Part shown: positions 1 to 64,000 of the stretch, in pieces | How the letters are laid out: each line of letters begins with the position of its first letter | How positions within the stretch are numbered: the first letter of the stretch is position 1 | Assembly (NCBI GenBank): GCA_030426355.1 | Contig: JAUHYQ010000002.1 | Span: 434,001-498,000 of the forward strand | Length of the DNA stretch: 64,000 nt | Source: Gammaproteobacteria bacterium | Lineage (GTDB): Bacteria; Pseudomonadota; Gammaproteobacteria; Steroidobacterales; GCA-2729495 | Direction of reading: 5' to 3' | Position numbers and translations under genes: made by a program | The notes under the pieces: generated by a model | Seen by the model: the letters and a program-made list of their open reading frames with translations, nothing else | Databases searched by the model: none | What the model was told of the DNA's origin: nothing

Positions 1-1883
1 GGCTTGTGCCCGGCCACTTCCGCGCCCAGCGTATGCGACGGGAAGAATTCCATCGAAATTGCGTAGCTGCCTGACAAATTCAGGAAGTCATAAATTCGGA
101 TCACATTTTTATGCGTGATCTTGCGGGAGAAACGCAGCTCATGCACAAAGCGCTGTAGCATTTCCTCGTCGCCGGCGACATTCGGGTTGAGGAACTTCAG
201 GATCAGCCGTTCGTCTACGACGGTATCTTCAACGAGCAGCACCGTGCCAAACGCACCCTTGCCGATCTTCTCCACATACTTGTAGCGGTTTTCGATGACG
301 TCGCCCGGAACCAGCGTGCTGATGTCAAGTTGCTGAGCCGCCGGAGCCGGTGCCATGCTGGCCGCGATTTTCTTCATCTCAGAATCATCGATCAGCATCG
401 TGTGAGCTGGCTCTGCCATGGCCTGCGCTTTTTTGTCGCCGATAATCTGCGAGTCGGAGTAGCGGGCTGCGATTTTCTCAATGGCGTCACGTGCTGCATT
501 GGCCACCGCCGAGTTGCTAACGGTCTGCAGGGGCTCGATGGTGGCTTTTACCGTCTCGGCGTTGGCATTATTTGTCAGCGAGGCCAGAGCCTGCAAAGTG
601 GCCACTATGATGTCGGGCTCCGGTCGTTGCAGCATGCTCATTATTTCGCTGATCATGCTCGCATCGCCGAGCTTTGCGAGTGCGCGTAATACGCTGGGCA
701 CCGCTTTAGGGTTCCCGCCAAGCATTTCCTTGAGGCGGGGCAGGGCTTCCTTGCTACCGATTTCAGCCAGTGCATCGACCGCGCGTTCGCTGACCCACCA
801 GTCGTTGTCGCGTGTGGCTGTTATTAGCTGTTTGACCGCGCGTTCGTCCTTGGTCTGATTCAGGATTTCAATAGCCGAGCGACGGATGTTTTCGTCTTTG
901 TCGCTGATCAGTTCCATGACGGCGTTCAGTACTTTCTCGCCGCCGATGGTCGCAAGCGCATCGCAGGCTCGTGACCGGACCCACCAGTCGCCATCGCCGA
1001 TAGCGGTAAGCAGATACTTAATGCTTGAAGGCTCCGCCAGTTCATTCAGTACTTCAACGGCAGCACGCCGTGTGAACTCAGATTCGTCCTGCAGTACTTC
1101 AACCAAATACCTGAACGTGTCGGGGTGGCGCAGACGAACGACCAGGTCAACGGCCTTGCCCTGCACGTCCAGATCGGGGTCCATGAGCAAGCGGCAGATG
1201 CGGGCAATGTCATGACCGCTCTTGAACTGCGACAGTGCATCCAGCGCTGCGCCGCGCACCTGACGGTTCGGATCCTCCAGCAATGCCTGGATGGTGGTCA
1301 GCACTTCGGGTGTCTGAAAGCCTGAGAGTATGTCGAGTATGTGTACGCGTGCAGCGTTGTCTTTGCCCCCGGTGCGCGAAATCAGGTCCGGGATGAGGTC
1401 TTGCGTGGCGCGCTCACCAATCATTTTAAATACCGCCGCTTTTTCACGCGGCTGGAGTTGATAAGCGATTTGCAGCAGTTTGCGCACGTTGAGTTGATCG
1501 AGATGCGCACGCATGATGTCGAGTACCGAGTGCGTGGAAATGTTCTCCATTTGCAGCAGCTCAGGCAGCAAATTTATGTTGTAGTCTTTTGATGACGACA
1601 GCGCCCATGCGACACCGGCAACACAACGCTCGTTGGGGTGACAAAGGCCTTGTGCCACTGTCTTGAAATTTTGCTCGCTGACCTGCGCGGTCAGGGCATC
1701 AACGATGCCTACGGTCTGGTAACGATCAGCGCTGGCCAGGGCATCGATAAGAATGGGTATGGCCGCCTTGCCGCTGTTCTTGAGGCTGTTCAGTGCTTTT
1801 TGTGCTGTTGGTGTATTGGCATCCGGTTCCGCAAGCAGTTGCGAAACGCACCGTTCAGCTTTCATTGCCGTCAAGAATTTCAT
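1..1883 (-). CDS. HEAT-repeat serine/threonine protein kinase (partial, C-terminus beyond window)
   Basis: Reading the minus strand from an ATG at 1883 gives an open frame that runs off the left edge (about 627 codons visible). Roughly the first 480 residues are tandem HEAT-type helical repeats, with recurring phrases such as DGDWWVRSRACDALATIG and DNDWWVSERAVDALAEIG. From about residue 525 a eukaryotic-type kinase domain begins: glycine-rich loop IGKGAFGTVLLVED, the probable ATP lysine in LILKFL, and further kinase text (HKNVIRIYDF, SYAISMEFF). The catalytic HRD and DFG motifs lie outside the window. The likely role is a soluble signalling kinase whose HEAT scaffold binds partner proteins; the substrate is unknown. 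The start is uncertain because the frame stays open upstream. It is transcribed divergently from mrp. Confident on architecture, not on function. Confidence 0.85.
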   Translation of the reverse strand, partial: MKFLTAMKAERCVSQLLAEPDANTPTAQKALNSLKNSGKAAIPILIDALASADRYQTVGIVDALTAQVSEQNFKTVAQGLCHPNERCVAGVAWALSSSKDYNINLLPELLQMENISTHSVLDIMRAHLDQLNVRKLLQIAYQLQPREKAAVFKMIGERATQDLIPDLISRTGGKDNAARVHILDILSGFQTPEVLTTIQALLEDPNRQVRGAALDALSQFKSGHDIARICRLLMDPDLDVQGKAVDLVVRLRHPDTFRYLVEVLQDESEFTRRAAVEVLNELAEPSSIKYLLTAIGDGDWWVRSRACDALATIGGEKVLNAVMELISDKDENIRRSAIEILNQTKDERAVKQLITATRDNDWWVSERAVDALAEIGSKEALPRLKEMLGGNPKAVPSVLRALAKLGDASMISEIMSMLQRPEPDIIVATLQALASLTNNANAETVKATIEPLQTVSNSAVANAARDAIEKIAARYSDSQIIGDKKAQAMAEPAHTMLIDDSEMKKIAASMAPAPAAQQLDISTLVPGDVIENRYKYVEKIGKGAFGTVLLVEDTVVDERLILKFLNPNVAGDEEMLQRFVHELRFSRKITHKNVIRIYDFLNLSGSYAISMEFFPSHTLGAEVAGHK

Positions 1884-2086
1884 CTTGTATTCAGATTGTC
1901 CTGATTTCCATCGTGTGATGCCGCGCGTCCACCTGCGCTTGCACACCAAGCCCTGTTTTAAAGGGTATGCAATTACACGCTCACATAACGTGCGCCCGTT
2001 CCAGAATCCGGGCACGGAGCCGCGGATTGCTTGATGTACAATGTCGCGCTTTGGGGCCTCCGGATACTGTTAAATACGTCACGAAA

Positions 2087-3196
2087 ATGGCTGGGACTTT
2101 ACAAAATCAACTTGAAATCGCGCTGAATGAGGCGCAGTTCCCATGGGCTCAGCAGGGCCTCGCTCAGAGCTTTGCTGAGGCCGGCGCCGCGGGCGAGCCA
2201 GGCTCGGATGGCCCACCGCAGGTGCGCCTGAAGCTGGGTTACCCTGTGGCGGCTTCGCAACAGCGTCTGCAGCAGAATCTGCAGCAGGCGTGGCAAAACG
2301 CGGGTGGCAGCGGTGCTGTGAAGCTGGTGGTCGAGTCTGTTGTGCGGCGGCATGCGGTGCAGGGCACCCTATCGCCGCTTGATGGCATTAAGAACATCAT
2401 TGCTGTTTCATCTGCCAAGGGTGGGGTCGGTAAGTCAACTGTGGCCGTCAATATTGCGCTGGCACTGCAGCACGAGGGTGCCCGCGTGGGTATCCTGGAT
2501 GCCGATATTTACGGTCCCAGCCAGCCGATCATGTTGGGCGTTGCCGGCCAGCAACCGGTTAGCAAGGACGGCAAGACTTTCGAGCCTATCGAAGCGCTGG
2601 GTCTGCAAATGATGTCCATCGGCTGCATAGTGGATACCGATCAGCCGATGGTGTGGCGCGGGCCGATGGTGACCCAGGCGCTGAACCAGTTGCTGTTCCA
2701 GACCAATTGGCGTGATCTCGATTACCTGATCGTGGATATGCCGCCGGGCACGGGCGATATACAGTTGACCCTGGCTCAAAAAGTGCCGGTTAGCGGTGCC
2801 GTGATCGTTACAACGCCGCAGGATATTGCTTTGGCGGATGCGGTGCGCGGTATGCAAATGTTCGCCAAGGTGAAAATCCCGGTATTGGGTCTGGTTGAAA
2901 ACATGAGCAGCTTTGTGTGTCCGGGTTGCGGCGAAGTGACCGCATTGTTCGGGCATGGCGGTGGTGTTGCCACCGCGGAACAGCACGGAATGGCTTTGCT
3001 GGGGCAGCTGCCGCTGGATATTCGTATTCGCGAGGAAGCGGATCGTGGCCGACCCACCGTTGCTGCAGACCCGGAATCACCACAGGGGTTGGCCTTCAGG
3101 AATATTGCGCTGACCACGGTGGCACTGCTTGCCCAGCGGCCGCGCGACTATAAGGCCGCGTTCGGTGGTATCAAAGTAGAAAAAAGTGAAAGGTAA
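2087..3196 (+). CDS. mrp: Mrp/ApbC-family iron-sulfur carrier P-loop ATPase
   Basis: 369-aa protein of the Mrp/NBP35 family, which binds and hands over Fe-S clusters to apoproteins in the cytoplasm. The deviant Walker A motif SSAKGGVGKST lies at about residue 110, DADIYGPSQP follows (Mrp signature), DMPPGTGD is the switch II/Walker B region, and the C-terminal CPGC (CxxC) would bind the cluster at the dimer interface. The N-terminal 95 residues look like a weak MIP18/DUF59-type domain. The frame is open further upstream (to 1967), but the ATG at 2087 gives the normal family length and N-terminus. The dcd gene follows after 6 nt, so the two are probably co-transcribed. Confidence 0.95.
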   Translation: MAGTLQNQLEIALNEAQFPWAQQGLAQSFAEAGAAGEPGSDGPPQVRLKLGYPVAASQQRLQQNLQQAWQNAGGSGAVKLVVESVVRRHAVQGTLSPLDGIKNIIAVSSAKGGVGKSTVAVNIALALQHEGARVGILDADIYGPSQPIMLGVAGQQPVSKDGKTFEPIEALGLQMMSIGCIVDTDQPMVWRGPMVTQALNQLLFQTNWRDLDYLIVDMPPGTGDIQLTLAQKVPVSGAVIVTTPQDIALADAVRGMQMFAKVKIPVLGLVENMSSFVCPGCGEVTALFGHGGGVATAEQHGMALLGQLPLDIRIREEADRGRPTVAADPESPQGLAFRNIALTTVALLAQRPRDYKAAFGGIKVEKSER

Positions 3197-3202
3197 GCAC
3201 GT

Positions 3203-3769
3203 ATGACGATTAAATCGGATCGCTGGATTCGACGCATGGCGAAAGATCACGGCATGATCGAACCGTTTGAACCGGGGCAGGTTCGCGACCATGGTGGTGA
3301 GCGTATTGTTTCGTTTGGCACTTCAAGCTATGGCTATGATGTGCGCTGCGCCGCAGACTTTAAAGTGTTTACCAACATTAATTCGGCGGTGGTAGACCCC
3401 AAGGCTTTCGACGAAAACAGTTTTGTTGATATCAGCAGGGACGTTTGCATTATCCCGCCGAATTCTTTTGCCCTTGCGCGCACGGTGGAATATTTTCGGA
3501 TACCGCGCAACGTGCTGACAATCTGTCTGGGCAAGTCTACCTACGCGCGGTGCGGCATTATTGTGAATGTCACGCCACTTGAGCCGGAGTGGGAGGGCCA
3601 CGTTACCCTGGAGTTTTCAAATACCACGCCGTTGCCGGCCCGCATATATGCCAATGAAGGCGTGGCGCAAATGCTGTTTTTTGAGTCGGACGAAGTGTGT
3701 GAAACATCGTACGCCGACCGCGCCGGGAAATATCAGGGACAGACGGGCGTCACGCTGCCCAAAGCCTGA
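3203..3769 (+). CDS. dcd: dCTP deaminase
   Basis: 188 aa, the normal length for Dcd, which deaminates dCTP to dUTP and so feeds dTMP synthesis through dUTPase. Family signatures are visible: the N-terminal [26 protein letters not shown], the catalytic-region stretch [31 protein letters not shown] (the Glu in the [10 protein letters not shown] region is the general base in the family), and [11 protein letters not shown] at the C-terminus. It lies 6 nt behind mrp on the same strand, an arrangement common in gammaproteobacteria. The next gene converges from the other strand 21 nt away. Confidence 0.97.
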
Positions 3770-3790
3770 GAGCTGCCAGGCTAAACCGGA

Positions 3791-4591
3791 TTAACTGTCC
3801 GACGGGTTGATGACGACGCTTTTGGCGACCGACGTGACGGCGGTTTTGCCGTCTTTCAGCTGTTCAATGCGCACGGGCAGGTAACCCGCATTGCGGGCAT
3901 ACCAGATCAGCGTGCTGCGGCTGGAGCCGTCACGATGACGCAGATAGCGAACCGTATCAAATGTTCCGGCCGGCGTTTCAATCGTCTCGTCACCTTGCGG
4001 TGTGAACGTGTATTCACGGATCGCATTCTTTTCGGCGATCGATAATGTGCGGGGCACGCGCCCATTGCTCAGGTCCATGATGACCACGATGTCGGCGCTG
4101 AGGCGGTCGTATATGTCCGGGCCCAGTTCCAGCGTCGCGGCATTGCCTTCGTGGATACTGGCGGCGGTATTGGCGTTCCAGTCGAAAGCTATTTCACCGG
4201 TGTCTTCGCCGGACTTTTTGCCCGAGTCCAGTTCATAGCGCAGCGGGACAATCCGGTTATCCGCATAGCCAAACTCAGCCTGCTCAAAAAGTTCATTGCC
4301 CATCAGCAGTTTGGTCAGGCCGCGCGCCTTGGTGACCGCCGAAACGCGGTAACTATTGGCTTCGGTTTGCTGGAGAGACAGAGTCACATCGCCGCCAAAG
4401 GCCATGAAGCGGACTTTGTAGTCGATGACGAAGCCAGGAATAGCGGCGCTTGCGGCCGCGGTTGCCGAGCGCTCGATCGGAACCGCCGGGGATACCGCCG
4501 CGCTGCCGTCGATGTCTCCCGGTGATCCCGCGCTGGCTGGTAACCCCATCGCACACGTGATGGCGAGCAGTAAGGCAAGACGCGACTTCAA
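3791..4591 (-). CDS. DUF3108-family periplasmic protein
   Basis: 266-aa protein with an N-terminal signal peptide ([21 protein letters not shown]) and the layout of DUF3108 proteins: YKVRFMAFGGDVTLSLQ near the start, RYELDSGKKSGEDTGEIAFDW in the middle, and ETPAGTFDTVRYLRHRDGSSRSTLIWYARNAGYLPVRIEQLKDG near the end. Family members are secreted beta-rich proteins of unknown function, often next to purN. I choose the TTG at 4591: it overlaps the purN stop, and a GAGG Shine-Dalgarno lies 9 nt upstream. A longer frame reaching 4690 would start deep inside purN and would spoil the signal peptide. Translation is probably coupled to purN. Confidence 0.8.
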   Translation of the reverse strand: MKSRLALLLAITCAMGLPASAGSPGDIDGSAAVSPAVPIERSATAAASAAIPGFVIDYKVRFMAFGGDVTLSLQQTEANSYRVSAVTKARGLTKLLMGNELFEQAEFGYADNRIVPLRYELDSGKKSGEDTGEIAFDWNANTAASIHEGNAATLELGPDIYDRLSADIVVIMDLSNGRVPRTLSIAEKNAIREYTFTPQGDETIETPAGTFDTVRYLRHRDGSSRSTLIWYARNAGYLPVRIEQLKDGKTAVTSVAKSVVINPSDS

Positions 4592-5253
4592 TTTACCGTG
4601 ACCTCGTCGATAACAATCGGCCCTGCCAGCGGCTTTGTGTCCAGCCAAATCTGGTTGCTTCGCAATTCTAGTCGGCCATCCGCAATCCATCCGATGCCTT
4701 TGGGATAAATAATGTGCTCACCGGCTTGGACACGTTCTCGCAGGCTGTGTTCCGTTTCATCTGCATGAATCTTCACGCGGTACTGGAGGAACGGGGGTCC
4801 GGCATCCAGTTCGGGGATAACAAAGTGCACCGTGGTGCCGTGGAACGCTTCGTTAGCATCCAGCGCGCGGCGATAGGTGTGCAAGCCCGGGTATGCGGGC
4901 AGCAGCGAGGGATGGACATTGATCATGCGGCCGGCAAATTGGTTGACTGTCGTGGTGGCTATGATGCGCATATATCCCGCCAGCACGATAAGCTGCGGAT
5001 TTAGCTCGGTGAGACGCTTATTCAGCGCTGCATCGTAGGCTGCCCGATCCGGCCAGGCAGCGTAATCGATACAGTCCGTTGCGATACCAGCAGCTGCCGC
5101 GCGCTGCAGGCCATAGGCGCTCGGGTTATCGCTAAGCACCGATACAAGGTCGATCGCAAGATCGCCCTTGGCGACGGCGTCAATGATGGCCTGCAAATTG
5201 GTGCCGCTGCCGGAAATCAGCACGGCTACCCGAAGTTTGTCCTGCCTGTTCAC
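4588..5253 (-). CDS. purN: Phosphoribosylglycinamide formyltransferase
   Basis: 221-aa folate-dependent GAR transformylase, the third step of purine synthesis (GAR + 10-formyl-THF to FGAR). Visible signatures: N-terminal [19 protein letters not shown] (phosphate binding), [11 protein letters not shown], the catalytic Asn-His-Asp region with [35 protein letters not shown] and DAGPPFLQ. Its start overlaps the end of purM by 4 nt (ATGA), giving the common purM–purN operon. The downstream DUF3108 gene overlaps its stop. Confidence 0.97.
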
Positions 5254-6284
5254 GCTCTGGTGTGAACCCGACCACTGCCTGCCGTGATTTCGCCGATCTC
5301 CGTGGCTGTCTCGCCAGCGTTTTGCAGCAGTTCTATAGCCTTTGCCGCGGCATCTGCCGGAACGACCACCATCATGCCGATGCCGCAGTTAAAGGTGCGC
5401 AGCATTTCCGGTTCGGCCACGTTGCCTTGTTGTTGCAGCCACCCGAATATCGCCGGCCGTTCCCAGGCCCCCGTGTTCACATGGGCATCAATGCCGGCAT
5501 GCAGCACCCTCACGAGATTTTCCGGGATGCCACCGCCGGTGATGTGTGCTATGGCATTTACAGAATAATTATCAATAAGTTGAAGTAATGACTTAACGTA
5601 TATTCGCGTTGGTGTGAGCAGTAATTGACCCAGTGTGCTGTCGTCCAGTGGCATGCCGAGGTCGGCATTGCTGTCGGCAACGATTTTGCGAATCAGCGAA
5701 TAGCCGTTGGAATGCGGTCCGGAGGAAGCGAGGCCAATAATCTTGTCGCCTGGCTGGATGCCACTGCCGTCAATAATCCGCGATTTTTCCACCACGCCGA
5801 CCGCAAAACCTGCCAGATCGTAGTCATCAGCCGCATACATGCCGGGCATTTCGGCAGTTTCACCGCCAATTAACGCAGCGCCGGCTTGCCGGCAACCGGC
5901 AGCGATGCCGCCGATGACTTCGGTTGCCGCGGCTTCATCCAGTTTGCCGCAGCCAAAGTAGTCCAGAAAAAACAGCGGTTCGGCACCCAGCACCACGATA
6001 TCGTTGACGCACATGGCGACCAGATCGATACCGACGGTGTCGTGCCTGCCCATATCAATAGCCAGGCGCAGCTTGGTACCGACGCCGTCCGTGCCGGAGA
6101 CCAGCACCGGTTCCCGGTACTTGCCCTGCGGCAGTTCAAATAAACCGCCGAAACCACCAATACTGCCCAGCACGCCGTCACGCGCAGTGGCTTTAACCAG
6201 TGGTTTAATGCGCTCAACCAGGCGGTTCCCGGCGTCGATATCGACCCCGGCATCTTTGTAGGTAGCTGCTTTATTTTCGGTCAT
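5250..6284 (-). CDS. purM: Phosphoribosylformylglycinamidine cyclo-ligase (AIR synthetase)
   Basis: 344-aa PurM, which closes the imidazole ring (FGAM + ATP to AIR) in purine synthesis. Family motifs: [20 protein letters not shown] at the N-terminus, [64 protein letters not shown] and [15 protein letters not shown]. Length is normal. It is the first gene of the leftward purM–purN–DUF3108 operon and is divergent from the DUF2066 gene; the 100-nt gap between them holds a consensus-like TATAAT at 6354–6359, better placed for the rightward gene. Confidence 0.97.
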
Positions 6285-6389
6285 GGTCGATTCAGCCGGT
6301 TACGGTTTCGGGAGGGCAATGATGGAGAAGGCGCATGCTTGCTGACTGCGCCGTATAATAAATGACCCGGTGAGCGCATACGAGTGTCA

Positions 6390-7547
6390 ATGAACGTTTT
6401 ATCAGCTCTATTATCAGCCCTAGTATCAAACCTGTTATCAACCTTGGTATCAGGTTGTACTTCCAGTCATTTGTTGCGATTGGGACGCGCATGGTTACCC
6501 GGCAGTGCGCTGCTGCTTGGTCTGTTGGTTTTTGCAACGCCGGCCATGGCTGTACGCATGCCGAGTGTTTATTCCGCCGAAGTGGATTTGCCATCCGGTA
6601 ATCAGACTATGGAGCGGGCTTTTGAGGCAGCTCTATCGCAGGTTCTGGTCAAGGTTACCGGCTTGCCGAATCTGGGTACACCGGCTGCGCGCCGCAGCCT
6701 GGTGCCTGACGCGGCAAGTCTGGTGCAACAATACAGCCGCCTCGCAGACAATCGCCTGCGTGTGGAGTTTGACGGTGCTGCGTTAGGCCGCGTCCTTGAT
6801 AGCGCTCAACAGCCTGTATGGGGCGCGGAGCGGCCGCTGGTCGCGGTGTGGTACGCGGTGGACGCGGGCAACGGCAGCCGCCAGATACTGTCCGGCGATG
6901 CCGAGTCCGGTCGGCGTGGTGCAGCCACGGAGTCGGATAGCCTGCGCGAGCAGTTGCTAACTGCTGCCGACGCCCGCGGCTTGCCCATAGTCTTACCGCT
7001 GGTGGATGCCGAAGATCTGGCCACCGTTTCGTTTTCGGATATCTGGGGGGATTTTCGCGAACCGGTGCTGGTTGCTTCGCAGCGCTACGGCGCGGAAGCT
7101 GCACTGATCGGGCGTGCTCGCAGTGGGTCTCCCGATGATCGGCGGGTTCGCTGGACGTTCTCAAGCGGCACCGAGCAGGTGGCTTGGGAAGGCAGTGTCG
7201 CCGATGGTCCGGCGCGTGCCGCGGAGTATCTGGCGCAGCGGTTAGCGACCTATGCCAATGCATCGGGAGCGCTGCGGGTAGTGGTCGCCGACGTGCGCAG
7301 TCTGGATGCCTTCGGTGCGCTGAATGCGTATTTCCGTTCGCTCAGTATTCTGCAGAGTGCCGAGGTGGCAGGCGTGAATGATGATCGGGTTGAGTTCGAG
7401 TTGGTGGTTCGCGGCGATACGGTGCGCCTCAGTCGAACGCTGGAGAGCGACGGTCTGCTGGCCCGCATCGTCAATCAGGATCCGGCCAGCGGCGTGGTTG
7501 GCAGCGGGCGCAGGCCGGATCTGACATTTAGGTGGGTCGGTCAGTAA
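6390..7547 (+). CDS. DUF2066-domain protein
   Basis: Protein of about 385 aa of the DUF2066 family, which commonly lies upstream of pgsA-like and hda genes in gammaproteobacteria. It probably acts in the envelope: a hydrophobic segment GSALLLGLLVFATPAMA ends in a typical signal peptidase I site. The mature domain starts VRMPSVYSAEVDLPSG and contains ALSQVLVKVTGL. Function is unknown. The start is unclear: ATG at 6390 and GTG at 6384 are possible, but both place a 12-bp tandem repeat (6399–6458) inside the coding region ahead of the signal peptide. A TTG just after the repeat, beginning LLRLGRAW, would give a cleaner signal peptide. Confidence 0.75.
   Translation: MNVLSALLSALVSNLLSTLVSGCTSSHLLRLGRAWLPGSALLLGLLVFATPAMAVRMPSVYSAEVDLPSGNQTMERAFEAALSQVLVKVTGLPNLGTPAARRSLVPDAASLVQQYSRLADNRLRVEFDGAALGRVLDSAQQPVWGAERPLVAVWYAVDAGNGSRQILSGDAESGRRGAATESDSLREQLLTAADARGLPIVLPLVDAEDLATVSFSDIWGDFREPVLVASQRYGAEAALIGRARSGSPDDRRVRWTFSSGTEQVAWEGSVADGPARAAEYLAQRLATYANASGALRVVVADVRSLDAFGALNAYFRSLSILQSAEVAGVNDDRVEFELVVRGDTVRLSRTLESDGLLARIVNQDPASGVVGSGRRPDLTFRWVGQ
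6399..6458 (+). repeat. Five 12-bp imperfect tandem repeats
   Basis: Five consecutive 12-bp units (starting 6399, 6411, 6423, 6435, 6447) share the core (T/G)TATCA followed by a variable pyrimidine-rich half. In the frame of the DUF2066 gene they read LSAL-LSAL-VSNL-LSTL-VSGC. They lie between the best upstream start codons and the signal peptide, so they may be coding, leader or regulatory sequence. Confidence 0.8.
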
Positions 7548-7560
7548 TCGGGGTGTGGTA

Positions 7561-8121
7561 ATGCGGCTGCGTATGTCCTATATCCCCAACGCAATCTGCG
7601 TACTGCGTATTTTGCTGGTGGTGCCCATCGTCATGCTGTTGCTCGAAAGCCGGTATTTGCATGCGCTGGTGTTGATTGTGCTGGCAGGGTTATCAGACGG
7701 TCTGGACGGTTTTCTCGCGCGGCGCTTTCACTGGACGAGTCGGATCGGCGGATTGCTTGACCCGTTGGCCGATAAATTGTTGTTCGTATCGGTATTCGCT
7801 TCGCTTAGCTGGACCGGTTTGGTGCCAGTCTGGTTGTTCGCCGTGGTAATCGGGCGCGATGTGATTATTGTCGCCGGCGCCACCGCCTATGAATTTCTGA
7901 TTGGTCCGGTGGAGCCAAACCCTTCGAGAGTGGGCAAGCTGAATACGGTGATGGCGCTGCTGTATCTGTTTTTTGTAATGACCGCGCAGATATACGGCTG
8001 GCCTCCGGAAGTGAGTATATTGACCACCGGCGCCGCGGTATTCGTGGTCAGTCTGGTCAGCGGCCTTGACTACGTGCTGACGTGGAGCCGCATGGCGATG
8101 CGGCGGCGCGCGGCTGACTGA
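7561..8121 (+). CDS. CDP-alcohol phosphatidyltransferase (PgsA-like)
   Basis: 186-aa integral membrane enzyme of the CDP-alcohol phosphatidyltransferase family, which swaps CMP of CDP-diacylglycerol for an alcohol such as glycerol-3-phosphate. The diagnostic metal-binding motif is clear: SDGLDGFLARRFHWTSRIGGLLDPLADKLL (DGxxAR...G...D...D pattern). Several hydrophobic helices surround it. Length and neighbours (DUF2066 before, hda after) match the PgsA-like paralogue of gammaproteobacteria, so phosphatidylglycerophosphate synthesis is likely but not proved. The ATG at 7561 has GGGG eight nt upstream; an in-frame GTG at 7555 is the alternative. Confidence 0.9.
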   Translation: MRLRMSYIPNAICVLRILLVVPIVMLLLESRYLHALVLIVLAGLSDGLDGFLARRFHWTSRIGGLLDPLADKLLFVSVFASLSWTGLVPVWLFAVVIGRDVIIVAGATAYEFLIGPVEPNPSRVGKLNTVMALLYLFFVMTAQIYGWPPEVSILTTGAAVFVVSLVSGLDYVLTWSRMAMRRRAAD

Positions 8122-8149
8122 TTATTTGACGCGCAGATAAAGGCCAACG

Positions 8150-8839
8150 GTGGAACAGTTACCCCTTGATATCAGGCTGGCAGACTTCGCGCGCTTTGAG
8201 AGCTATCACAGCGGACCGAACCAGGCCGCCGTAGCGGCCCTGCGGCACGTCGCTGCGGAAACAGGACAGCAGGTGCATTGGGTCTGGGGTCACGCCGGGT
8301 CAGGCCGGTCGCATTTGTTGCAGGCAATCGTGCATGCTGCGCACGGTCGCTGCGCGTATTTACCCCTCCAGGCGCCGAGTGCGCGAACGCCTGCGATGCT
8401 GGAAGGCATGGGCGAACTGGATTTGTTGTGCGTCGACGACATAGATGCCGTTGCCGGCGACAGTGCATGGGAGCGCGCGTTGTTCACGGTTTTTGAAGAG
8501 CTCAAGGCGCGTCACGGGCGGCTGGTCGTCAGCGCATCGAGCGCGCCCGCCAACGCGCAGTTCAGGTTGCGTGATCTCGCATCACGCCTTGCATCGGGCC
8601 CCACCTGGCGACTCAATTCTCTGGACGACGAGGAATTGCTGTCAGCGTTGCAATTGCGTGCCAAATGGCGCGGGCTGGAGCTGTCGCATGAGGCAGCGAC
8701 GTTTTTATTGCGCCGGGCGACGCGCGAGGTTGCAGCACTGTTTGAACTGCTCGACGTTGCCGATCAGGCGGCGCTCGCTGCGCAGCGCAAGTTGACCGTG
8801 CCGTTTCTCAAGTCTGTACTTGAATCGCAGGCCGATTAG
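8150..8839 (+). CDS. hda: DnaA regulatory inactivator Hda
   Basis: 229-aa AAA+ protein homologous to DnaA domain III. Hda works with the sliding clamp to trigger hydrolysis of DnaA-ATP and prevent re-initiation. The N-terminus MEQLPLDIRLADFARFESY contains the clamp-binding QLPLDI element; WGHAGSGRSHLLQA is the Walker A, LDLLCVDDIDAV the Walker B and FRLRDLASRLASGPTW the region carrying the arginine-finger loop. The start is a GTG at 8150, required because the QLPLDI clamp motif begins two codons later. It follows the pgsA-like gene by 28 nt. Confidence 0.95.
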   Translation: MEQLPLDIRLADFARFESYHSGPNQAAVAALRHVAAETGQQVHWVWGHAGSGRSHLLQAIVHAAHGRCAYLPLQAPSARTPAMLEGMGELDLLCVDDIDAVAGDSAWERALFTVFEELKARHGRLVVSASSAPANAQFRLRDLASRLASGPTWRLNSLDDEELLSALQLRAKWRGLELSHEAATFLLRRATREVAALFELLDVADQAALAAQRKLTVPFLKSVLESQAD

Positions 8840-9162
8840 CCCGCTGCGATTCGCCGTCCGGCATCCAGCGCGGCAAAAAATACCGTGACGGCAATTACGG
8901 CAACAATCAGTCCCTGCAAAGGGTTGTCCAGGTTGGCGATCACATCCATGACGCCGACAACCGAGCACGGAATCATGCACAGCGCAGTAATCCCCGACCA
9001 GTTGCGGATTTGCTTATGCACTGCGATTAGCAACAGCATGGGTATCGTAACGCCACCCAGAACCGAACCTGTCAGGCCCCATGAGGGCGCGGCAGAGTTC
9101 AGCCACCACGGCAGCGCAATTAAAAGGGCCGCAAGTCCGGCATATACCACGCGCATGCTCAT
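8836..9162 (-). CDS. DUF2069 membrane protein
   Basis: 108-aa protein of four hydrophobic helices, matching the small DUF2069 inner-membrane family that typically follows wrbA and lies tail-to-tail with hda. Function unknown. The frame is open back to 9249 inside wrbA, but the ATG at 9162 (MSMRVVYAGLAALLIALPWW) starts right before the first helix and lies 7 nt after the wrbA stop. Its last four bases overlap the hda end on the opposite strand. Confidence 0.8.
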   Translation of the reverse strand: MSMRVVYAGLAALLIALPWWLNSAAPSWGLTGSVLGGVTIPMLLLIAVHKQIRNWSGITALCMIPCSVVGVMDVIANLDNPLQGLIVAVIAVTVFFAALDAGRRIAAG

Positions 9163-9169
9163 CGGCAAT

Positions 9170-9793
<624 letters not shown>

Positions 9794-10141
9794 CTAGAGG
9801 ATATCCAGCACGTTTTCCGGCGGGCGTCCGATACGCGCGCCCTTGGGCGTTACCACGATCGGGCGCTCAATTACGCGCGGATGGCAGCTTAGCCATGATA
9901 TTTGTTTGTCGTTATTCATGACGTCAATGCGCTCGCGCGCGGATTTGTAATCGTCTTCGCCGGTGCGCATTAGATCCACCGCGCTCAATCCAAGCTGCTC
10001 GAGCAAGGCCTTCAACGTTTGTTCATCCGGCGGGTTTTCCAGGTACTCGACCACGGTGGGCTTAAGGCCGCGCTCCTGCAATAAAGCTAGCGTCGCGCGC
10101 GACTTGGAACATCGGGGGTTGTGATAAATCGTCACGCTCAT
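9794..10141 (-). CDS. arsC: ArsC/Spx-family arsenate reductase (glutaredoxin type)
   Basis: 115 aa, thioredoxin fold. The N-terminal TIYHNPRCSKSRATLALL has the single catalytic Cys of the glutaredoxin-dependent ArsC family, with VVEYLENPP and a later HPRVIERPIVV region carrying substrate-binding arginines. It could reduce arsenate, but no arsenite pump or ArsR is nearby, and the housekeeping setting means another disulfide-reductase role is equally possible. The ATG at 10141 overlaps the transglycosylase stop by 4 nt (ATGA), which supports this start over the one 12 nt upstream. Confidence 0.9.
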   Translation of the reverse strand: MSVTIYHNPRCSKSRATLALLQERGLKPTVVEYLENPPDEQTLKALLEQLGLSAVDLMRTGEDDYKSARERIDVMNNDKQISWLSCHPRVIERPIVVTPKGARIGRPPENVLDIL

Positions 10142-10740
10142 GATTTGAACCACCGGCTGCTGAGGCGACCCAGTACCTTCTCCGAATACCAGGTTTTGCC
10201 AACACTGCCATTGTAGCGAGCAAGCGCCGGTGTAAGTTCACCGTTTTCCATGTCCAGATAATAGCGCAGGATGGTGCAACCTATGCGCAGATTGGTCTGT
10301 ATATCGAAGAGATTCGCGTCTGGCTGGTTCAGTTCGTTTAGCCAGAAGGGCATGACTTGCATCAGTCCTCGCGCACCTGCCACCGAAATCGCAAACCGAT
10401 CAAAAGCGCTTTCGATATCAATTACGGCCAGGACCAGTTCGGGGTGCAAGTTCGCGCGCTGCGCTTCTTCGTGCACATGGCGCAATATACGGAGGCGTTC
10501 ATCGCTGTCAGGAACCCGTTGTTCCAGGCGCAAAGCCATGTCGGTCAGCCAGACCGTGGCGGTAAATTTGTCGTCGAAACTGACAGTGTCCTCAATGGCT
10601 TCGCGCAGGCGTTCGCGCAGCACCGGGTCAACCGGCGCTGCAACAGCAGAACAAGAGATCAGGCAGAGCAGAGCAACCGCAATGACCCTGCTGCTATCAG
10701 CCAGCAGATTGTGTGGCGATGTGTGCTCCGATTTCCGCAA
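10138..10740 (-). CDS. Lytic transglycosylase (SLT domain), periplasmic
   Basis: 200-aa protein with a signal peptide ([20 protein letters not shown]) and a C-terminal SLT goose-lysozyme-like domain: catalytic Glu in [18 protein letters not shown], then [25 protein letters not shown]-type text ([14 protein letters not shown]) and ALARYNGS. It would cleave the glycan strands of peptidoglycan to give 1,6-anhydro ends. I place the start at a TTG (10740): GAGGTGG lies 6–8 nt upstream inside proS, and the resulting N-terminus is a normal signal peptide. Between this codon and the signal peptide no ATG or GTG occurs in frame. An upstream ATG at 10857 would lie well inside proS. Confidence 0.85.
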
Positions 10741-12415
10741 TATCCACCTCGCTGGATTCGCCGCTGCGACGATTCCGGTATTCGACCACTCCGTTCGCCA
10801 GACCGCGCTCGCCCACAACGACCTGATGGGGTATGCCGAGCAAATCAGCGTCGGCAAACATTACTCCGACCCGTGCGTCACGATCGTCGTACAGCACGTC
10901 GTAGCCTGCCGCCTGCAGCGTCTCATATAGTTTGTCGGCAGAACTGCGAACTTCTTCAGATTTTTTGCCGTTCAGCGCGAGCAGTGCAACATCAAAAGGC
11001 GCCAGCGGTGGTGGCCAGATAATGCCTTTTTCGTCGTGATTCTGTTCAATCGCAGCCGCCACGATGCGGGACACGCCGATACCGTAGCAGCCCATCAGCA
11101 TCGCGGTCTCGCGACCATTGCTGTCAACGACGGTAGCATTCATGCTGGCGCTGTATTTATTGCCCAGCTGGAAAATGTGGCCGACCTCAATGCCGCGCGC
11201 GATGGCGATGGGGTTGCCTCCCGGGGACAAGTCCCCCGCGACGACGCTGCGAATATCAGCCGTTTCGGGGTCGGGCAGGTCGCGACCCCAGTTCACGCCT
11301 GTCAGGTGATGTCCATCCTCGTTTGCGCCGCAGACGAAGTCGGCGCAGTGGGCGGCGCTGTGGTCGGCAATAACGCGTACTTTGGCGCCCACAGGCCCCA
11401 CCGAGCCCGGTTGCGCACCCATTACCTCCGCGATGCGCTCTGCGCTGGCCAGCACCAGCGGATCGGCCACGCCCTTAAGTTTACCGGCCTTGATCGGATT
11501 CAGTGCGTGGTCACCGCGTAACACCAGCGCAACCAGATCGGCTTTGTCTGCGCCGCTATCGGCTTCCACCAGCAATGTTTTCAATGTTTGGCGCGGATCG
11601 ACGGCCAGTTGCTGACAGACCTGATCAATGCTGCGCGCATTGGGCGTTGCAACTTTGGTCATGGCGCGCGCTGCGGCTGGACGTTCGCCTGCAGGTGCCG
11701 CTGCCGGAGCGAGTTCTACGTTCATGGCAAAGTCTTCATTGTCGGCATAGGCCAGAGCATCCTCACCTGAATCCGCCAGCACATGAAACTCCCTCGACTG
11801 TGCACCGCCAATTTCGCCGCTGTCGGCCTCGACTGATTTGAAGGACAAACCGAGGCGCTCAAAAATTCTCGTATACGCTTTGGCCATCGTGTCGTACGTT
11901 GCCTGCAGAGATGCTTCATCAATGTGAAAGGAATAGGCATCCTTCATCAGAAATTCACGTGCCCGCATCAGGCCGAAACGCGGTCTGATTTCATCGCGAA
12001 ACTTGGTCTGAATCTGGTAATAATTCACCGGCAGTTGCTTGTAGCTTTTTAGTTCGCGGCGGGCGATGTCGGTGATGACTTCTTCGTGGGTTGGGCCGAA
12101 ACAGAACTGTCGTTCATGACGATCGCGCATGCGTAAAAGCAGTGGGCCGTATACATCCCAGCGACCTGATTCTTCCCACAATTCGGCAGGTTGGACTGCG
12201 GGCATCAGCAATTCGTGAGCGCCGCTGTTGTTCATTTCTTCGCGGACCACTGCTTCCACTTTGCGCAGTACCCGCAGGCCCAATGGCATCCATGTGAACA
12301 GGCCGGATGCGAGGCGTCGAATCAGACCGGCACGCAACATCAGTTGATGGCTGGCAATCTCCGCATCCGCGGGGACTTCTTTGAAGGTGGTCAATGGCAG
12401 GTTGGATAGACGCAT
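10697..12415 (-). CDS. proS: Prolyl-tRNA synthetase (bacterial type with editing domain)
   Basis: 572 aa, the usual length of the bacterial ProS with the INS editing domain. Class II motifs are visible: motif 2 [26 protein letters not shown], and motif 3 near [24 protein letters not shown]. The insertion (about residues 220–400) carries the YbaK-like Ala-editing domain ([21 protein letters not shown]). The C-terminal anticodon domain includes [34 protein letters not shown]. It heads a leftward series proS–slt–arsC–wrbA–DUF2069 and overlaps the transglycosylase start by 44 nt. Confidence 0.97.
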
Positions 12416-12560
12416 GATGGGCTAACATGACTTAAAACGAGCCATTCTAACGGCTTGCGGCCGGCAAGTCGCTCCCTGCGGCCGCTTACCTAGAGCCGGG
12501 CGTGTATTCGGCTTGGCGAAGTGGCAGAATTTGCCCTTCAGCTAGCAGCGATGGCAGTTT

Positions 12561-13400
12561 ATGGATCATCAACCGACCGGCGGGAACAGCCTGAAGAAGC
12601 GCAAAAAGTTGGCGCGCATGCGTCGACGCGGTATTTACCTGCTGCCCAATCTAATGACGACAGCGGCGTTGTTTGCCGGGTTCTATTCCATAGTCGCGGC
12701 CATTGACGGCAATTTTGTTTATGCCTGTATCGCGCACTACGTGGCCATGATCTTTGACGGCATGGACGGTCGTCTGGCGCGATTGACCCACACGGAAAGC
12801 GATTTTGGCAAAGAATACGACAGCTTGTCGGACATGGTTGCCTTCGGTCTGGCACCGGCAATAGTGGTCTATCAGTGGGGCCTGGAGCGACTCGCCGAGT
12901 ATGGCTGGGCCTGGGGCAAGCTTGGCTGGCTGGCAGCATTTTTCTATGCCGTTGCCGCGGCTATGCGCCTGGCGCGGTTCAATACCTTTCATGGAAAAGT
13001 GGACAAGGCCTACTTTCAGGGGTTGCCCAGCCCGCCGGCCGCTTCACTGATCATCGGGATGGTATGGCTGGGCACGGATCTCGGCTGGACCGGCGGTTGG
13101 ACGCTGGCGCTGGCTTTCCTGGTGACGGCTGCAGCGGGTGCGTTGATGGTTTCCCAGTTCACCTACAGCAGCTTTAAAGAAATCAAAATGACAGAAAGGA
13201 TCTCCTTCAGTTATGCGCTGACTGTGCCGCTGATCCTGATCATGGTTTTTATTAACCCGCCGCTGGTGCTGTGTGGACTGGCCTACACCTATGCGCTGAC
13301 GGGCCCGGTGACCAGCTTATGGCGCAGAAGTCGGCGTGAGGCGCGGCGCGTAGCCGCTTCTGGCGAAACCGCTGGCGACCGTGAGCGACCGGGGCACTGA
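12561..13400 (+). CDS. pssA: CDP-diacylglycerol–serine O-phosphatidyltransferase
   Basis: 279-aa integral membrane CDP-alcohol phosphatidyltransferase. The PSS type-II signature is clear: RRGIYLLPNLMTTAALFAGF at the N-terminus and FDGMDGRLARLTHTESDFGKEYDSLSDMVAFGLAPA (DGxDGxxAR...D...D). It makes phosphatidylserine from CDP-diacylglycerol and serine, the precursor of phosphatidylethanolamine. Six or more hydrophobic helices follow. The gene is divergent from proS and its TGA overlaps the start of the uracil-DNA glycosylase gene. Confidence 0.95.
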   Translation: MDHQPTGGNSLKKRKKLARMRRRGIYLLPNLMTTAALFAGFYSIVAAIDGNFVYACIAHYVAMIFDGMDGRLARLTHTESDFGKEYDSLSDMVAFGLAPAIVVYQWGLERLAEYGWAWGKLGWLAAFFYAVAAAMRLARFNTFHGKVDKAYFQGLPSPPAASLIIGMVWLGTDLGWTGGWTLALAFLVTAAAGALMVSQFTYSSFKEIKMTERISFSYALTVPLILIMVFINPPLVLCGLAYTYALTGPVTSLWRRSRREARRVAASGETAGDRERPGH

Positions 13401-14143
13401 TGATGCCGGCAGGAAGGCTTTCCGACAGGCAAGTCAGTGTGCTGCACGAACTGGGCATAGACCTGTGGCAATTGCGCGAAAATGAGCGGCCGACCGCAAG
13501 TGATCAGTCTGACACCATGTCGCAGGCGCCCGCGGCGGCGACGTTGGGCCGCGGTGCCGAGATCAGCAATCCTGAGACAGCACGTCCTGACGGTGACTGG
13601 GAAACCGTCCACAATGCTATTCGCAATTGCACCCGGTGCGCGTTGCACGAAACGCGTACTCAGGCGGTTTGCGGTATCGGCAATACCAGGGCTGAGTGGC
13701 TGATTGTGGGCGAGGCTCCGGGGGCCGACGAGGATCGCCAGGGCGAACCTTTCGTAGGCAGGGCGGGGCAGTTGCTTAATGAAATGTTGCGGGCAATTGG
13801 CTTGCGCCGTGAGCAGGTTTTTATAGCCAATGTTTTAAAGTGCAGGCCGCCGAATAATCGTGATCCGCAGCCGGCCGAAATTGCGCAGTGTCAACCGTAC
13901 CTGCAGCGACAAATCGAATTGTTGCAGCCCAAAGTCATCCTGGTTGTGGGCCGCATCGCCGCTCAGACATTGTTGCAGGTGGACAAGCCCCTCGGGCAGT
14001 TGCGCGGGCAGACCTATGAGTACCGCGGTGTGCCGGTGGTGGTCACTTATCACCCGGCTTACCTGCTGCGCACTTCGTCACAGAAGGCCAAAGCATGGGA
14101 GGATCTGCTGTTGGCGCTGGATGTGATGGCAAAAACGACATGA
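13400..14143 (+). CDS. Uracil-DNA glycosylase, family 4 (Fe-S)
   Basis: 247-aa protein. After an unusual low-complexity N-terminal 70 residues the UDG-4 domain starts with CTRCALHETRTQAVCGIG. LIVGEAPGADED carries the family-4 active-site motif GEAPG, GRAGQLLNEML is conserved, and VVTYHPAYLLR holds the C-terminal HPA motif. Four cysteines fit the 4Fe-4S ligands (CTRC near the start, later KCRPP and QCQPY). It removes uracil from DNA ahead of base-excision repair. The ATG at 13400 overlaps the pssA stop, and rimI overlaps its own stop. Confidence 0.93.
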   Translation: MMPAGRLSDRQVSVLHELGIDLWQLRENERPTASDQSDTMSQAPAAATLGRGAEISNPETARPDGDWETVHNAIRNCTRCALHETRTQAVCGIGNTRAEWLIVGEAPGADEDRQGEPFVGRAGQLLNEMLRAIGLRREQVFIANVLKCRPPNNRDPQPAEIAQCQPYLQRQIELLQPKVILVVGRIAAQTLLQVDKPLGQLRGQTYEYRGVPVVVTYHPAYLLRTSSQKAKAWEDLLLALDVMAKTT

Positions 14144-14619
14144 GCGCACAGCCGGGAAATTTCAGGCCGGTGATACGCCAGATGCAGTTTGCCGATCTCG
14201 ATGACGTTCTGGAACTTGAGGGCGTAGCGTATGACTTTCCCTGGAGCCGGCAGATTTTTTCCGATTGTTTGATGGCGGGTTATCTTGCCAGCGTGCTGGA
14301 GTACAACGACCAACTGATCGGCTACACCATTTTGTCAACGGCCGCTGCCGAGGCCCACATATTGAACCTCTGTGTTGACCCGGACTTTCGGAATCAGGGT
14401 TATGGCAATGAGTTGCTGGAACACCTGCTGGATTACGCACGCTCGGTCGGAATCGTCCGCGTGTTTCTGGAAGTGCGACCGTCCAATCATGCCGCAATAA
14501 GTCTTTACCAGCGAGCCGGCTTCGAACGATTAGGGATTCGCAAGTCGTATTATCGCGCAGTCGATGGCCGTGAAGACGCACTGGTGTTGGTGCTCGAACT
14601 ACCGGCCATTGCCGATTGA
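14140..14619 (+). CDS. rimI: Ribosomal protein bS18 alanine N-acetyltransferase RimI
   Basis: 159-aa GNAT acetyltransferase. VIRQMQFADLDDVLELEGVAYDFPW is the RimI N-terminus, EAHILNLCVDPDFRNQGYGNELLEHLL holds the acetyl-CoA motif A (RNQGYG), and the C-terminus has FLEVRPSNHAAISLYQRAGFERLGIRKSYY. RimI acetylates the N-terminal Ala of ribosomal protein S18. The start at 14140 overlaps the upstream stop (ATGA) and restores normal length; a more upstream ATG at 14095 lies within the glycosylase gene. It converges on valS with a 16-nt gap. Confidence 0.94.
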   Translation: MSAQPGNFRPVIRQMQFADLDDVLELEGVAYDFPWSRQIFSDCLMAGYLASVLEYNDQLIGYTILSTAAAEAHILNLCVDPDFRNQGYGNELLEHLLDYARSVGIVRVFLEVRPSNHAAISLYQRAGFERLGIRKSYYRAVDGREDALVLVLELPAIAD

Positions 14620-14635
14620 TGCGACCCGCGTCAAA

Positions 14636-17398
14636 TTAGCTGAGCTCGCCTAACTTGTTAAGTTGATCATCAAGTTGACCAATTTCCGTTTCCAGGGTTA
14701 TGCGACGCGCCTGTTCCTTCGCGACAACGTCTTCGGGTGCCCGCGCGACAAAGTTTTCATTGCCAAGCTTGGCCGTCACTTTTTGCAGCTCGGCTGCGGC
14801 CTTCTCACGTTGTTTGAACAGCCGTTCGCGCTCTGCGGCGACGTCCACCAGCCCGGCCATAGGGACCAGAATTTTCATTGTGCCGAGCAGTGCTGTGGCC
14901 GAGGTTGGCGGCTCCGTACCGGCGTCAAGGGTGTCGATGCGCTCGAGGCGTGCAACGTTTTGTAAATACAATCGGTGTTGTTCGATGCGCTGACTGTCGG
15001 CGGGATCGGCATCCTGCACAACAACCGGCAGTCGTTTGCCGGGCGCTATGTCCATCTCGCCGCGAATCTGCCGGATGCCCAGGATGAAACCCATAAGCCA
15101 TTCGAGTTCAGCTTCTGCTTCATCATCAACCGGAAAATCCGTTGCCGACGGGTAAGGTTGTAGCATGATGGTCGGCGCGCTGCTTCCGGCTACCGGCGCC
15201 ACCCGCTGCCAGATTTCTTCACTGATAAACGGAACGATCGGGTGCAGGCAACGCAGTAACGATTCAAGTATCAGTATCAACGTACCGCGCGTGGCTGCCT
15301 GGCTATCCGCGTCGGCGGTCTCGTCCTGCAGCAAAGGCTTGGTCAGTTCCAGGTACCAGTCGCAGTATTCGTTCCAGGTGAATTCATATAGCGCTTTGGC
15401 AGCCAGATCGAGCCGGTAGTGCTCTATTTGTCTGGTGACCTCTGCAACGGTGCGGCCAAAACGCGAACGTATCCAGCGATCGGGCAGACCTAAATGTGCA
15501 GTGCCCGTATCGACAGCAGCGTTCTCAGTGTTCATCAGCACGAAGCGCGCCGCGTTCCAGATTTTGTTGCAGAAGTTGCGGTAGCCTTCGATCCGTCCGA
15601 GGTCAAAGCGAATGTCCCGGCCGGTGCTGGCAAGAGCAGCGAAGGTAAAACGCAGCGCGTCGGTGCCAAACTCGGGAATGCCGTTGGGAAACTGTGTACG
15701 GGTAGATTTTTCAATTTTGGGCGCCAGCTGCGGTTGCATCAGTCCCGTGGTGCGCTTGGCCACCAGCGGTTCCAGTTCAATACCGTCGATGAGGTCCAGC
15801 GGATCCAGAACATTGCCCTTGGACTTCGACATTTTCTGGCCTTCGTGATCGCGTATGAGCCCGTGTATATAGACCTCGCGGAATGGCACATCGCCCGCGA
15901 ATTTCATGCCCATCATGATCATCCGTGCGACCCAGAAAAAAATGATGTCAAAACCGGTTACCAGCACACTGGTGGGGTAAAAGGTTTTTACATCGTTCGG
16001 CTCCTGCGGCCAGCCGAGTGTGGAGAAGGGCCACAATGCCGATGAGAACCAGGTGTCGAGCACGTCTTCGTCCTGCGCCAACTCGACTTCGGGTGATAAG
16101 CCATGTTTTTCCCGCACTTCGGCTTCGCTGCGACCGACAAAGATGTTGCCGTCATTGTCGTACCAGGCGGGTATGCGATGCCCCCACCAGAGTTGGCGGC
16201 TTATGCACCAGTCCTGAATGTTGTGCATCCATTCGAAATAGGTTTTCGACCAGTTCTCCGGAATGAATTTAATGCGGCCGTCTTCGACGGCCTCAATCGC
16301 GGGTTTGGCCAGCGGCCCGGTTTTCACGTACCACTGGTCGGTGAGGTACGGTTCGACGACCTGACCGCTGCGGTCACCACGCGGCACCATCAGTTTGTGA
16401 TCGTCAATTTTTTCGAGCAGCCCTGCGGCGTCGAAATCGGCAACGATCTGCTTGCGTGCAACGTAGCGATCAAGTCCGCGATATGCTTCCGGCGCATTGT
16501 CATTAATGGCCGCATCAACCGTAAAAATATTGATTAGCGGCAAGTTGTGGCGTTGACCAACTTCATAATCGTTAAAATCGTGCGCCGGGGTGATCTTCAC
16601 GCAGCCGCTGCCGAACTCCGGATCCACGTAATCGTCCGCTATCACCGGAATGGTGCGGTTGCATAACGGCAGGTCCACGGTTTTTCCAATCAGGTGCCGG
16701 TAGCGCTCGTCCTCCGGATGAACCGCGACGGCGGTGTCGCCAAGCATGGTTTCCGGGCGGGTGGTGGCCACCACCAGATGCCCGCTGCCATCGGTAAGCG
16801 GGTAACGAAAGTGCCACAGATGACCCTGTTCCTCTTCCGAAATGACCTCCAGATCGGACACGGCGGTGTGCAGCACCGGATCCCAGTTAACCAGTCGCTT
16901 GCCGCGGTAAATCAGGCCTTCCTGATGCAAACGGACAAACACCTCGATCACGGCTTCGGACAGGCCTTGGTCCATGGTGAAACGTTCGCGCTGCCAGTCC
17001 ACCGAACTGCCCATGCGGCGCAGCTGCCTGGCTATGGTGTTGCCGCTTTGTTCTTTCCACTCCCAGACTTTATCCAGAAAGGCATCGCGCCCGAGGTCAT
17101 GGCGAGAAATGTTCTGCGCTTCGAGTTGCCGTTCCACCACCATTTGCGTAGCGATGCCGGCGTGATCGGTGCCGGGCTGCCACAAGGTGTTGCGGCCCTG
17201 CATGCGGTGGTAACGCGTCAGGGTGTCCATGATGGTGTCCTGAAAAGCATGGCCCATATGCAGCGTTCCGGTCACATTGGGTGGCGGGATCATGATGCAA
17301 TAGGGTTCGCCTTCGCCGGCCGGCGCAAAATAACCAGCCTGTTCCCAGATTTTGTACCAGCGCTGCTCAATAGCGGCTGGCTGATAGCTTTTTTCCAT
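14636..17398 (-). CDS. valS: Valyl-tRNA synthetase
   Basis: 920-aa class I synthetase. The HIGH box is [21 protein letters not shown], the KMSKS box is [23 protein letters not shown], and the CP1 editing domain contains [22 protein letters not shown] and [18 protein letters not shown]-terminal coiled coil ([29 protein letters not shown]...) is the tRNA-clamping arm of ValS. Full length, no frameshift. It follows an 87-aa gene, holC and pepA on the same strand, the conserved gammaproteobacterial order. Confidence 0.98.
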
Positions 17399-17473
17399 CA
17401 GCTAAAACGTTCCTGTAATGCAGAGGCAATATCCGATGCGCGTCGGGCGACGCGGCCCGGCGAACAATCGACT

Positions 17474-17737
17474 TTATTCGGCTTGCGGTTCGCCGAATTT
17501 TTCGTTCAATGTTTTTTCTATCAATTTTGGCAGCTCGTCGCCCAGACGGTCATTGATCCTGACGCGCAGCGTATCTTCCACATCGCGCAGGCTTTCCGCA
17601 ATCAGGTTGTCCAGCAATACCCAGGTTTCGGCCGCAAGACTGTCGCACAGTTCGTCCAGCTGTGCGCCACTGAGTTCGTTGCCGGCTTTCCGGCGCACCA
17701 CTTCTGTCAGTACCGGAATTTCTTCGTCCTGATCCAT
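17474..17737 (-). CDS. Small acidic hypothetical protein between holC and valS
   Basis: 87 aa, no family recognised. Begins MDQDEEIPVLTEVVRRKAGN and is predicted almost wholly helical, with repeated LIAESLRDVEDTLRVRINDRL-like amphipathic text and many Asp/Glu. No signal peptide or membrane segment. It lies 75 nt before valS and 55 nt after holC in the same direction, so it is probably translated as part of the pepA–holC–valS operon. The low number of rare codons and the operon placement argue that it is a real gene. Confidence 0.7.
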   Translation of the reverse strand: MDQDEEIPVLTEVVRRKAGNELSGAQLDELCDSLAAETWVLLDNLIAESLRDVEDTLRVRINDRLGDELPKLIEKTLNEKFGEPQAE

Positions 17738-17791
17738 GTCAAGCAGCCTCCGTTCCAGGTTTTCCGATTTCGGATATTCCGAGTGTCCAAC

Positions 17792-18226
17792 TTATATAGT
17801 GTGCGTGACGGGTTCCAGACCCATCTCGCGGTATTGCCGGAAACGCGCTCTGCTGGCCTCGCGTACGTGAGGTTCTGCATCAACGATTTCTGCAATACGC
17901 TCGAATTGTTTCGCAAATGCGGGTACTTCGCCAGTCAGGTTGATCAGCAGGTCGCCTGACTCCATGCAATGTTCGTCTGTTCCTATACGCACGGGTGCCC
18001 GGGGCTCCGTGCCGTCCAGTATCTGATGCGGCACGAAACTGCCCTGACGAAATGTCCACAACATCTCGTCCAGTTGGCGCGCGGTATCGCCGGAATCCGT
18101 GTGAGCGTAAATGGCAGCCAGGCGTCCATAGGCTTTTTCGGTTAGTCGGCACACGAAATTCAGTCGCCCGGCGATGCCGGTGGTGTTCAGCACATAGAAG
18201 TCGACGCGTGGAGCAGGGTCAGCCAT
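17792..18226 (-). CDS. holC: DNA polymerase III chi subunit
   Basis: 144 aa, normal for HolC. VDFYVLNTTGIAGRLNFVCRLTEKAY is the N-terminus of the chi fold, followed by DEMLWTFRQGSFVPHQI and a C-terminal VDAEPHVREASRARFRQYREMGLEP tail. Chi links the clamp loader to SSB. The ATG at 18226 overlaps the end of pepA by 8 nt; the open frame continues upstream into pepA, where the translation is plainly out of frame for a real protein. Confidence 0.92.
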   Translation of the reverse strand: MADPAPRVDFYVLNTTGIAGRLNFVCRLTEKAYGRLAAIYAHTDSGDTARQLDEMLWTFRQGSFVPHQILDGTEPRAPVRIGTDEHCMESGDLLINLTGEVPAFAKQFERIAEIVDAEPHVREASRARFRQYREMGLEPVTHTI

Positions 18227-19703
18227 GCAGCACGAATTCCAGCAACAATGGCACAGGCCGACCGGTGCTGCCTTTTTCTTTGCCGGCGCGCCAGGCGGTT
18301 CCGGCGATGTCCAGGTGAGCCCAATCCGAGTCTTTAGTGAATTTACCGAGGAAGCAGCCGGCAGTAATGGTACCGGCTTCCCGCCCACCGATATTTGCCA
18401 TGTCTGCAAAGTTGCTCGACAACTGCTTCTCGTAGTCTTCACCCAGTGGCAGTTGCCAGGCGCGGTCATCGGCCGCTTTGCCAGCTGCCAGCAATCTATC
18501 AGCGAGCTTGTCTGAGTTTGACATCAAGCCGCAGTGATGACTGCCCAACGCGATTACGCATGCACCGGTCAGTGTCGCTATATCTATGAGAGCCGCAGGT
18601 TTATAAAATTTTTGTGCGTAGGTCAGCGCGTCACAAAGAATGAGGCGCCCCTCGGCGTCGGTGTTCAGCACCTCGATGGTTTGTCCGGACATTGATGTAA
18701 CGATATCTCCGGGCTTGGTGGCACTGCCGCCCGGCATGTTCTCGCAGGTGGGAATAATTCCGACCAGATTCTGACGCGGCTGCAGTTCGGCGATGGCTTT
18801 GAACGTGCCCAGCACGGAGGCAGCACCGCTCATGTCGTACTTCATCTCGTCCATGGCTAGCCCGGGCTTGAGCGAAATGCCGCCGGTATCGAAAGTAATA
18901 CCCTTGCCAACCAGCACCGTGGGCTTGCTGCTCGCCGCTGCGCCTTTGTACTCAAGCACGATGAGGTGGGCCGGTTCTGTCGAGCCGGCCGTTACCGATA
19001 GCAACGAGCCCATGCCCAGCTTTTTCATGTCTGCTTCGCTAAGCACCTTGCAGCTCATGTTCTTGCTTGCGCGCGCCAGCGCGCGGGCTTCTTTGGCCAG
19101 ATATCCTGGCGTGCACACATTGCCCGGGAGGTTCGCGAGGTCGCGCATAAGCCCCATGCCCTGGCCCAGCGCATCGCCTTCGTGCACGCCTTTGCGGGCT
19201 GCCGAGGCGGACTTGGCATCGCGCGCTGCAACCACCAGTTTTTTCGGCAGCGCGGGTGACTTGGGCTGCTTGGATTTCAATTGCGTGAACCGATAGCCGT
19301 TGTTGTGCCATATTTCGGCCGCGATCCGTGCGCGGCGAAACACATCTGCGCCCTTAACGTTCTCAAGGTCCAGGTATGTGGTTACATCCGCGTAAGATTT
19401 TTTTCGCAGCGTGCTGAAAGCAGCCTGCAAAACACGGCGATAGGCCCCGCGGTCGAATTCTTCGCGCTTGCCGCAGCCCACCAGCAGTATGCGCTTGCAC
19501 GGCAGGCCGCCGGTTTCTGTCAATAATAGAGTCTGGCCGCGCTTTCCGGATATATCGCCATTGGCTAACGCCGAGCTGATCAGACCGGACTTTTTGTCGA
19601 GTGCTTTTGCGGCCCTGCCGAGCTCGTTTTTCTCGTAAACTGCGACAATTGCGAGTTCAGTTTTGTGTTGGTCGGGACGAGCCGTGGTGACTGTGAACTG
19701 CAT
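18219..19703 (-). CDS. pepA: Leucyl aminopeptidase (PepA, M17)
   Basis: 494-aa M17 metallo-aminopeptidase. The C-terminal catalytic domain shows VGKGITFDTGGISLKPG and the signature NTDAEGRLILCDAL (NTDAEGRL), which supplies the two-metal site ligands. The N-terminal domain is of the macro-like type. PepA trims N-terminal residues from peptides and in E. coli also binds DNA. AAGAAGG lies just upstream of the ATG. It is divergent from lptF and heads pepA–holC–(87 aa)–valS. Confidence 0.97.
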   Translation of the reverse strand: MQFTVTTARPDQHKTELAIVAVYEKNELGRAAKALDKKSGLISSALANGDISGKRGQTLLLTETGGLPCKRILLVGCGKREEFDRGAYRRVLQAAFSTLRKKSYADVTTYLDLENVKGADVFRRARIAAEIWHNNGYRFTQLKSKQPKSPALPKKLVVAARDAKSASAARKGVHEGDALGQGMGLMRDLANLPGNVCTPGYLAKEARALARASKNMSCKVLSEADMKKLGMGSLLSVTAGSTEPAHLIVLEYKGAAASSKPTVLVGKGITFDTGGISLKPGLAMDEMKYDMSGAASVLGTFKAIAELQPRQNLVGIIPTCENMPGGSATKPGDIVTSMSGQTIEVLNTDAEGRLILCDALTYAQKFYKPAALIDIATLTGACVIALGSHHCGLMSNSDKLADRLLAAGKAADDRAWQLPLGEDYEKQLSSNFADMANIGGREAGTITAGCFLGKFTKDSDWAHLDIAGTAWRAGKEKGSTGRPVPLLLEFVLHG

Positions 19704-19720
19704 GGGTGCATCCTTCTTAT

Positions 19721-19750
19721 TTGTACAGTGGTAGTGTACTTGAATAAGAT
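19721..19750 (+). promoter_or_regulatory. Possible sigma-70 promoter for lptF
   Basis: TTGTAC at 19721–19726 and TAAGAT at 19745–19750 are separated by 18 nt, close to the sigma-70 consensus. The lptF ATG begins only 7 nt after the -10 box, so the message would be nearly leaderless; another promoter inside pepA is possible. Confidence 0.35.
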
Positions 19751-19756
19751 GGGGCG

Positions 19757-20845
19757 ATGGGACAGATCCTAAACCGCTACGTTTTTCGGGAAACCGCCCT
19801 GATGTGGTTGGCCGTTACCGGCGTTTTGCTACTCGTGCTGTTGACGGACCAGTTTGCCCGTGTGCTGGATGATGCGGCCGGCGCGGAGCTGCCCAAAGAC
19901 GCAATATTTGCCGTCATGGGCTTGTCGTCTATTCAGTACCTCACGGTGTTGATACCCATCGGTATTTTTCTGGCCATTGTGCTGGCGCTGGCGCGGATGT
20001 ACAGGGACAGCGAGATGGCCGCGCTGATGGCCTGCGGTATCGGCAACGTTTCCTTGTACAAGCCGGTGATGACGCTGGCCGCATTGCTTGCCGCTGCCGT
20101 GGCCTGGTTATCCATCGAGGCCGCTCCCACGGCGCAGCGCGAAGTGAAAGCAATATTTGATGCCGCGCGCCAGACCGCAGATCTGGCGATGCTCGAGCCG
20201 GGCCGCTTTATATCTTTCGGCAAAGACCGGGTCACTCTTTACGCGGAAGAGGTGGGCTCGGACGGTGTGCTGAAAAATGTGTTCGTTCAACTGCGCAGCA
20301 AAGACAAAGTGACGGTTGTCGTCGCTCGCGAAGCAGGACAGCGCAACGATGTCGAAACGGGCACCAAGGTGCTGACATTTAAGAACGGTAAGCGCTACGA
20401 GGGCGTGCCTGGCAGCCAGGAATTTCGCATCATGAGTTTCGTCGAGCACGGTATACCGTTTGAGGTCAGCGAGGCCCGTGCCCGCGACATCAAGCCAGAG
20501 GCGCAAAGCCTTACCGACTTGCTGGAACGCTGGGATGCCGAGGCCATGGCCGAATTGCAGTGGCGCGTATCCGCGCCCCTGTCACTGCTGGTGCTTACCC
20601 TGATCGCCGTGCCGCTGAGCCGTATCCAGCCCAGGCAAGGTCGTTATAGCGGGGTTGTCTCGGCGATACTTATATATGTGATTTATACGAACCTGCTGGG
20701 CGCGGCCAAAGTATGGCTGGAGAAAGAAACCATACCCACCTGGCTCGGTTTATGGTGGGTGCATTTGCTGTTTCTGGCATACGCGCTTTTTCTGCTGCAG
20801 TATCAGAATCGCTATTTGCAGCGTGTGTTCGCCCGTAGCTCATGA
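19757..20845 (+). CDS. lptF: LPS export ABC transporter permease LptF
   Basis: 362-aa inner-membrane permease with six predicted helices and a periplasmic beta-jellyroll in the middle (about residues 120–260: GRFISFGKDRVTLYAEEVGSDGVLKNVFVQ). N-terminus NRYVFRETALMWLAVTGVLLLVLLTDQFARVL and C-terminus SRIQPRQGRYSGVVSAILIYVIYTNLLG are typical of LptF. It pairs with LptG and the LptB ATPase to extract lipopolysaccharide from the inner membrane. The lptG start overlaps its stop by 4 nt. Confidence 0.96.
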   Translation: MGQILNRYVFRETALMWLAVTGVLLLVLLTDQFARVLDDAAGAELPKDAIFAVMGLSSIQYLTVLIPIGIFLAIVLALARMYRDSEMAALMACGIGNVSLYKPVMTLAALLAAAVAWLSIEAAPTAQREVKAIFDAARQTADLAMLEPGRFISFGKDRVTLYAEEVGSDGVLKNVFVQLRSKDKVTVVVAREAGQRNDVETGTKVLTFKNGKRYEGVPGSQEFRIMSFVEHGIPFEVSEARARDIKPEAQSLTDLLERWDAEAMAELQWRVSAPLSLLVLTLIAVPLSRIQPRQGRYSGVVSAILIYVIYTNLLGAAKVWLEKETIPTWLGLWWVHLLFLAYALFLLQYQNRYLQRVFARSS

Positions 20846-21915
20846 GAATTATTAACCGCTATCTTTTTAATGCCGTTGCAGGAAGCACCGCTTTGGTGCT
20901 GCTGGTGCTGGTGTCGCTGGGTGGTTTCATACAGTTTGTTTCGGAGCTTGATGACCTGGGGCAGGGCAGTTACGACATGCTGACTGCCATACAGTACGTG
21001 CTGCTAAAATTGCCGCGGCTGGCCCACGACATGTTGCCGGTATCGGTATTGCTTGGCTCCTTGCTGGGGTTGGGTGCGCTCGCATCGGGGAGTGAGCTGA
21101 TAAGTTTGCAGGCTGCCGGTGTCTCCTTTAGCCGGCTGGCCGCATCGGTGGCGCTGACCGGCACGGCGATTGCGATCACCGGTGGTGCTATCGGCGAATT
21201 CGTTTCCCCAGAGCTGGAGTTGTACGCGCGGCAGATGCGCGCGGTCGCCAAAAGTGGCGACGCAGATATCACCGGCACCAGTGCATGGTTGCGCGACGGC
21301 GACAAGATTTTTAATGTGCGGCCGGCAACCGGCGGTATCGATTACGCCGGCGTGTATGTTTTTCGTCTGGCCGATCAGGAGGCCGAAGCTGGCGCAGCAT
21401 TGGCCGGTATCGGGCGGGCTGATTCATTCGAGACGGCCGCCAATACCTGGGATTTTCAGCACTACCGCGAGTCGGTGCTGGACGGCAGCGGCGTAACCAT
21501 CAGCAACGAGATCAACTCTGCTCAGGTCGATAAACTGAGTGATTTATTGTCCATTACCGCCGTTCGCGAGAGCAGTCTCACCATCACCGAGTTGTATCAC
21601 TATGTGCGTTATTTGCAGTCGAACGGGCTGGATGCTGACCGGTATGAGATCGCGTTCTGGAGTCGGGTGGCGACGGTGGCAGGCATTGTGGTGATGTGTA
21701 TGCTGGCGGTGCCTTTTGTGTTCGGGCCGCTGCGCGATACGGGTGCCGGGGCGCGCATGATCGTCGGGGTCTTGATCGGCGTGGGTTATTTTCTGTTGAG
21801 CCGCACACTGGCCGACAGCGCTGCAGTTTTTGATTTGAATCCCATAGTGGTTGCCTGGGTGCCCACCTCACTGTTGCTCATTGGTACATTGTTCGCCCTG
21901 CGTCGTATGTCCTGA
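20842..21915 (+). CDS. lptG: LPS export ABC transporter permease LptG
   Basis: 357-aa partner of LptF, with the same plan: two/four transmembrane helices flanking a periplasmic jellyroll (about residues 130–250). MRIINRYLFNAVAGSTALVLLVLVSLGGFIQFVSELDDLGQGSY and LPVSVLLGSLLGLGALASGSELI are classical LptG sequences; the C-terminus GVGYFLLSRTLADSAAVFDLNPIVVAWVP matches too. ATGA overlap with lptF. Its last 48 nt overlap the convergent RDD gene. Confidence 0.96.
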   Translation: MRIINRYLFNAVAGSTALVLLVLVSLGGFIQFVSELDDLGQGSYDMLTAIQYVLLKLPRLAHDMLPVSVLLGSLLGLGALASGSELISLQAAGVSFSRLAASVALTGTAIAITGGAIGEFVSPELELYARQMRAVAKSGDADITGTSAWLRDGDKIFNVRPATGGIDYAGVYVFRLADQEAEAGAALAGIGRADSFETAANTWDFQHYRESVLDGSGVTISNEINSAQVDKLSDLLSITAVRESSLTITELYHYVRYLQSNGLDADRYEIAFWSRVATVAGIVVMCMLAVPFVFGPLRDTGAGARMIVGVLIGVGYFLLSRTLADSAAVFDLNPIVVAWVPTSLLLIGTLFALRRMS

Positions 21916-22368
21916 TGCGGCAGTTCTCGAGTTGTATATGATCAGCCGTGTGCCGGACAGACGGTCATGCCATGCGCGCTTGTCTTTATCGATAAGCGCC
22001 CACCAGAAACCCAGCCCTGCTGGCAGTGCTGCCAGCCAGGCGCATACAAAGCGCAGCGCAGCCTGCCGATAGCCTACCGGTTGGAGCTGGCCATCATGTG
22101 TATCACTGACCAAATGCAGATGCCAGGTGCGCATGCCCAAAGTCTGGCCACCGTTGCTCCAGAAGCCGATAAAAAAAGCCGCTGCAACTGTGACCATGGC
22201 TAGACGGTATGGCACATTGCCTGGCTGAATGGCATCGCCCAGCACGGCTACCGCGGGTACCGAGATCACCATCATCAAAGCCAGCACAAGCAGCCAGTCG
22301 TAGAGTGCGGCTAGCAATCGTTTGCCCAGCGCAGCGGGAGCGGCGTTATGTAATTTGGATTGGCTCAT
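21868..22368 (-). CDS. RDD-family membrane protein
   Basis: 166-aa membrane protein of the RDD family. The first helix carries GKRLLAALYDWLLVLALMMVI (the R and D of RDD), a later motif is GGQTLGMRTWHLHLVS, and a final helix precedes DKDKRAWHDRLSGTRLI. Function is not established for the family, but exchange of ions has been proposed for some members. Converges on lptG with 48 nt of overlap, so its exact C-terminal part is coded on both strands. Confidence 0.88.
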   Translation of the reverse strand: MSQSKLHNAAPAALGKRLLAALYDWLLVLALMMVISVPAVAVLGDAIQPGNVPYRLAMVTVAAAFFIGFWSNGGQTLGMRTWHLHLVSDTHDGQLQPVGYRQAALRFVCAWLAALPAGLGFWWALIDKDKRAWHDRLSGTRLIIYNSRTAASGHTTQGEQCTNEQQ

Positions 22369-22445
22369 GTATCAATGACTTATATCAATTTTTTGTGTGC
22401 ATGATAAACCTGAGGTAGGGTTTTTCCTTCGTCAGGAGAACGATC

Positions 22446-22661
22446 ATGCATCCCAAGAATAACAACAACGGTGCAGAACGGCTCACTCATGCCAGTGCCG
22501 ATACATTGCGCAGTCGCGACCCCTACCTTGCGCGCGTCATCGGCCGTGCCGGCGAGCCTGGCAAACGCATCTACTCAGAAGCTATGCACGCGGTCATGGA
22601 TGAAATGCAGGGTACTGCCACCAGTCGCCGCGCGGAAGTCTATAACTCGCTGCGCCACTGA
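22446..22661 (+). CDS. Small hypothetical protein (71 aa)
   Basis: 71 aa, family not recognised. Starts MHPKNNNNGAERLTHASADT and continues with an Arg/Glu-rich helical part. AGGAG lies 7 nt before the ATG (GTCAGGAGAACGATC), an excellent ribosome binding site, which is the main reason to accept it. No signal or membrane segment. It lies alone between the leftward RDD gene and the HPP gene 56 nt downstream. Confidence 0.6.
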   Translation: MHPKNNNNGAERLTHASADTLRSRDPYLARVIGRAGEPGKRIYSEAMHAVMDEMQGTATSRRAEVYNSLRH

Positions 22662-22717
22662 GTCGCTTTTGCGATACTACGCCCGCTGCGGCCAATCCAG
22701 GTCGCGTGGAGTAGCGT

Positions 22718-23287
22718 ATGAGCGAGCATCGGGATGGCGTGCCAGAAAAATATCTGGCGGGATTTCTGGCGCGTTTTCGACTTGGCCATTACTGGATAGA
22801 CCCTAAGTTCGCGGGCAATAGAGCCCGATATGTATCCCAGTGCGCTTTCGTAAGCGTCGCCATGCTGCTGGTGCTGCTGGTGCTCGACGCCTTTTACCAG
22901 ACCGTATTGATTGCCGCACTGGGGGCGAGTTCCTTTGTGGCGTTCGCGGCACCAACCATGCGCATCTCCAGGCCCCGCTGCCTCATCGGCGGTTACACGG
23001 TGGGCGTGATGGTGGGCTGTTCGATATCCACCCTGGCCGTGCTTGCCGGCGGATGGCTTGCCCTGAACGACCACACCGCGCGCATCGTTCTGGGCTCGGT
23101 GGCCGTTGGTCTGGCGATGTTCCTGATGGTCACCACGGATACTGAGCATCCCCCGGGCGCTGCGGTATCGCTGGGGTTTGTATTGAACGATTGGGAGCCC
23201 ATGACCGTCGTCATCGTGATGGCCGGGATCCTGAGTATTTCCGTGATCAAGGAACTGGTGCGTGACCGCCTGATTGATCTTTTCTGA
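22718..23287 (+). CDS. HPP-family membrane protein
   Basis: 189-aa protein with four or five hydrophobic helices. The family motif HPPGA appears as DTEHPPGAAVSLGFVLN near residue 145, and LIAALGASSFVAFAAP is also typical. HPP proteins occur in bacteria, algae and plants; some transport nitrite in plastids, but the bacterial role is unknown. Start ATG at 22718. A hairpin followed by a short T-run at 23443–23476 may end this transcript. Confidence 0.85.
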   Translation: MSEHRDGVPEKYLAGFLARFRLGHYWIDPKFAGNRARYVSQCAFVSVAMLLVLLVLDAFYQTVLIAALGASSFVAFAAPTMRISRPRCLIGGYTVGVMVGCSISTLAVLAGGWLALNDHTARIVLGSVAVGLAMFLMVTTDTEHPPGAAVSLGFVLNDWEPMTVVIVMAGILSISVIKELVRDRLIDLF

Positions 23288-23442
23288 GCGTTTGACTCCG
23301 GCCGGCTGCGGGCGCCATGCGCATGCCGGCAGCCAATTGTGCGATGAGCTGCCGTTCATCTCGTGCAAACAGCCGCTAATCAGCCCGCCAGTCGGGATGG
23401 CAAAAACGTGACCCGCCTCACAAGTCGAAAATTATGTTATTT

Positions 23443-23476
23443 CGCCCCGGCGCCCGGTCGGGGCGCCGATCGTTTT
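23443..23476 (+). terminator. Possible terminator after the HPP gene
   Basis: CGCCCCG (23443–23449) can pair with CGGGGCG (23459–23465) around a 9-nt loop, and GATCGTTTTC follows. The T-run is short, so the call is modest. It lies 155 nt after the HPP gene in the 412-nt gap before the pilin operon. Confidence 0.4.
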
Positions 23477-23512
23477 CACTCCGTTAATAGATAAGCAATA
23501 AAAATCAATAAC

Positions 23513-23534
23513 TAATCTTACATTCCTAAGATTA
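23513..23534. promoter_or_regulatory. Perfect 8-bp inverted repeat upstream of pilin operon
   Basis: TAATCTTA, six nt (cattcc), TAAGATTA form an exact palindrome in the AT-rich part of the gap ahead of fimT (start 23700). There is no T-run after it, so it is more like a regulator-binding site than a terminator. The rest of the 412-nt gap shows no gene and no riboswitch that I recognise. Confidence 0.45.
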
Positions 23535-23699
23535 TTTCGTCGCTTAAACCTGTGCTGCCGGGCCCGGTTAAGGTACTTGGGTTCGCGCCCGGTATTCGCT
23601 CAAGGCGTGATTAAGTTCAATGTTTTGCCCGCAGCGCCTTCGTAGTATCAGCAACGTGATATCAGACCCGCATGCCGCGGGGGCAACGGATATAGCTAA

Positions 23700-24344
23700 A
23701 TGTTGAACTACGAAAAACAACGCGGACGTCAGGCCGGTTTCAACATCATTGAATTGATGGTGGTGCTGTTTGTGGCCGGGATTCTGATGAGCGTGGGTCT
23801 ACCCGCGTTCTCCGGGTTCATGTCCAGTAACCGAATGTCGACGGCCGCGAACGATCTTGCCACTACCTTGCACGTTGCCCGCACCGAAGCAATCAAGCGC
23901 CGGGCCTCGGTCACCGTATGTCCGAGCACGCAGTGGAACCAGGCTAACCCGGCATGCACCAACACACCTTTTGAGGACGGCTGGATCGTTTTTGTTGATG
24001 CCGTTGCGCCGGCGCTGCCGGACCTGGCACACAACGGCGCGCAGGATGTGTTGCGGGCGCACGGGCCGATGCCAAACGGGATCACCCTGACACTGGCGGA
24101 TGCCGACAGTGTGATTGGCGGTCAGCCGTTCCTGACTTTTGGTACCACCGGATTCCCGCTGGCGAATTTGGCCGGTAACGATGCGGTCTTCAATTTTCAG
24201 ATGTGCGACCACCGCGGCAATGCCGACACCGGCGGTGGCATTGCTGCGGGCCGGTGGATTCGGCTGACCCCGACGGGTCGGCCGCAAATACATCGTGAAG
24301 TGGCGCAGGTGCAGTCTGCCCAGAACCCTGCCAACGGCTGCTAG
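23700..24344 (+). CDS. Type IV minor pilin FimT/GspH family
   Basis: 214-aa pseudopilin. The prepilin peptidase site is RQAG|FNIIELMVVLFVAGILMSVGLPAF, with Gly at -1, Phe at +1 and the conserved Glu at +5. The C-terminal part is of GspH/FimT (FimU) type with RASVTVCPSTQ and RWIRLTPTGRPQI. It would join the initiating complex at the pilus tip. First gene of the operon fimT–pilV–pilW–pilX–x–pilY1–pilE. The ATG at 23700 gives a short, basic leader (MLNYEKQRGRQAG). Confidence 0.92.
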   Translation: MLNYEKQRGRQAGFNIIELMVVLFVAGILMSVGLPAFSGFMSSNRMSTAANDLATTLHVARTEAIKRRASVTVCPSTQWNQANPACTNTPFEDGWIVFVDAVAPALPDLAHNGAQDVLRAHGPMPNGITLTLADADSVIGGQPFLTFGTTGFPLANLAGNDAVFNFQMCDHRGNADTGGGIAAGRWIRLTPTGRPQIHREVAQVQSAQNPANGC

Positions 24345-24381
24345 CCATAAGCGACTATCCCGAGAGCATTCGGAGTTATTG

Positions 24382-24840
24382 ATGAGATACGTATTAAACA
24401 ATCGCAACCAACGCGGCTTTACTTTGCTGGAATCGCTGATTTCGCTGGTTGTGCTGTCGATAGGCATGCTCGGCATTGCAGCGCTTTATGTGGAAGGGTT
24501 GCGCGCCGGTCGCACGGCTTTGTTCCGCAGCACCGCCGTAACGCTGGCGGCTGACATGATGGATCGAGTGCGGGCCAATCCCGCGGCGCGCATCGCTTAT
24601 GCAGGTGGTGGCGCGGCGAACAATTGTGTGAACCAGAACAATGACTGCACCCCGGTGGAAATGGCGCAGCAAGATATCCAGATATGGCAAAACGAAATTG
24701 CCGCGCGTATGCCACCCGGCAGTGACGGGGACGTTCAGTTCGCGCTAGGTGCGATTGTTGATACTTACACGATTACGGTGTCGTGGCCGGAGCCTGGTTT
24801 TCCCGCGCCCCTGACATACACCCTGAGTGCGAGGCTATGA
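24382..24840 (+). CDS. pilV: Type IV pilus modification protein PilV
   Basis: 152-aa minor pilin. Leader MRYVLNNRNQRG then FTLLESLISLVVLSIGMLGIAALYVEGLRAG with Glu at +5; the phrase ALYVEGL...AR.TAL and MMDRVRANPAAR are family hallmarks (PilV/GspI type). The ATG at 24382 is chosen because it yields a normal leader peptide; the open frame continues upstream into fimT. Its stop overlaps the pilW start by 4 nt. Confidence 0.9.
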   Translation: MRYVLNNRNQRGFTLLESLISLVVLSIGMLGIAALYVEGLRAGRTALFRSTAVTLAADMMDRVRANPAARIAYAGGGAANNCVNQNNDCTPVEMAQQDIQIWQNEIAARMPPGSDGDVQFALGAIVDTYTITVSWPEPGFPAPLTYTLSARL

Positions 24841-25823
24841 GCATGATGACGTTGCATTACAGAAATCGTCAGGTAGGTATGACCCTCATCGAGCTGATGG
24901 TATCAATGGTGATTGGCCTGTTCCTGATGTTGGGTGCCGTTACGGTCTACAACCAGGGGCGTCAGAATTACACGGTTAATGAAAGCGTTGCGCGCCTGCA
25001 GGAGAACCTGCGGTTTGCTCTTGACGTGCTCGAGCCTGATATTCGTCTGGCGGGCTTCTGGGGGATGCACAATGCGGATACGGGCATAAACACCGGCGGT
25101 CTGGCGGTTAACTGTCAGGGTGGTGGCGACGTGACCAACTGGGTATTCAATCCGACCGGTGCTGGTGCGACAGGCTTGCGGGCTTTTAACAATATTACGG
25201 CAGGTGCCGCAGGTCTGGTGACGGCCAACTGTCCGGCATTTGCCGGCGGCATCATGACGAATACCGATATGCTTGAGGTTCGTCGTGCCAGCAGTCAGCC
25301 GGCCAACCTGCTTGCCGGTGAGATTCAATTGCAGAGTGGCGTCAACGGCTCCACCGCGTTCAGCAACGGCGCCATACCAGTGGACTTTACCGATGTTGAC
25401 CCGACCCGCATGAACACCTTCGGCATGGTCGTTAATGCCTGGTACGTGGCCAATAATTCAAACTCCTTTGCGAACACGCCTTCATTACGTCGCCGCACGC
25501 TGCGCGGTGGTCAGGTCGTGGACGAAGAGGTGATCGCAGGTGTCGAGAACATGCAGATTCAGCTGGGCATCGATACTGATGCAACGCCGGATGACAACAT
25601 TGATCAGTACGTGGATCCCGACAGTCCGCTGGCTGCCGTCAACCCGATTCTGGCCGTGCGTATATGGATGCTGATTCGTTCCACTGATACCGAGCGCGGT
25701 TTTATTGACGGTGCGACGTACACGCCGCTGGACGATGGCCTTGCGCCGATACAGCCGGGTGACGGTTTCCGTCGCATGCAAGTTTCTAAAACCATTTACC
25801 TGCGCAACGCGCGTACCGGCTAA
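24837..25823 (+). CDS. pilW: Type IV pilus minor pilin PilW
   Basis: 328 aa, typical PilW. After leader MSMMTLHYRNRQVG comes MTLIELMVSMVIGLFLMLGAVTVYNQGRQ (Gly -1, Glu +5), then ARLQENLRFALDVLEPDIRLAGFWG, a strong PilW signature. C-terminal GFRRMQVSKTIYLRNAR is also conserved. ATGA overlap with pilV decides the start; ATG 6 nt later is possible. It would form part of the GspJ-like tip position. Confidence 0.93.
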   Translation: MSMMTLHYRNRQVGMTLIELMVSMVIGLFLMLGAVTVYNQGRQNYTVNESVARLQENLRFALDVLEPDIRLAGFWGMHNADTGINTGGLAVNCQGGGDVTNWVFNPTGAGATGLRAFNNITAGAAGLVTANCPAFAGGIMTNTDMLEVRRASSQPANLLAGEIQLQSGVNGSTAFSNGAIPVDFTDVDPTRMNTFGMVVNAWYVANNSNSFANTPSLRRRTLRGGQVVDEEVIAGVENMQIQLGIDTDATPDDNIDQYVDPDSPLAAVNPILAVRIWMLIRSTDTERGFIDGATYTPLDDGLAPIQPGDGFRRMQVSKTIYLRNARTG

Positions 25824-25838
25824 TCCGGAAATCAAGCA

Positions 25839-26318
25839 ATGACTACTGGAACCCACATGAACCACGTAACTAAAAGAAATTCCGGTTTTGCGCCTCGTGA
25901 ACGCGGTGCGGCCTTGGTAGTGTCGCTGATACTGCTGATGATGCTGACGTTGCTGGCGGTTTCGACCATGAGCACCGCCAGTCTGGAAGTCACCATGGCG
26001 GGTAATGATCAGTTTGCCGAGAACGCCTTCCAGTTGGCAGAGACGGCCAACGAGCAGTTTTTGCAGACCATCGAGTCAAACTCATTGCTTTGCGTGAACG
26101 AACAGAACCCGACTGTTTGTGATGTGCCGGCGACGGCTGTCCCCGAAATGGGCGGCACCTTCCAAACTCAGAGTCGTTTTGTTTCAGACAACGGTGGCTG
26201 TCCGCTCTCAAGTGAGGGTGAGGTGGTTCGCTTTGATTTTGAATTGCAGGCCCTCGGCAACTCGTCCAAAAACGCTTTGTCGCAGCACACGCAGGGCTGG
26301 TTTTTTTGCGCGCCCTGA
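25839..26318 (+). CDS. pilX: Type IV pilus assembly protein PilX
   Basis: 159 aa, PilX N-terminal family (GspK-like position). ERGAALVVSLILLMMLTLLAVSTMSTASLEVTMAGNDQ has the RGAALVVSL...LTLLA.S...T...E..MAGN signature. Unlike ordinary pilins it has a hydrophobic helix starting after Arg-Gly and no Glu at +5. Two starts are possible, 25839 and 25857; the first has GGAA about 10 nt upstream. It lies 15 nt after pilW. Confidence 0.88.
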   Translation: MTTGTHMNHVTKRNSGFAPRERGAALVVSLILLMMLTLLAVSTMSTASLEVTMAGNDQFAENAFQLAETANEQFLQTIESNSLLCVNEQNPTVCDVPATAVPEMGGTFQTQSRFVSDNGGCPLSSEGEVVRFDFELQALGNSSKNALSQHTQGWFFCAP

Positions 26319-26351
26319 GCAAGGCGTACCGATTTAACGGAGAGCAGGATT

Positions 26352-26708
26352 ATGAACATATCCAAAACAATAGTCGTTATGGCAGCACTGGTTGTTACCG
26401 GGTTTGCCAGCGCAGCGCTGGTGCCAGTGACCTACGTGGTTGAGCTGGGGTATGAAAGCGCCCCGGTACCTGCTCATGAAGCCGACCGCCTGACTGTTCA
26501 GCGCTGTCCGGGTTGTGCACCGGAAACCGTGCGCTTTAGTTCAAGTACCGCGTACCGGTTGAACGGTTTCGACTCGCCGGTCGAGTCGCTGCAGAGCTTT
26601 AGTCAGTTTGTGCGACAAATCAAGAATAAAGACAAGCTGCTTTTTTATGTCCGCTACGAGGCGGATACCAAGCTGGTCACCGAACTGGTGCTTAGCGGAG
26701 CTGAATAA
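26352..26708 (+). CDS. Hypothetical exported protein in minor pilin operon
   Basis: 118 aa, family not recognised. A signal peptide (MNISKTIVVMAALVVTGFASA) precedes a short mature domain with a single CPGC pair in VQRCPGCAPETVRFSSSTAYRL. GGAGAGCAGG lies about 4–10 nt upstream of the ATG. It is placed between pilX and pilY1, whereas in Pseudomonas the extra gene (pilY2) sits between pilY1 and pilE. A role in stabilising or assembling PilY1 is plausible only from position. Confidence 0.75.
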   Translation: MNISKTIVVMAALVVTGFASAALVPVTYVVELGYESAPVPAHEADRLTVQRCPGCAPETVRFSSSTAYRLNGFDSPVESLQSFSQFVRQIKNKDKLLFYVRYEADTKLVTELVLSGAE

Positions 26709-26761
26709 CGATCGCGGCGCAGTTGAATGTCGTCGCAGTCAAGGATAGAGAGGAAGTAACC

Positions 26762-29700
26762 ATGGATAAGGTCAACGCAAAACTCGGAGCAATGCTGGCA
26801 GCGATGATGCTGGTGCTGATGAGTGGTGGAACGGCCATTGCCGATGACACTGAATTGTTTCTGGTTGATGCCAGCAACACCGGTGGTTCGGTTAACAGGC
26901 CGAATATTCTGTTTATCATGGACACATCGGGCAGTATGACAGGCCAGGTGCTGACGCAGGCCAACTGGGATCCCAACCTGACCTTTGCCGGTTGTTACCG
27001 CTCGGACGCGATTTACTGGAGCTACACCAATCAGCAACCCTCGTGTGGCAGTAATAACTGGTTTTATGCCAGTAACAACAAGTGTCAGGCATCACAGAGC
27101 GCCCTTGCGAATCTGGGCGCCTGGTCAGGCCTTGCGCTGGCTTATCGTGAACGCAGGCGGCGTAGCAGTCCGCGCTGGGTAGACTTGAGCACCACCCATG
27201 ACCGTGACGTCGAATGTCAGGATGACGCCGGCGTGCACGGTGAGACCAGTGGTTCTTTCTGGGCGGCGGATGGCAATGCAGGACCCTGGGACAACAACAA
27301 CAACAACGAGCCCGCTTGGACCACCAACTACTTCTTGTTTAACGGTAATCAGCTGAACTATTTGCAGGGCGGCGGTACCGTTACGAGCACCCGCATTCAG
27401 GTGGTTAAAGACGTCACCAAGCAGTTGCTCGATAATCTGGACGGCGTCAATGTCGGTCTGATGCGCTTTAACAACGATGACGGCGGGCCGGTGATCCATG
27501 CCATGGAGAACATTGCGACCGCGCGTGCAGGCATGAAGGCCAGCGTCGACAGTCTGACCGCCAACGGTTGGACCCCGCTGTCTGAAACCATGTACGAAGC
27601 CGGTCAGTACTATGCAGGGCGCAGTGTGGACTACGGCAGCGGTCACCAGTACAGCAGTGTGGCCGCATCCCGCGTCGGCAATACGTTGTCTTCCGGCACC
27701 TACCAGTCGCCGGTGGAATTTGCCTGTCAGAAAAACTACATCGTTTTGCTGACTGACGGTGAGCCTACACAAGATACGGGCGCCGAGAACAAGATTGAAA
27801 ACCTGCCGGGTTTCAGTTCCACAGTGGGTTCGTCATGCCAGCGCCTGCCGGGCGAATCCAGCAATGACGGCAAGTGTCTCGACGAGATGGCCGATTATCT
27901 GCACAACTACGATATTTCTGCGCAGCACAGTGACCAGCAGTCGGTTACCACGTATACCATTGGTTTCGCCGAAGAACTGCCATTCCTGGAAGAAACCGCG
28001 CGGCGCGGCGGTGGTGAATACTACAAGGCAGATGACACGGCCACGCTGGCAAGTGCACTGACCAAGATCGTCGTCTCAATTCTGGATGACGCATCAACAT
28101 TTACCGCGCCGTCGGTGCCGGTGAACGCGTTTAACCGTACGCAGAACCTGGACGATATTTTTGTGTCCGTGTTCAACCCGTCTTCGACCGTGCACTGGCC
28201 GGGCAACCTCAAAAAGTACAAGCTTAAGAACGGGCGTTTTATCGATGCCAATGATGCACTTGCCGTTGATCCGGGCACCGGCTTTTTCAAAGAAACAGCA
28301 CAGAGCTTCTGGTCGGCGGCTCCCGACGGTGACCGTCCGCCAGCGGGTGGTGCAGCACTCAAATTGCCGGGCTACGGTGATCTGGAGCGCAAGCTCTACA
28401 CCAATATAGCCGGTGGTGCGCTGACCAGCGTGGGCAATGCCATTAAGACCAGCAACACTGCGATTACCGGTGCCATGCTGGGTGGTGTCAGCGAGACCAA
28501 CAATGCGCCCGGCGATCATCCGGACGGTTTGGCGCTAAGCGACCGTGAACGGATCATCCAGTGGATGCGCGGTATGGATCTCTTTGACGACGACGACGAT
28601 GGCGACAATCTGGATACCCGCCATATGATGGGTGACCCGCTGCACGTTCGTCCGGTGCCAGTGATCTATGGTGGCACCGCGTCAAATCCCGATATGGTGA
28701 TTTATACGTCAACGAATGACGGCTACTTCCATGCGATTGATCCGGAAACAGGTGAAGAGTTGTGGTCGTTTGTGCCGAGTCGTTTGCTGGGGCTGATGCA
28801 GGCTCACTACGAAGATGCCGTGTCCTCCACGCGCATCTACGGCCTGGACGGTGAGATCACGGCTGCCATCCTGAACGATGACAAGAAAGGCGGTATTACG
28901 GGTGATGAGCGCGTGGTATTGATCTTCGGCATGCGTCGCGGCGGTGATGCGTATTTTGCAATTGACGTCACCGATCGAAATAACCCTGAACTGCTGTGGG
29001 AGATTGATTCGAGCACGCCGGGCTTTGCCGCTTTGGGCCAGACCTGGTCCACGCCGCAGCATGCGCGAGTGCGGGCTGCCGGCGGCGTTAAGGAAGTGGT
29101 GTTTGTTGGCGGCGGTTACGATCCGGTGCAGGACAACGGTAACTACCGGACTGACAATCAGGGCAATGCCGTATACATGATTGATATTGAAACCGGCCAG
29201 CTATTGTGGAGTGCCGGCAAAACCGGTGCCGGGCATGACCTGGAATTGGACAAGATGGACCACGGTATTCCGGCCCCGTTGCGAGTCGTTGACCTTAATG
29301 GTGACGGACTGGCCAGCCGCCTGTATTTTGGCGATATGGGCGGCCGCGTCTGGCGCATCGATATCATCAATGGCAATGATCTCGACGAGATTGCCAAGGG
29401 CGGTGTAATCGCCAGTCTGGGTGGGGCTGCAGTGGATGACGCCGGCGGTACACCGGTGACGGCCGATCTGCGTCGTTTCTACAGTCAGGCCGATGTGGTC
29501 GACGTGTCACAGCCGGGTTATCAGCGCTTTGTCGCCGTGAACATCGGTTCGGGGTATCGTGCACACCCGCTCGACACTGCAATCGATGAGCGGTTCTTCT
29601 CCATACGCGACCTCGCGGTGAACTACGTGCCCGAGAATGATGCCTACGACAACCCGGTGTTGTTGAGTGAGATGGTGGATATCACCGGCAGTAACGGTAT

Positions 29701-30100
29701 CGACATGAGTTCGAACACGCGCGGTTGGTATCTGCGTCTGGTGGGCTCCGGTGGCGAAAAGATACTGAGCCGGTCAATCACGTTCAGCGGCACGATCTTC
29801 GTCACGTCCTTTGCTCCCGGTACAGGCGCTGGTGTCTGTAACGCTGTCGCCGGGCGCAATCGACTCTATGCGCTTTCGCTGTTCAACGGCGATTCCAACC
29901 TGGAAGACGACGCTCAATATATAGAGCTGGCTCAGGGCGGTATTGCACCGCAGGTTGAGTTGCTCTACGTGCCGGAGGATACTGACGGCGACGGCAAGGA
30001 AGAAGGGCAACTTATGGCTCTGATCGGCACGGAGGATGTTCAGCTCTCATTCGCCGATCCGCTGAGCCGCACCTACTGGACCCAGGACGGCGCTCAGTAG
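26762..30100 (+). CDS. pilY1: Type IV pilus tip adhesin/biogenesis factor PilY1
   Basis: 1112-aa exported protein. A signal peptide ends near MSGGTAIADD. A von Willebrand A-type domain opens with RPNILFIMDTSGSM (MIDAS DxSxS) and ends near KIVVSILDDAS. The C-terminal half (from about residue 600) is the PilY1 beta-propeller: DPLHVRPVPVIYGG, VIYTSTNDGYFHAIDPETGEELWSFVP, LWEIDSSTPGF, PLRVVDLNGDGLASRLYFGDMGGRVWRIDI, with Ca-binding loops of DxNxDG/DTDGDG type (DLNGDGLAS; PEDTDGDGKEEG). PilY1 caps the pilus, promotes extension and adhesion, and acts in surface sensing. Residues 180–195 contain an Asn run (AAC trinucleotide repeat). The start at 26762 has GAGAGGAAG upstream. Confidence 0.95.
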   Translation: MDKVNAKLGAMLAAMMLVLMSGGTAIADDTELFLVDASNTGGSVNRPNILFIMDTSGSMTGQVLTQANWDPNLTFAGCYRSDAIYWSYTNQQPSCGSNNWFYASNNKCQASQSALANLGAWSGLALAYRERRRRSSPRWVDLSTTHDRDVECQDDAGVHGETSGSFWAADGNAGPWDNNNNNEPAWTTNYFLFNGNQLNYLQGGGTVTSTRIQVVKDVTKQLLDNLDGVNVGLMRFNNDDGGPVIHAMENIATARAGMKASVDSLTANGWTPLSETMYEAGQYYAGRSVDYGSGHQYSSVAASRVGNTLSSGTYQSPVEFACQKNYIVLLTDGEPTQDTGAENKIENLPGFSSTVGSSCQRLPGESSNDGKCLDEMADYLHNYDISAQHSDQQSVTTYTIGFAEELPFLEETARRGGGEYYKADDTATLASALTKIVVSILDDASTFTAPSVPVNAFNRTQNLDDIFVSVFNPSSTVHWPGNLKKYKLKNGRFIDANDALAVDPGTGFFKETAQSFWSAAPDGDRPPAGGAALKLPGYGDLERKLYTNIAGGALTSVGNAIKTSNTAITGAMLGGVSETNNAPGDHPDGLALSDRERIIQWMRGMDLFDDDDDGDNLDTRHMMGDPLHVRPVPVIYGGTASNPDMVIYTSTNDGYFHAIDPETGEELWSFVPSRLLGLMQAHYEDAVSSTRIYGLDGEITAAILNDDKKGGITGDERVVLIFGMRRGGDAYFAIDVTDRNNPELLWEIDSSTPGFAALGQTWSTPQHARVRAAGGVKEVVFVGGGYDPVQDNGNYRTDNQGNAVYMIDIETGQLLWSAGKTGAGHDLELDKMDHGIPAPLRVVDLNGDGLASRLYFGDMGGRVWRIDIINGNDLDEIAKGGVIASLGGAAVDDAGGTPVTADLRRFYSQADVVDVSQPGYQRFVAVNIGSGYRAHPLDTAIDERFFSIRDLAVNYVPENDAYDNPVLLSEMVDITGSNGIDMSSNTRGWYLRLVGSGGEKILSRSITFSGTIFVTSFAPGTGAGVCNAVAGRNRLYALSLFNGDSNLEDDAQYIELAQGGIAPQVELLYVPEDTDGDGKEEGQLMALIGTEDVQLSFADPLSRTYWTQDGAQ

Positions 30101-30132
30101 GGCGTTGCCGACTAGTGATTAAGGATCAGATT

Positions 30133-30573
30133 ATGCGCAAGAATATGAATGGCGTAACGCTCGTTGAATTGATGGTGGTGGTGGTCATCATCTCTGTCTT
30201 GATGAGCGTGGCGGTGCCGTCATACCGGCAATACACCATGCGAGCGAACCGTTCTGAAGGTCAGGCGATGTTGCTGCAGCTGGCCGCCAACCAGGAGCGC
30301 TGGTATCTGTCCAACAATACGTACGCGACCAACGCCCAGTTAACGCTGGATCCCCCAAACGGTCTTGGCATGCGCAATATGTCTGAGTCCGGGTTCTACG
30401 ATCTCGCGATTACAGCATCGGACGCCACAACTTTTATCGCGGTGTCTACCGCACAGGCAGGTCAGTCAGCCGATACCGATTGTGATGTGCTGGCTATTGA
30501 TGCCACGGGCCGGCGCTACGCCGGACCTGGCCCGGCGTTTGCAGCCAACAACAATCTCGACAAGTGCTGGTAA
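30133..30573 (+). CDS. pilE: Type IV minor pilin PilE
   Basis: 146-aa pilin-like protein, last gene of the operon. MRKNMNG|VTLVELMVVVVIISVLMSVAVPSYRQYTMRANRSEGQAMLLQLAANQERWYLSNNTYA is textbook PilE: Gly -1, Glu +5, then the QERWYLSNNTYA segment shared with ComP/PilE minor pilins. Position +1 is Val rather than the common Phe. AAGGA lies 7 nt upstream of the ATG at 30133; a GTG at 30115 is also in frame. A strong terminator follows after 20 nt. Confidence 0.92.
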   Translation: MRKNMNGVTLVELMVVVVIISVLMSVAVPSYRQYTMRANRSEGQAMLLQLAANQERWYLSNNTYATNAQLTLDPPNGLGMRNMSESGFYDLAITASDATTFIAVSTAQAGQSADTDCDVLAIDATGRRYAGPGPAFAANNNLDKCW

Positions 30574-30593
30574 TGTCGCGCAGTGGCTAAACC

Positions 30594-30624
30594 GCAAAAG
30601 GCCCCGCTTGTCGGGGCCTTTTGC
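30594..30624. terminator. Strong bidirectional hairpin terminator
   Basis: A 13-bp perfect stem (GCAAAAGGCCCCG / CGGGGCCTTTTGC) around a 5-nt loop CTTGT, with A-run before and T-run after. It ends the rightward pilin operon and can also end the leftward opp operon, whose last gene stops at 30658. Confidence 0.93.
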
Positions 30625-30657
30625 TATGCGTACGGGGATTGCGATTGGTCTTAATTA

Positions 30658-32277
30658 TTAGTCCGCAAGGAACAAGTAGCGACTCAGGGTCGGCCCTGCC
30701 GGCGTATCAACCCAACCTTTGACCCGCGGTGAAATCAGTCGCCTGCCGACGTAAAAATTGATCGGAATCACGGCGTAATCCGACATGAGTTCACGCTCAG
30801 CATTCTGCAACATTGCCTGCCGTTCTGCCGGGTCATTGATGTAATTTGACTGGCGCAACATTTCATCAAAATCGGGGTTCACAATGCCCGGCCAGTTGTT
30901 CGGATTATCCGCCGTAAATACCTGCAACATCGCGTAGGCATCATCAAACGGTGCAATATAAAACCATCGGCTCAGCGCAAAATCGTGCATCCGGACTTTG
31001 CGGAATAGCATGGGAAATTCGACGTTAATCAGTTCCGTGCGCACGCCGATGGCCTGCCACATCGCCGCGATAGCAACCATTATCTTGCGGTTCTCTTCAT
31101 TCGTATCATAGGCAAGTTCGAGCCGCTGGGACGTGTCGTAACCGGATTCCCGAATCAGTTTGCGCGCCAGTTCCTGCCGTTCAGCGAAACTCATTTTCGC
31201 TTCGTCCATCTCGATCCCGGGATAAGTCGACAGTGCCGGACTGACTTGAGACCAGGCCGGCGACACACCCGTCTTCAGTAATCGATTCGCAATGGCATCA
31301 CGATCGATGGCCAGGTAAAGTGCCTTGCGCACGCGCACATCGTCGAGCGGTGGCTTGCGTGTATTCGGCACCAGAAAGTATGTGCCGGGAATCGGGGTTA
31401 TATAAAGTGAATCAGCGAGGTTCTCGCGTATCCAGCCGATTTCGCTGGGTGGGAAATTCAGGATGATGTCGAGTTCTCCGGCCCGAAAGCGCTTAAGCGA
31501 GGTCGCCAGATCCTGGGTCGGGTGCCAGTTGACAACATCCGCCCGAACATTATCTGCCTCATAGAAATACGGATTCTTCTTGAGTCCGATGTATGACTGC
31601 GGTACGCGGTCAGCAAGGTAGAATGCCCCGTTAGACACCATTACGCCCGGTTTAGTCCAACCGCTGCCGTGTTCTTCGATGACGTGGCGGGGTACCGGAA
31701 CGGACTGCAGGTTACTGAGCAGTTCCAGCAAATATGGTGTCGGTTCATTGAGTTCGATCACGACCGTGCGGTCGTCAGGTGCGCTGACGCCCAGCGATTC
31801 GGGCGGTAGTTTACCTTCCATGATGCTGCGGGTATTTTTGATCGGGAAATACATGCCCACCAGCCGCGAGGCTGTCTTGGGATCCATTATGCGTCGATAA
31901 GAGTAGACAAAGTCGTCGGCGGTAAGCGGACGACCATCGGACCAGCGCAGGTTGGGCCGCAATCTGAACGTATATGTTTTGCGGTCGTCACTGATCTCCC
32001 AGCTTTCGGCAGCTCCCGGTGCCGGCAGAGAATCCGGCCCACGCGATAACAAACCTGTAAACAAGTCGTTGATGATCGGCGACGCCAGCGTACCGGCTGC
32101 CATGTTTGGATCGAGAGACGGGGGCTCGGCACTCGTGCCGCGGTTGATGACCATGGGTTCCGCGACCGGCTGTGCAAAGGTTGTGCTTGTCGTCAGCGCA
32201 AAAAAGCTGGCCACGCAAGCGAGCAATAATAAAACGGCGGTAACGGTTTTTCTGGCAAACGGGATTGAGAGTGGCAT
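30658..32277 (-). CDS. Peptide ABC transporter substrate-binding protein (OppA/DppA-like)
   Basis: 539-aa exported solute-binding protein of the SBP_bac_5 family. The signal peptide MPLSIPFARKTVTAVLLLLACVASFFALTTSTTFA is followed by RGTSAEPPSLDPNMAAGTLASPIINDLFTGLLSRGPD, PAPGAAESWEISDDRKTYTFRLRPNLRWSDGRPLTADDFVYSYRRIMDP (family signature) and DVRVRKALYLAIDRDAI. It captures oligopeptides in the periplasm for the OppBCDF transporter encoded just upstream. It is the last gene of the leftward operon, after a 103-nt gap from oppF, unusual because the binding protein often comes first. Confidence 0.92.
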   Translation of the reverse strand: MPLSIPFARKTVTAVLLLLACVASFFALTTSTTFAQPVAEPMVINRGTSAEPPSLDPNMAAGTLASPIINDLFTGLLSRGPDSLPAPGAAESWEISDDRKTYTFRLRPNLRWSDGRPLTADDFVYSYRRIMDPKTASRLVGMYFPIKNTRSIMEGKLPPESLGVSAPDDRTVVIELNEPTPYLLELLSNLQSVPVPRHVIEEHGSGWTKPGVMVSNGAFYLADRVPQSYIGLKKNPYFYEADNVRADVVNWHPTQDLATSLKRFRAGELDIILNFPPSEIGWIRENLADSLYITPIPGTYFLVPNTRKPPLDDVRVRKALYLAIDRDAIANRLLKTGVSPAWSQVSPALSTYPGIEMDEAKMSFAERQELARKLIRESGYDTSQRLELAYDTNEENRKIMVAIAAMWQAIGVRTELINVEFPMLFRKVRMHDFALSRWFYIAPFDDAYAMLQVFTADNPNNWPGIVNPDFDEMLRQSNYINDPAERQAMLQNAERELMSDYAVIPINFYVGRRLISPRVKGWVDTPAGPTLSRYLFLAD

Positions 32278-32380
32278 AGTTCCTTCTTCTTTTGCGATAG
32301 CTTCTACGACAATACCTTCAGAGCATTACTCAACATGGAAAAATTGTGTTGTTCTCCATTGTGCGCACATCTCGCAGCGG

Positions 32381-33373
32381 TCAGTCATACAGCGTGCGCC
32401 AGTGATGACAGGCCAGCGTGTGCGCAGGCCCGACAGCCTCACGTTGCGGCACAGAGCCGACGCAGGCTGGTGTTGCATTCGGGCAGCGAGTGCGAAACAC
32501 ACAACCGGACGGAGGGCTCAGTGGCGACGGTATTTCACCTTCGAGTGCGACCAGGCTATCAACGATGCGTAGGTTCGGATCTGCCTCCGGCACGGCGCCG
32601 ATCAGGGCGCGGCTGTACGGATGCCGTGGACGTTCGAACAATTCATCCCGGGGCGAAAGTTCCATCAGGTTGCCCAGATACATGACCAGGATACGTTGCG
32701 CCATATAGCGCACGACCGCCAGATCGTGACTGATGAACAGCATTGATACGCCCGTCTCACGTTGCAGATCCCGCAGCAGGTTGCAGATCTGCGCCTGAAT
32801 GGAAACGTCCAGCGCACTGACCGCTTCGTCACAGACTATCAGCTTCGGCTTAACGATCATTGCACGCGCGATACTGATTCGCTGACACTGACCGCCGCTG
32901 AATTCATTCGGATAGCGGTTCTGCATGTCGGCACGCAACCCGACACGTTCCAGCATCTCAATCATGGCTTTGTTCCGCTGTTCCGCAGACAGCTCCGGCG
33001 CATGCACGCGCAGCGGTTCGGCGACGATTTCGCCCACCGTCATGCGCGGATTCAATGACGATAAGGGATCCTGAAACACGATCTGCATCTCGCTGCGCAG
33101 TGCACGCAGCTCCTTGCGATCCATTTTGGTCACATCGCGCCCGCGCCAAAGCACGCGACCCCCCGACGGCGTGACCAGGTTCAAAATTGCTTTACCGAGC
33201 GACGATTTGCCGCAGCCGGTTTCGCCGACAATACCGAGTGTCTCCCCGGCATTGATCTCGAAACTGATATCCGACACAGCGCGCAGGAATTTGCGGCCGC
33301 CACCCAGCAATCCTCCGCTGCCCACCGCATAGTCAACGTTCAACGCTTCGACCTGTAACAGTGCATCGGTCAT
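32381..33373 (-). CDS. Oligopeptide ABC transporter ATP-binding protein OppF-like
   Basis: 330-aa ABC ATPase. GIVGETGCGKSSLGKAIL is Walker A, FSGGQCQRISIARAM the ABC signature, LIVCDEAVSALDVS Walker B. The C-terminal oligo/dipeptide extension HPYSRALIGAVPEADP followed by a Cys cluster (CVFRTRCPNATPAC, later LACHH) is typical of OppD/OppF, where it can bind an Fe-S cluster. The ATG at 33373 is 2 nt after the oppD stop. It pairs with the next ATPase to power peptide uptake. Confidence 0.93.
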   Translation of the reverse strand: MTDALLQVEALNVDYAVGSGGLLGGGRKFLRAVSDISFEINAGETLGIVGETGCGKSSLGKAILNLVTPSGGRVLWRGRDVTKMDRKELRALRSEMQIVFQDPLSSLNPRMTVGEIVAEPLRVHAPELSAEQRNKAMIEMLERVGLRADMQNRYPNEFSGGQCQRISIARAMIVKPKLIVCDEAVSALDVSIQAQICNLLRDLQRETGVSMLFISHDLAVVRYMAQRILVMYLGNLMELSPRDELFERPRHPYSRALIGAVPEADPNLRIVDSLVALEGEIPSPLSPPSGCVFRTRCPNATPACVGSVPQREAVGPAHTLACHHWRTLYD

Positions 33374-33375
33374 TG

Positions 33376-34350
33376 TTAGTTGCCGTCCAGAGGAAAGTGA
33401 CATGCGACCGATCGGGCATTGGTCCGCGCTGTGAGCAAGGGGTCTTCTCGGAGACAGCGGTCTGATGCACGTTCACAGCGCTCGGCAAACGCGCAACCGG
33501 CTGGCAGTTGACTGATGTCGGGCGGCTGGCCGGGAATCGCCGGCAGATCCACCTCCGGGTCAATAGACAGGGTCGGCATGGAGCGAAGCAATCCGGCGGT
33601 GTACGGGTGCAGCGGGCCACTGAAAATCTCGGCGGTGGCGCCCAGTTCGACGGGTCTTCCGCCGTACATGATCAGGATGCGATCGCACAGGCCAGCGACG
33701 ACGGCCAGATCATGGGTAATCATCACGACCGAAGTTTTAGTATGGCGTTTCAGTCCATCGAGCAAGCGCAGGATTTGCGCCTGCACAGTCACATCAAGAG
33801 CCGTCGTCGGTTCGTCGGCAATCAGGACGTCAGGTTTGCAGATCATCGCCAGCGCGATCATGACACGCTGACGCATGCCGCCCGATAATTCGAAGGGATA
33901 CGCATTCAAGCGTTGTGCCGGATCTGGAATACTGACGATCTCGAGCATTTCGAGGGCACGTGCGCGTGCCTCTGCCGGACTCATGCCGAGATGTCGCTCG
34001 GCACTCTCGGCGAGCTGTTGCCCGATCCGCATCGTCGGCGTCAGGCCCGACAGGGCATCCTGAAATACCATCCCAAGGCGATTGCCTCGCAATTCGTCCA
34101 GCTCGTGGCGCGGTGCATTGAGGATCTCCTGGCCGCGATACAAAACCGAACCGGTCGCACGCCCGTTGCGGGCCAGCAAACCCAGCGCGGCGAGAAAAGT
34201 CTGGCTCTTGCCTGAGCCAGATTCGCCAACAATTCCCAGGCATTCTTCTTCGTTCAGGTCGAATGACACGTTGCTGACGGCTGCGAGTTGTTGATCGCCC
34301 GCCGCAAACGAGACACTCAGGTCGCGAATCTTCAGGACAGGCTCTACCAT
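33376..34350 (-). CDS. Oligopeptide ABC transporter ATP-binding protein OppD-like
   Basis: 324-aa ABC ATPase. GIVGESGSGKSQTFLAALGLL is Walker A, FELSGGMRQRVMIALAM the signature motif, LIADEPTTALDVTVQAQIL Walker B, followed by VVMITHDLAVVAGLCDRILIMYGG. The C-terminal oligopeptide extension HPYTAGLLRSMPTLSID precedes a Cys-containing tail (GCAFAERCERASDRCL). Partner of the OppF-like subunit. 18 nt after oppC. Confidence 0.93.
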   Translation of the reverse strand: MVEPVLKIRDLSVSFAAGDQQLAAVSNVSFDLNEEECLGIVGESGSGKSQTFLAALGLLARNGRATGSVLYRGQEILNAPRHELDELRGNRLGMVFQDALSGLTPTMRIGQQLAESAERHLGMSPAEARARALEMLEIVSIPDPAQRLNAYPFELSGGMRQRVMIALAMICKPDVLIADEPTTALDVTVQAQILRLLDGLKRHTKTSVVMITHDLAVVAGLCDRILIMYGGRPVELGATAEIFSGPLHPYTAGLLRSMPTLSIDPEVDLPAIPGQPPDISQLPAGCAFAERCERASDRCLREDPLLTARTNARSVACHFPLDGN

Positions 34351-34368
34351 CCGCAGCGCACCATGGTA

Positions 34369-35268
34369 TCAACGGCCCTGTGGGTCAAGTGCATCTCGGA
34401 GTCCGTCGCCAATAAAATTAAAACAAAACATCGTGAGTGCGAGGAAAGTCGCCGGGAAGAAAATCAACCACGGAGCCGAGCTAAGCTGTCCTGCGCCTTG
34501 CGAGATCAAAAGCCCCCAGCTGGTCAGCGGTTCCTGCACGCCAAGCCCGATGAAGCTGAGATAACTTTCTATGACGATATTGGTTGGGATCAGCAACGTC
34601 ACGTATACGACCACAGGTCCGAGCACGTTCGGAATGATGTAGCGACGCAAAATCGCCGGGCGTGACAAGCCAATAGCGATGGCGCTCTCAACGTACTCCT
34701 TGCTTTTTACGGTAAGCGTTTGGCCGCGGACTATGCGCGACATCGTGAGCCACTCCACCGCGCCAATCGCAACGAAGACCAGAAAAATGTTTCTGCCGAA
34801 TACGGTGACCAGAATGATGATGAAAAACAGCAGCGGCAGGGAATACAGCACATCGACAAACCGCATCATGAAACTGTCGGTGCGTCCGCCGGCATAGCCG
34901 GCCACCGCGCCGTAAATCACGCCGATGCATAACGCGACGCAAGTCGTCATTACGCCGATCGTCAGCGAGATTCGGCCGCCGTAAAAGACCCGGACGAACA
35001 GATCGCGACCGTTCGCGTCGGTGCCAAACCAGTGAAAATTGTCCCAGGCGGGTGCGCTCGAAATGAGCTCCCAATTGGCATCCTCGATGCCATGCGGCCA
35101 GAAGACAGGCACAAATATTGCGGCAGCGGCAATACAGGTCAGCATGTAGATGCTGGCCATTGCTGCGCGGTTCCGCCTGAATCGCCTGAACGCCTGTTGC
35201 CACAGCGACTGCGACATGTCGCCGCGCGCCGCGCGTGCAATACCCGGAGCGCTGGTTATTCCGCTCAT
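34369..35268 (-). CDS. Oligopeptide ABC transporter permease OppC-like
   Basis: 299-aa inner-membrane permease of the BPD_transp_1 family with six helices. N-terminal SLWQQAFRRFRRNRAAMASIYML is the OppC_N domain; HWFGTDANGRDLFVRVFYGGRISLTIGVMTTCVALCIGV and the cytoplasmic EAA-loop text (EYVESAIAIGLSRPAILRRYIIPNVLGP) are present. Its ATG overlaps oppB stop by 4 nt. It forms the channel together with OppB. Confidence 0.95.
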   Translation of the reverse strand: MSGITSAPGIARAARGDMSQSLWQQAFRRFRRNRAAMASIYMLTCIAAAAIFVPVFWPHGIEDANWELISSAPAWDNFHWFGTDANGRDLFVRVFYGGRISLTIGVMTTCVALCIGVIYGAVAGYAGGRTDSFMMRFVDVLYSLPLLFFIIILVTVFGRNIFLVFVAIGAVEWLTMSRIVRGQTLTVKSKEYVESAIAIGLSRPAILRRYIIPNVLGPVVVYVTLLIPTNIVIESYLSFIGLGVQEPLTSWGLLISQGAGQLSSAPWLIFFPATFLALTMFCFNFIGDGLRDALDPQGR

Positions 35269-36194
35269 CGGTACCCCCGACGGACCCTTGGATCCAAAGC
35301 TGCATAGGCCAGGTCGGACAATAAGTTGAGCGCAATAATCAACGCGCCGTAAATGACAACGACCCCCATGACGAGCGGGTAATCTCGATTCAGGGCGCCC
35401 TGGACGAAGTACCGACCGACCCCCGGCAGATTGAAGATCAGTTCAATAACGAGCGACCCCGTCATGATGCCGGCCAGCGCGGGGCCAAGGTAACCGACGA
35501 GGGGGATCGCAGCGGTCTGCATGACGTGTCGCAGGATGACGTGCGATTCCCTGAGGCCTTTCGCGCGCGCCGTGCGTACAAAGTTTGATTGCAGGACTTC
35601 GAGCATGCCGCCGCGCATCAGCCGCGCGATGATCGCAATCTGCGGTAAAGCGAGCGCAATGATCGGCAGCACCATATTCGCGGGTGCCCCATCGTTCCAG
35701 CCTGCAACGGGCAAAAGCTTCAGGTACAGGCCAAAGAACAGGACCAGAATCGGCGCCGTTACAAAACTTGGAATCGCGATTCCGGTCATGGCCAGCGCCA
35801 TGATGATGTGGTCGATGATCCCGTTCTGACGTAACGCCGCGATGATGCCGCACAGCCCGCCGAGCAGCAGCGCGACAATCATCGCGAGCAAGCCGAGCTT
35901 GGCGCTGATGGGCAATCCGATCGCAATCAGTTCATTGACGCCAAAATCCTTATAGACAAGTGAAGGCCCGAAATCGCCGCTGAGGGCATTGGTCAGGTAG
36001 ATCCAGTACTGCTCAAGCAGCGGTTTGTCGAGGTCGTAGGCAGCGCGGATATTTTCGAGCACCGCAGGCTCAAGGTCGGCCTCTGCATCGAAGGGACCGC
36101 CCGGTGCCGCGCGCATCAGAAAGAATGACGCGGTCGCGATGATAAACAGGGTAGGTAAGGCGATGGCCAGTCGCCTGAGTGTAAACATCAACAT
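35265..36194 (-). CDS. Oligopeptide ABC transporter permease OppB-like
   Basis: 309-aa permease, first gene of the leftward opp operon (B–C–D–F–A). MLMFTLRRLAIALPTLFIIATASFFLMRAAPGGPFD is a classical OppB/DppB N-terminus; the EAA loop is FVRTARAKGLRESHVILRHVMQTAAIPLVGYLGP. Six helices. Start at 36194; an ATG 6 nt downstream is equally possible. Upstream (36195–36387) is a non-coding stretch before the mobile-element boundary. Confidence 0.94.
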   Translation of the reverse strand: MLMFTLRRLAIALPTLFIIATASFFLMRAAPGGPFDAEADLEPAVLENIRAAYDLDKPLLEQYWIYLTNALSGDFGPSLVYKDFGVNELIAIGLPISAKLGLLAMIVALLLGGLCGIIAALRQNGIIDHIIMALAMTGIAIPSFVTAPILVLFFGLYLKLLPVAGWNDGAPANMVLPIIALALPQIAIIARLMRGGMLEVLQSNFVRTARAKGLRESHVILRHVMQTAAIPLVGYLGPALAGIMTGSLVIELIFNLPGVGRYFVQGALNRDYPLVMGVVVIYGALIIALNLLSDLAYAALDPRVRRGYR

Positions 36195-36387
36195 CTATAA
36201 AATATTGCGATCCCGGATTTATCCTGTGCGAAACAACAGAATTGTAGATAGATTCGGTCTTAACAAACCGGCTTGGTCCATTATGACTTAGACAAAATTG
36301 TGCGCCATATATCGGTGTGGGCTACTGACAATCCGGTGGCTGCCGCGCTGAGAGGCGCCTGCCCGGACGCCAACTTTTTGAAAAGAT

Positions 36388-36430
36388 TGGCGCTCCCTAC
36401 GGGAATCGAACCCGTGTTTCAGCCTTGAGA
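36388..36430 (-). repeat. Left attachment-like site: tRNA 3'-end fragment
   Basis: On the minus strand this reads anticodon loop–variable loop–T arm–acceptor 3' strand ending GCCA: T-stem ACGGG/CCCGT around TTCGATT, acceptor AGGGAGC, discriminator G and CCA, with CTC in the anticodon position (Glu-like). No matching 5' half lies to its right, so it is a fragment and not a functional tRNA. 15 bp (36388–36402) and 25 bp (36406–36430) recur exactly at the right end. Confidence 0.75.
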
Positions 36431-36580
36431 GGGCGTTTTTTGGCCTTCTTCGGACGCCCTCGGAAACTATTAAACTATTGAAAAATAAGAAAACGGTCCA
36501 AATTTGTCCGAGGGGCTCCTGCACGGTATTCTAGAGAAAAATAGAGAAAAACTATTTGGCTCTAAATTACCGAGGCAGCC

Positions 36581-37801
36581 GTGGCACGCATCACCCGCAG
36601 CGCACAACTGGAAAAACGTCAGTCGAGGACACGACTCAAGACTGGCAAAAATCATTGGCGGGCAATTCATGAAGGACTCGCTCTCGGTTACTGGAAGGGC
36701 AAGAAAACATCCTCCTGGCTCGTCAGGGTCCGCAAGGACGATGGTGGCTACGTCAGCAAGAAATTTGCTGTGGCCGATGATCATCAGGATGCCGACGGTC
36801 GAGACGTCCTGAATTACACGCAGGCTCACAAACGTGCACAGATGCTGGAGCCTCAGCTGCGATACCCGGACGTCGCACCCACCGAGCAAGCTGATCCTCT
36901 GGTTAGCGACCTGCTCGATGAGTACCTGACAAAGCACAAGTTGGAATCCGCTTCGTGGCAATCGACCGAGTACGCGATCGAAAAGATGAAAGTAGCGTTC
37001 GCGGGTAAGCGCGTTTCGGAATTGACCACCGCCATGTTGCGTCGCTGGCATCAGGCGCAGGCCAAACCGCGATCAGACTCTGCTGAATCTAAGCGGAAGG
37101 CTCGAGCTACGGCAAACCGCAAACTGACCGTCTTAAAGGCTGCCCTGAACTGGGGCTGGAGCGGTCCGAGCGCAGTTGCGGATTCCTGGCGGGCTGTGAA
37201 GCCGTTCCCGAAGGTCGACGCGCCGCCGGCTGCGCACCTGTCGCTGGAGGAAGTCACACGACTGTTGAACGCCTGTGAGCCGGACTTTCGTGAACTGGTT
37301 GAGGGTACGTTGCTGGTCGGTGGGCGCTACGGCGAAATGAGCGCACTGACAGCGGGTAACTTTAATCAGGAAGCCGGGTCTATTTTGTTACCGACGGGAA
37401 AAACGGGGTTCCGAGAGGTTTGGTTGAGTGCCGAGGGCGTGGCGTTCTTCCAGCGGATCACCGCAGGCAAGAAGCGTGGTGAGCGGATTTTCACTCATTC
37501 GGATGGCTCCGAGTGGCGCCAGGCTCACCAGATACGGCGGATGCGTGAGTCCTGCGAAAGGTCGAGTATTGAGCCGGCGGTGCCGTTTAAGGCGTTGAGA
37601 ACCACCTATGGCGCGCTGCTCGCCATGCAGGGCACAAGCCCGCAGGTGATCCAGCGGCAGCTGGGCCATGCGGATTTGCGGATGACTCTGAAGCACTACG
37701 CACACCTGCTGCCCAACTACGTGGCTGACGAAATTCGGGCGAAGTTGCCGAGTTTTGGGGTATATGCCGACAGCAAGGTCACGTCAATCAAGGTAGCGTA
37801 G
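36581..37801 (+). CDS. Tyrosine-type site-specific integrase
   Basis: 406-aa phage integrase-family recombinase. A SAM-like core-binding domain (about residues 100–200, PLVSDLLDEYLTKHK...) precedes the catalytic domain: Arg in LLVGGRYGEMSALT, Arg in FKALRTTYGALLAM, His in QRQLGHADLRMTLKHYAHL and the nucleophile Tyr in KHYAHL. The His of the usual HxxR motif is replaced by Lys (KALR). The N-terminal 90 residues resemble the arm-binding part of P4-like integrases. It begins 150 nt from the left tRNA-like repeat and points into the element, as expected for the gene that inserts and excises it. Confidence 0.93.
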   Translation: MARITRSAQLEKRQSRTRLKTGKNHWRAIHEGLALGYWKGKKTSSWLVRVRKDDGGYVSKKFAVADDHQDADGRDVLNYTQAHKRAQMLEPQLRYPDVAPTEQADPLVSDLLDEYLTKHKLESASWQSTEYAIEKMKVAFAGKRVSELTTAMLRRWHQAQAKPRSDSAESKRKARATANRKLTVLKAALNWGWSGPSAVADSWRAVKPFPKVDAPPAAHLSLEEVTRLLNACEPDFRELVEGTLLVGGRYGEMSALTAGNFNQEAGSILLPTGKTGFREVWLSAEGVAFFQRITAGKKRGERIFTHSDGSEWRQAHQIRRMRESCERSSIEPAVPFKALRTTYGALLAMQGTSPQVIQRQLGHADLRMTLKHYAHLLPNYVADEIRAKLPSFGVYADSKVTSIKVA

Positions 37802-37892
37802 GTTTCGGAGTTTTCTGAAGGAGGCTATGGAATATCAGCATTGTTGAATGTTGGAATCGCAGTAATCTTTGGTGTAGGCACAAGGATTATTG

Positions 37893-37935
37893 ACACCGTA
37901 CAAAATACCGGTTATACCGTACAAAGTAACGGTAT
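37893..37935. promoter_or_regulatory. Tandem operator sites just before the YfbU-like gene
   Basis: Two copies of an 18-bp sequence (37895–37912 and 37916–37933, 16 of 18 identical) are spaced 21 bp apart, two helical turns. The second is also a palindrome: ATACCGT (37914–37920), 8 nt, ACGGTAT (37929–37935), and ends 2 nt before the ATG of the next gene at 37938. This layout suggests a dimeric regulator that blocks initiation or translation, most simply the RHH-like N-terminus of the protein encoded next. Confidence 0.7.
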
Positions 37936-37937
37936 TT

Positions 37938-38663
37938 ATGAGGTGTATTGTGCAAGCAAAGTCAGAAAGGTTTGAGCTCCGCCTAAATCAGGAGCTGATG
38001 CATCGTCTGGACAACTGGCGTACGGGAACCCTAGATGGGCTGTCGCGAGCTGAAGCTGCGCGCCGGCTGATGGAGTTGGGGTTGTCGGCCAGCAGTTCCA
38101 GTGCGGAAGAGGTTCATTTTCGTCCCGGCGAGTTGCTGATTGTCATGATGCTGCGTGATCTTTACGGCGCACTGAAGGTCAAGGGTGACATTGACCCAGA
38201 CTTCGTCGCCGAGGCAATTTGGGGCGGGCATTACTGGGCGTTCGACTGGCAATACACGGGGCTCTTCCATGATTCGCGTGACAAGACTGAGAACGTCTAT
38301 TTTGTGCTCGACGTGCTGGAAATGTGGGAGGCCATCGAAGAAAGCTATGCGAAGCTGACCGCGGCAGAGAAGAAGGCGGTGGAGGTTGAGGCAGAGCCGT
38401 TTGGCAAGTTCGTCGAATTTTCCGGTTTTGATGGTAACAATGAAGGTGAATATATTGGCATTGCCCGGTTTCTGGTCGAGAAAATGCAGCGGTTTACGCA
38501 TTTTTCTGGTCGGCGTTTCAATTCGCACGCGCCATCGGTTGGCCCGTACCGACAGATGCTTGATTGCTACGGGCCGATGAAAGGCCGCACGGTCGGCAGC
38601 TCATTAAGTAAGGATCAGATTGTGAAACTGCTGCTTGAACAGACGCATCCAGATTACCGGTAG
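37938..38663 (+). CDS. RHH-like / YfbU-like protein
   Basis: 241 aa. The N-terminal stretch KSERFELRLNQELMHRLDNWR...GLSRAEAARRLMELGL resembles a ribbon-helix-helix DNA-binding domain. The rest resembles YfbU-family proteins (EEVHFRPGELLIVMMLRDLYGAL, FDWQYTGLFH, YFVLDVLEMWEAIEESYAKL). YfbU has been linked to stress and cell death in E. coli, but its biochemical role is unknown. I choose the ATG at 37938 directly after the palindromic operator; the frame is open upstream to 37890 through the operator sequence. The nuclease-like gene follows after 39 nt, so the two may be one operon. Confidence 0.75.
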   Translation: MRCIVQAKSERFELRLNQELMHRLDNWRTGTLDGLSRAEAARRLMELGLSASSSSAEEVHFRPGELLIVMMLRDLYGALKVKGDIDPDFVAEAIWGGHYWAFDWQYTGLFHDSRDKTENVYFVLDVLEMWEAIEESYAKLTAAEKKAVEVEAEPFGKFVEFSGFDGNNEGEYIGIARFLVEKMQRFTHFSGRRFNSHAPSVGPYRQMLDCYGPMKGRTVGSSLSKDQIVKLLLEQTHPDYR

Positions 38664-38702
38664 CAGACCGCTGGTTGCGCAGAGGATGTAGGGGAGCAAA
38701 CC

Positions 38703-39863
38703 TTGCTGTTTGAAGAAGTCGAGCGGGTTGACGATGACAAAAAGAGGGCCGGGGAGAGCACCTTCGCTTTTCTGGACAGGTGCTCATGGCCGGAGATCCA
38801 AGCTGTTCGTGAGTTACTGAATGAGCTTGTTTCTGAATACCCGGATGAGGAGCGTAACGAGATGTTAGCCAGACTTCGGTCTGGCGACGACACGCAGTTT
38901 TCTAGCGCGAGTTTTGAGCTAATTCTCTACGTTGTCTTAGTCCGATGCGGTTGCGAGGTTGAGGTGCATCCGGAGCTTGAGAACGGTAGTCCGAAACGCC
39001 CGGACTTTTTGGTGACACCGCCTGGCGAAGATCCTTTCTATCTGGAATGCGCCTGCGTGTCCGAGCGAGGCTATGCTGATGCAGCTGTGCAATCGCGGCG
39101 CGATCATCTGTATGAGGTTTTAAACAAGAGTCCTCATGACAACTTTGCATTGTTGGTAATGGAGGAGGAGGGTCCCTCAGGCCAGCCCAGTGCAAAAGAT
39201 TTAGTGGCTGATCTGCATGGGTGGCTCGATCAGTTAGACGTTGATGAGGTGCTCGCTGCTTACGAGGAAACAGGGGGTGACGCGTTGCCCGAGCATGGCT
39301 ACGAGGCAAAAGGTTATCGCGTTCGATTCGTGGCTTATCCCAAGAAGGTGAACAGCAGGGGTGAGCCAAGTGACCTTATTGTGTCCTATTTAGGTCAGGG
39401 GGGATGGGTAAATAGATGGATGCCGGCTCGTGACAAAATCATGGGCAAGGGTGGCGCCTACGGTGATTTGGATAAGCCTTTGTTAATCGCGATCAACTAC
39501 AACGTATTCAGTGCTGATGAGCAAGACGACTTACAAGCACTATACGGACAGCTCGCCGTCGTTTTCAGCATCGGTGAGAGCGCGAAGAGCGCGCGCCAGA
39601 CGCGAAAACGAAACGGCGCATGGACAGGCCGTAGCGGCCCACGCTACACAAGAATTGGCGGGGTTTGGTTCTTCAGTGACCTGAACGCCTACCGAATAGG
39701 AGACTGCCGCAACTGCTTGTACCTGAACCCTTGGGCGGCCCGGCCATTACCGGAGTTCGTCAAGCAATTTCCTACAGTTGAACCGGAAGGAGATAATTTG
39801 GTGCCCCATGAGGGCATTCACATCAGTGCGCTAATTGCCAAACACGGTAAAGATGAGGGCTAG
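38703..39863 (+). CDS. Hypothetical protein with PD-(D/E)XK nuclease-like core
   Basis: 386 aa, family not recognised. About residues 70–120 read SSASFELILYVVLVRCGCEVEVHP...RPDFLVTPPGEDPFYLECACVS: a helix with Glu, then PDFLV, then YLECA, the spacing of a PD-(D/E)XK restriction-like fold in which the usual Lys is replaced by Cys. The rest is acidic with an Arg-rich patch near residue 300 (SARQTRKRNGAW). A TTG at 38703 is taken as start because GGGGAG lies 6 nt upstream and no nearby ATG has one. Probably co-transcribed with the YfbU-like gene; a DNA-targeting defence role is inference. Confidence 0.65.
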   Translation: MLFEEVERVDDDKKRAGESTFAFLDRCSWPEIQAVRELLNELVSEYPDEERNEMLARLRSGDDTQFSSASFELILYVVLVRCGCEVEVHPELENGSPKRPDFLVTPPGEDPFYLECACVSERGYADAAVQSRRDHLYEVLNKSPHDNFALLVMEEEGPSGQPSAKDLVADLHGWLDQLDVDEVLAAYEETGGDALPEHGYEAKGYRVRFVAYPKKVNSRGEPSDLIVSYLGQGGWVNRWMPARDKIMGKGGAYGDLDKPLLIAINYNVFSADEQDDLQALYGQLAVVFSIGESAKSARQTRKRNGAWTGRSGPRYTRIGGVWFFSDLNAYRIGDCRNCLYLNPWAARPLPEFVKQFPTVEPEGDNLVPHEGIHISALIAKHGKDEG

Positions 39864-39889
39864 GGTTTTTCATTCAATCGAGTTCGCGA

Positions 39890-40480
39890 TTACACAATTT
39901 TAAGCAGCGCGAGTATGTCCAAAGCTGCCGCGTGGGTGTAGCCCTCATGACGGTCGCATAAAGTATCAAAGGTTTTCCAGTGCATACCCTTCGGCTTACC
40001 TCCTTCTGCATCAAATATTCCCGGATCCCAGCCGAGCCGCCTTCTAATTTTTGCGGCCTGACGTTCGGCACGGTCACTCGCCGACTCACGCTGACTTTGG
40101 TACGCCAAGTCATAGCAACGCCGGCAGGCGTAGATGGAGTCCGCATAAAGAATAGCTACCCGGTGACCACAATCCATGTTGGGGCAAATGAACCAGGGCC
40201 GCGTGCCTCCAAAGTGGCAGGGTGTTCGGTCGATAGAAACTGTGTAGTCGATGATGCCTGCTGAGCGATCAGCGAAGTTTTTCGGGCGACAGATTTGTAC
40301 GCAGTTGCGGTGTACTTTGACGTCCGCGTATCCTGTGTTTGTCGGGAATTGGTGCCAGAGGTTCTGGAACCGGATGCCCGGAATAAGCAGCCCTTCGCGA
40401 TGCCAGACCCGAATATCGATCATCTGCAGCTCTTCCGTCGTTGCACGCTGGCTTTGCCTGCCGCTGCCGAAACCGCCCAT
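39890..40480 (-). CDS. Hypothetical zinc-ribbon-like protein of integrative elements
   Basis: 196 aa. Starts MGGFGSGRQSQRATTEELQMIDIR, an N-terminus I associate with uncharacterised proteins in integrative elements. A likely Zn ribbon is seen as RPWFICPNMDCGHRVAILY ... YACRRCYDLAYQSQRES (two CxxC-like pairs), followed by a basic helix. GGAG lies 7 nt before the ATG at 40480. Last gene of the leftward replication operon. No enzymatic motif seen. Confidence 0.75.
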   Translation of the reverse strand: MGGFGSGRQSQRATTEELQMIDIRVWHREGLLIPGIRFQNLWHQFPTNTGYADVKVHRNCVQICRPKNFADRSAGIIDYTVSIDRTPCHFGGTRPWFICPNMDCGHRVAILYADSIYACRRCYDLAYQSQRESASDRAERQAAKIRRRLGWDPGIFDAEGGKPKGMHWKTFDTLCDRHEGYTHAAALDILALLKIV

Positions 40481-40506
40481 TTTTGTCTCCTGTTTTACCG
40501 AAATGA

Positions 40507-40959
40507 TTAGGGAAATTTACGATAACCCGGTGGTCGCGGCACCGGTCGACCTGCGGCTCGATTCCAGCACCAGGGGCAACCATGCACGTGCGCCGCAACA
40601 CGCAACCACACAGGCCCACAGCCCTCACAGACTGCTATTGCCGTAAAAGCTTCCGGAACGATGCCCTGATCGATTTGGCGGTTTTCTGCGACGACTTGAG
40701 CGAGTGCAGCGAGCGTCCGATCGTCAAACCGTCCCGCGATCCAGTCGTCGACATCCTCGGGCGATAGCGCCTGATGCAATTGCAAGGGTGTCAGTTCGAC
40801 GATCTGGCAGGCGTCTGTAAGCGATCGCGTGAAATTTCGATCTTGCAGCGCAGTATTCGCACAATCCGCAGAAACATCGTGCTTGGTCGTATTCTGCGAA
40901 TAATGCGGATTCTGCGCTTGCGTGTCGGTCGCCCAGCCGAGGATGTCGCGCCAGCTCAT
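40507..40959 (-). CDS. Hypothetical accessory protein of the replication module
   Basis: 150 aa, family not recognised. Starts MSWRDILGWATDTQ; the C-terminal third has cysteines in AVCEGCGPVWLRV...CPWCWNRAAG, a probable Zn-binding end. The middle codes through an inverted repeat (40848–40917). The ATG at 40959 overlaps the DUF3987 stop (ATGA) and has GGAGG upstream; GTG at 40965 is the alternative. Small genes with such CxxC ends often follow DUF3987 genes in these elements. Confidence 0.7.
   Translation of the reverse strand: MSWRDILGWATDTQAQNPHYSQNTTKHDVSADCANTALQDRNFTRSLTDACQIVELTPLQLHQALSPEDVDDWIAGRFDDRTLAALAQVVAENRQIDQGIVPEAFTAIAVCEGCGPVWLRVAAHVHGCPWCWNRAAGRPVPRPPGYRKFP
40848..40917. 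repeat. Imperfect inverted repeat, iteron-like
   Basis: Arms 40848–40870 and 40895–40917 match in inverted orientation at 18 of 23 positions around a 24-nt loop. Each arm is made of alternating 9-bp steps of the type nATnCGCAn. A nearly exact third copy lies at 43741–43763. It falls inside the 150-aa gene. Confidence 0.6.
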
Positions 40960-42473
40960 CGCCACGCCTCCGCAAACTCGGGTCTAACCCGGACCAAGGG
41001 CGAGGGCGGACGACCGGGCCCCTTGGTTACTGGTTCTGCGATCAGGATGTAGCCGCGTTCCTCAAGCAGATCGAGTATCTCCCGCAGCTCTTTAACGCGC
41101 GTAAAACGACCTTTTAGGGCGTTAAATGCTTGGCGGACCGTAAAGTGGGTCAGCCGGTTTCTGTATATCCAGCCCCATACGTGACCGGCAGCGGCGAGTT
41201 TTTCGTCTGCCCCCATGAGCTCCATGGCGGCGATACTGTGATGCGTGAGAACCGCCATGATGTCCAAAGCTGCTTTCATGGTGTCGGTGCTGATTTGGTA
41301 TTGCCACGGTTTATCGTGCGCGTGCTTGATCGCATGCAGGACCCCGGCGATTCGAGCAGCAGCACCCGGTGCCTTTCCGCCCCAGTCTCGAAATTGTTCC
41401 AAGCTTCCCTGACTCCGCATCTTGGCCTCGATGGCCGCGGCAAATGCGTTCCACTCTGCGTGTGCTTCAGGCTCCAGTTTCAGGTCCCAAAAACTGGGGC
41501 TCGATTCGTCGTTTTGCGCTTTGGGCCAATTCAGCATGGCGTTGATGCCGGAGTGGTAGGCATGCACGACGCTTACGGGCATTGGTGTCGTTTCAAGGGT
41601 GCGGTGTCCGATCGGAGATGGCGGCATTAGGCACAGCAGTCGCGCCAGCAAACCACGCCCTCTGAACCCGGGCGTCGATGCCAGCCCGTTCAGGACGTCG
41701 GGCTGAGGGCTTAGGCCAATGGTCAGGCGAGGACAGTGCAAGAACAGCGGCGGTCTGGAGCCCCGGTCGACTCGTTCCGAATCCCCGCTGTGTGACTTGA
41801 GCACGAGGTCCAAGTTGAGATTGCCGTTCGTGTAACGGCCTTTGAGCAGGTCGAAGACGCCGCCCTCGGATGAAAGCCAGGCAAGTTCCTCGGATTGTGC
41901 CGCCATGATGATACCGAGTCGTTCGGGTGTGCAATCTGAAGTCCAGAGCTGCGGCGGGATCGGGATGACGGGGAGGTCCGCTTCAAGTCGCGTGGCATCT
42001 TCTGCCAATTCTGCGCCGTGCTGACGGTCTTTGGCGCGAGCTGCTTTTGCACGCAGGTGTTTGATGCGTGTCTCCGTATTTTTGCGCTCACTGCTAATGC
42101 GCTTGATCTCAGATTCCATCAGTTCGGTCAGCTCTTGTTCCCAATTGATGAGCGGTTTCACAGCTGCGGATTGCACGGCGCTCTTGCGGTTGCCTGACTC
42201 AAGAGCCACCATGAGCCAGAGGTTGCAGTGTTCATAGTGATCGCCGTAGACATGCACCCTGAGGCGTCTAGCTGCGACCGCGCTGCAGGTTGCGAGCACC
42301 ATGCCGATGGCCAGCTCGGGTGGCGTCTCGGTTGCGGCGGCAAGCGCGCGCGCAAAATCGCCAGCCCAGCTCGGCAACACGACGGGATTTAGCCGCGGTA
42401 GCGTGGGGTGGTCCAGCGGTACCAGTTCAGGCCAGATGTTAACGGCATCGATCTTTTGTGCTGGCTCGTTCAT
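40956..42473 (-). CDS. DUF3987-domain protein (helicase/primase-associated)
   Basis: 505 aa. DUF3987 proteins are common beside TOPRIM primases in phages and integrative elements. Family-like text: FARALAAATETPPELAIGMVLATCSAVAARRLRVHV, NLWLMVALESGNRKSAVQSAAVKPLI (a P-loop-like ESGNRKS), PQLWTSDCTPERLGIIMAAQSEELAWLSSEGGVFDLLKGRY, and a C-terminal winged-helix-like region AFNALKGRFTRVKELREILDLLEERGYI. The ATG at 42473 overlaps the primase stop (ATGA). The likely job is ATP-driven unwinding or loading for element replication. Confidence 0.85.
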   Translation of the reverse strand: MNEPAQKIDAVNIWPELVPLDHPTLPRLNPVVLPSWAGDFARALAAATETPPELAIGMVLATCSAVAARRLRVHVYGDHYEHCNLWLMVALESGNRKSAVQSAAVKPLINWEQELTELMESEIKRISSERKNTETRIKHLRAKAARAKDRQHGAELAEDATRLEADLPVIPIPPQLWTSDCTPERLGIIMAAQSEELAWLSSEGGVFDLLKGRYTNGNLNLDLVLKSHSGDSERVDRGSRPPLFLHCPRLTIGLSPQPDVLNGLASTPGFRGRGLLARLLCLMPPSPIGHRTLETTPMPVSVVHAYHSGINAMLNWPKAQNDESSPSFWDLKLEPEAHAEWNAFAAAIEAKMRSQGSLEQFRDWGGKAPGAAARIAGVLHAIKHAHDKPWQYQISTDTMKAALDIMAVLTHHSIAAMELMGADEKLAAAGHVWGWIYRNRLTHFTVRQAFNALKGRFTRVKELREILDLLEERGYILIAEPVTKGPGRPPSPLVRVRPEFAEAWR

Positions 42474-43402
42474 GTCTGCGAGTCCAATCCGGCGAGCCAC
42501 ATCTCAAGGTCGTTGAAGTCGGTCAAATGCGCCGGCGCGCTATTCGGCCAGTCGGGAAATTGCACCTCAGCGCCGATGGCTTGTGCCGCCGCGATGGCTT
42601 TTGTGCGCCCTGGATTTCCCTCAGTCTGTCGGTCGTCATCGCCGCAGATGGTGAACTGAGCCGCTGGCCAACGCAGAAATCCTGCTGTTGCTGCAGCGAC
42701 CAGATTGCCGCAATCAATGGCGGCCAGAATCGCAGCACCAGGATACAATTCGGCGAGGGTGCAGGCGGTCGCCCAGCCTTCGCAGATCAGTACTCGTTCA
42801 GGGTCCATTTCGGGGTCGATTGGCGGGCCACCCAACTCATAAGGTAGGGTCAGCTCGACCTTCACCGGGACGACGCAGGATGCTTTTCTTCCGCCACTGA
42901 GCAGAGTTTTGTGGCCGTCTGCGTCGATAAACTGAAGGCTGGTCAAGGCTCCTGTCAGGTCGCGGATGGGCAGAACGATGCGATTGTCGTACATCCGGGC
43001 GGCGTAGGGCGTAATTCCTTTGCGCGCAATGTAGGGAAAGTCAGGGTCAATGGGTTCGGCAGCGCTCCACATCCAGCTGGCACGTCTTGCTGCCTCTGCA
43101 TGGCGTTCTTTGGTGCGTGCTTCGCGCAGCTCGCGAGCAGCCTGAATGACGCGCCGATCCTGCGCAGCATCGACATCAAAATGTTGACTGGCGTTGTTCA
43201 ACCAGAGTACCGACAGGTCGGATGACCAGTCGCCGAAGCAGCCTCCGCGCCCGTCTTCAAACAGCTTGCACCAACCCGCATTGTTGCCAGATCCTTTGCC
43301 CCGGCCGGGGAAGCGATGGAAATGACCCGGTTCGATGCTCGCCGGCGGCTCCATGCCGTGACGGCGAATTTCTTCCTGAAAGAGAGAGATAGCATTGCTC
43401 AT
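42470..43402 (-). CDS. TOPRIM-domain primase-like protein
   Basis: 310 aa. N-terminal zinc-free region with HFHRFPGRGKGSGNNAGWCKLFEDGRGGCFGDW, typical of phage primase/helicase-associated N-termini. A TOPRIM core follows: RVLICEGWATACTLAEL (EG..TA, catalytic Glu) and FTICGDDDRQTEGNPGRTKA (DDD). It would synthesise primers for the element. The ATG at 43402 overlaps the alpA stop (ATGA); the upstream open frame is spurious. Confidence 0.88.
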   Translation of the reverse strand: MSNAISLFQEEIRRHGMEPPASIEPGHFHRFPGRGKGSGNNAGWCKLFEDGRGGCFGDWSSDLSVLWLNNASQHFDVDAAQDRRVIQAARELREARTKERHAEAARRASWMWSAAEPIDPDFPYIARKGITPYAARMYDNRIVLPIRDLTGALTSLQFIDADGHKTLLSGGRKASCVVPVKVELTLPYELGGPPIDPEMDPERVLICEGWATACTLAELYPGAAILAAIDCGNLVAAATAGFLRWPAAQFTICGDDDRQTEGNPGRTKAIAAAQAIGAEVQFPDWPNSAPAHLTDFNDLEMWLAGLDSQT

Positions 43403-43617
43403 GATTCCTCTCCCTTGACTGGCTTGCGGCTGACCCAGCCCATTTCGGCCTTGTTCTGTAACCACCTGTCGATGTCGGGTTCGAGCCAGCCGACAGCGCG
43501 CATGCCCAGCGAGACGGGCTCGGGAAATGTTCCTTCACTGATTTGTTGGTAAATGGTGCTTCGTGAGAGGCCGGTGCGAGAAATGACATCCGGCAGTCTT
43601 AGTATGGAATTGACCAT
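43399..43617 (-). CDS. AlpA-family excisionase/transcriptional regulator
   Basis: 72-aa MerR-like winged-helix protein: ILRLPDVISRTGLSRSTIYQQISEGTFPEPVSLGMRAVGWLEPDIDRWLQNK is a classic AlpA/P4-Vis sequence. Such proteins regulate the integrase or act as excisionase. The ATG at 43617 has GGGG 8 nt upstream; an ATG 30 nt further up is in frame. First gene of the leftward alpA–primase–DUF3987 operon. Confidence 0.92.
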   Translation of the reverse strand: MVNSILRLPDVISRTGLSRSTIYQQISEGTFPEPVSLGMRAVGWLEPDIDRWLQNKAEMGWVSRKPVKGEES

Positions 43618-43740
43618 GTTGGTGTCCCCTTGGGGCTTGTTGAACATGGTTTCCTATTATTGTCATCCGATGGTGCTTCGGAAGTGGCACAAGAAACAGA
43701 GGAACCGGGTGCTTTGGTGTCACCCCGTAAATCTTAATAA

Positions 43741-43763
43741 TGCGGATAGTGCGAATACTGCGC
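43741..43763 (-). repeat. Distal copy of the iteron-like 23-bp repeat
   Basis: Read on the minus strand, this sequence matches 40848–40870 at 22 of 23 positions. It lies in the short gap between alpA and the 248-aa gene, so the two near-identical copies bracket the whole replication operon in inverted orientation. Confidence 0.6.
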
Positions 43764-44510
43764 TCAGGCTGCCAAATCTCTCGTCAGGCGTTGGATTGAG
43801 CGTCTGTGATTTTCCGAATCATACTTGCGTTCTTTTGCAAAATGATCCGGGAAGAGGGCTCGGTCAAGGGCCATCAGCCAGCGGCGTTTCGGTTCACCAA
43901 ATTCATGTAGGATTCCCGAGGTCATACTGCGAATGAAATAGCGACGGATTGCCTCGTTGTCACCCGTTTTACTGGTGAACGAGAACGGTTCATATACGGT
44001 GGCGGAATCATCGATGGCGGCAAGCAAATGCTCGATCGAGACGCTGCTGCGGGTAAGCAGCGTTTGCGCTATCCGTCGCGCTGGACCTTGCTCAGCTTTT
44101 TCGAGATCTGCGGCGTCGGCCGTGCAACTTTCCAGCAATATTCGTCGCGCCGAGCCCGTGTAGGTCAGCAGGTTGGCCGGGCGCTTATCCAGCAGCTTCT
44201 GGGCCTCTCTCAGCGCAAGAGCAAGGTCACTGAGCCATTTTTCCGACTCTTTGATTGAGGCATAACTCATCCCTTGTACGGGTATGCTGTCGAGCATCAG
44301 GCTGCAAAGCCAGTGTTGGCCAAATTCTGGTGTATCTGGATGCATTTCGGTCACCTCGGTCCAGACTTTTTCCATTTCCTCGGACTGACTAAGCAATGCG
44401 AGTTTCAGGTACTGGACCTCCAAGTCTTCCGGCTCGGCATCTTGGAACACGTCAGCGGCCCACTCTTTGACTTCTGGGTGAATCCAGAGTGGAAACTCAG
44501 TCATTGTCAT
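43764..44510 (-). CDS. Hypothetical protein (248 aa) of the mobile element
   Basis: 248 aa, family not recognised. Starts MTMTEFPLWIHPEVKEWAADVFQ; helical and acidic, no signal or membrane segment, one possible start 6 nt in. Motif search by eye finds no catalytic signature. It lies between alpA and the divergent 266-aa gene; the 96-nt gap between the two divergent genes must hold promoters for both. It could be an accessory or a defence gene; no function is proposed. Confidence 0.7.
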   Translation of the reverse strand: MTMTEFPLWIHPEVKEWAADVFQDAEPEDLEVQYLKLALLSQSEEMEKVWTEVTEMHPDTPEFGQHWLCSLMLDSIPVQGMSYASIKESEKWLSDLALALREAQKLLDKRPANLLTYTGSARRILLESCTADAADLEKAEQGPARRIAQTLLTRSSVSIEHLLAAIDDSATVYEPFSFTSKTGDNEAIRRYFIRSMTSGILHEFGEPKRRWLMALDRALFPDHFAKERKYDSENHRRSIQRLTRDLAA

Positions 44511-44606
44511 AGGTACATCTCACGTTGAAGGACTTACCCAGACTTTATTGGAAAATCCGGTCTAATCCAGTACGTTGTCGGAATAGTAGTAGCAACTTGG
44601 GGAATC

Positions 44607-45407
44607 ATGAACGACGTAAGGGTTTTGGAGCTGCTGTCGTCGGTTGGGGCGTCGCTTGAGGCGGGGCAGGAGCCTGCCGATACAGATCTGCATGATTTAG
44701 AGTCCGCCGATGCGATCAACCGCAAAGGAACGTCGTTCTGGGATGCGGTGTGTGCAGAGCGCTCAGCAGAGCAGATTGCGCTGTTGATCAAGGGCCTGAC
44801 CTACGTTGAAAAGCATTTCAAATGGGCTGGCGGATCGGCGGCCGGGACTATCTGGTTGTTTGCTCATCTGAAAGATAAAGCCGCTGACAGGGCGCTTGTC
44901 GATGCCGTGTGCGCCTGGGTGATAGCGAATACGGCCAACCATTACAGTCCTTTCGGCACCTTTGTGTCGTTGGGAGCAAAAAATTATTCCGAATACGAGC
45001 GGCGCAGTTTTGTCCGAAAGAGAGAAATTCGGCTATACGCAGCGCAAGATGCTGAATGGGAGCATGTTGCGGCCGAAAAGCGCGAGGCCAGAGCGATGCT
45101 TTCAAGCGCAGACTGCGAGAAACGCGGCTCGCCGGAGCGCGCCGAGCTCATTGAGTGTTTGAACGCATTGACGCCCAGAGAGCAGTTGCTTCAATTGGCA
45201 GGGGATGACGAGCACGGCCCGAAGCACTACCCGACCCGGGTGGCGGGTGCCGCTCGGCAAGATGTTATCGACGGTCTGGACGAGTCCGTTCGGTTGCAAC
45301 TCGCTGACAAACTGAAGGGCAAGCAGCGCGGACCATGGGGCAGTTTCAAGAAGCGGTTACTGAAAACGCTGGATGAGCCGTGGAACATGAGTCCGTGGGG
45401 TGTCTGA
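44607..45407 (+). CDS. Hypothetical protein (266 aa) of the mobile element
   Basis: 266 aa, family not recognised. The ATG is preceded by TTGGGGAATC (GGGG 4 nt upstream). The protein starts MNDVRVLELLSSVGASLEAG and is rich in Ala/Glu helices, with a basic C-terminus (KLKGKQRGPWGSFKKRLLKTLDEPW). No transmembrane segment. It is divergent from the 248-aa gene and followed by 836 nt without a clear gene. Confidence 0.7.
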   Translation: MNDVRVLELLSSVGASLEAGQEPADTDLHDLESADAINRKGTSFWDAVCAERSAEQIALLIKGLTYVEKHFKWAGGSAAGTIWLFAHLKDKAADRALVDAVCAWVIANTANHYSPFGTFVSLGAKNYSEYERRSFVRKREIRLYAAQDAEWEHVAAEKREARAMLSSADCEKRGSPERAELIECLNALTPREQLLQLAGDDEHGPKHYPTRVAGAARQDVIDGLDESVRLQLADKLKGKQRGPWGSFKKRLLKTLDEPWNMSPWGV

Positions 45408-46243
45408 CAGATTCAGTGAATGGCGCCGGCGTGCGCAGCAATATAGCGATTACTAAGTTCAAATTGATAGCTGAATTGTTAATAGCTGGCAAAGTAGCAG
45501 CAACTAAATGCTGAGGTGCGCAAGAATTGCGATGCATGCATGTGACGAACTTGTGAGCTCGGTTGAGCGTGAGCGCAAAAGCCTTACGCCTGGCAAAAAA
45601 GTCCGGCGTTGAGATCACCGGGGGCCAAGCGCAAGGCCGATTAGTAGTCTTACGAAAATTGAGCGCAGTATCAAGGCTAAGGTTCAGCGAGAGTGCAGTA
45701 TGGCCGATTTTCAGAGCTGTCGCTCCATAGCATTTCCGGGCTAGGGTTACTAAATGTGGTTTTGCGGGATGGAGTGAATGCAAGATGGTAATGCAGAAAT
45801 GAATGCTCAAAAGGAGGGTAGCTCGCAAGCAAGTAATTGTTCGGGGTGGGGCGCGCCAGTGCTGGCTGTTGAGCGAGGCAAGGCCCACTCCGAGCGTATC
45901 AGAATCAGGTGGCGATGGAGGTTTCCCGGCCCGGCAAGGCAACAAACAACCGGCATATCGAATCGTGTAATCGTAGTTTTCGGCATGAACACTGGAGCGC
46001 GCAATGTTTTCTAGTCTGGCTGATGCCAAAGATATGAGGGTTAGGGTGGCAAGAAAATTGGGGCAGGGCGCTCGAGTTGCCGCGTTTGGATTATGGCTCG
46101 ATCGCAATACTGGCAGTCTCAAGACCCGTCTGAAGTAGTATGGGCGTTACGTAAGATTCCTCGATAGCAGGCCTAATTTGTGATTTGTTCGTTACAGATA
46201 CGATTGCTATATTTCCGTCCATGATTCCAATACCCGGAGCGTT
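45408..46243. other. 836-nt stretch without a convincing gene
   Basis: No frame here has a ribosome binding site together with a protein-like composition. The minus strand is open for 777 nt (46122 to 45346) but the deduced product is very poor in Gly, Asp and Glu, and overlaps the 266-aa gene. The plus strand is purine-rich and shows loosely repeated short phrases (TTGAGCG or TTCAGCG followed by GAGxGCA near 45564, 45660, 45683 and 45868). It may hold a structured RNA, a decayed gene or regulatory DNA for the downstream metallopeptidase gene. Confidence 0.5.
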
Positions 46244-47440
46244 ATGCCTGCGGTAAATCCACAAATATTGACTTGGGCTCGAGAGACTGCCGGCTTGGAC
46301 GTGCGTGAAGCTGCAGGAAGGCTCCAGCTAAAAGACTCTAGGCGATCGACCGCAGCCGATAAGTTGTTGGCATATGAGTCTGGAAAAGTGTTATCCCGTT
46401 CATTGCTTTTAAGGATGGCCAAGCTGTACCGGCGGCCCCTGTTGTCCTTTTATTTGCCGAATCCCCCCAAAAAAGCTGACCGAGGCGAGGACTTCAGGAC
46501 TCTCGAAGCAGCAGGAGATCCCGGTCAAGATGCAATCGTCGATGCGCTTATACGAAACATCAGAGCGCGGCAGAATATCGTCAAGACGGCAATCCTGTCT
46601 GAAGGAGATACCGATCCACTCCCATTTGTAGGCTCCTTCCAAGCAGAGGGAGGCAGTCATGAGCTGGCCCGGTATATCCAGCAAGCGTTCGAAATTGACC
46701 TGGATGCCTATAGGAGGGCTTCGTCGCAAGAAGAAGCATTTGGCTACCTGAGGTCTGCTGTTGAGCGCAAGGGCGTGTTCGCTTTGTTGGCAGGCAATTT
46801 AGGTAGCTACCACACCAATCTGGAAGTCGAGGTGTTTCGCGGATTTGCCTTGGCCGACGATATTGCCCCATTTGTTGTTATAAATGATCAAGATGCCAAA
46901 GCGGCGTGGTCGTTCACACTTTTACATGAAGTGGCGCACTTGTGCCTTGGAGCGTCGGGTATCAGCGGCGGTTCATCTGAGCGACGAATTGAGAGACTTT
47001 GCGATGAAGCTGCATCACTTGTTCTGGTGTCAGAAGAAGAGCTTTATGCTGCCTTCCCTGATGCGCTTGATATAGATTGGGAGGAGCAAGTAGAGCTGAT
47101 TGATAGGTTTGCGGCTGATAAGAAAATCAGCTCTCGTTTTGTAGCATTTAGACTGCTCAGTAGCGGAATGCTCACGGCTGAGCAGTTTTCGGGCCTTAGC
47201 GCGTATTTCCTTAATCGGTGGAGGGCAACGAGAGAGCGCCAGCGTGACAAGGCGCGAAGTAGGGATGGCGGCCCATCCTACTATGTGATGAGACGACACA
47301 AGTTGGGCGCGGCGCTTTTGGATACTGCTAAACGGATGCTCTCATCTGGCGAGCTTTCAACCTCAGATGTTGGTCAAGTGCTGGGTGTCCGGCCTCTAAA
47401 CGTCGGAAATGTCCTGGCGAATGGGGGCCGTCGCGGCTAG
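46244..47440 (+). CDS. XRE-type HTH / ImmA-IrrE metallopeptidase
   Basis: 398-aa protein in two parts. Residues 1–75 form an HTH-like region (MPAVNPQILTWARETAGLDVREAAGRL). The second part is an ImmA/IrrE peptidase: FTLLHEVAHLCLG contains the HExxH zinc site, followed by a downstream Glu (ERLCDEAASLVLV). Such fusions cleave or bind regulators and are common as the antitoxin/regulator half of conflict modules. The DUF4411 gene follows after 6 nt. The ATG at 46244 has a weak SD (GGAGCGTT). Confidence 0.9.
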   Translation: MPAVNPQILTWARETAGLDVREAAGRLQLKDSRRSTAADKLLAYESGKVLSRSLLLRMAKLYRRPLLSFYLPNPPKKADRGEDFRTLEAAGDPGQDAIVDALIRNIRARQNIVKTAILSEGDTDPLPFVGSFQAEGGSHELARYIQQAFEIDLDAYRRASSQEEAFGYLRSAVERKGVFALLAGNLGSYHTNLEVEVFRGFALADDIAPFVVINDQDAKAAWSFTLLHEVAHLCLGASGISGGSSERRIERLCDEAASLVLVSEEELYAAFPDALDIDWEEQVELIDRFAADKKISSRFVAFRLLSSGMLTAEQFSGLSAYFLNRWRATRERQRDKARSRDGGPSYYVMRRHKLGAALLDTAKRMLSSGELSTSDVGQVLGVRPLNVGNVLANGGRRG

Positions 47441-47446
47441 CTCCCA

Positions 47447-47977
47447 ATGGTCTACTTACTCGACGCCAATACTCTCATTGATGCAAAACGAGATTACTTT
47501 CAGTTTAGTCGAGTCCCTGAATTCTGGGACTGGCTTGTCCACCAGGGGCAGCAGGGCAACATTAAGATCCCCAGAGAAATCTATGATGAGTTTGAAGGCG
47601 TGAAAAAGCCCGATGGGGGCCGTGATGAGTTATCAGAATGGGCAGCCCGAGCTGACGTAAAAGCGGCGCTATTGCTTGATGAGGAACCCGATCCGGGCCT
47701 AGTTACGAGGGTCACGTTGGAGGGGTATTGCGAAAACCCTACAGATCAAGAATTAGAGGAAATGGGTCGCGACCCGTTCCTGATTTCTTATGCACTGCTA
47801 GATCCCGACAACCGTACGATTGTCTCTACTGAAGTTAGCAAGCCTAAGAGGCAGCGTGCAAATCGGCAGGTGCCAAACGTATGCAGCGATTTCGGCATCC
47901 GGTGCATCAATAATTTTGACCTTATAGTGGAGCTGGACTTCAGTACGAATTGGCAAGACAAATTGGACAAGGACTGA
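47447..47977 (+). CDS. DUF4411 family PIN-like protein (probable toxin)
   Basis: 176 aa. MVYLLDANTLIDAKRDYF is the PIN-like N-terminus with the first catalytic Asp (LDANTLID), IPREIYDEFEG follows, and DPFLISYALLDPDNRTIVSTEVS carries the later acidic residues. DUF4411 proteins occur typically beside XRE–ImmA/IrrE genes and are considered RNase-like toxins of toxin–antitoxin-like pairs. Position 6 nt after the metallopeptidase supports that pairing here. Confidence 0.88.
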   Translation: MVYLLDANTLIDAKRDYFQFSRVPEFWDWLVHQGQQGNIKIPREIYDEFEGVKKPDGGRDELSEWAARADVKAALLLDEEPDPGLVTRVTLEGYCENPTDQELEEMGRDPFLISYALLDPDNRTIVSTEVSKPKRQRANRQVPNVCSDFGIRCINNFDLIVELDFSTNWQDKLDKD

Positions 47978-48018
47978 GCCAATTGGAAGGTAGCGCCTGC
48001 AACTACATTTGATATCCT

Positions 48019-48564
48019 ATGAACCGGTTGCTTACTGAGCGAGAAAAAAGATACAGACAGGCTATACGCGAGAAGCTGGCGAATGCCAAGTTAGTTCTTG
48101 ATTCGGCAACGGTTGATGATGAAGGTTCGCCGGCCGAATGGTATAGCGCGCTCAATGAGCTGAAGCAGACCTTAGGGAATATCAACAACGACATCAGCTT
48201 TATAGTTACTCTGTTGGCAAAGCTATATTTGAAAAAGAGGTTTGGTTTGTTCGATTTTGATGCTGCTGCGAAGCCACAGGGGGCTCCTGGTCTAGATATC
48301 GATGAAATTCTGCCGGATTCACGGCGCGTGGTGTGCGAGATCAAGACGACTACGCCATACATCCGTTCAGATTTCGGGGCGCAACAAAAAACGAGCTTCG
48401 ATAAGGATTTCCGTAAATTGGCTGATGCTGAAGCAGGCCTCAAGTTCATGTTTGTCACAGAGGATGCAACGTTCAAGATATTGTGCCGACCACGCTACGC
48501 TGCGAAGTTGTCTGGAGTAGCGGTCGTGCAGCTAATCTCCGAGGAGGAGCACGCCATCCCGTGA
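48019..48564 (+). CDS. Hypothetical protein with PD-(D/E)XK nuclease-like motif
   Basis: 181 aa, family not recognised. The C-terminal half reads GLDIDEILPDSRRVVCEIKTTTPYIRS: an Asp, a short beta strand and EIK, which is the D...ExK arrangement of restriction-endonuclease-like folds. A helical N-terminal part (MNRLLTEREKRYRQAIREKLANAK) precedes. It follows the DUF4411 gene by 41 nt on the same strand and may belong to the same transcription unit. Nuclease function is inferred. Confidence 0.68.
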   Translation: MNRLLTEREKRYRQAIREKLANAKLVLDSATVDDEGSPAEWYSALNELKQTLGNINNDISFIVTLLAKLYLKKRFGLFDFDAAAKPQGAPGLDIDEILPDSRRVVCEIKTTTPYIRSDFGAQQKTSFDKDFRKLADAEAGLKFMFVTEDATFKILCRPRYAAKLSGVAVVQLISEEEHAIP

Positions 48565-48597
48565 GTTCATTCACGGTTAAAGCATATTCGTAGTTTC

Positions 48598-48731
48598 CAC
48601 GCTGTGGCCTCGATCCACCACCTGCTTAACGGCTTCAACCTTGAACTCTTCCGGGTATCTCTTCCTGCTCATAGCCACCTCTCCTCATGCCATTTTGTAT
48701 GACTGGAAGGTGTCTAGTAAAGTGGGGGCTA
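48598..48731 (-). pseudogene. Remnant of an IS3-family element (OrfA N-terminus and terminal repeat)
   Basis: From an ATG at 48672 the minus strand codes MSRKRYPEEFKVEAVKQVV followed by DRGHSV, the start of an IS3-group OrfA, then diverges and stops at 48577. Upstream, 48701–48731 reads as the left terminal repeat of such an element (…CCCCCACTTTACTAGACACCTTCC on the minus strand). The remainder of the insertion sequence is absent. Confidence 0.8.
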
Positions 48732-48747
48732 TTCAGTCTGCAGTTCA

Positions 48748-49767
48748 TTAGGGTAGATGCTCGTCGGGCGTAATCCAAAGATGACTCTTTTTTTCAAGGT
48801 AGCGTTCTAGGTATTCATACCGTTCAGTGAGTTTGTCGTTGTTCTGTTGGCGGTATTGAGCCAAGGAATCTGCCACAAATACTTTGGCCTTCGATAGGAG
48901 AATCGCGCTGCCTTCTATAGCCGCCCCATCTAAAATTAACTCTCGAACTCCTGTGCCCAAGAAATCAACAAAATTGATGCCGTCGTCATCCTGAGCAATT
49001 AGTTTTAGGCAGGCCAAAGCTGACTCAGCGTTAACTTTGTTTATATCCGTTGTCTGAGGAAGCTTCGTTGTCATTACAATATAACTGTAAATTTCTTCGC
49101 CAATGACTACTCGTGGAAAGTTTGCTGTTTTTGATTCTAAAACGTATGCGCGAGCTAACACTGGGCCGTAAAAGTCGCCGTCAAATGTTCGGTATCCAAT
49201 TCCCAGTTCAATACCGCCGCGTATTGGATTGCCGCGGGCTAAGCAATTCAGCGAGGCAGTCGCCGTCGCGCCAATTAGACCGTATATCCCACGGATTGGC
49301 GCACGGGCCTCGGCCGTTTCTTTGAAGGAAACACTTGCCAGCACAAAGTCGGAGAACTGGTCCGTTTCAATAGGTTGGCTTACTAGGGTTTTAAAAAGCG
49401 CTTGCTTGTCTGGCGGCAAGGAAGCGATTCGTTCATTGTAATTGGGGCGAGTCGCATAGGTGCTGAGGAAGTTCCTAAAGCTACTTCTGAGAGCAAGCAC
49501 GGCTCCGTATGTTGCTTTAATATCTGAAATAAGTTGTTCACGCTCAACTTCTGAGTCCTCTGAGGGCAGATTCGTCATGCGACACAACTTCTCTTTCTGA
49601 CCCAGAATATCTACAAAAGCAACTGCAAAATAACCTATTCCCAATTCATCGTCTGTGTCGGTCGACATAATTGAAAGTAACCGTTTTCCAAGAGAAACAA
49701 GCAATAGTGATATAAAAGCAGCAACAGCAATGGACAGCCACAGCCATTCGCCAAGAAGATCTATCAT
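48748..49767 (-). CDS. Membrane-anchored class III nucleotidyl cyclase-like protein
   Basis: 339 aa. One transmembrane helix near the N-terminus (residues 8–27, WLWLSIAVAAFISLLLVSLG) is followed by a cytosolic domain. FAVAFVDILGQKEKL (Asp at about residue 53) parallels the FxDIxGF metal-binding strand of class III cyclases. Later RGGIELGIGYRTFDGDFYGPVLARAYVLES matches the G-I-x-x-G...Y-G-x-x-x-x-x-A-x-x-L-E pattern of the same fold. Such divergent cyclases include the Pycsar antiphage enzymes, but the effector gene expected next to one is not obvious. I set the start at 49767 (GGAAG 5 nt upstream); the open frame back to 50091 reads into the repeat and att region and is not protein-like. Confidence 0.65.
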   Translation of the reverse strand: MIDLLGEWLWLSIAVAAFISLLLVSLGKRLLSIMSTDTDDELGIGYFAVAFVDILGQKEKLCRMTNLPSEDSEVEREQLISDIKATYGAVLALRSSFRNFLSTYATRPNYNERIASLPPDKQALFKTLVSQPIETDQFSDFVLASVSFKETAEARAPIRGIYGLIGATATASLNCLARGNPIRGGIELGIGYRTFDGDFYGPVLARAYVLESKTANFPRVVIGEEIYSYIVMTTKLPQTTDINKVNAESALACLKLIAQDDDGINFVDFLGTGVRELILDGAAIEGSAILLSKAKVFVADSLAQYRQQNNDKLTERYEYLERYLEKKSHLWITPDEHLP

Positions 49768-49945
49768 ATTACTTCCGGTGATTCTGTTTATTCGGTACAG
49801 CTTTAATGCATTTTTTAGTCCTATGCGAGCTTTTTCGGGCGAACATTGGCGGAAGCCTTTCTGCGACCCGGCAGGAGAAAAAGCGGCTGTATGTCCGGGA
49901 GAGAGCACACTGTTCGGCAGTTGCCGTGGCGTTGCCGTTATGAGG

Positions 49946-49975
49946 GACTTGACGGGACTTGACGGGACTTGACGG
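49946..49975. repeat. Three perfect 10-bp tandem repeats
   Basis: GACTTGACGG occurs three times in a row, upstream of the cyclase-like gene and ahead of the right att-like site. The 260 nt between the gene start (49767) and the att-like site show no other feature that I can name. Confidence 0.85.
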
Positions 49976-50024
49976 GGTATTTGCCGGGCGAATTTACGTA
50001 AGCAATTGATAAGTAAAGGTAGCG

Positions 50025-50118
50025 TGGCGCTCCCTACGGAAGCCGCTCTCGGCCATCCATGGCCTCTGCGGCACTTGTGCATCCTGCACATCGTCGAACC
50101 CGTGTTTCAGCCTTGAGA
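50025..50118 (-). repeat. Right attachment-like site, interrupted
   Basis: 15 bp (50025–50039) and 25 bp (50094–50118) are identical to the two halves of the left site, in the same order and orientation. In the left copy 3 bp separate them; here 54 bp do. Both ends together make the direct repeat expected after integration into a tRNA 3' end, but no intact tRNA is found to its right in the next kilobase. Confidence 0.7.
50040..50093. repeat. 54-bp palindromic insertion with two GGAT-type hairpins
   Basis: Contains GGCCATCCATGGCC (50051–50064) enclosed by GCCGC (50043–50047) and GCGGC (50068–50072), and TGTGCATCCTGCACA (50076–50090). Both hairpins are tipped by the same TCC/GGA step. This looks like a small REP-like or transposon-derived palindromic element that landed in the att sequence. 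Confidence 0.6.
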
Positions 50119-50227
50119 AGTCGAGGAAAGACTGGCGCACGACTCTACCAAGGTTCTCTCGTTCAGAGCTTGACCGCAATACTCGCGTTATTGCTTTTGG
50201 GGGGGGCTTTGGCCATGATGAGAACCC

Positions 50228-50551
50228 ATGCGTAGCTGTATCCTAGCGATTCTCTTGTTGGCCCACGTAAGTGTTGGCTTAGAAGCAGCATCAGACATAG
50301 AAGATGCCTGGCTTGAGACCGGCGCGCATTTGGTTGTGGATATTGGTGATTCGTTTGACGATGAGGGCGGAGAAAGCCTTGATTCGGATAACTGTGACCA
50401 TTGTTGCCATGCCATATCCCATTTAGTTGCGTTCACCGCAAACACCTTCGGCACGCCTTTCCCCAAACAGTCACGGTTCGCGCATATTTCGGCCGCCAGC
50501 TTATATATGCGCGCAGGTACCGCCCCACCTACACCTCCGCCAAACGCCTAA
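50228..50551 (+). CDS. Small exported Cys/His-rich protein of the metal-efflux operon
   Basis: 107 aa, family not recognised. MRSCILAILLLAHVSVGLEAASD looks like a signal peptide. An acidic segment (DIGDSFDDEGGESLDSDNCD) is followed by CDHCCHAISHLVAF, a compact cluster of Cys and His able to bind metal, and a Pro-rich end. It lies 69 nt upstream of the tolC-like gene on the same strand, a place often taken by small accessory proteins in Czc/Cus operons. A metal-binding or sensing role is inferred. Confidence 0.65.
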   Translation: MRSCILAILLLAHVSVGLEAASDIEDAWLETGAHLVVDIGDSFDDEGGESLDSDNCDHCCHAISHLVAFTANTFGTPFPKQSRFAHISAASLYMRAGTAPPTPPPNA

Positions 50552-50620
50552 TCCACGCACACCATTAGACCCACGCAGGCTCAATGCTTGGGTGTTTTTT
50601 TGCTGTTCGAGGATTTGTTC

Positions 50621-51961
50621 ATGTTAAGGCATATCGCATACCAACTGGTGTGCAGCGCGAGCGCCATTGTGTTGGGCGCAAGTCAGGCAAATGCGCAGTT
50701 GGATTCGACCGATGTAGAGCTTTTGGCTGGCGAAGATGCAGGTCAAGAACTTCACATGGCTGAAATTGAAGATCTGGCAAGGTTCGTCAACGACATACTG
50801 TTCGTTCATCCACAGCTGAAAGCGGCAGCAGCAACTAGGGAAGAGGCAGTTGCGTTAGCTCGGCAAGCGAAGCGACCTATATATAACCCAGAACTAGAGG
50901 CTGACTATGAGGATGTGGATGTTGAGACTTATGCAATTGGCATCTCTCAAGCCATAGATTGGGGCGGGAAACGAGATGCGGCATTTGCTGTTTCGTCTGC
51001 TGAACAGACTGCGGAAAATGCAAGTTATGAGCAGACCCGCAACGATATCGCATCCTCGATTCTGCTGAACCTATCGGATTACTGGGCAGCACAAGCTATC
51101 GTGCGGTTGCGCTCGGTCAATAAGTCTTTGATGCATGACTTCTCGAGGCAGGCAGCGATGCGCTACCAGGCGGGCGACATTATGCGGGTCGAGTATGAAA
51201 CGGCTCAGCTCGCATACGCGGAAGCCCGTATGCGACTGGCTGAAGCGGAAGCCTCAACGACAACGTTGGCAAATAATTTGATTGCTTTTGGGGCGCCGTT
51301 GAATCCAATCAGTTGGCCATCTATGCCCAGCAGGTTGCCCGAAAATCCGATGGGACCAGACCAAATTCGCTTGATTGTTGATTTGCTCCCAGTAGTGCGT
51401 GCCGCGAAGGCTGAAGTGCAGGCCGCCTCATCAGCTGTAGATCTGGCTAAGGCTAACAAACGCCCCGATCCAACATTTGGTATCAGAGCTGGTGAAGAAG
51501 ATAGCGAGTCATTGATTGGGGTGTCGTTTTCCATACCGATATTTGTGAGAAATAACTTTGATGATGCTGTTATGGCTGCGGTTAGCGCGCGTTCTCGATC
51601 AGAGGCAGAGGCAGGCAACGTGGAAAGACTTGCACGAGCAAATCTGACTGCTGCATTACTTCGATATTCGACAATGAGCAAAGCATGGCATGAATGGGAG
51701 AGTGTTAGCTCTGTGTCGATGGATAGCCAGGCAAAAGTGTTAACGCGACTGTGGGAAGCCAGGGAGCTAAGCATGGGCGAATTTTTGCTTCAGTATAGAC
51801 AGAATCTGGAAGTGCAAAGTACAGCAGAGGAGCTTCGGCAAACACTCTGGGGTGCATGGATAAATGTTTTACAGCAGTCGAATCAAGCAGAGCGCTGGCT
51901 CGCTACAGGATCCGTGGCCAATTCGGCAGACGATTTTCGAGGGTTTAATAATGACGAGTAA
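50621..51961 (+). CDS. TolC-family outer membrane efflux protein (CzcC-like)
   Basis: 446-aa outer-membrane channel subunit. A signal peptide (HIAYQLVCSASAIVLGASQANA) is followed by TolC-type coiled-coil repeats: VHPQLKAAAATREEAVALARQAKRPIYNPELEADYED, the typical NPEL phrase, and SLIGVSFSIPIFVRNN in the second half. It connects the pump–adaptor complex to the outside. The ATG at 50621 with GAGGA 8 nt upstream is preferred over 50588. Its end overlaps the adaptor gene by 11 nt. Confidence 0.92.
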   Translation: MLRHIAYQLVCSASAIVLGASQANAQLDSTDVELLAGEDAGQELHMAEIEDLARFVNDILFVHPQLKAAAATREEAVALARQAKRPIYNPELEADYEDVDVETYAIGISQAIDWGGKRDAAFAVSSAEQTAENASYEQTRNDIASSILLNLSDYWAAQAIVRLRSVNKSLMHDFSRQAAMRYQAGDIMRVEYETAQLAYAEARMRLAEAEASTTTLANNLIAFGAPLNPISWPSMPSRLPENPMGPDQIRLIVDLLPVVRAAKAEVQAASSAVDLAKANKRPDPTFGIRAGEEDSESLIGVSFSIPIFVRNNFDDAVMAAVSARSRSEAEAGNVERLARANLTAALLRYSTMSKAWHEWESVSSVSMDSQAKVLTRLWEARELSMGEFLLQYRQNLEVQSTAEELRQTLWGAWINVLQQSNQAERWLATGSVANSADDFRGFNNDE

Positions 51962-53120
51962 ATTGGTTAAGAACGGGGTCGCTGTTGCGATGTTAATGGC
52001 GTTGATGGGGATACTGTCTACAAATATTGGGCACGCCGAAGATGGGGATGGCCATGATGACCACAGCGAAGAAGGTCATAACGACGAGGAGCACAGTGAG
52101 GAAGGCCTGACATTGTCTGAAGAGGAAAGGAGAGCGGCAGGAATTGTTCTGCAGACAGTGACAAAGCAAGTTGTCAGCAAACGAACAAGAGTGCCTGGTG
52201 AGGTTCAAGCCAATGGATATAAAACGGCAAAGATCGCACCGAGAATTACTGCACAGGTAGTTACCCGTCATGCCACTCTGGGTCAGCATATCGCGCAAGG
52301 CGAATCACTCGTTACATTGTCCAGCGTCGAGATGGCAGATGCGCAGGGAGAGTTGATCGTCGCGGATCAGGAATGGAAGCGCGTGCAAACGTTGGGGAAA
52401 GAGGTGCTGTCGGGTCGACGGTATACGGAGGCAGAGGTAAACCGACAACGAGCAATGGCAAAAGTACTCGCGTACGGCATGTCACGGCAAGAAGTGAACA
52501 GACTTATAGCCGCAGATGATGCGAGTTTAGCGACCGGCGAGTTTTCAGTCATTGCGCCGCTAAATGGAACCATCTTGTTAGAGAATTTCGTTATCGGTGA
52601 ATTGATCGAACCGGGGCATGTGCTCTTTGAGATAAGTGACGAATCCACACTTTGGGTGGAGGCGCGTGTTTCAGGAGAGAGCATCGGAAGTATCGACCAG
52701 CAGACTACAGTTCGCATATCGCCAGATCAGAAGACATGGCGAGATGCCGCTGTAATCCAGCTCAGCCATCGCTTAAACGAAGCCACGCGAACGCAGGCTG
52801 TGCGTATTGAGTTTGACAATGCGGATGACTGGTTGCATGCCGGTCAGTTTGTGGATGTGGAGCTATCAGCGCCCGGTAGTGAAGAAAAGTTGGCCGTGCC
52901 AGCGGAGGCCATTGTGCTGATGAAGGGTGACTCTGTCGTTTTTAAGCTAGAAGAAGGCGATGAGATACATCCCGAAGAAGTCAAAGTAGGCAGAAGCTTC
53001 GGTGATGACAGGGAAATACTTTCAGGTATTAGTGAAGGTGAGCGGATCGCAGTAAAGGGTGCGTTCCATCTCAAGTCATTACTTCTTAAGTCAGAGCTTG
53101 GCGAAGGCCACGCCCACTAG
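51951..53120 (+). CDS. RND efflux periplasmic adaptor (CzcB-like)
   Basis: 389-aa membrane fusion protein. After a signal peptide comes a His/Asp/Glu-rich stretch (EDGDGHDDHSEEGHNDEEHSEEG) that probably binds divalent metals, as in CzcB. Barrel-sandwich hybrid and beta-barrel parts follow: GEVQANGYKTAKIAPRITAQVVTRHATLGQHIAQGESLVTLSS and VLFEISDESTLWVEARVSGESIG. C-terminal LAVPAEAIVLMKGDSVVFKL is the membrane-proximal domain. The ATG at 51951 is inside the end of the TolC-like gene. Confidence 0.92.
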   Translation: MTSKLVKNGVAVAMLMALMGILSTNIGHAEDGDGHDDHSEEGHNDEEHSEEGLTLSEEERRAAGIVLQTVTKQVVSKRTRVPGEVQANGYKTAKIAPRITAQVVTRHATLGQHIAQGESLVTLSSVEMADAQGELIVADQEWKRVQTLGKEVLSGRRYTEAEVNRQRAMAKVLAYGMSRQEVNRLIAADDASLATGEFSVIAPLNGTILLENFVIGELIEPGHVLFEISDESTLWVEARVSGESIGSIDQQTTVRISPDQKTWRDAAVIQLSHRLNEATRTQAVRIEFDNADDWLHAGQFVDVELSAPGSEEKLAVPAEAIVLMKGDSVVFKLEEGDEIHPEEVKVGRSFGDDREILSGISEGERIAVKGAFHLKSLLLKSELGEGHAH

Positions 53121-53132
53121 GAGCGATCATAA

Positions 53133-56100
53133 ATGTTTACTGCACTCATAGATTTATCGCTCCGTTACAAATTCCTGGTGCTGATCCTATTTGGCGTCGT
53201 TGGGTTTCTAGGATGGCGCGCGGTTACAACAGTGCCGATTGACGCGTTTCCCGATGTGACACCTGCCCAGGTCAATATTTACACCGAATCGCCTGGTTTG
53301 GCTGCGGAAGATGTGGAGCAGCTATTAACGTTTCCAATTGAGTCAGGTTTGGCCGGATTGCCAAAGGTCAAAGAAATCCGTTCGGTTAGTTTGTTTGGTT
53401 TGTCCTATGTCGCAATCTTTTTTGATGATGACATGGACATCTATTTTGCGCGGCAGTTGGTAAATGAGCGTTTGCAAGAAGTAGGGGAGCGAATACCAGA
53501 CGGTTATGGAACGCCTGAAATGGGCCCAAATACGTCCGGACTGGGGCAAGTGTATTGGTACACCCTCGAGCGGGCCGACGAGCAGCTAGCAAATAGCATC
53601 ACCGACATGGATTTACGCACCTTACAGGATTGGACGGTGCGGCTTATCTTACGTACCGCGCCAGGCGTTGATGACGTAATTTCGTGGGGAGGACAGGAGC
53701 AGCAATATCAAGTCGTTCTCGATCCGCTTCGGCTTATTAAGTACGGCGTGTCCTTTACAGAGGTTATGGAGGTTGTCGAAACCAACAACCGTCTCGTTGG
53801 GGGGCAGTACATCGATGTTGGTTCGGAGCAATACCTGGTTCGTGGGCTTGGACTGGTAAAGAATGAGGATGATCTGGGCCAAATCGTGGTTAAGGTCGAC
53901 GACGGCACGCCTGTCTATCTTCGTGACATTGCCACAATTTCCCCAGCCCCTGGCTTGCGCTTTGGCGCAGTAACGCGTGACGGTAAAGAAGTCGTTCTTG
54001 GAATGACGCTTTCCCGTTTAGGGGAAAACGCGAAAACCGTAGTAGATGCAGTTAAGGACAAGGTTTCTATTGTCCGAGACGCACTGCCTGATGGTGTCGT
54101 GCTTAAGCCGATCTACGAGAGAACAGAGCTTGTTGAAAAAGCGGTGGGCACCGCAACTGCCGCGTTGATTGAGGGCTCCATTCTTGTAGCCATTGTTCTG
54201 TATCTCTTCTTGGGTGAGTTACGTGCTGCGATCGTTGTTATTGCCGCATTACCAATGGCTATGTTGGTTGCCTTCATATTTATGGGACAAGCAGGTCTCT
54301 CCGCCAATTTGATGTCATTAGCGGGACTCGCGATCGGTATAGGAATGATGGTTGATGGTGCGGTGGTGGTAGTCGAAAACTCATTTAGGGTAATGAGTGA
54401 ACGGCTAAAACAAGGCGCCAAAGTAAACAGAACACAAGCGGTTTTGGCTGCGGCAACGGAAGTAGCAAATCCAGTCGCATTTGCAATTCTGATAATCATT
54501 GTTGTGTTTCTTCCGTTATTCAGTTTGGAAGGGCTCGAAGGAAAGCTCTTTAAACCGATGGCATTCAATATCAGTTTCGCTATGGCCGGCTCTCTTGTGC
54601 TGACTATGACGCTGATCCCGGTGTTGGCATCACTCTTGCTAAAGCCCCATGAAGAAAAAGATACGTGGCTTATGGCCTATTTAAAGCGGGTCTATGAGCC
54701 AACGCTCCTGTGGGCATTGACGAGGCGAAAACAGGTTGTCATGGCAGCAGGCGGGCTGCTCGTAGCCAGTCTGGCGTTATTCCCGTTTCTTGGAAAAGAA
54801 TTTATGCCGGAGCTGCAGGAAGGCTCGATTATGTGGAGGGTGACGTCGATACCTTCGGCCTCTCTGGATCAATCCATAGCCATTTCCAAGGACATCGAAC
54901 TCGCCCTAAATGAATTTCCGGAGGTGGATACAACCATAGCGATGATCGGCCGTGCTGAGAAGGGTGAAACAGCCGATGTCAATTACATGGAAATCTATAC
55001 GGCGCTGAAACCAGAGGATGAATGGGGAACAGACCGGTCGATCGAAGAGCTCGCAGATGAAATGCAGGAAGTGCTTGGGGTCGTGGTGCCAACGGCGGCT
55101 GTTTCATTCACGCAACCGATCCAGATGCGGGTCGAAGAACTCATTTCCGGCATTAGGGCCACTTTGGCCGCGAAATTGTATGGTGAGGACTTGGCGGAGC
55201 TGGATCGCCTGGCAGAGCAGGTGAAAGATGTAATTGCCGATGTGCCTGGCGTTGCAGATCTTTCGCTGGAAGCGAACATTGGTAAAACTCAGATACGTAT
55301 CGAGGTAAATAGAGAGCGACTAGCTCGATACGGGATGAACGCAGACGACGTTCTTACTATTGTTCGCAATGGGATAGGCAATGAACCAGTTTCGGCCTTG
55401 ATTCAGGGTGTAAAGCGTTTTGATATCACAGTAAGGCTGGCCGACAGATCCAAGGCCTCTGTGGAATCTGTACGGCAGATACCGTTGCGAACCGCTACCG
55501 GCGCAATCGTGCCACTGGGAGAAGTTGCCGATATTTCTATAGCCGAGGGTTACTCGTTTGTGCGGCGTGAACAATTGCAGCGATATGCAGTTGTGCAAAT
55601 GGATGTGCGCGGACGAGATGTGGACAGTTTCGTCAAAGAAGCATCAGCAGCGATCGAGTCTTCTATCGATCTGCCCCCAGGCTATTGGATAGAGTGGGGT
55701 GGTGCTTTTGCTAACCAACAAAGAGCGCTCGCGCGGCTTTCGCTGATTGTCCCGCTGACAATTTTCTTTATCTTTGTGCTTCTTTACACAGCGTTTAATT
55801 CGACGCGATTTGCGCTTCTTATTATTGCTAACGTGCCATTCGCCACTATCGGCGGGCTGATCTCGCTGTTTATAACCGGCCAATATTTGTCTGTGCCTTC
55901 TGCAATTGGCTTTATTACGGTATTTGGCGTGGCGATGTTAAATGGAATTGTTCTCGTTAGTTTCATTAACGAACTACGCGAGCAAGGATTGTCCGTCGCA
56001 GACGCGGTACGTAAAGGGGCAATGATGCGTTTACGACCTGTTCTGATGACCGCTTGCGTGGCCATCCTCGGATTGGTGCCGATGCTAATTTCGACAGGTG

Positions 56101-56258
56101 TGGGCGCAGAGACACAGCGACCGTTAGCGACAGTAGTAGTAGGCGGTCTAATAACCTCGACTGCCCTAACTTTGATATTGCTGCCGGTTATCTACGAATG
56201 GATTGAGCAACGCTTTTCGGGTGCGGTCAGGACAAGTGGAGCAGGTGAAGTATTATGA
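53133..56258 (+). CDS. Heavy-metal efflux RND pump (CzcA-like)
   Basis: 1041-aa inner-membrane proton-driven pump of the HME-RND class, which exports divalent cations such as Co, Zn or Cd. N-terminus LRYKFLVLILFGVVGFLGWRAVTTVPIDAFPDVTPAQVNIYTESPGLAAEDVEQLLTFPIE is typical; the TM4 motif is AGLAIGIGMMVDGAVVVVENSF with the metal/proton-relay Asp, and LGKEFMPELQEGSIMWRVTSIPSASL precedes the second periplasmic half. Twelve helices, full length. The metal specificity cannot be read from sequence. ATGA overlap with the next gene. Confidence 0.94.
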   Translation: MFTALIDLSLRYKFLVLILFGVVGFLGWRAVTTVPIDAFPDVTPAQVNIYTESPGLAAEDVEQLLTFPIESGLAGLPKVKEIRSVSLFGLSYVAIFFDDDMDIYFARQLVNERLQEVGERIPDGYGTPEMGPNTSGLGQVYWYTLERADEQLANSITDMDLRTLQDWTVRLILRTAPGVDDVISWGGQEQQYQVVLDPLRLIKYGVSFTEVMEVVETNNRLVGGQYIDVGSEQYLVRGLGLVKNEDDLGQIVVKVDDGTPVYLRDIATISPAPGLRFGAVTRDGKEVVLGMTLSRLGENAKTVVDAVKDKVSIVRDALPDGVVLKPIYERTELVEKAVGTATAALIEGSILVAIVLYLFLGELRAAIVVIAALPMAMLVAFIFMGQAGLSANLMSLAGLAIGIGMMVDGAVVVVENSFRVMSERLKQGAKVNRTQAVLAAATEVANPVAFAILIIIVVFLPLFSLEGLEGKLFKPMAFNISFAMAGSLVLTMTLIPVLASLLLKPHEEKDTWLMAYLKRVYEPTLLWALTRRKQVVMAAGGLLVASLALFPFLGKEFMPELQEGSIMWRVTSIPSASLDQSIAISKDIELALNEFPEVDTTIAMIGRAEKGETADVNYMEIYTALKPEDEWGTDRSIEELADEMQEVLGVVVPTAAVSFTQPIQMRVEELISGIRATLAAKLYGEDLAELDRLAEQVKDVIADVPGVADLSLEANIGKTQIRIEVNRERLARYGMNADDVLTIVRNGIGNEPVSALIQGVKRFDITVRLADRSKASVESVRQIPLRTATGAIVPLGEVADISIAEGYSFVRREQLQRYAVVQMDVRGRDVDSFVKEASAAIESSIDLPPGYWIEWGGAFANQQRALARLSLIVPLTIFFIFVLLYTAFNSTRFALLIIANVPFATIGGLISLFITGQYLSVPSAIGFITVFGVAMLNGIVLVSFINELREQGLSVADAVRKGAMMRLRPVLMTACVAILGLVPMLISTGVGAETQRPLATVVVGGLITSTALTLILLPVIYEWIEQRFSGAVRTSGAGEVL

Positions 56259-56692
56259 ATAAAATGATCGGGGCTACAAATATTCTGGTATGCACCGCGC
56301 TGCTAACGTCGGGGTGCTCGCTGGCAAACTATGACTTACTAGAGAAAAGTGACGCCAAGATTGAAACCGTTTCGGTGGCTAAAGCAAAATACTTGTATAC
56401 AAATGTATTCCAGGACGGCGAGAAGATCGTAATTTCAGGTACCGTAGCATTGGACAGCCCAGAAACAGCCTGGAACGCTCGTGGGCACTTAGATGTTTAC
56501 GTCCGCGACGACAGTGGGGACCTGCTGATGGCATCCCACACTCCTTATAGGCAGCATCATCGCATCGGGAAGCGAAATCAAGTCAAATACTATACGGCCG
56601 CGCGGCTGCTAGTTAAGGATGCTGTAACAATTACGTTGCGACATCATTTTGCTGAATTGTCGGTGCATGAATCAGTCCCAATTGCGAACTAA
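56255..56692 (+). CDS. Putative lipoprotein of the Czc operon (copy 1)
   Basis: 145 aa. The N-terminus MNKMIGATNILVCTALLTSGC ends in a lipobox (LTSGC). The mature part is of unknown family and has GHLDVYVRDDSGDLLMASHTPYRQHH and a His-rich end with LRHHFAEL. A related protein is encoded next (see copy 2): shared GH(L/V)DV, PYR..H and L.HH. Translationally coupled to czcA through ATGA. An outer-membrane or periplasmic metal-trapping role is plausible but only from context. Confidence 0.75.
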   Translation: MNKMIGATNILVCTALLTSGCSLANYDLLEKSDAKIETVSVAKAKYLYTNVFQDGEKIVISGTVALDSPETAWNARGHLDVYVRDDSGDLLMASHTPYRQHHRIGKRNQVKYYTAARLLVKDAVTITLRHHFAELSVHESVPIAN

Positions 56693-56704
56693 GCAATAGG
56701 CTAT

Positions 56705-57145
56705 ATGTCGAGCATATATATTTGTTGGAGAATGCATGTGATATTCAGGCAAAGCATAATTGCGGGGGCTAGCGCGCTAATATTGAGTGGCTGCGGGTTT
56801 GTTGATCAAAATTCGATTGATCGAAATATGGCTCGCGTCGAGACTAAGCCATCCAGCGAGCTTGTGTTTGAAAGTGTTAGCGTTACACGCCAAGGGGTGG
56901 GTATTGTTGTAAATGGTTCACTTCGGCATCGTCATGGCCGAACGGCTAGGGATATCCCTGGTCACGTAGATGTATTGGTGCTGAATTCTGATGGGGCGGT
57001 GATCGCGTCCGGCGCTGTCCCATATAGAGCCTCGCATGCCGGAACATCTGCCTGGGTTGAATTTGGCGTGCAAGCTTCGGTTGATGATGTTGCGCTTGTG
57101 CGGCTATCGCATCATGTGACCGACCATAAAATTACTCACGAATAA
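56705..57145 (+). CDS. Putative lipoprotein of the Czc operon (copy 2)
   Basis: 146 aa from the ATG at 56705; a GTG at 56738 with GGAG 7 nt upstream gives a neater lipoprotein signal (MIFRQSIIAGASALILSGC). Lipobox LSGC. It shares with copy 1 the pattern G-x-L...GHVDVLVLNSDGAVIASGAVPYRASH and LSHHV, so the pair looks like a diverged tandem duplication. Identity is low, about one residue in five to four by eye. Function unknown; likely periplasmic partner of the pump system. Confidence 0.7.
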   Translation: MSSIYICWRMHVIFRQSIIAGASALILSGCGFVDQNSIDRNMARVETKPSSELVFESVSVTRQGVGIVVNGSLRHRHGRTARDIPGHVDVLVLNSDGAVIASGAVPYRASHAGTSAWVEFGVQASVDDVALVRLSHHVTDHKITHE

Positions 57146-57163
57146 TAGAAGTGCTTTAATGTT

Positions 57164-58399
57164 ATGCCAGACAAATATGTTGGAAGACCATCAATTCGCC
57201 CCGCTTGTTTTTTCTTCGGAGTGGGTCGTTTACGGCGCAGAATGGCTCACTATATTTGCCCAGCATTTTTGCTGGCTGTCTTTTCGTGTTTTTCACCACC
57301 AAGTTACGGGAAGGAAGATGGGCCAAATTATTCATTAGTGTATACGGGTGAAACCTGGGCAAATACAAAAGGGGGCATAGATACCGGTACAGAATATGTC
57401 AGCGTTCTGGATTTCACCATGGATGCCGATCTGGGTTCGGGTACATTTTTCCTCTGGGGGTTTTATAGTAATAGTTCAGATCTGAGCGGACGACTTGTCG
57501 GGGATATACAAGCTGTATCAAGCATTGATAACTCTGAAGTGTTCCGTGTGCTTGAAGCTTGGTACAGCCACGATTTCGCTGGCGATACGGCATCAATCAA
57601 GGCTGGACTGGTTGACCTGAATTCCGAATTTGATGCTATTGAGCCAGCTAGCTTATTTGTGAACGGTTCACACGGGATTGGTGCTGATTTTTCTCAAACG
57701 GGGGAGAACGGCCCTTCTCTCTATCCATCTACTTCGCCGGCTGTTGTCGTTGAATTCGCGCCATGGGTTAATTGGTTTTTGCGGTTTGGTGCTTTTGACG
57801 CTATCCCGAACGATCCAGATAACCCAGACCGAATGAAGCTGTCGCTTGGGGATGGGGCATTGCTGGTAGGTGAGGCAAACTACGTCACCGACCTTGGGTT
57901 GCGTTTGGGCACCGGGGTTTGGGGCTACACTTCAAAGTTTAATACCAGCTATGCACCAATGACTCCGGGGGGTCGAGAAAGCGGTAATTGGGGGGCATAT
58001 ATATTCGCTTCAAGCGATCTTTATTCTACAGAAAACGATAATAAATTAAGCGGGTGGATTCGGTACGGATTTGCAGACAACACCGGCATCAACTTTCTTA
58101 AGTCATATTTGGGCACAGGGCTTGTGTACACGGGTCTCTTTCCTGCGAGACCGGAGGATGAGATAGGTTTTGCGATAGCTTCTGCGTTTATTGGCGACGA
58201 AGCCAAAAATGCCGCTCGAGCTGCGGGTGAACCGGTGTCCAATGCCGAAACCAGTATTGAGCTCACATATCGAGCGCAATTGACGGACTGGCTAGCCATT
58301 CAACCCGATATACAGTATGTCCTTAACCCTGGAGTCATTGGTGGGCTGAGTGATGCGCTCGTTATCGGTGTGCGCTTCGAAATGGCGCTGAACTTCTAA
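57164..58399 (+). CDS. OprB-family outer membrane porin
   Basis: About 411 aa (385 from the better start at 57242). The region MAHYICPAFLLAVFSCFSPPSYG is a good signal peptide, and ATG 57242 would begin it; the 26 residues added by 57164 look like leader only. The mature protein is a carbohydrate-selective porin: YTGETWANTKGGIDTGTEY, SIKAGLVDLNSEFDA, PSLYPSTSPAVVVEFAPW, and an end LAIQPDIQYVLNPGVIGGLSDALVIGVRFEMALNF. It would form a beta-barrel channel. Why a sugar-type porin follows a metal pump is unclear. Confidence 0.85.
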   Translation: MPDKYVGRPSIRPACFFFGVGRLRRRMAHYICPAFLLAVFSCFSPPSYGKEDGPNYSLVYTGETWANTKGGIDTGTEYVSVLDFTMDADLGSGTFFLWGFYSNSSDLSGRLVGDIQAVSSIDNSEVFRVLEAWYSHDFAGDTASIKAGLVDLNSEFDAIEPASLFVNGSHGIGADFSQTGENGPSLYPSTSPAVVVEFAPWVNWFLRFGAFDAIPNDPDNPDRMKLSLGDGALLVGEANYVTDLGLRLGTGVWGYTSKFNTSYAPMTPGGRESGNWGAYIFASSDLYSTENDNKLSGWIRYGFADNTGINFLKSYLGTGLVYTGLFPARPEDEIGFAIASAFIGDEAKNAARAAGEPVSNAETSIELTYRAQLTDWLAIQPDIQYVLNPGVIGGLSDALVIGVRFEMALNF

Positions 58400-58521
58400 T
58401 ATTGATCATTGGATAATAGAGTCTGGTGGAGGCTGCACCGGAGGAAATAGCCAAGTTCGACACCGTGATGGCTATGGTGCCTGACGGTACGGACATTTGC
58501 CCGTGACAGCTTCAATCTGTC

Positions 58522-59847
58522 TTAATGCCCATGCGTACTCGCCTTTGCGTTTCGACGCCTGCTTAGGAAGTATCTTTCGAAGGCAAAGATCACGATGATC
58601 GAGACGACCGCGATAATCACGATTGTAAGATCGGCCCGTCCCTTTATCATCAGAAAGGCCACAAGCGCAGAAGCATCCAGAACGATAGCGCTGACCAGCA
58701 CCCATGCCGTCGCACTGACATCCTCTCGCAGATACCTGAGCACACCCCAGTGGATGGCGATATCCATCACTAGATAGAAGATCGCTCCGAGCGAAGCTAT
58801 TCGACTTAGGTCGAAAAACGCGGCCAACGCTGCCGCCAGCACCACCGTGTATACCAGCGTATGTTTCTGAATATCCCCCGGCATGCCAAAGTGACTGTGC
58901 GGGATGATCTCCATCTCCGTCAGCATGGCGAGCATCCGGGAAACTGCGAAAACGCTGGCAAGAAGTCCTGACGCCGTGGCAATAATCGCGATGGCTACTG
59001 TGAACCAGACCCCATATTCTCCGGCCGTCGGCCGTGCTGCTTCGGCAAGAGCGTAGTCTTTCGCGTTCACTATTTCATCGATGTGTAGCGTTGAGCCAAC
59101 GCCTATTGCTACCAGCAGGTAAACAACCACGCAGATAGCCAGTGAGATCATGATCGCGCGGCCCACGTTCTTGTGCGGGTCCACGAGTTCGCCACCGCTA
59201 TTGGTAATTGTCGTGAAGCCCTTGTAGGCTAGAATGGCCAGCGCCACGCCTGCCAGAAAACCAGTAGCGGAAGTGTCTTCCCCTCTGCCGGTCGAGGCAG
59301 GCTCAAAAGAAAAACCGGACGCCCACAGCGCCATACCTGCGAAGGCTAGGATGCCACCGATCTTAAGTACAGCTGCGACTTTTGACACGGTTCCGATCAA
59401 CGCGTTACCTGAAATATTGATCACAAACGCGAGGACAATCAGCCCGACAGCCAGTATAGAAACCAGCCAGCCGGGTTGACCCACATCAAAAAGCTGCAGC
59501 GCGTAGGTTCCGAAGGTTCTCGCGACCAGGCTCTCGTTGATAATCATCGAGAAAGCCATCAACAGGGCGCAGCCGCCTGTCATCATCGACCTGCCGTAAG
59601 CGCGCTCAAGAATCATGGCGATGCCACCTGCTGACGGGTATTTGCTGGTGACTTTGATGTATGTGTATGCGCTGAAACCGCTGATGATGGCTGCCAGTAA
59701 AAAGGCTAATGGGAACAAGCTTCCGGCAAACTCTGCAACCTGACCTGTCAGCGCGAATATCCCGGCACCGATCATGACCCCGGTCCCCATCGCAACAGCA
59801 CCACCCAGACTAAGGCTGTTCGCTTTGTAGTGAGTCATACGTTCCAT
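58522..59847 (-). CDS. APC-superfamily amino acid permease
   Basis: 441-aa integral membrane protein with about twelve helices. SLGGAVAMGTGVMIGAGIFALTGQVAEFAGSLFPLAFLLAAIISGFSAYTY is the APC TM1–TM2 signature (unwound GAGIFAL), and FTTITNSGGELVDPHKNVGRAI is conserved too. Substrate unknown; could be an amino acid or a related cation–amine. ATG 59847 has AGAAGG 8 nt upstream and is preferred over GTG 59856. It lies at the end of the leftward Cus operon. Confidence 0.85.
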   Translation of the reverse strand: MERMTHYKANSLSLGGAVAMGTGVMIGAGIFALTGQVAEFAGSLFPLAFLLAAIISGFSAYTYIKVTSKYPSAGGIAMILERAYGRSMMTGGCALLMAFSMIINESLVARTFGTYALQLFDVGQPGWLVSILAVGLIVLAFVINISGNALIGTVSKVAAVLKIGGILAFAGMALWASGFSFEPASTGRGEDTSATGFLAGVALAILAYKGFTTITNSGGELVDPHKNVGRAIMISLAICVVVYLLVAIGVGSTLHIDEIVNAKDYALAEAARPTAGEYGVWFTVAIAIIATASGLLASVFAVSRMLAMLTEMEIIPHSHFGMPGDIQKHTLVYTVVLAAALAAFFDLSRIASLGAIFYLVMDIAIHWGVLRYLREDVSATAWVLVSAIVLDASALVAFLMIKGRADLTIVIIAVVSIIVIFAFERYFLSRRRNAKASTHGH

Positions 59848-59895
59848 TGCCGTCACCTTCTATTGGAATTGTGGAAAGGGCCTGAATTGAAAGTC

Positions 59896-60324
59896 CTACT
59901 GCCTCGGAAACCAGTAGTTTTTCATAAGCAGGAAACTGAAAGAGGTTGACCAGCCGATTAGCAATAGCCCATTCAATGTCTCGAGCCCGCTGATAATGCG
60001 CAGGTGCCTAAGCGGGAAAACGTCTCCAATGCCGAGGGATGTATACGTCACGGCGGAGTAGTAATAAAAGTCCATGTAGGTTGCCGTTTCTTTTCCGACA
60101 AGTTCACCGACCTCGAAGTGATTGCTTAACCAGGTATACGCGAAGGCGTAAGCACCGATTTCAGCGAGATGCACAACAAAAATCGCCGCGACAGCGAAAA
60201 GGACTATATGGGGCTTGCATACAGCGCACTGTGGGAGGCAAGCAGAAATTCCGCGTAGCGCGAGAAAGTGGAGCGTCAGTGTGAAGCTAATCAGTGTGAC
60301 GCTGGCGACAATCACTGTGTTCAT
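59896..60324 (-). CDS. Two-helix ion channel (Ion_trans_2 type)
   Basis: 142 aa. Hydrophobic helices flank a pore loop DFYYYSAVTYTSLGIGDVFPLRHLRIISGLETLNGLLLIGWS, the outer-helix–filter–inner-helix layout of bacterial K-channels. The filter reads TSLGIGD instead of TVGYGD, so selectivity may be altered. Its start overlaps the cusA-like stop by 4 nt (ATGA), so it is made with the pump. It may balance charge during metal efflux. Confidence 0.82.
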   Translation of the reverse strand: MNTVIVASVTLISFTLTLHFLALRGISACLPQCAVCKPHIVLFAVAAIFVVHLAEIGAYAFAYTWLSNHFEVGELVGKETATYMDFYYYSAVTYTSLGIGDVFPLRHLRIISGLETLNGLLLIGWSTSFSFLLMKNYWFPRQ

Positions 60325-63300
60325 AGCTGATCTCCATTTGGGGAGGTAGTCGAATTATCATCTTTGACGGGGTCAGTACGTTCGCGCCATTGCAAGACAA
60401 ATACGTAGATCACTGGTAATACCAGCAGACACAGAATTGTGGTCGTCAGCATCCCGCCGACCATGGGGGCTGCTATGCGCTGCATCACATCGGATCCGGT
60501 GCCACCGCCCAACATAATGGGGAGCAGCCCGACGATGGTTGATAACGCGGTCATTGCAACCGGGCGAACCCGTTTCGAAGTTCCCTCGTGTACAGCCTGA
60601 AGTATTTGCTCTGCAGACAATGACGCGCTGGGGGCTTCGCCACGCTGATGGGCGGCAATTTGTTTTTCTCGGTGTCGAGATACTGTTTCCTCAATAAATG
60701 TTAATACCAGTATGCCGGTTTCGACGGCGACACCTGCCAAAGCAATGAAGCCGACGGCAACAGCTACGGAGATATTAAAATTTGCCCAGTACACAAACCA
60801 GAACCCGCCGATCAGCGCGAAAGGCACTGAAATCATGACCACAGCGGGTGCGGAGACATTGCGAAAGTTTAAGTACAGCAGCAGAAAAATAAGAAATAGC
60901 GTGATCGGTATGACAATTTTCAAGCGGGCGTTGGCGCGTTCCATGTATTCAAATTGCCCTGACCAGCTGATCGTGTAACCGGCAGGAATATTGACCTGCT
61001 TATTGAGCACCTGCTTGGCTTGCGCGACAAAACCGCCGACGTCCGATGTCTTCAGGTCGACATACACCCAAGCGTTTGGCCGCGCATTTTCACTCTTGAT
61101 GGCGGGTGCCCCGCGTGTCAACCGAATGTTTGTAAGTTGCCCCAAAGGAATCTGTGCCCCCGTTGGTGTCGGCACCAGCACGCGTCTCAGACTGTCGGGG
61201 TTATCCCGAAGTTCTCGTGGATAGCGCAAATTAACCGGGTAACGTTCCAGACCCTCCACAGTTTCGGTAACACGCATGCCGCCCACTGCAGACATAATGA
61301 CATCTTGCACATCGCTGACGTTCAGCCCGTAGCGCGCTAATTCCGTACGGCGAATATCGATATCTAGAAAGTATCCACCTACAGCGCGGTCTCCAAAAGC
61401 CGATAGCGTATCCGGCATGGTTTTCATGGCCAGCTCAACATTCTCGGAAATCTGTTGCAGGATGGTCAGGTTGGGGCCACTAATTTTGATGCCGACGGGG
61501 GTTTTGATGCCGGTGGACAGCATGTCGATACGGGTTTTGATAGGCATCGTCCAGGCGTTGGCAAGCCCCGGAAATTTGATGGCTGCATCCATTTCCCTCA
61601 TCAAGTTTTGCGTACTTTTGTCAGGATTTGGCCAGGTATCGCGTGGCTTCAGGCGAACGATGGTTTCAATCATGGACAGAGGTGCTGGGTCGGTTGCTGT
61701 TTCCGCGCGTCCGACTTTGCCAAAAACCGACTCTACCTCCGGAAATGTGCGTAATATTTTATCGGTTTGTTGCAACAGTTCTTTTGCTTTGGTGATTGAA
61801 ATACCAGGAAGCGTGGTGGGCATATACAAAATATCGCCTTCGTCCAGCGGTGGCATAAACTCGCTGCCCAGCTGACTGACCGGATACCACGTCGCCGTAA
61901 GCAATATCACCATTACGCAGAGCGTCGTTTTGCGCCAGTACAAGACCAGATTCAAAGCCGGCCTGTGCACAGCGTGTAGCAGCCGGTTAACCGGGTTTTT
62001 CTCCTCTGGCATTATCTTGCCCCGGACCAAATAACCGGTGAGTAGCGGGGCAACGGTCACGGCCAGTACGGCCGCAGCGGCCATGGAGTAGCTACTGGTA
62101 AACGCCAGAGGCTTAAACAAGCGACCTTCCTGCGCTTCGAGCGTAAAGATCGCGAAATAGGAAACCACAATTATCAATAGCGCAAAAAACAAAGCCGGTC
62201 CGACCTCGCGGGCGGCTGCGCCGATGGCAGTCCAGCGTTCCGTGGCGCTTAGTTCGGCACCTTTCGCAGCGCGAGCCATTGCTAAATGCTTGTGCGCGTT
62301 TTCAGTGAGTACAATAGGGCCGTCGACCATGGCTCCGATAGCAATAGCGATCCCGCCGAGCGACATGATATTGGCATTTATGCCCTGCAACCGCATCGCG
62401 ATGAGTGCGATAAGGACACCCAAGGGCAGCACAATTATGGTTACCAGAGCGGATCGCATGTGCAAAAGAAAAAGCGCGCAGATCAGTGCGACCAGAGCAA
62501 ATTCAATCAACAGCGTCTTGCTCAAGTTATCAACGGCACTCTCGATAAGCGTTCCGCGGTCATAAACCGGTACAATCTCAACGCCTTCGGGCAGGCCGGT
62601 TTTGAGTTCCTCAAGCCGGTGCCTGATCCGCTTTATGGTCGACAACGCATTGTCACCATAGCGCATGATTACTATACCGCCGACCACCTCCCCAGTGCCG
62701 TCGAGTTCGGCTAGCCCCCGGCGCAATTCCGGTCCAATTTGGATGTTGGCGATGTCCTTTAAGCGGATCGGTGTGCCACGTGTGTCGACGCCAACCGTGA
62801 CGTGCTCGAGGTCTTCCAGCGACTGTATGTACCCCAAGCCTCGCACCATGTATTCGGTTTCAGCCATTTCAATCAGGCGGCCACCGATATCACTGTTTGA
62901 TCTTGCAATAGCCTGACGCACTTTGCCGATCGGAATGTTGTAGGCCGATAGCATGTTGGGGTCGACTTCCACCTGATACTGTTTGACATAGCCGCCGATG
63001 GATGCGACCTCGGCCACACCCGGGACCGTTTGTAACGGGTAGCGCAAATACCAGTCCTGAATCGTCCGCAATTCAGCTAGATCGTGCTGCCCGGTGCGAT
63101 CAACCAGTGCGTACTCGTAAACCCATCCCACCCCGGTAGCATCAGGGCCAAGACTTGGCGTCACTCCATCCGGCAATCGCCCGCTGACGAAATTCAGGTA
63201 TTCCAGCACGCGTGAACGTGCCCAATACATGTCAGTACCGTCTTCAAAAATAATGTAGACAAATGAAAAACCAAAGAACGAATAACCCCGCACGACTTGC

Positions 63301-63536
63301 GCATACGGAACCGCCAGCATAGCGGTTGTTAATGGGTAAGTGATCTGATCTTCCACAACCTGCGGTGCCTGACCCGGGTACTCTGTGAATATGATCACCT
63401 GCACATCCGAAAGGTCTGGTATCGCATCCAGTGGCATGGTGCGCACTGTCCACAACCCGGCTCCTACGATCAGTGCGGCTCCGAGAACGACCAGGAAGCG
63501 GTTCTGCAGGCACGCGTCAATAATGCGTTCAATCAC
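60321..63536 (-). CDS. cusA: Cus-type heavy-metal RND efflux pump (CusA-like)
   Basis: 1071-aa HME-RND pump closest in text to CusA, which exports Cu(I)/Ag(I). N-terminus RFLVVLGAALIVGAGLWTVRTMPLDAIPDLSDVQVIIFTEYPGQAPQVVEDQITYPL; TM4 LGGIAIAIGAMVDGPIVLTENAHK. Methionines in places used by E. coli CusA for relay are visible: DILYMPTTLPGISI, APLSMIETIVRL and KTRIDMLSTGIKTPVGIK. Full length. It overlaps the upstream adaptor gene by 8 nt and the downstream channel gene by 4 nt. Confidence 0.93.
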   Translation of the reverse strand: MIERIIDACLQNRFLVVLGAALIVGAGLWTVRTMPLDAIPDLSDVQVIIFTEYPGQAPQVVEDQITYPLTTAMLAVPYAQVVRGYSFFGFSFVYIIFEDGTDMYWARSRVLEYLNFVSGRLPDGVTPSLGPDATGVGWVYEYALVDRTGQHDLAELRTIQDWYLRYPLQTVPGVAEVASIGGYVKQYQVEVDPNMLSAYNIPIGKVRQAIARSNSDIGGRLIEMAETEYMVRGLGYIQSLEDLEHVTVGVDTRGTPIRLKDIANIQIGPELRRGLAELDGTGEVVGGIVIMRYGDNALSTIKRIRHRLEELKTGLPEGVEIVPVYDRGTLIESAVDNLSKTLLIEFALVALICALFLLHMRSALVTIIVLPLGVLIALIAMRLQGINANIMSLGGIAIAIGAMVDGPIVLTENAHKHLAMARAAKGAELSATERWTAIGAAAREVGPALFFALLIIVVSYFAIFTLEAQEGRLFKPLAFTSSYSMAAAAVLAVTVAPLLTGYLVRGKIMPEEKNPVNRLLHAVHRPALNLVLYWRKTTLCVMVILLTATWYPVSQLGSEFMPPLDEGDILYMPTTLPGISITKAKELLQQTDKILRTFPEVESVFGKVGRAETATDPAPLSMIETIVRLKPRDTWPNPDKSTQNLMREMDAAIKFPGLANAWTMPIKTRIDMLSTGIKTPVGIKISGPNLTILQQISENVELAMKTMPDTLSAFGDRAVGGYFLDIDIRRTELARYGLNVSDVQDVIMSAVGGMRVTETVEGLERYPVNLRYPRELRDNPDSLRRVLVPTPTGAQIPLGQLTNIRLTRGAPAIKSENARPNAWVYVDLKTSDVGGFVAQAKQVLNKQVNIPAGYTISWSGQFEYMERANARLKIVIPITLFLIFLLLYLNFRNVSAPAVVMISVPFALIGGFWFVYWANFNISVAVAVGFIALAGVAVETGILVLTFIEETVSRHREKQIAAHQRGEAPSASLSAEQILQAVHEGTSKRVRPVAMTALSTIVGLLPIMLGGGTGSDVMQRIAAPMVGGMLTTTILCLLVLPVIYVFVLQWRERTDPVKDDNSTTSPNGDQL

Positions 63537-64000
63537 TGGAAGTCTCCCGCATTTTTGCCGTCGCCTCGCGTAGCTTGGACTCGGAGTCGATCAGAAACTG
63601 AGCGGATACGACGACTTCCTCGCCTGGTGTTAGTCCGCTCTTGACTTCAGTCCATCCCTCGCTGCTTACGCCGAGCGTTACGTCACGAGGCTCAAATTTC
63701 CCAGCTGCGCGTTGCACAAAAACCTGTTCGCGGGTGCCCGAGCGGATGACGGCTTCCGAAGGAATTGCTGTTGCCTCAATGACGGTTCCAGCATCGATGG
63801 TGACGTTGGCAAACATGTCGGGTTTCAATAGTAAATTCGGGTTATCGAACTCCATACGCACCTTGATCGTCCGCGTCTGGCTCTCTGCATAGGGATACAC
63901 GTAACTGATTGCGCCCTTAAAGCTTTGTCCGGGGACTGCCGCAACTCGAATTTCGGCGGTATCGCCTACTGAAACCCAAGGCAGCTCCTCCTCATAAATG
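63529..64000 (-). CDS. cusB: Cus-type RND periplasmic adaptor (partial, N-terminus beyond window)
   Basis: The minus-strand frame continues past the right edge; only the C-terminal 156 codons are visible. ELPWVSVGDTAEIRVAAVPGQSFKGAISYVYPYAESQTRTIKVRMEFDNPNLLLKPDMFANVTID is the typical beta-barrel part of CusB-like membrane fusion proteins, followed by AIPSEAVIRSGTREQVFVQ and SGLTPGEEVVVSAQFLIDSESKL. It links CusA to an outer-membrane channel, whose gene probably lies beyond the window. Overlaps cusA by 8 nt. Confidence 0.9.
   Translation of the reverse strand, partial: IYEEELPWVSVGDTAEIRVAAVPGQSFKGAISYVYPYAESQTRTIKVRMEFDNPNLLLKPDMFANVTIDAGTVIEATAIPSEAVIRSGTREQVFVQRAAGKFEPRDVTLGVSSEGWTEVKSGLTPGEEVVVSAQFLIDSESKLREATAKMRETSSD

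Follow-up and report, generated by a model that had tools for sequence, protein, structure and literature searches.

The window, by which we mean the whole stretch of 64,000 nucleotides that was analyzed, contains in this order a gene for a tyrosine integrase, a gene for a YfbU-like protein with a ribbon-helix-helix (RHH) head, and a 386-codon gene with a TTG start, and the question raised by this locus is whether the latter two genes form a functional unit. An earlier note on this DNA had read them as a possible two-gene conflict system carried in a cargo slot next to the integrase. We now propose, with moderate confidence, that the second gene encodes a solo PD-T7-5-like defense nuclease that has been captured behind an autoregulated RHH-YfbU gene. 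The features of the locus are as follows.

36374..36434, no strand: attachment-site repeat containing the 3' part of tRNA-Glu (CTC), with 98% identity over 61 bases to G000:C5:505688-505748
36581..37801, + strand: tyrosine integrase (PF00589, E 3e-14; phrog_1, E 3.6e-46)
37890..37918, + strand: possible sigma-70 promoter, TTGACA-17-TATACC, overlapping the operators (by eye)
37895..37912, + strand: predicted operator repeat 1, ACCGTACAAAATACCGGT (repeat comparison; core common to RHH-YfbU genes)
37916..37933, + strand: predicted operator repeat 2, ACCGTACAAAGTAACGGT (repeat comparison; core common to RHH-YfbU genes)
37950..38663, + strand: RHH-YfbU protein, 237 aa, GTG start (PF03887, phrog_6084, homologue alignment)
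38690..38696, + strand: Shine-Dalgarno sequence AGGGGAG of the second gene (read from the sequence)
38703..39863, + strand: putative PD-T7-5-like, PD-(D/E)XK-type protein, 386 aa, TTG start (homologue alignments, model, profile comparison)
50094..50118, no strand: third copy of the attachment core, 25 bp, possible right end of the integrase-bearing element

The mobile-element setting is borne out by the tyrosine integrase and by the attachment repeats. Since the 61-bp repeat has its counterpart in an intact tRNA-Glu (ARAGORN) that lies 35.3 kb away, beyond the window, and a further 25-bp copy of the core is present, one element, or two in tandem, may have integrated at tRNA-Glu. Up to 50.1 kb the element stretch also encodes DUF3987, Toprim and DUF4411 genes, and Rfam gave no match between 36300 and 50200. 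The notion of a conserved cargo slot beside the integrase was dropped, as five genomes with relatives of the integrase (33-37% identity) have no comparable layout and each has at most one further gene of the element in common. The second gene itself is as first described: it starts 39 nt downstream of the YfbU gene (38664-38702) with a TTG that is preceded, 6 nt upstream, by AGGGGAG, its homologues begin at the same residue, and the terminator scan listed no terminator in the gap.

The RHH-YfbU gene and its predicted operators

Membership of the first protein in the YfbU family is confirmed (PF03887, E 1.9e-19, 70.8 bits against a curated cut-off of 25; phrog_6084, E 5.4e-33). The most likely start codon is GTG 37950, preceded at a distance of 6 nt by GAGG, because homologues from Xanthomonas (X. 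citri) and Rhizobium align from that codon; on the same alignment ATG 37938 was rejected. The protein consists of an RHH head, approximately residues 1-45, followed by the YfbU domain. A Pfam search with the window protein did not detect the RHH, and the proposal of an RHH-like N-terminus was upheld through homologues: the N-terminus of the Xanthomonas protein matches RHH_1 above the cut-off (E 6.3e-5), the head of the window protein aligns with it, and phrog_4738 is matched at E 0.0011. A single-sequence AlphaFold model of the RHH-YfbU protein reached a pLDDT of 40 and was set aside. RHH-YfbU is rare in the class Gammaproteobacteria, where the Xanthomonas homologue used as query matched, among 274 genomes, only the window's own at a threshold of E 1e-8. 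It does occur on plasmids and on viral contigs that lack the nuclease family; pattern-based scanning of viral contigs for YfbU yielded no loci with the window protein alone and 11 with a three-sequence alignment.

The DNA upstream of the gene carries two 18-bp repeats, identical at 16 of 18 positions and spaced 21 bp apart. The best agreement between 20-mers in the repeat stretch is 17 of 20, a value reached by one in 2000 66-nt stretches drawn at random from the window and by none of 2000 shuffles of the stretch itself (best 15). When up to two mismatches are allowed, the spaced pattern taken from the repeats is found nowhere else in the window. The earlier note had placed tandem operators 2 nt before an ATG; the repeats are real, but they end 4 nt before ATG 37938 and 16 nt before GTG 37950, the likely start. 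The possible promoter that overlaps them is missing from the promoter scan because the scan rule demands a T at position 6. As a separate observation, locus L014 has a single operator core, at -25.

The same core recurs in other genomes. The sequence CGTAC/GTACG lies 38-55 nt upstream of the start in all ten RHH-YfbU genes compared (the window, L012, L013 and L058-L064) and in none of 13 YfbU genes without an RHH head, against a background of 106 of 3000 random 31-nt windows. This loose form was obtained by relaxing the core once, after the seven later genes had been inspected. The strict 6-mer CCGTAC/GTACGG, derived from the window and two homologues (three of the ten genes), is found in eight of the ten compared with none of the 13, in 43 of 3000 random 31-nt windows, and in five of the seven genes found later. 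These counts include the near copies L058 and L059, and L017 and L057, and the control L068 is doubtful, as it matches from residue 29 onward and no start could be located for it. The sites predicted upstream of YfbU are therefore conserved beyond this locus, and since the operator is also present where no nuclease-family gene is near, the predicted operators belong to the RHH-YfbU gene and not to the gene pair.

In a rival reading, it is the RHH-YfbU protein itself that acts in stress or cell death, while the 386-aa gene hitchhikes as functionally unconnected cargo. In E. coli, yfbU is reported to be required for mazEF-mediated death after DNA damage, and its deletion resembled deletion of mazEF (PMC2646832). 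Within the part of the literature that was accessible, papers mentioning YfbU do not name it in title or abstract, and the sole match for YfbU together with ribbon-helix-helix concerns endoribonuclease toxins. The presence of RHH-YfbU on replicons without the nuclease family favors this reading, and we found no direct evidence against it. Most of the mechanism that we prefer is compatible with it, except that here the YfbU promoter plays no part for the nuclease; we consider it unlikely.

The 386-aa protein and its relation to PD-T7-5

The putative nuclease core of the 386-aa protein appears to be divided into two halves, as listed here.

38889..39059, + strand: nuclease core, predicted first half, residues 63-119, with a helix carrying E72, the histidine H89 of HPEL, PD101 and E115 (alignments, AlphaFold)
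39060..39416, + strand: segment specific to this family that separates the core halves, residues 120-238, containing a conserved WLDSLDPD motif (alignment conservation)
39417..39563, + strand: probable second half of the core, residues 239-287, with a helix carrying R243 and K249, the strand LLIAIN, and ALYG (AlphaFold, profile comparison, residue table)

The nuclease-like core PDFLV...YLECA that had been picked out by eye lies at residues 100-117. The protein itself has no match in Pfam or NCBIfam at E 1, and its best PHROGs match is to phrog_8571 (function unknown; E 8.9e-5, residues 30-128). An AlphaFold model built from 11 sequences (pLDDT 81, pTM 0.67) contains a helix at 63-81 and strands at 85-88, 102-105 and 112-119, a helix-strand-strand-strand order that surrounds the acidic residues, followed later by a helix at 239-251 and a strand at 260-266. 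Foldseek searches with this model found nothing among PDB or viral structures at E 0.001. VIA-align aligned it at Z 4-7, a range that the tool calls common, with many nuclease entries, among them XisH, Bax1, SfsA, BstEII, VRR-NUC and Hjc, which include PD-(D/E)XK enzymes. The top rows are acetyl-CoA carboxylase domains, which lie above the nucleases at Z 7.2-7.7 and are taken as reflecting a common arrangement. The PD-(D/E)XK fold proposed in the earlier note is supported, with middling backing from the structure libraries, but not proven: the E72-D101-E115 motifs and the modeled order agree with it, whereas the ExK lysine and a Foldseek match are absent.

The missing lysine also bears on whether this homologue is a catalytically dead sensor or a DNA-binding member of the fold, which we think unlikely. 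At position 117, the 14 sequences that extend over it carry A, V, I, L, T or R, as such a role might predict, but E72, D101 and E115 never vary among the 14 aligned sequences in which they are covered, K249 in the following helix is invariant in 15, as is Y253, and the six matches to the PD-T7-5 profile described below keep the same residues, bar one E for D. We propose that K249 may replace the missing ExK lysine. The frame-disrupted or truncated copies L002, L006, L009, L025, L027 and L028 and the near copy L004 were left out of the protein alignments, and alignment A3 retained the truncated L024 and the partial L030.

PD-T7-5 is a single-gene anti-phage system whose name goes back to the functional selection that Vassallo et al. 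(2022) carried out in E. coli. The name does not occur in the accessible portion of the main text of the selection paper (PMC9519451); PD-T7-5 is listed as a PD(D/E)XK protein in the table of a review (PMC10952713), and in another paper the only prediction given for it is RmuC-like and of low score (PMC10270631). The PADLOC model of PD-T7-5 matches a P. aeruginosa relative of the 386-aa protein at E 1.3e-8, an Acinetobacter relative at E 1e-4 and the window protein at E 0.008; at E 0.001 it matches nothing in the window's genome or in 14 control genomes. The PD-T7-5 side of our comparison consists of profile matches from six genomes, drawn from 185 genomes of the class, which stand in for the original E. 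coli protein. One of them, L045, is a close full-length relative of PD-T7-5 (E 7.8e-109), and the other five match at E 1.7e-32 to 2.6e-8. Local hhalign comparison of these matches with the window family gave a probability of 95.3% (E 2.3e-8) over 51 core columns, compared with 0.1% for a reversed control and 1.8% for an unrelated YfbU alignment; L045 alone gave 5.5% (E 0.007). For the parts that follow the core the probabilities were 38%, 35% and 9%, and forcing the alignment to be global gave 97.8%, in a mode of unchecked calibration. From these profiles, the 386-aa protein would be a distant relative of PD-T7-5, a relationship that is well supported for the core and modestly supported outside it.

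Distribution of the two families

Relatives of the 386-aa protein were found in 23 plasmid records and, in one scan of a species-genome collection, at 13 loci from organisms that include Gallionella, Stutzerimonas, Massilia, Marinobacter and actinobacteria. The family is rare near home, with a partial match in one of 295 other genomes of the order and none in 368 other genomes drawn from the class. No relative appeared in phage records at E 0.1 or in pattern-based scans of viral contigs, and a search of E. coli DNA with one Acinetobacter relative gave no match at the sensitivity of that search.

In three genomes the gene takes the form of a single-gene integron cassette bounded by attC sites (L020, L021 and L022). 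The DNA similarity among these loci sets in at a GCGTTACGC-type junction, 57-84 nt upstream of the gene, and stops about 66 nt past the stop codon, in a site that runs from GCGTAAC to GTTA and of which L021 has a second copy. L027 has the same junction and, by eye, a site of its own, with three further full or partial copies around it, and its gene is frame-disrupted. The folding scores of the attC sites (z -1.5, -1.5, -0.1 and -2.3) are suggestive only, and the best fold at L022 is not the expected hairpin. A review reports that integron cassettes typically carry one ORF and that about a tenth of the cassettes in one Vibrio integron conferred phage defense (PMC12409362). Because the family occurs as a single-gene cassette, its gene layout argues that it requires no dedicated partner.

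Elsewhere some of its neighbors are defense genes. On an Acinetobacter plasmid (L005) the relative follows, by 3 nt, a series that PADLOC identifies as cyclase, HORMA, TRIP13 and NucC, and on another (L009) a truncated copy lies behind genes of these four clusters, the last gene stopping 1 nt short of the matching start. At L051 a truncated relative shares 4 nt with a 954-codon frame, of which the part scanned, the last 472 residues, is a type IIG restriction enzyme. A 1712-aa protein near L019 matches the candidate PDC-M54A with its first 495 residues (E 1.3e-11), although the whole protein matches nothing at E 0.001. L023 is adjoined on the other strand by an OloA-like protein (E 4.4e-6) and a PIN protein, and a HEPN protein lies several kb from L003. 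At the remaining loci, which are the majority, no recognized defense neighbor was found among the chosen neighbors that were scanned. A defense-type role, as the earlier note had supposed, is likely.

What the family is not found with is YfbU. HMM searches of six-frame translations placed a YfbU gene beside the nuclease family at none of 21 loci apart from the window (20 when the near-identical L003 and L004 are taken as one) and a nuclease-family gene beside YfbU at none of 23 (0 of 12 and 0 of 11), within flanks of up to 7 kb and 5 kb, respectively, that are shorter at contig ends. In the loci examined, pairing thus failed in both directions, the consistent pairing across genomes expected of a type II toxin-antitoxin (TA) system was not found, and the reading of the two genes as a conflict system was rejected; the earlier note had itself named absence of neighborhood in other genomes as an outcome that would refute its proposal. 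It would survive as a true TA or conflict module, with RHH-YfbU as antitoxin and autorepressor and the nuclease as toxin, if other copies of the pair had escaped a sample that covers 7 of the 23 plasmid records carrying the nuclease family and, for YfbU, 3 of 4 phage records and 8 of 174 plasmid records (145 of the 174 being Enterococcus, with one of these in the sample); its gene order, 39-nt spacing and operator are as in a TA operon, but given the non-pairing, the solitary cassettes, the copies behind CBASS or a type IIG gene, and operators with no nuclease-family gene behind them, we regard it as very improbable. A protein of 386 aa is also large for a TA toxin.

Proposed mechanism and comparison with known systems

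The mechanism that we put forward is that of a captured solo nuclease. We propose that a mobile element at tRNA-Glu brought together two independent genes. The RHH-YfbU protein would repress its own promoter by way of the CCGTAC-type operators. The second gene would encode a stand-alone defense protein that is divergently related to PD-T7-5 and whose PD-(D/E)XK-type core is split by a longer family-specific segment. This protein most likely cleaves nucleic acid during phage infection, thereby protecting or killing the cell, and would need no antitoxin. Since transcription of the nuclease gene probably begins at the YfbU promoter, with the two genes presumably co-transcribed, the repressor would keep the nuclease scarce. 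In an extension of this mechanism, which we regard as rather improbable, the element has wired the solo anti-phage nuclease to an RHH-YfbU repressor whose YfbU domain senses infection-linked stress such as DNA damage, with the nuclease being released only then.

If such stress gating were true, RHH-YfbU would provide cargo genes in general with a plug-in promoter under stress control. Apart from this, the poorly understood RHH-YfbU proteins gain a testable predicted operator, in the form of CCGTAC-type sites approximately 40-55 nt before the start. The 386-aa family, which is little described, emerges as a putative divergent PD-T7-5-like subfamily with a longer middle segment, whose members occur on plasmids, within integron cassettes and downstream of CBASS. 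The locus also carries a caution, namely that a TA-like gene order beside an integrase can come from chance capture.

When compared with known systems, the locus has a TA-type feature, a DNA-binding head with predicted operators at the promoter of the first gene, but it is linked to YfbU alone. With type III CBASS the link is seen in L005, where the gene directly behind NucC encodes a relative of the 386-aa protein and looks like an add-on and not a core CBASS part; PADLOC found no CBASS gene and no cyclase among the 14 window proteins scanned. With E. coli YfbU (PDB 4lr3 and 1wpb) the first protein has the YfbU domain in common, the solved chains matching at E ~1e-7 and covering residues 116-211 of the ATG-started query; relative to these chains of 164 and 172 residues, the window protein adds the N-terminal RHH head and the operator.

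The closest comparison is with PD-T7-5. The PD-T7-5 matches and the window family have in common the pattern E-(D/E)-E-(A/C), the lack of the ExK lysine, and a basic residue followed by an invariant lysine; the shared basic residue is R, with K in two members of the window family and L in one. A weaker common stretch, R...K...PL(L/V)IA(I/V)N...AL(Y/F)G, is the one that reaches 38% on its own. Unlike PD-T7-5, the window family has an invariant HPEL histidine and is barely detected by the PADLOC model, and between its core halves the window protein is about 90 residues longer than L045, the distance E115-R243 being 128 residues where the matching E94-R129 in L045 is 35.

Attachment core copies and further genes of the window

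Three copies of the tRNA-Glu attachment core suggest that two integrated elements stand in tandem and that the first measures about 13.7 kb.

window 36374-36434, core copy
window 50094-50118, core copy
G000:C5:505688-505748, core copy on the window's own contig, beyond the window

Further genes in the window are the following.

39890-40480, protein with an MGGFGSGR start and cysteine pairs
46244-47977, M78 (ImmA/IrrE-like) protein, then DUF4411 protein

A Pfam search gave no match for the MGGFGSGR protein. The M78 protein has a weak RmrA-like match in PADLOC and, together with the DUF4411 gene, possibly forms a toxin-antitoxin-like pair at the opposite end of the first element.

Nuclease-family copies at other loci

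Among the 21 nuclease-family copies outside the window, seven (L006, L025, L027, L028, L009, L024, and L002) are frame-disrupted or truncated, for which sequencing errors are a possible cause. The nuclease-family gene of P. aeruginosa and Stutzerimonas has a pair of conserved genes 3' of it, with products of about 237 and 197 aa, and the P. aeruginosa copies of both have no convincing match in Pfam or PADLOC.

L003 8259-9333, the two conserved genes
L019 8275-9587, the same
L025 8227-9589, the same

Full or partial attC-like sites suggest that integron cassette arrays surround the nuclease-family genes at two loci.

L021 1866-1939, 2784-2841, attC-like sites
L027 4522-4558, 6049-6115, 8155-8232, 10285-10353, attC-like sites

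A neighbor of a PD-T7-5-profile match

At L048 1336-3340, a match to the profile of the anti-phage system PD-T7-5 is followed by a gene that by eye looks SIR2-like.
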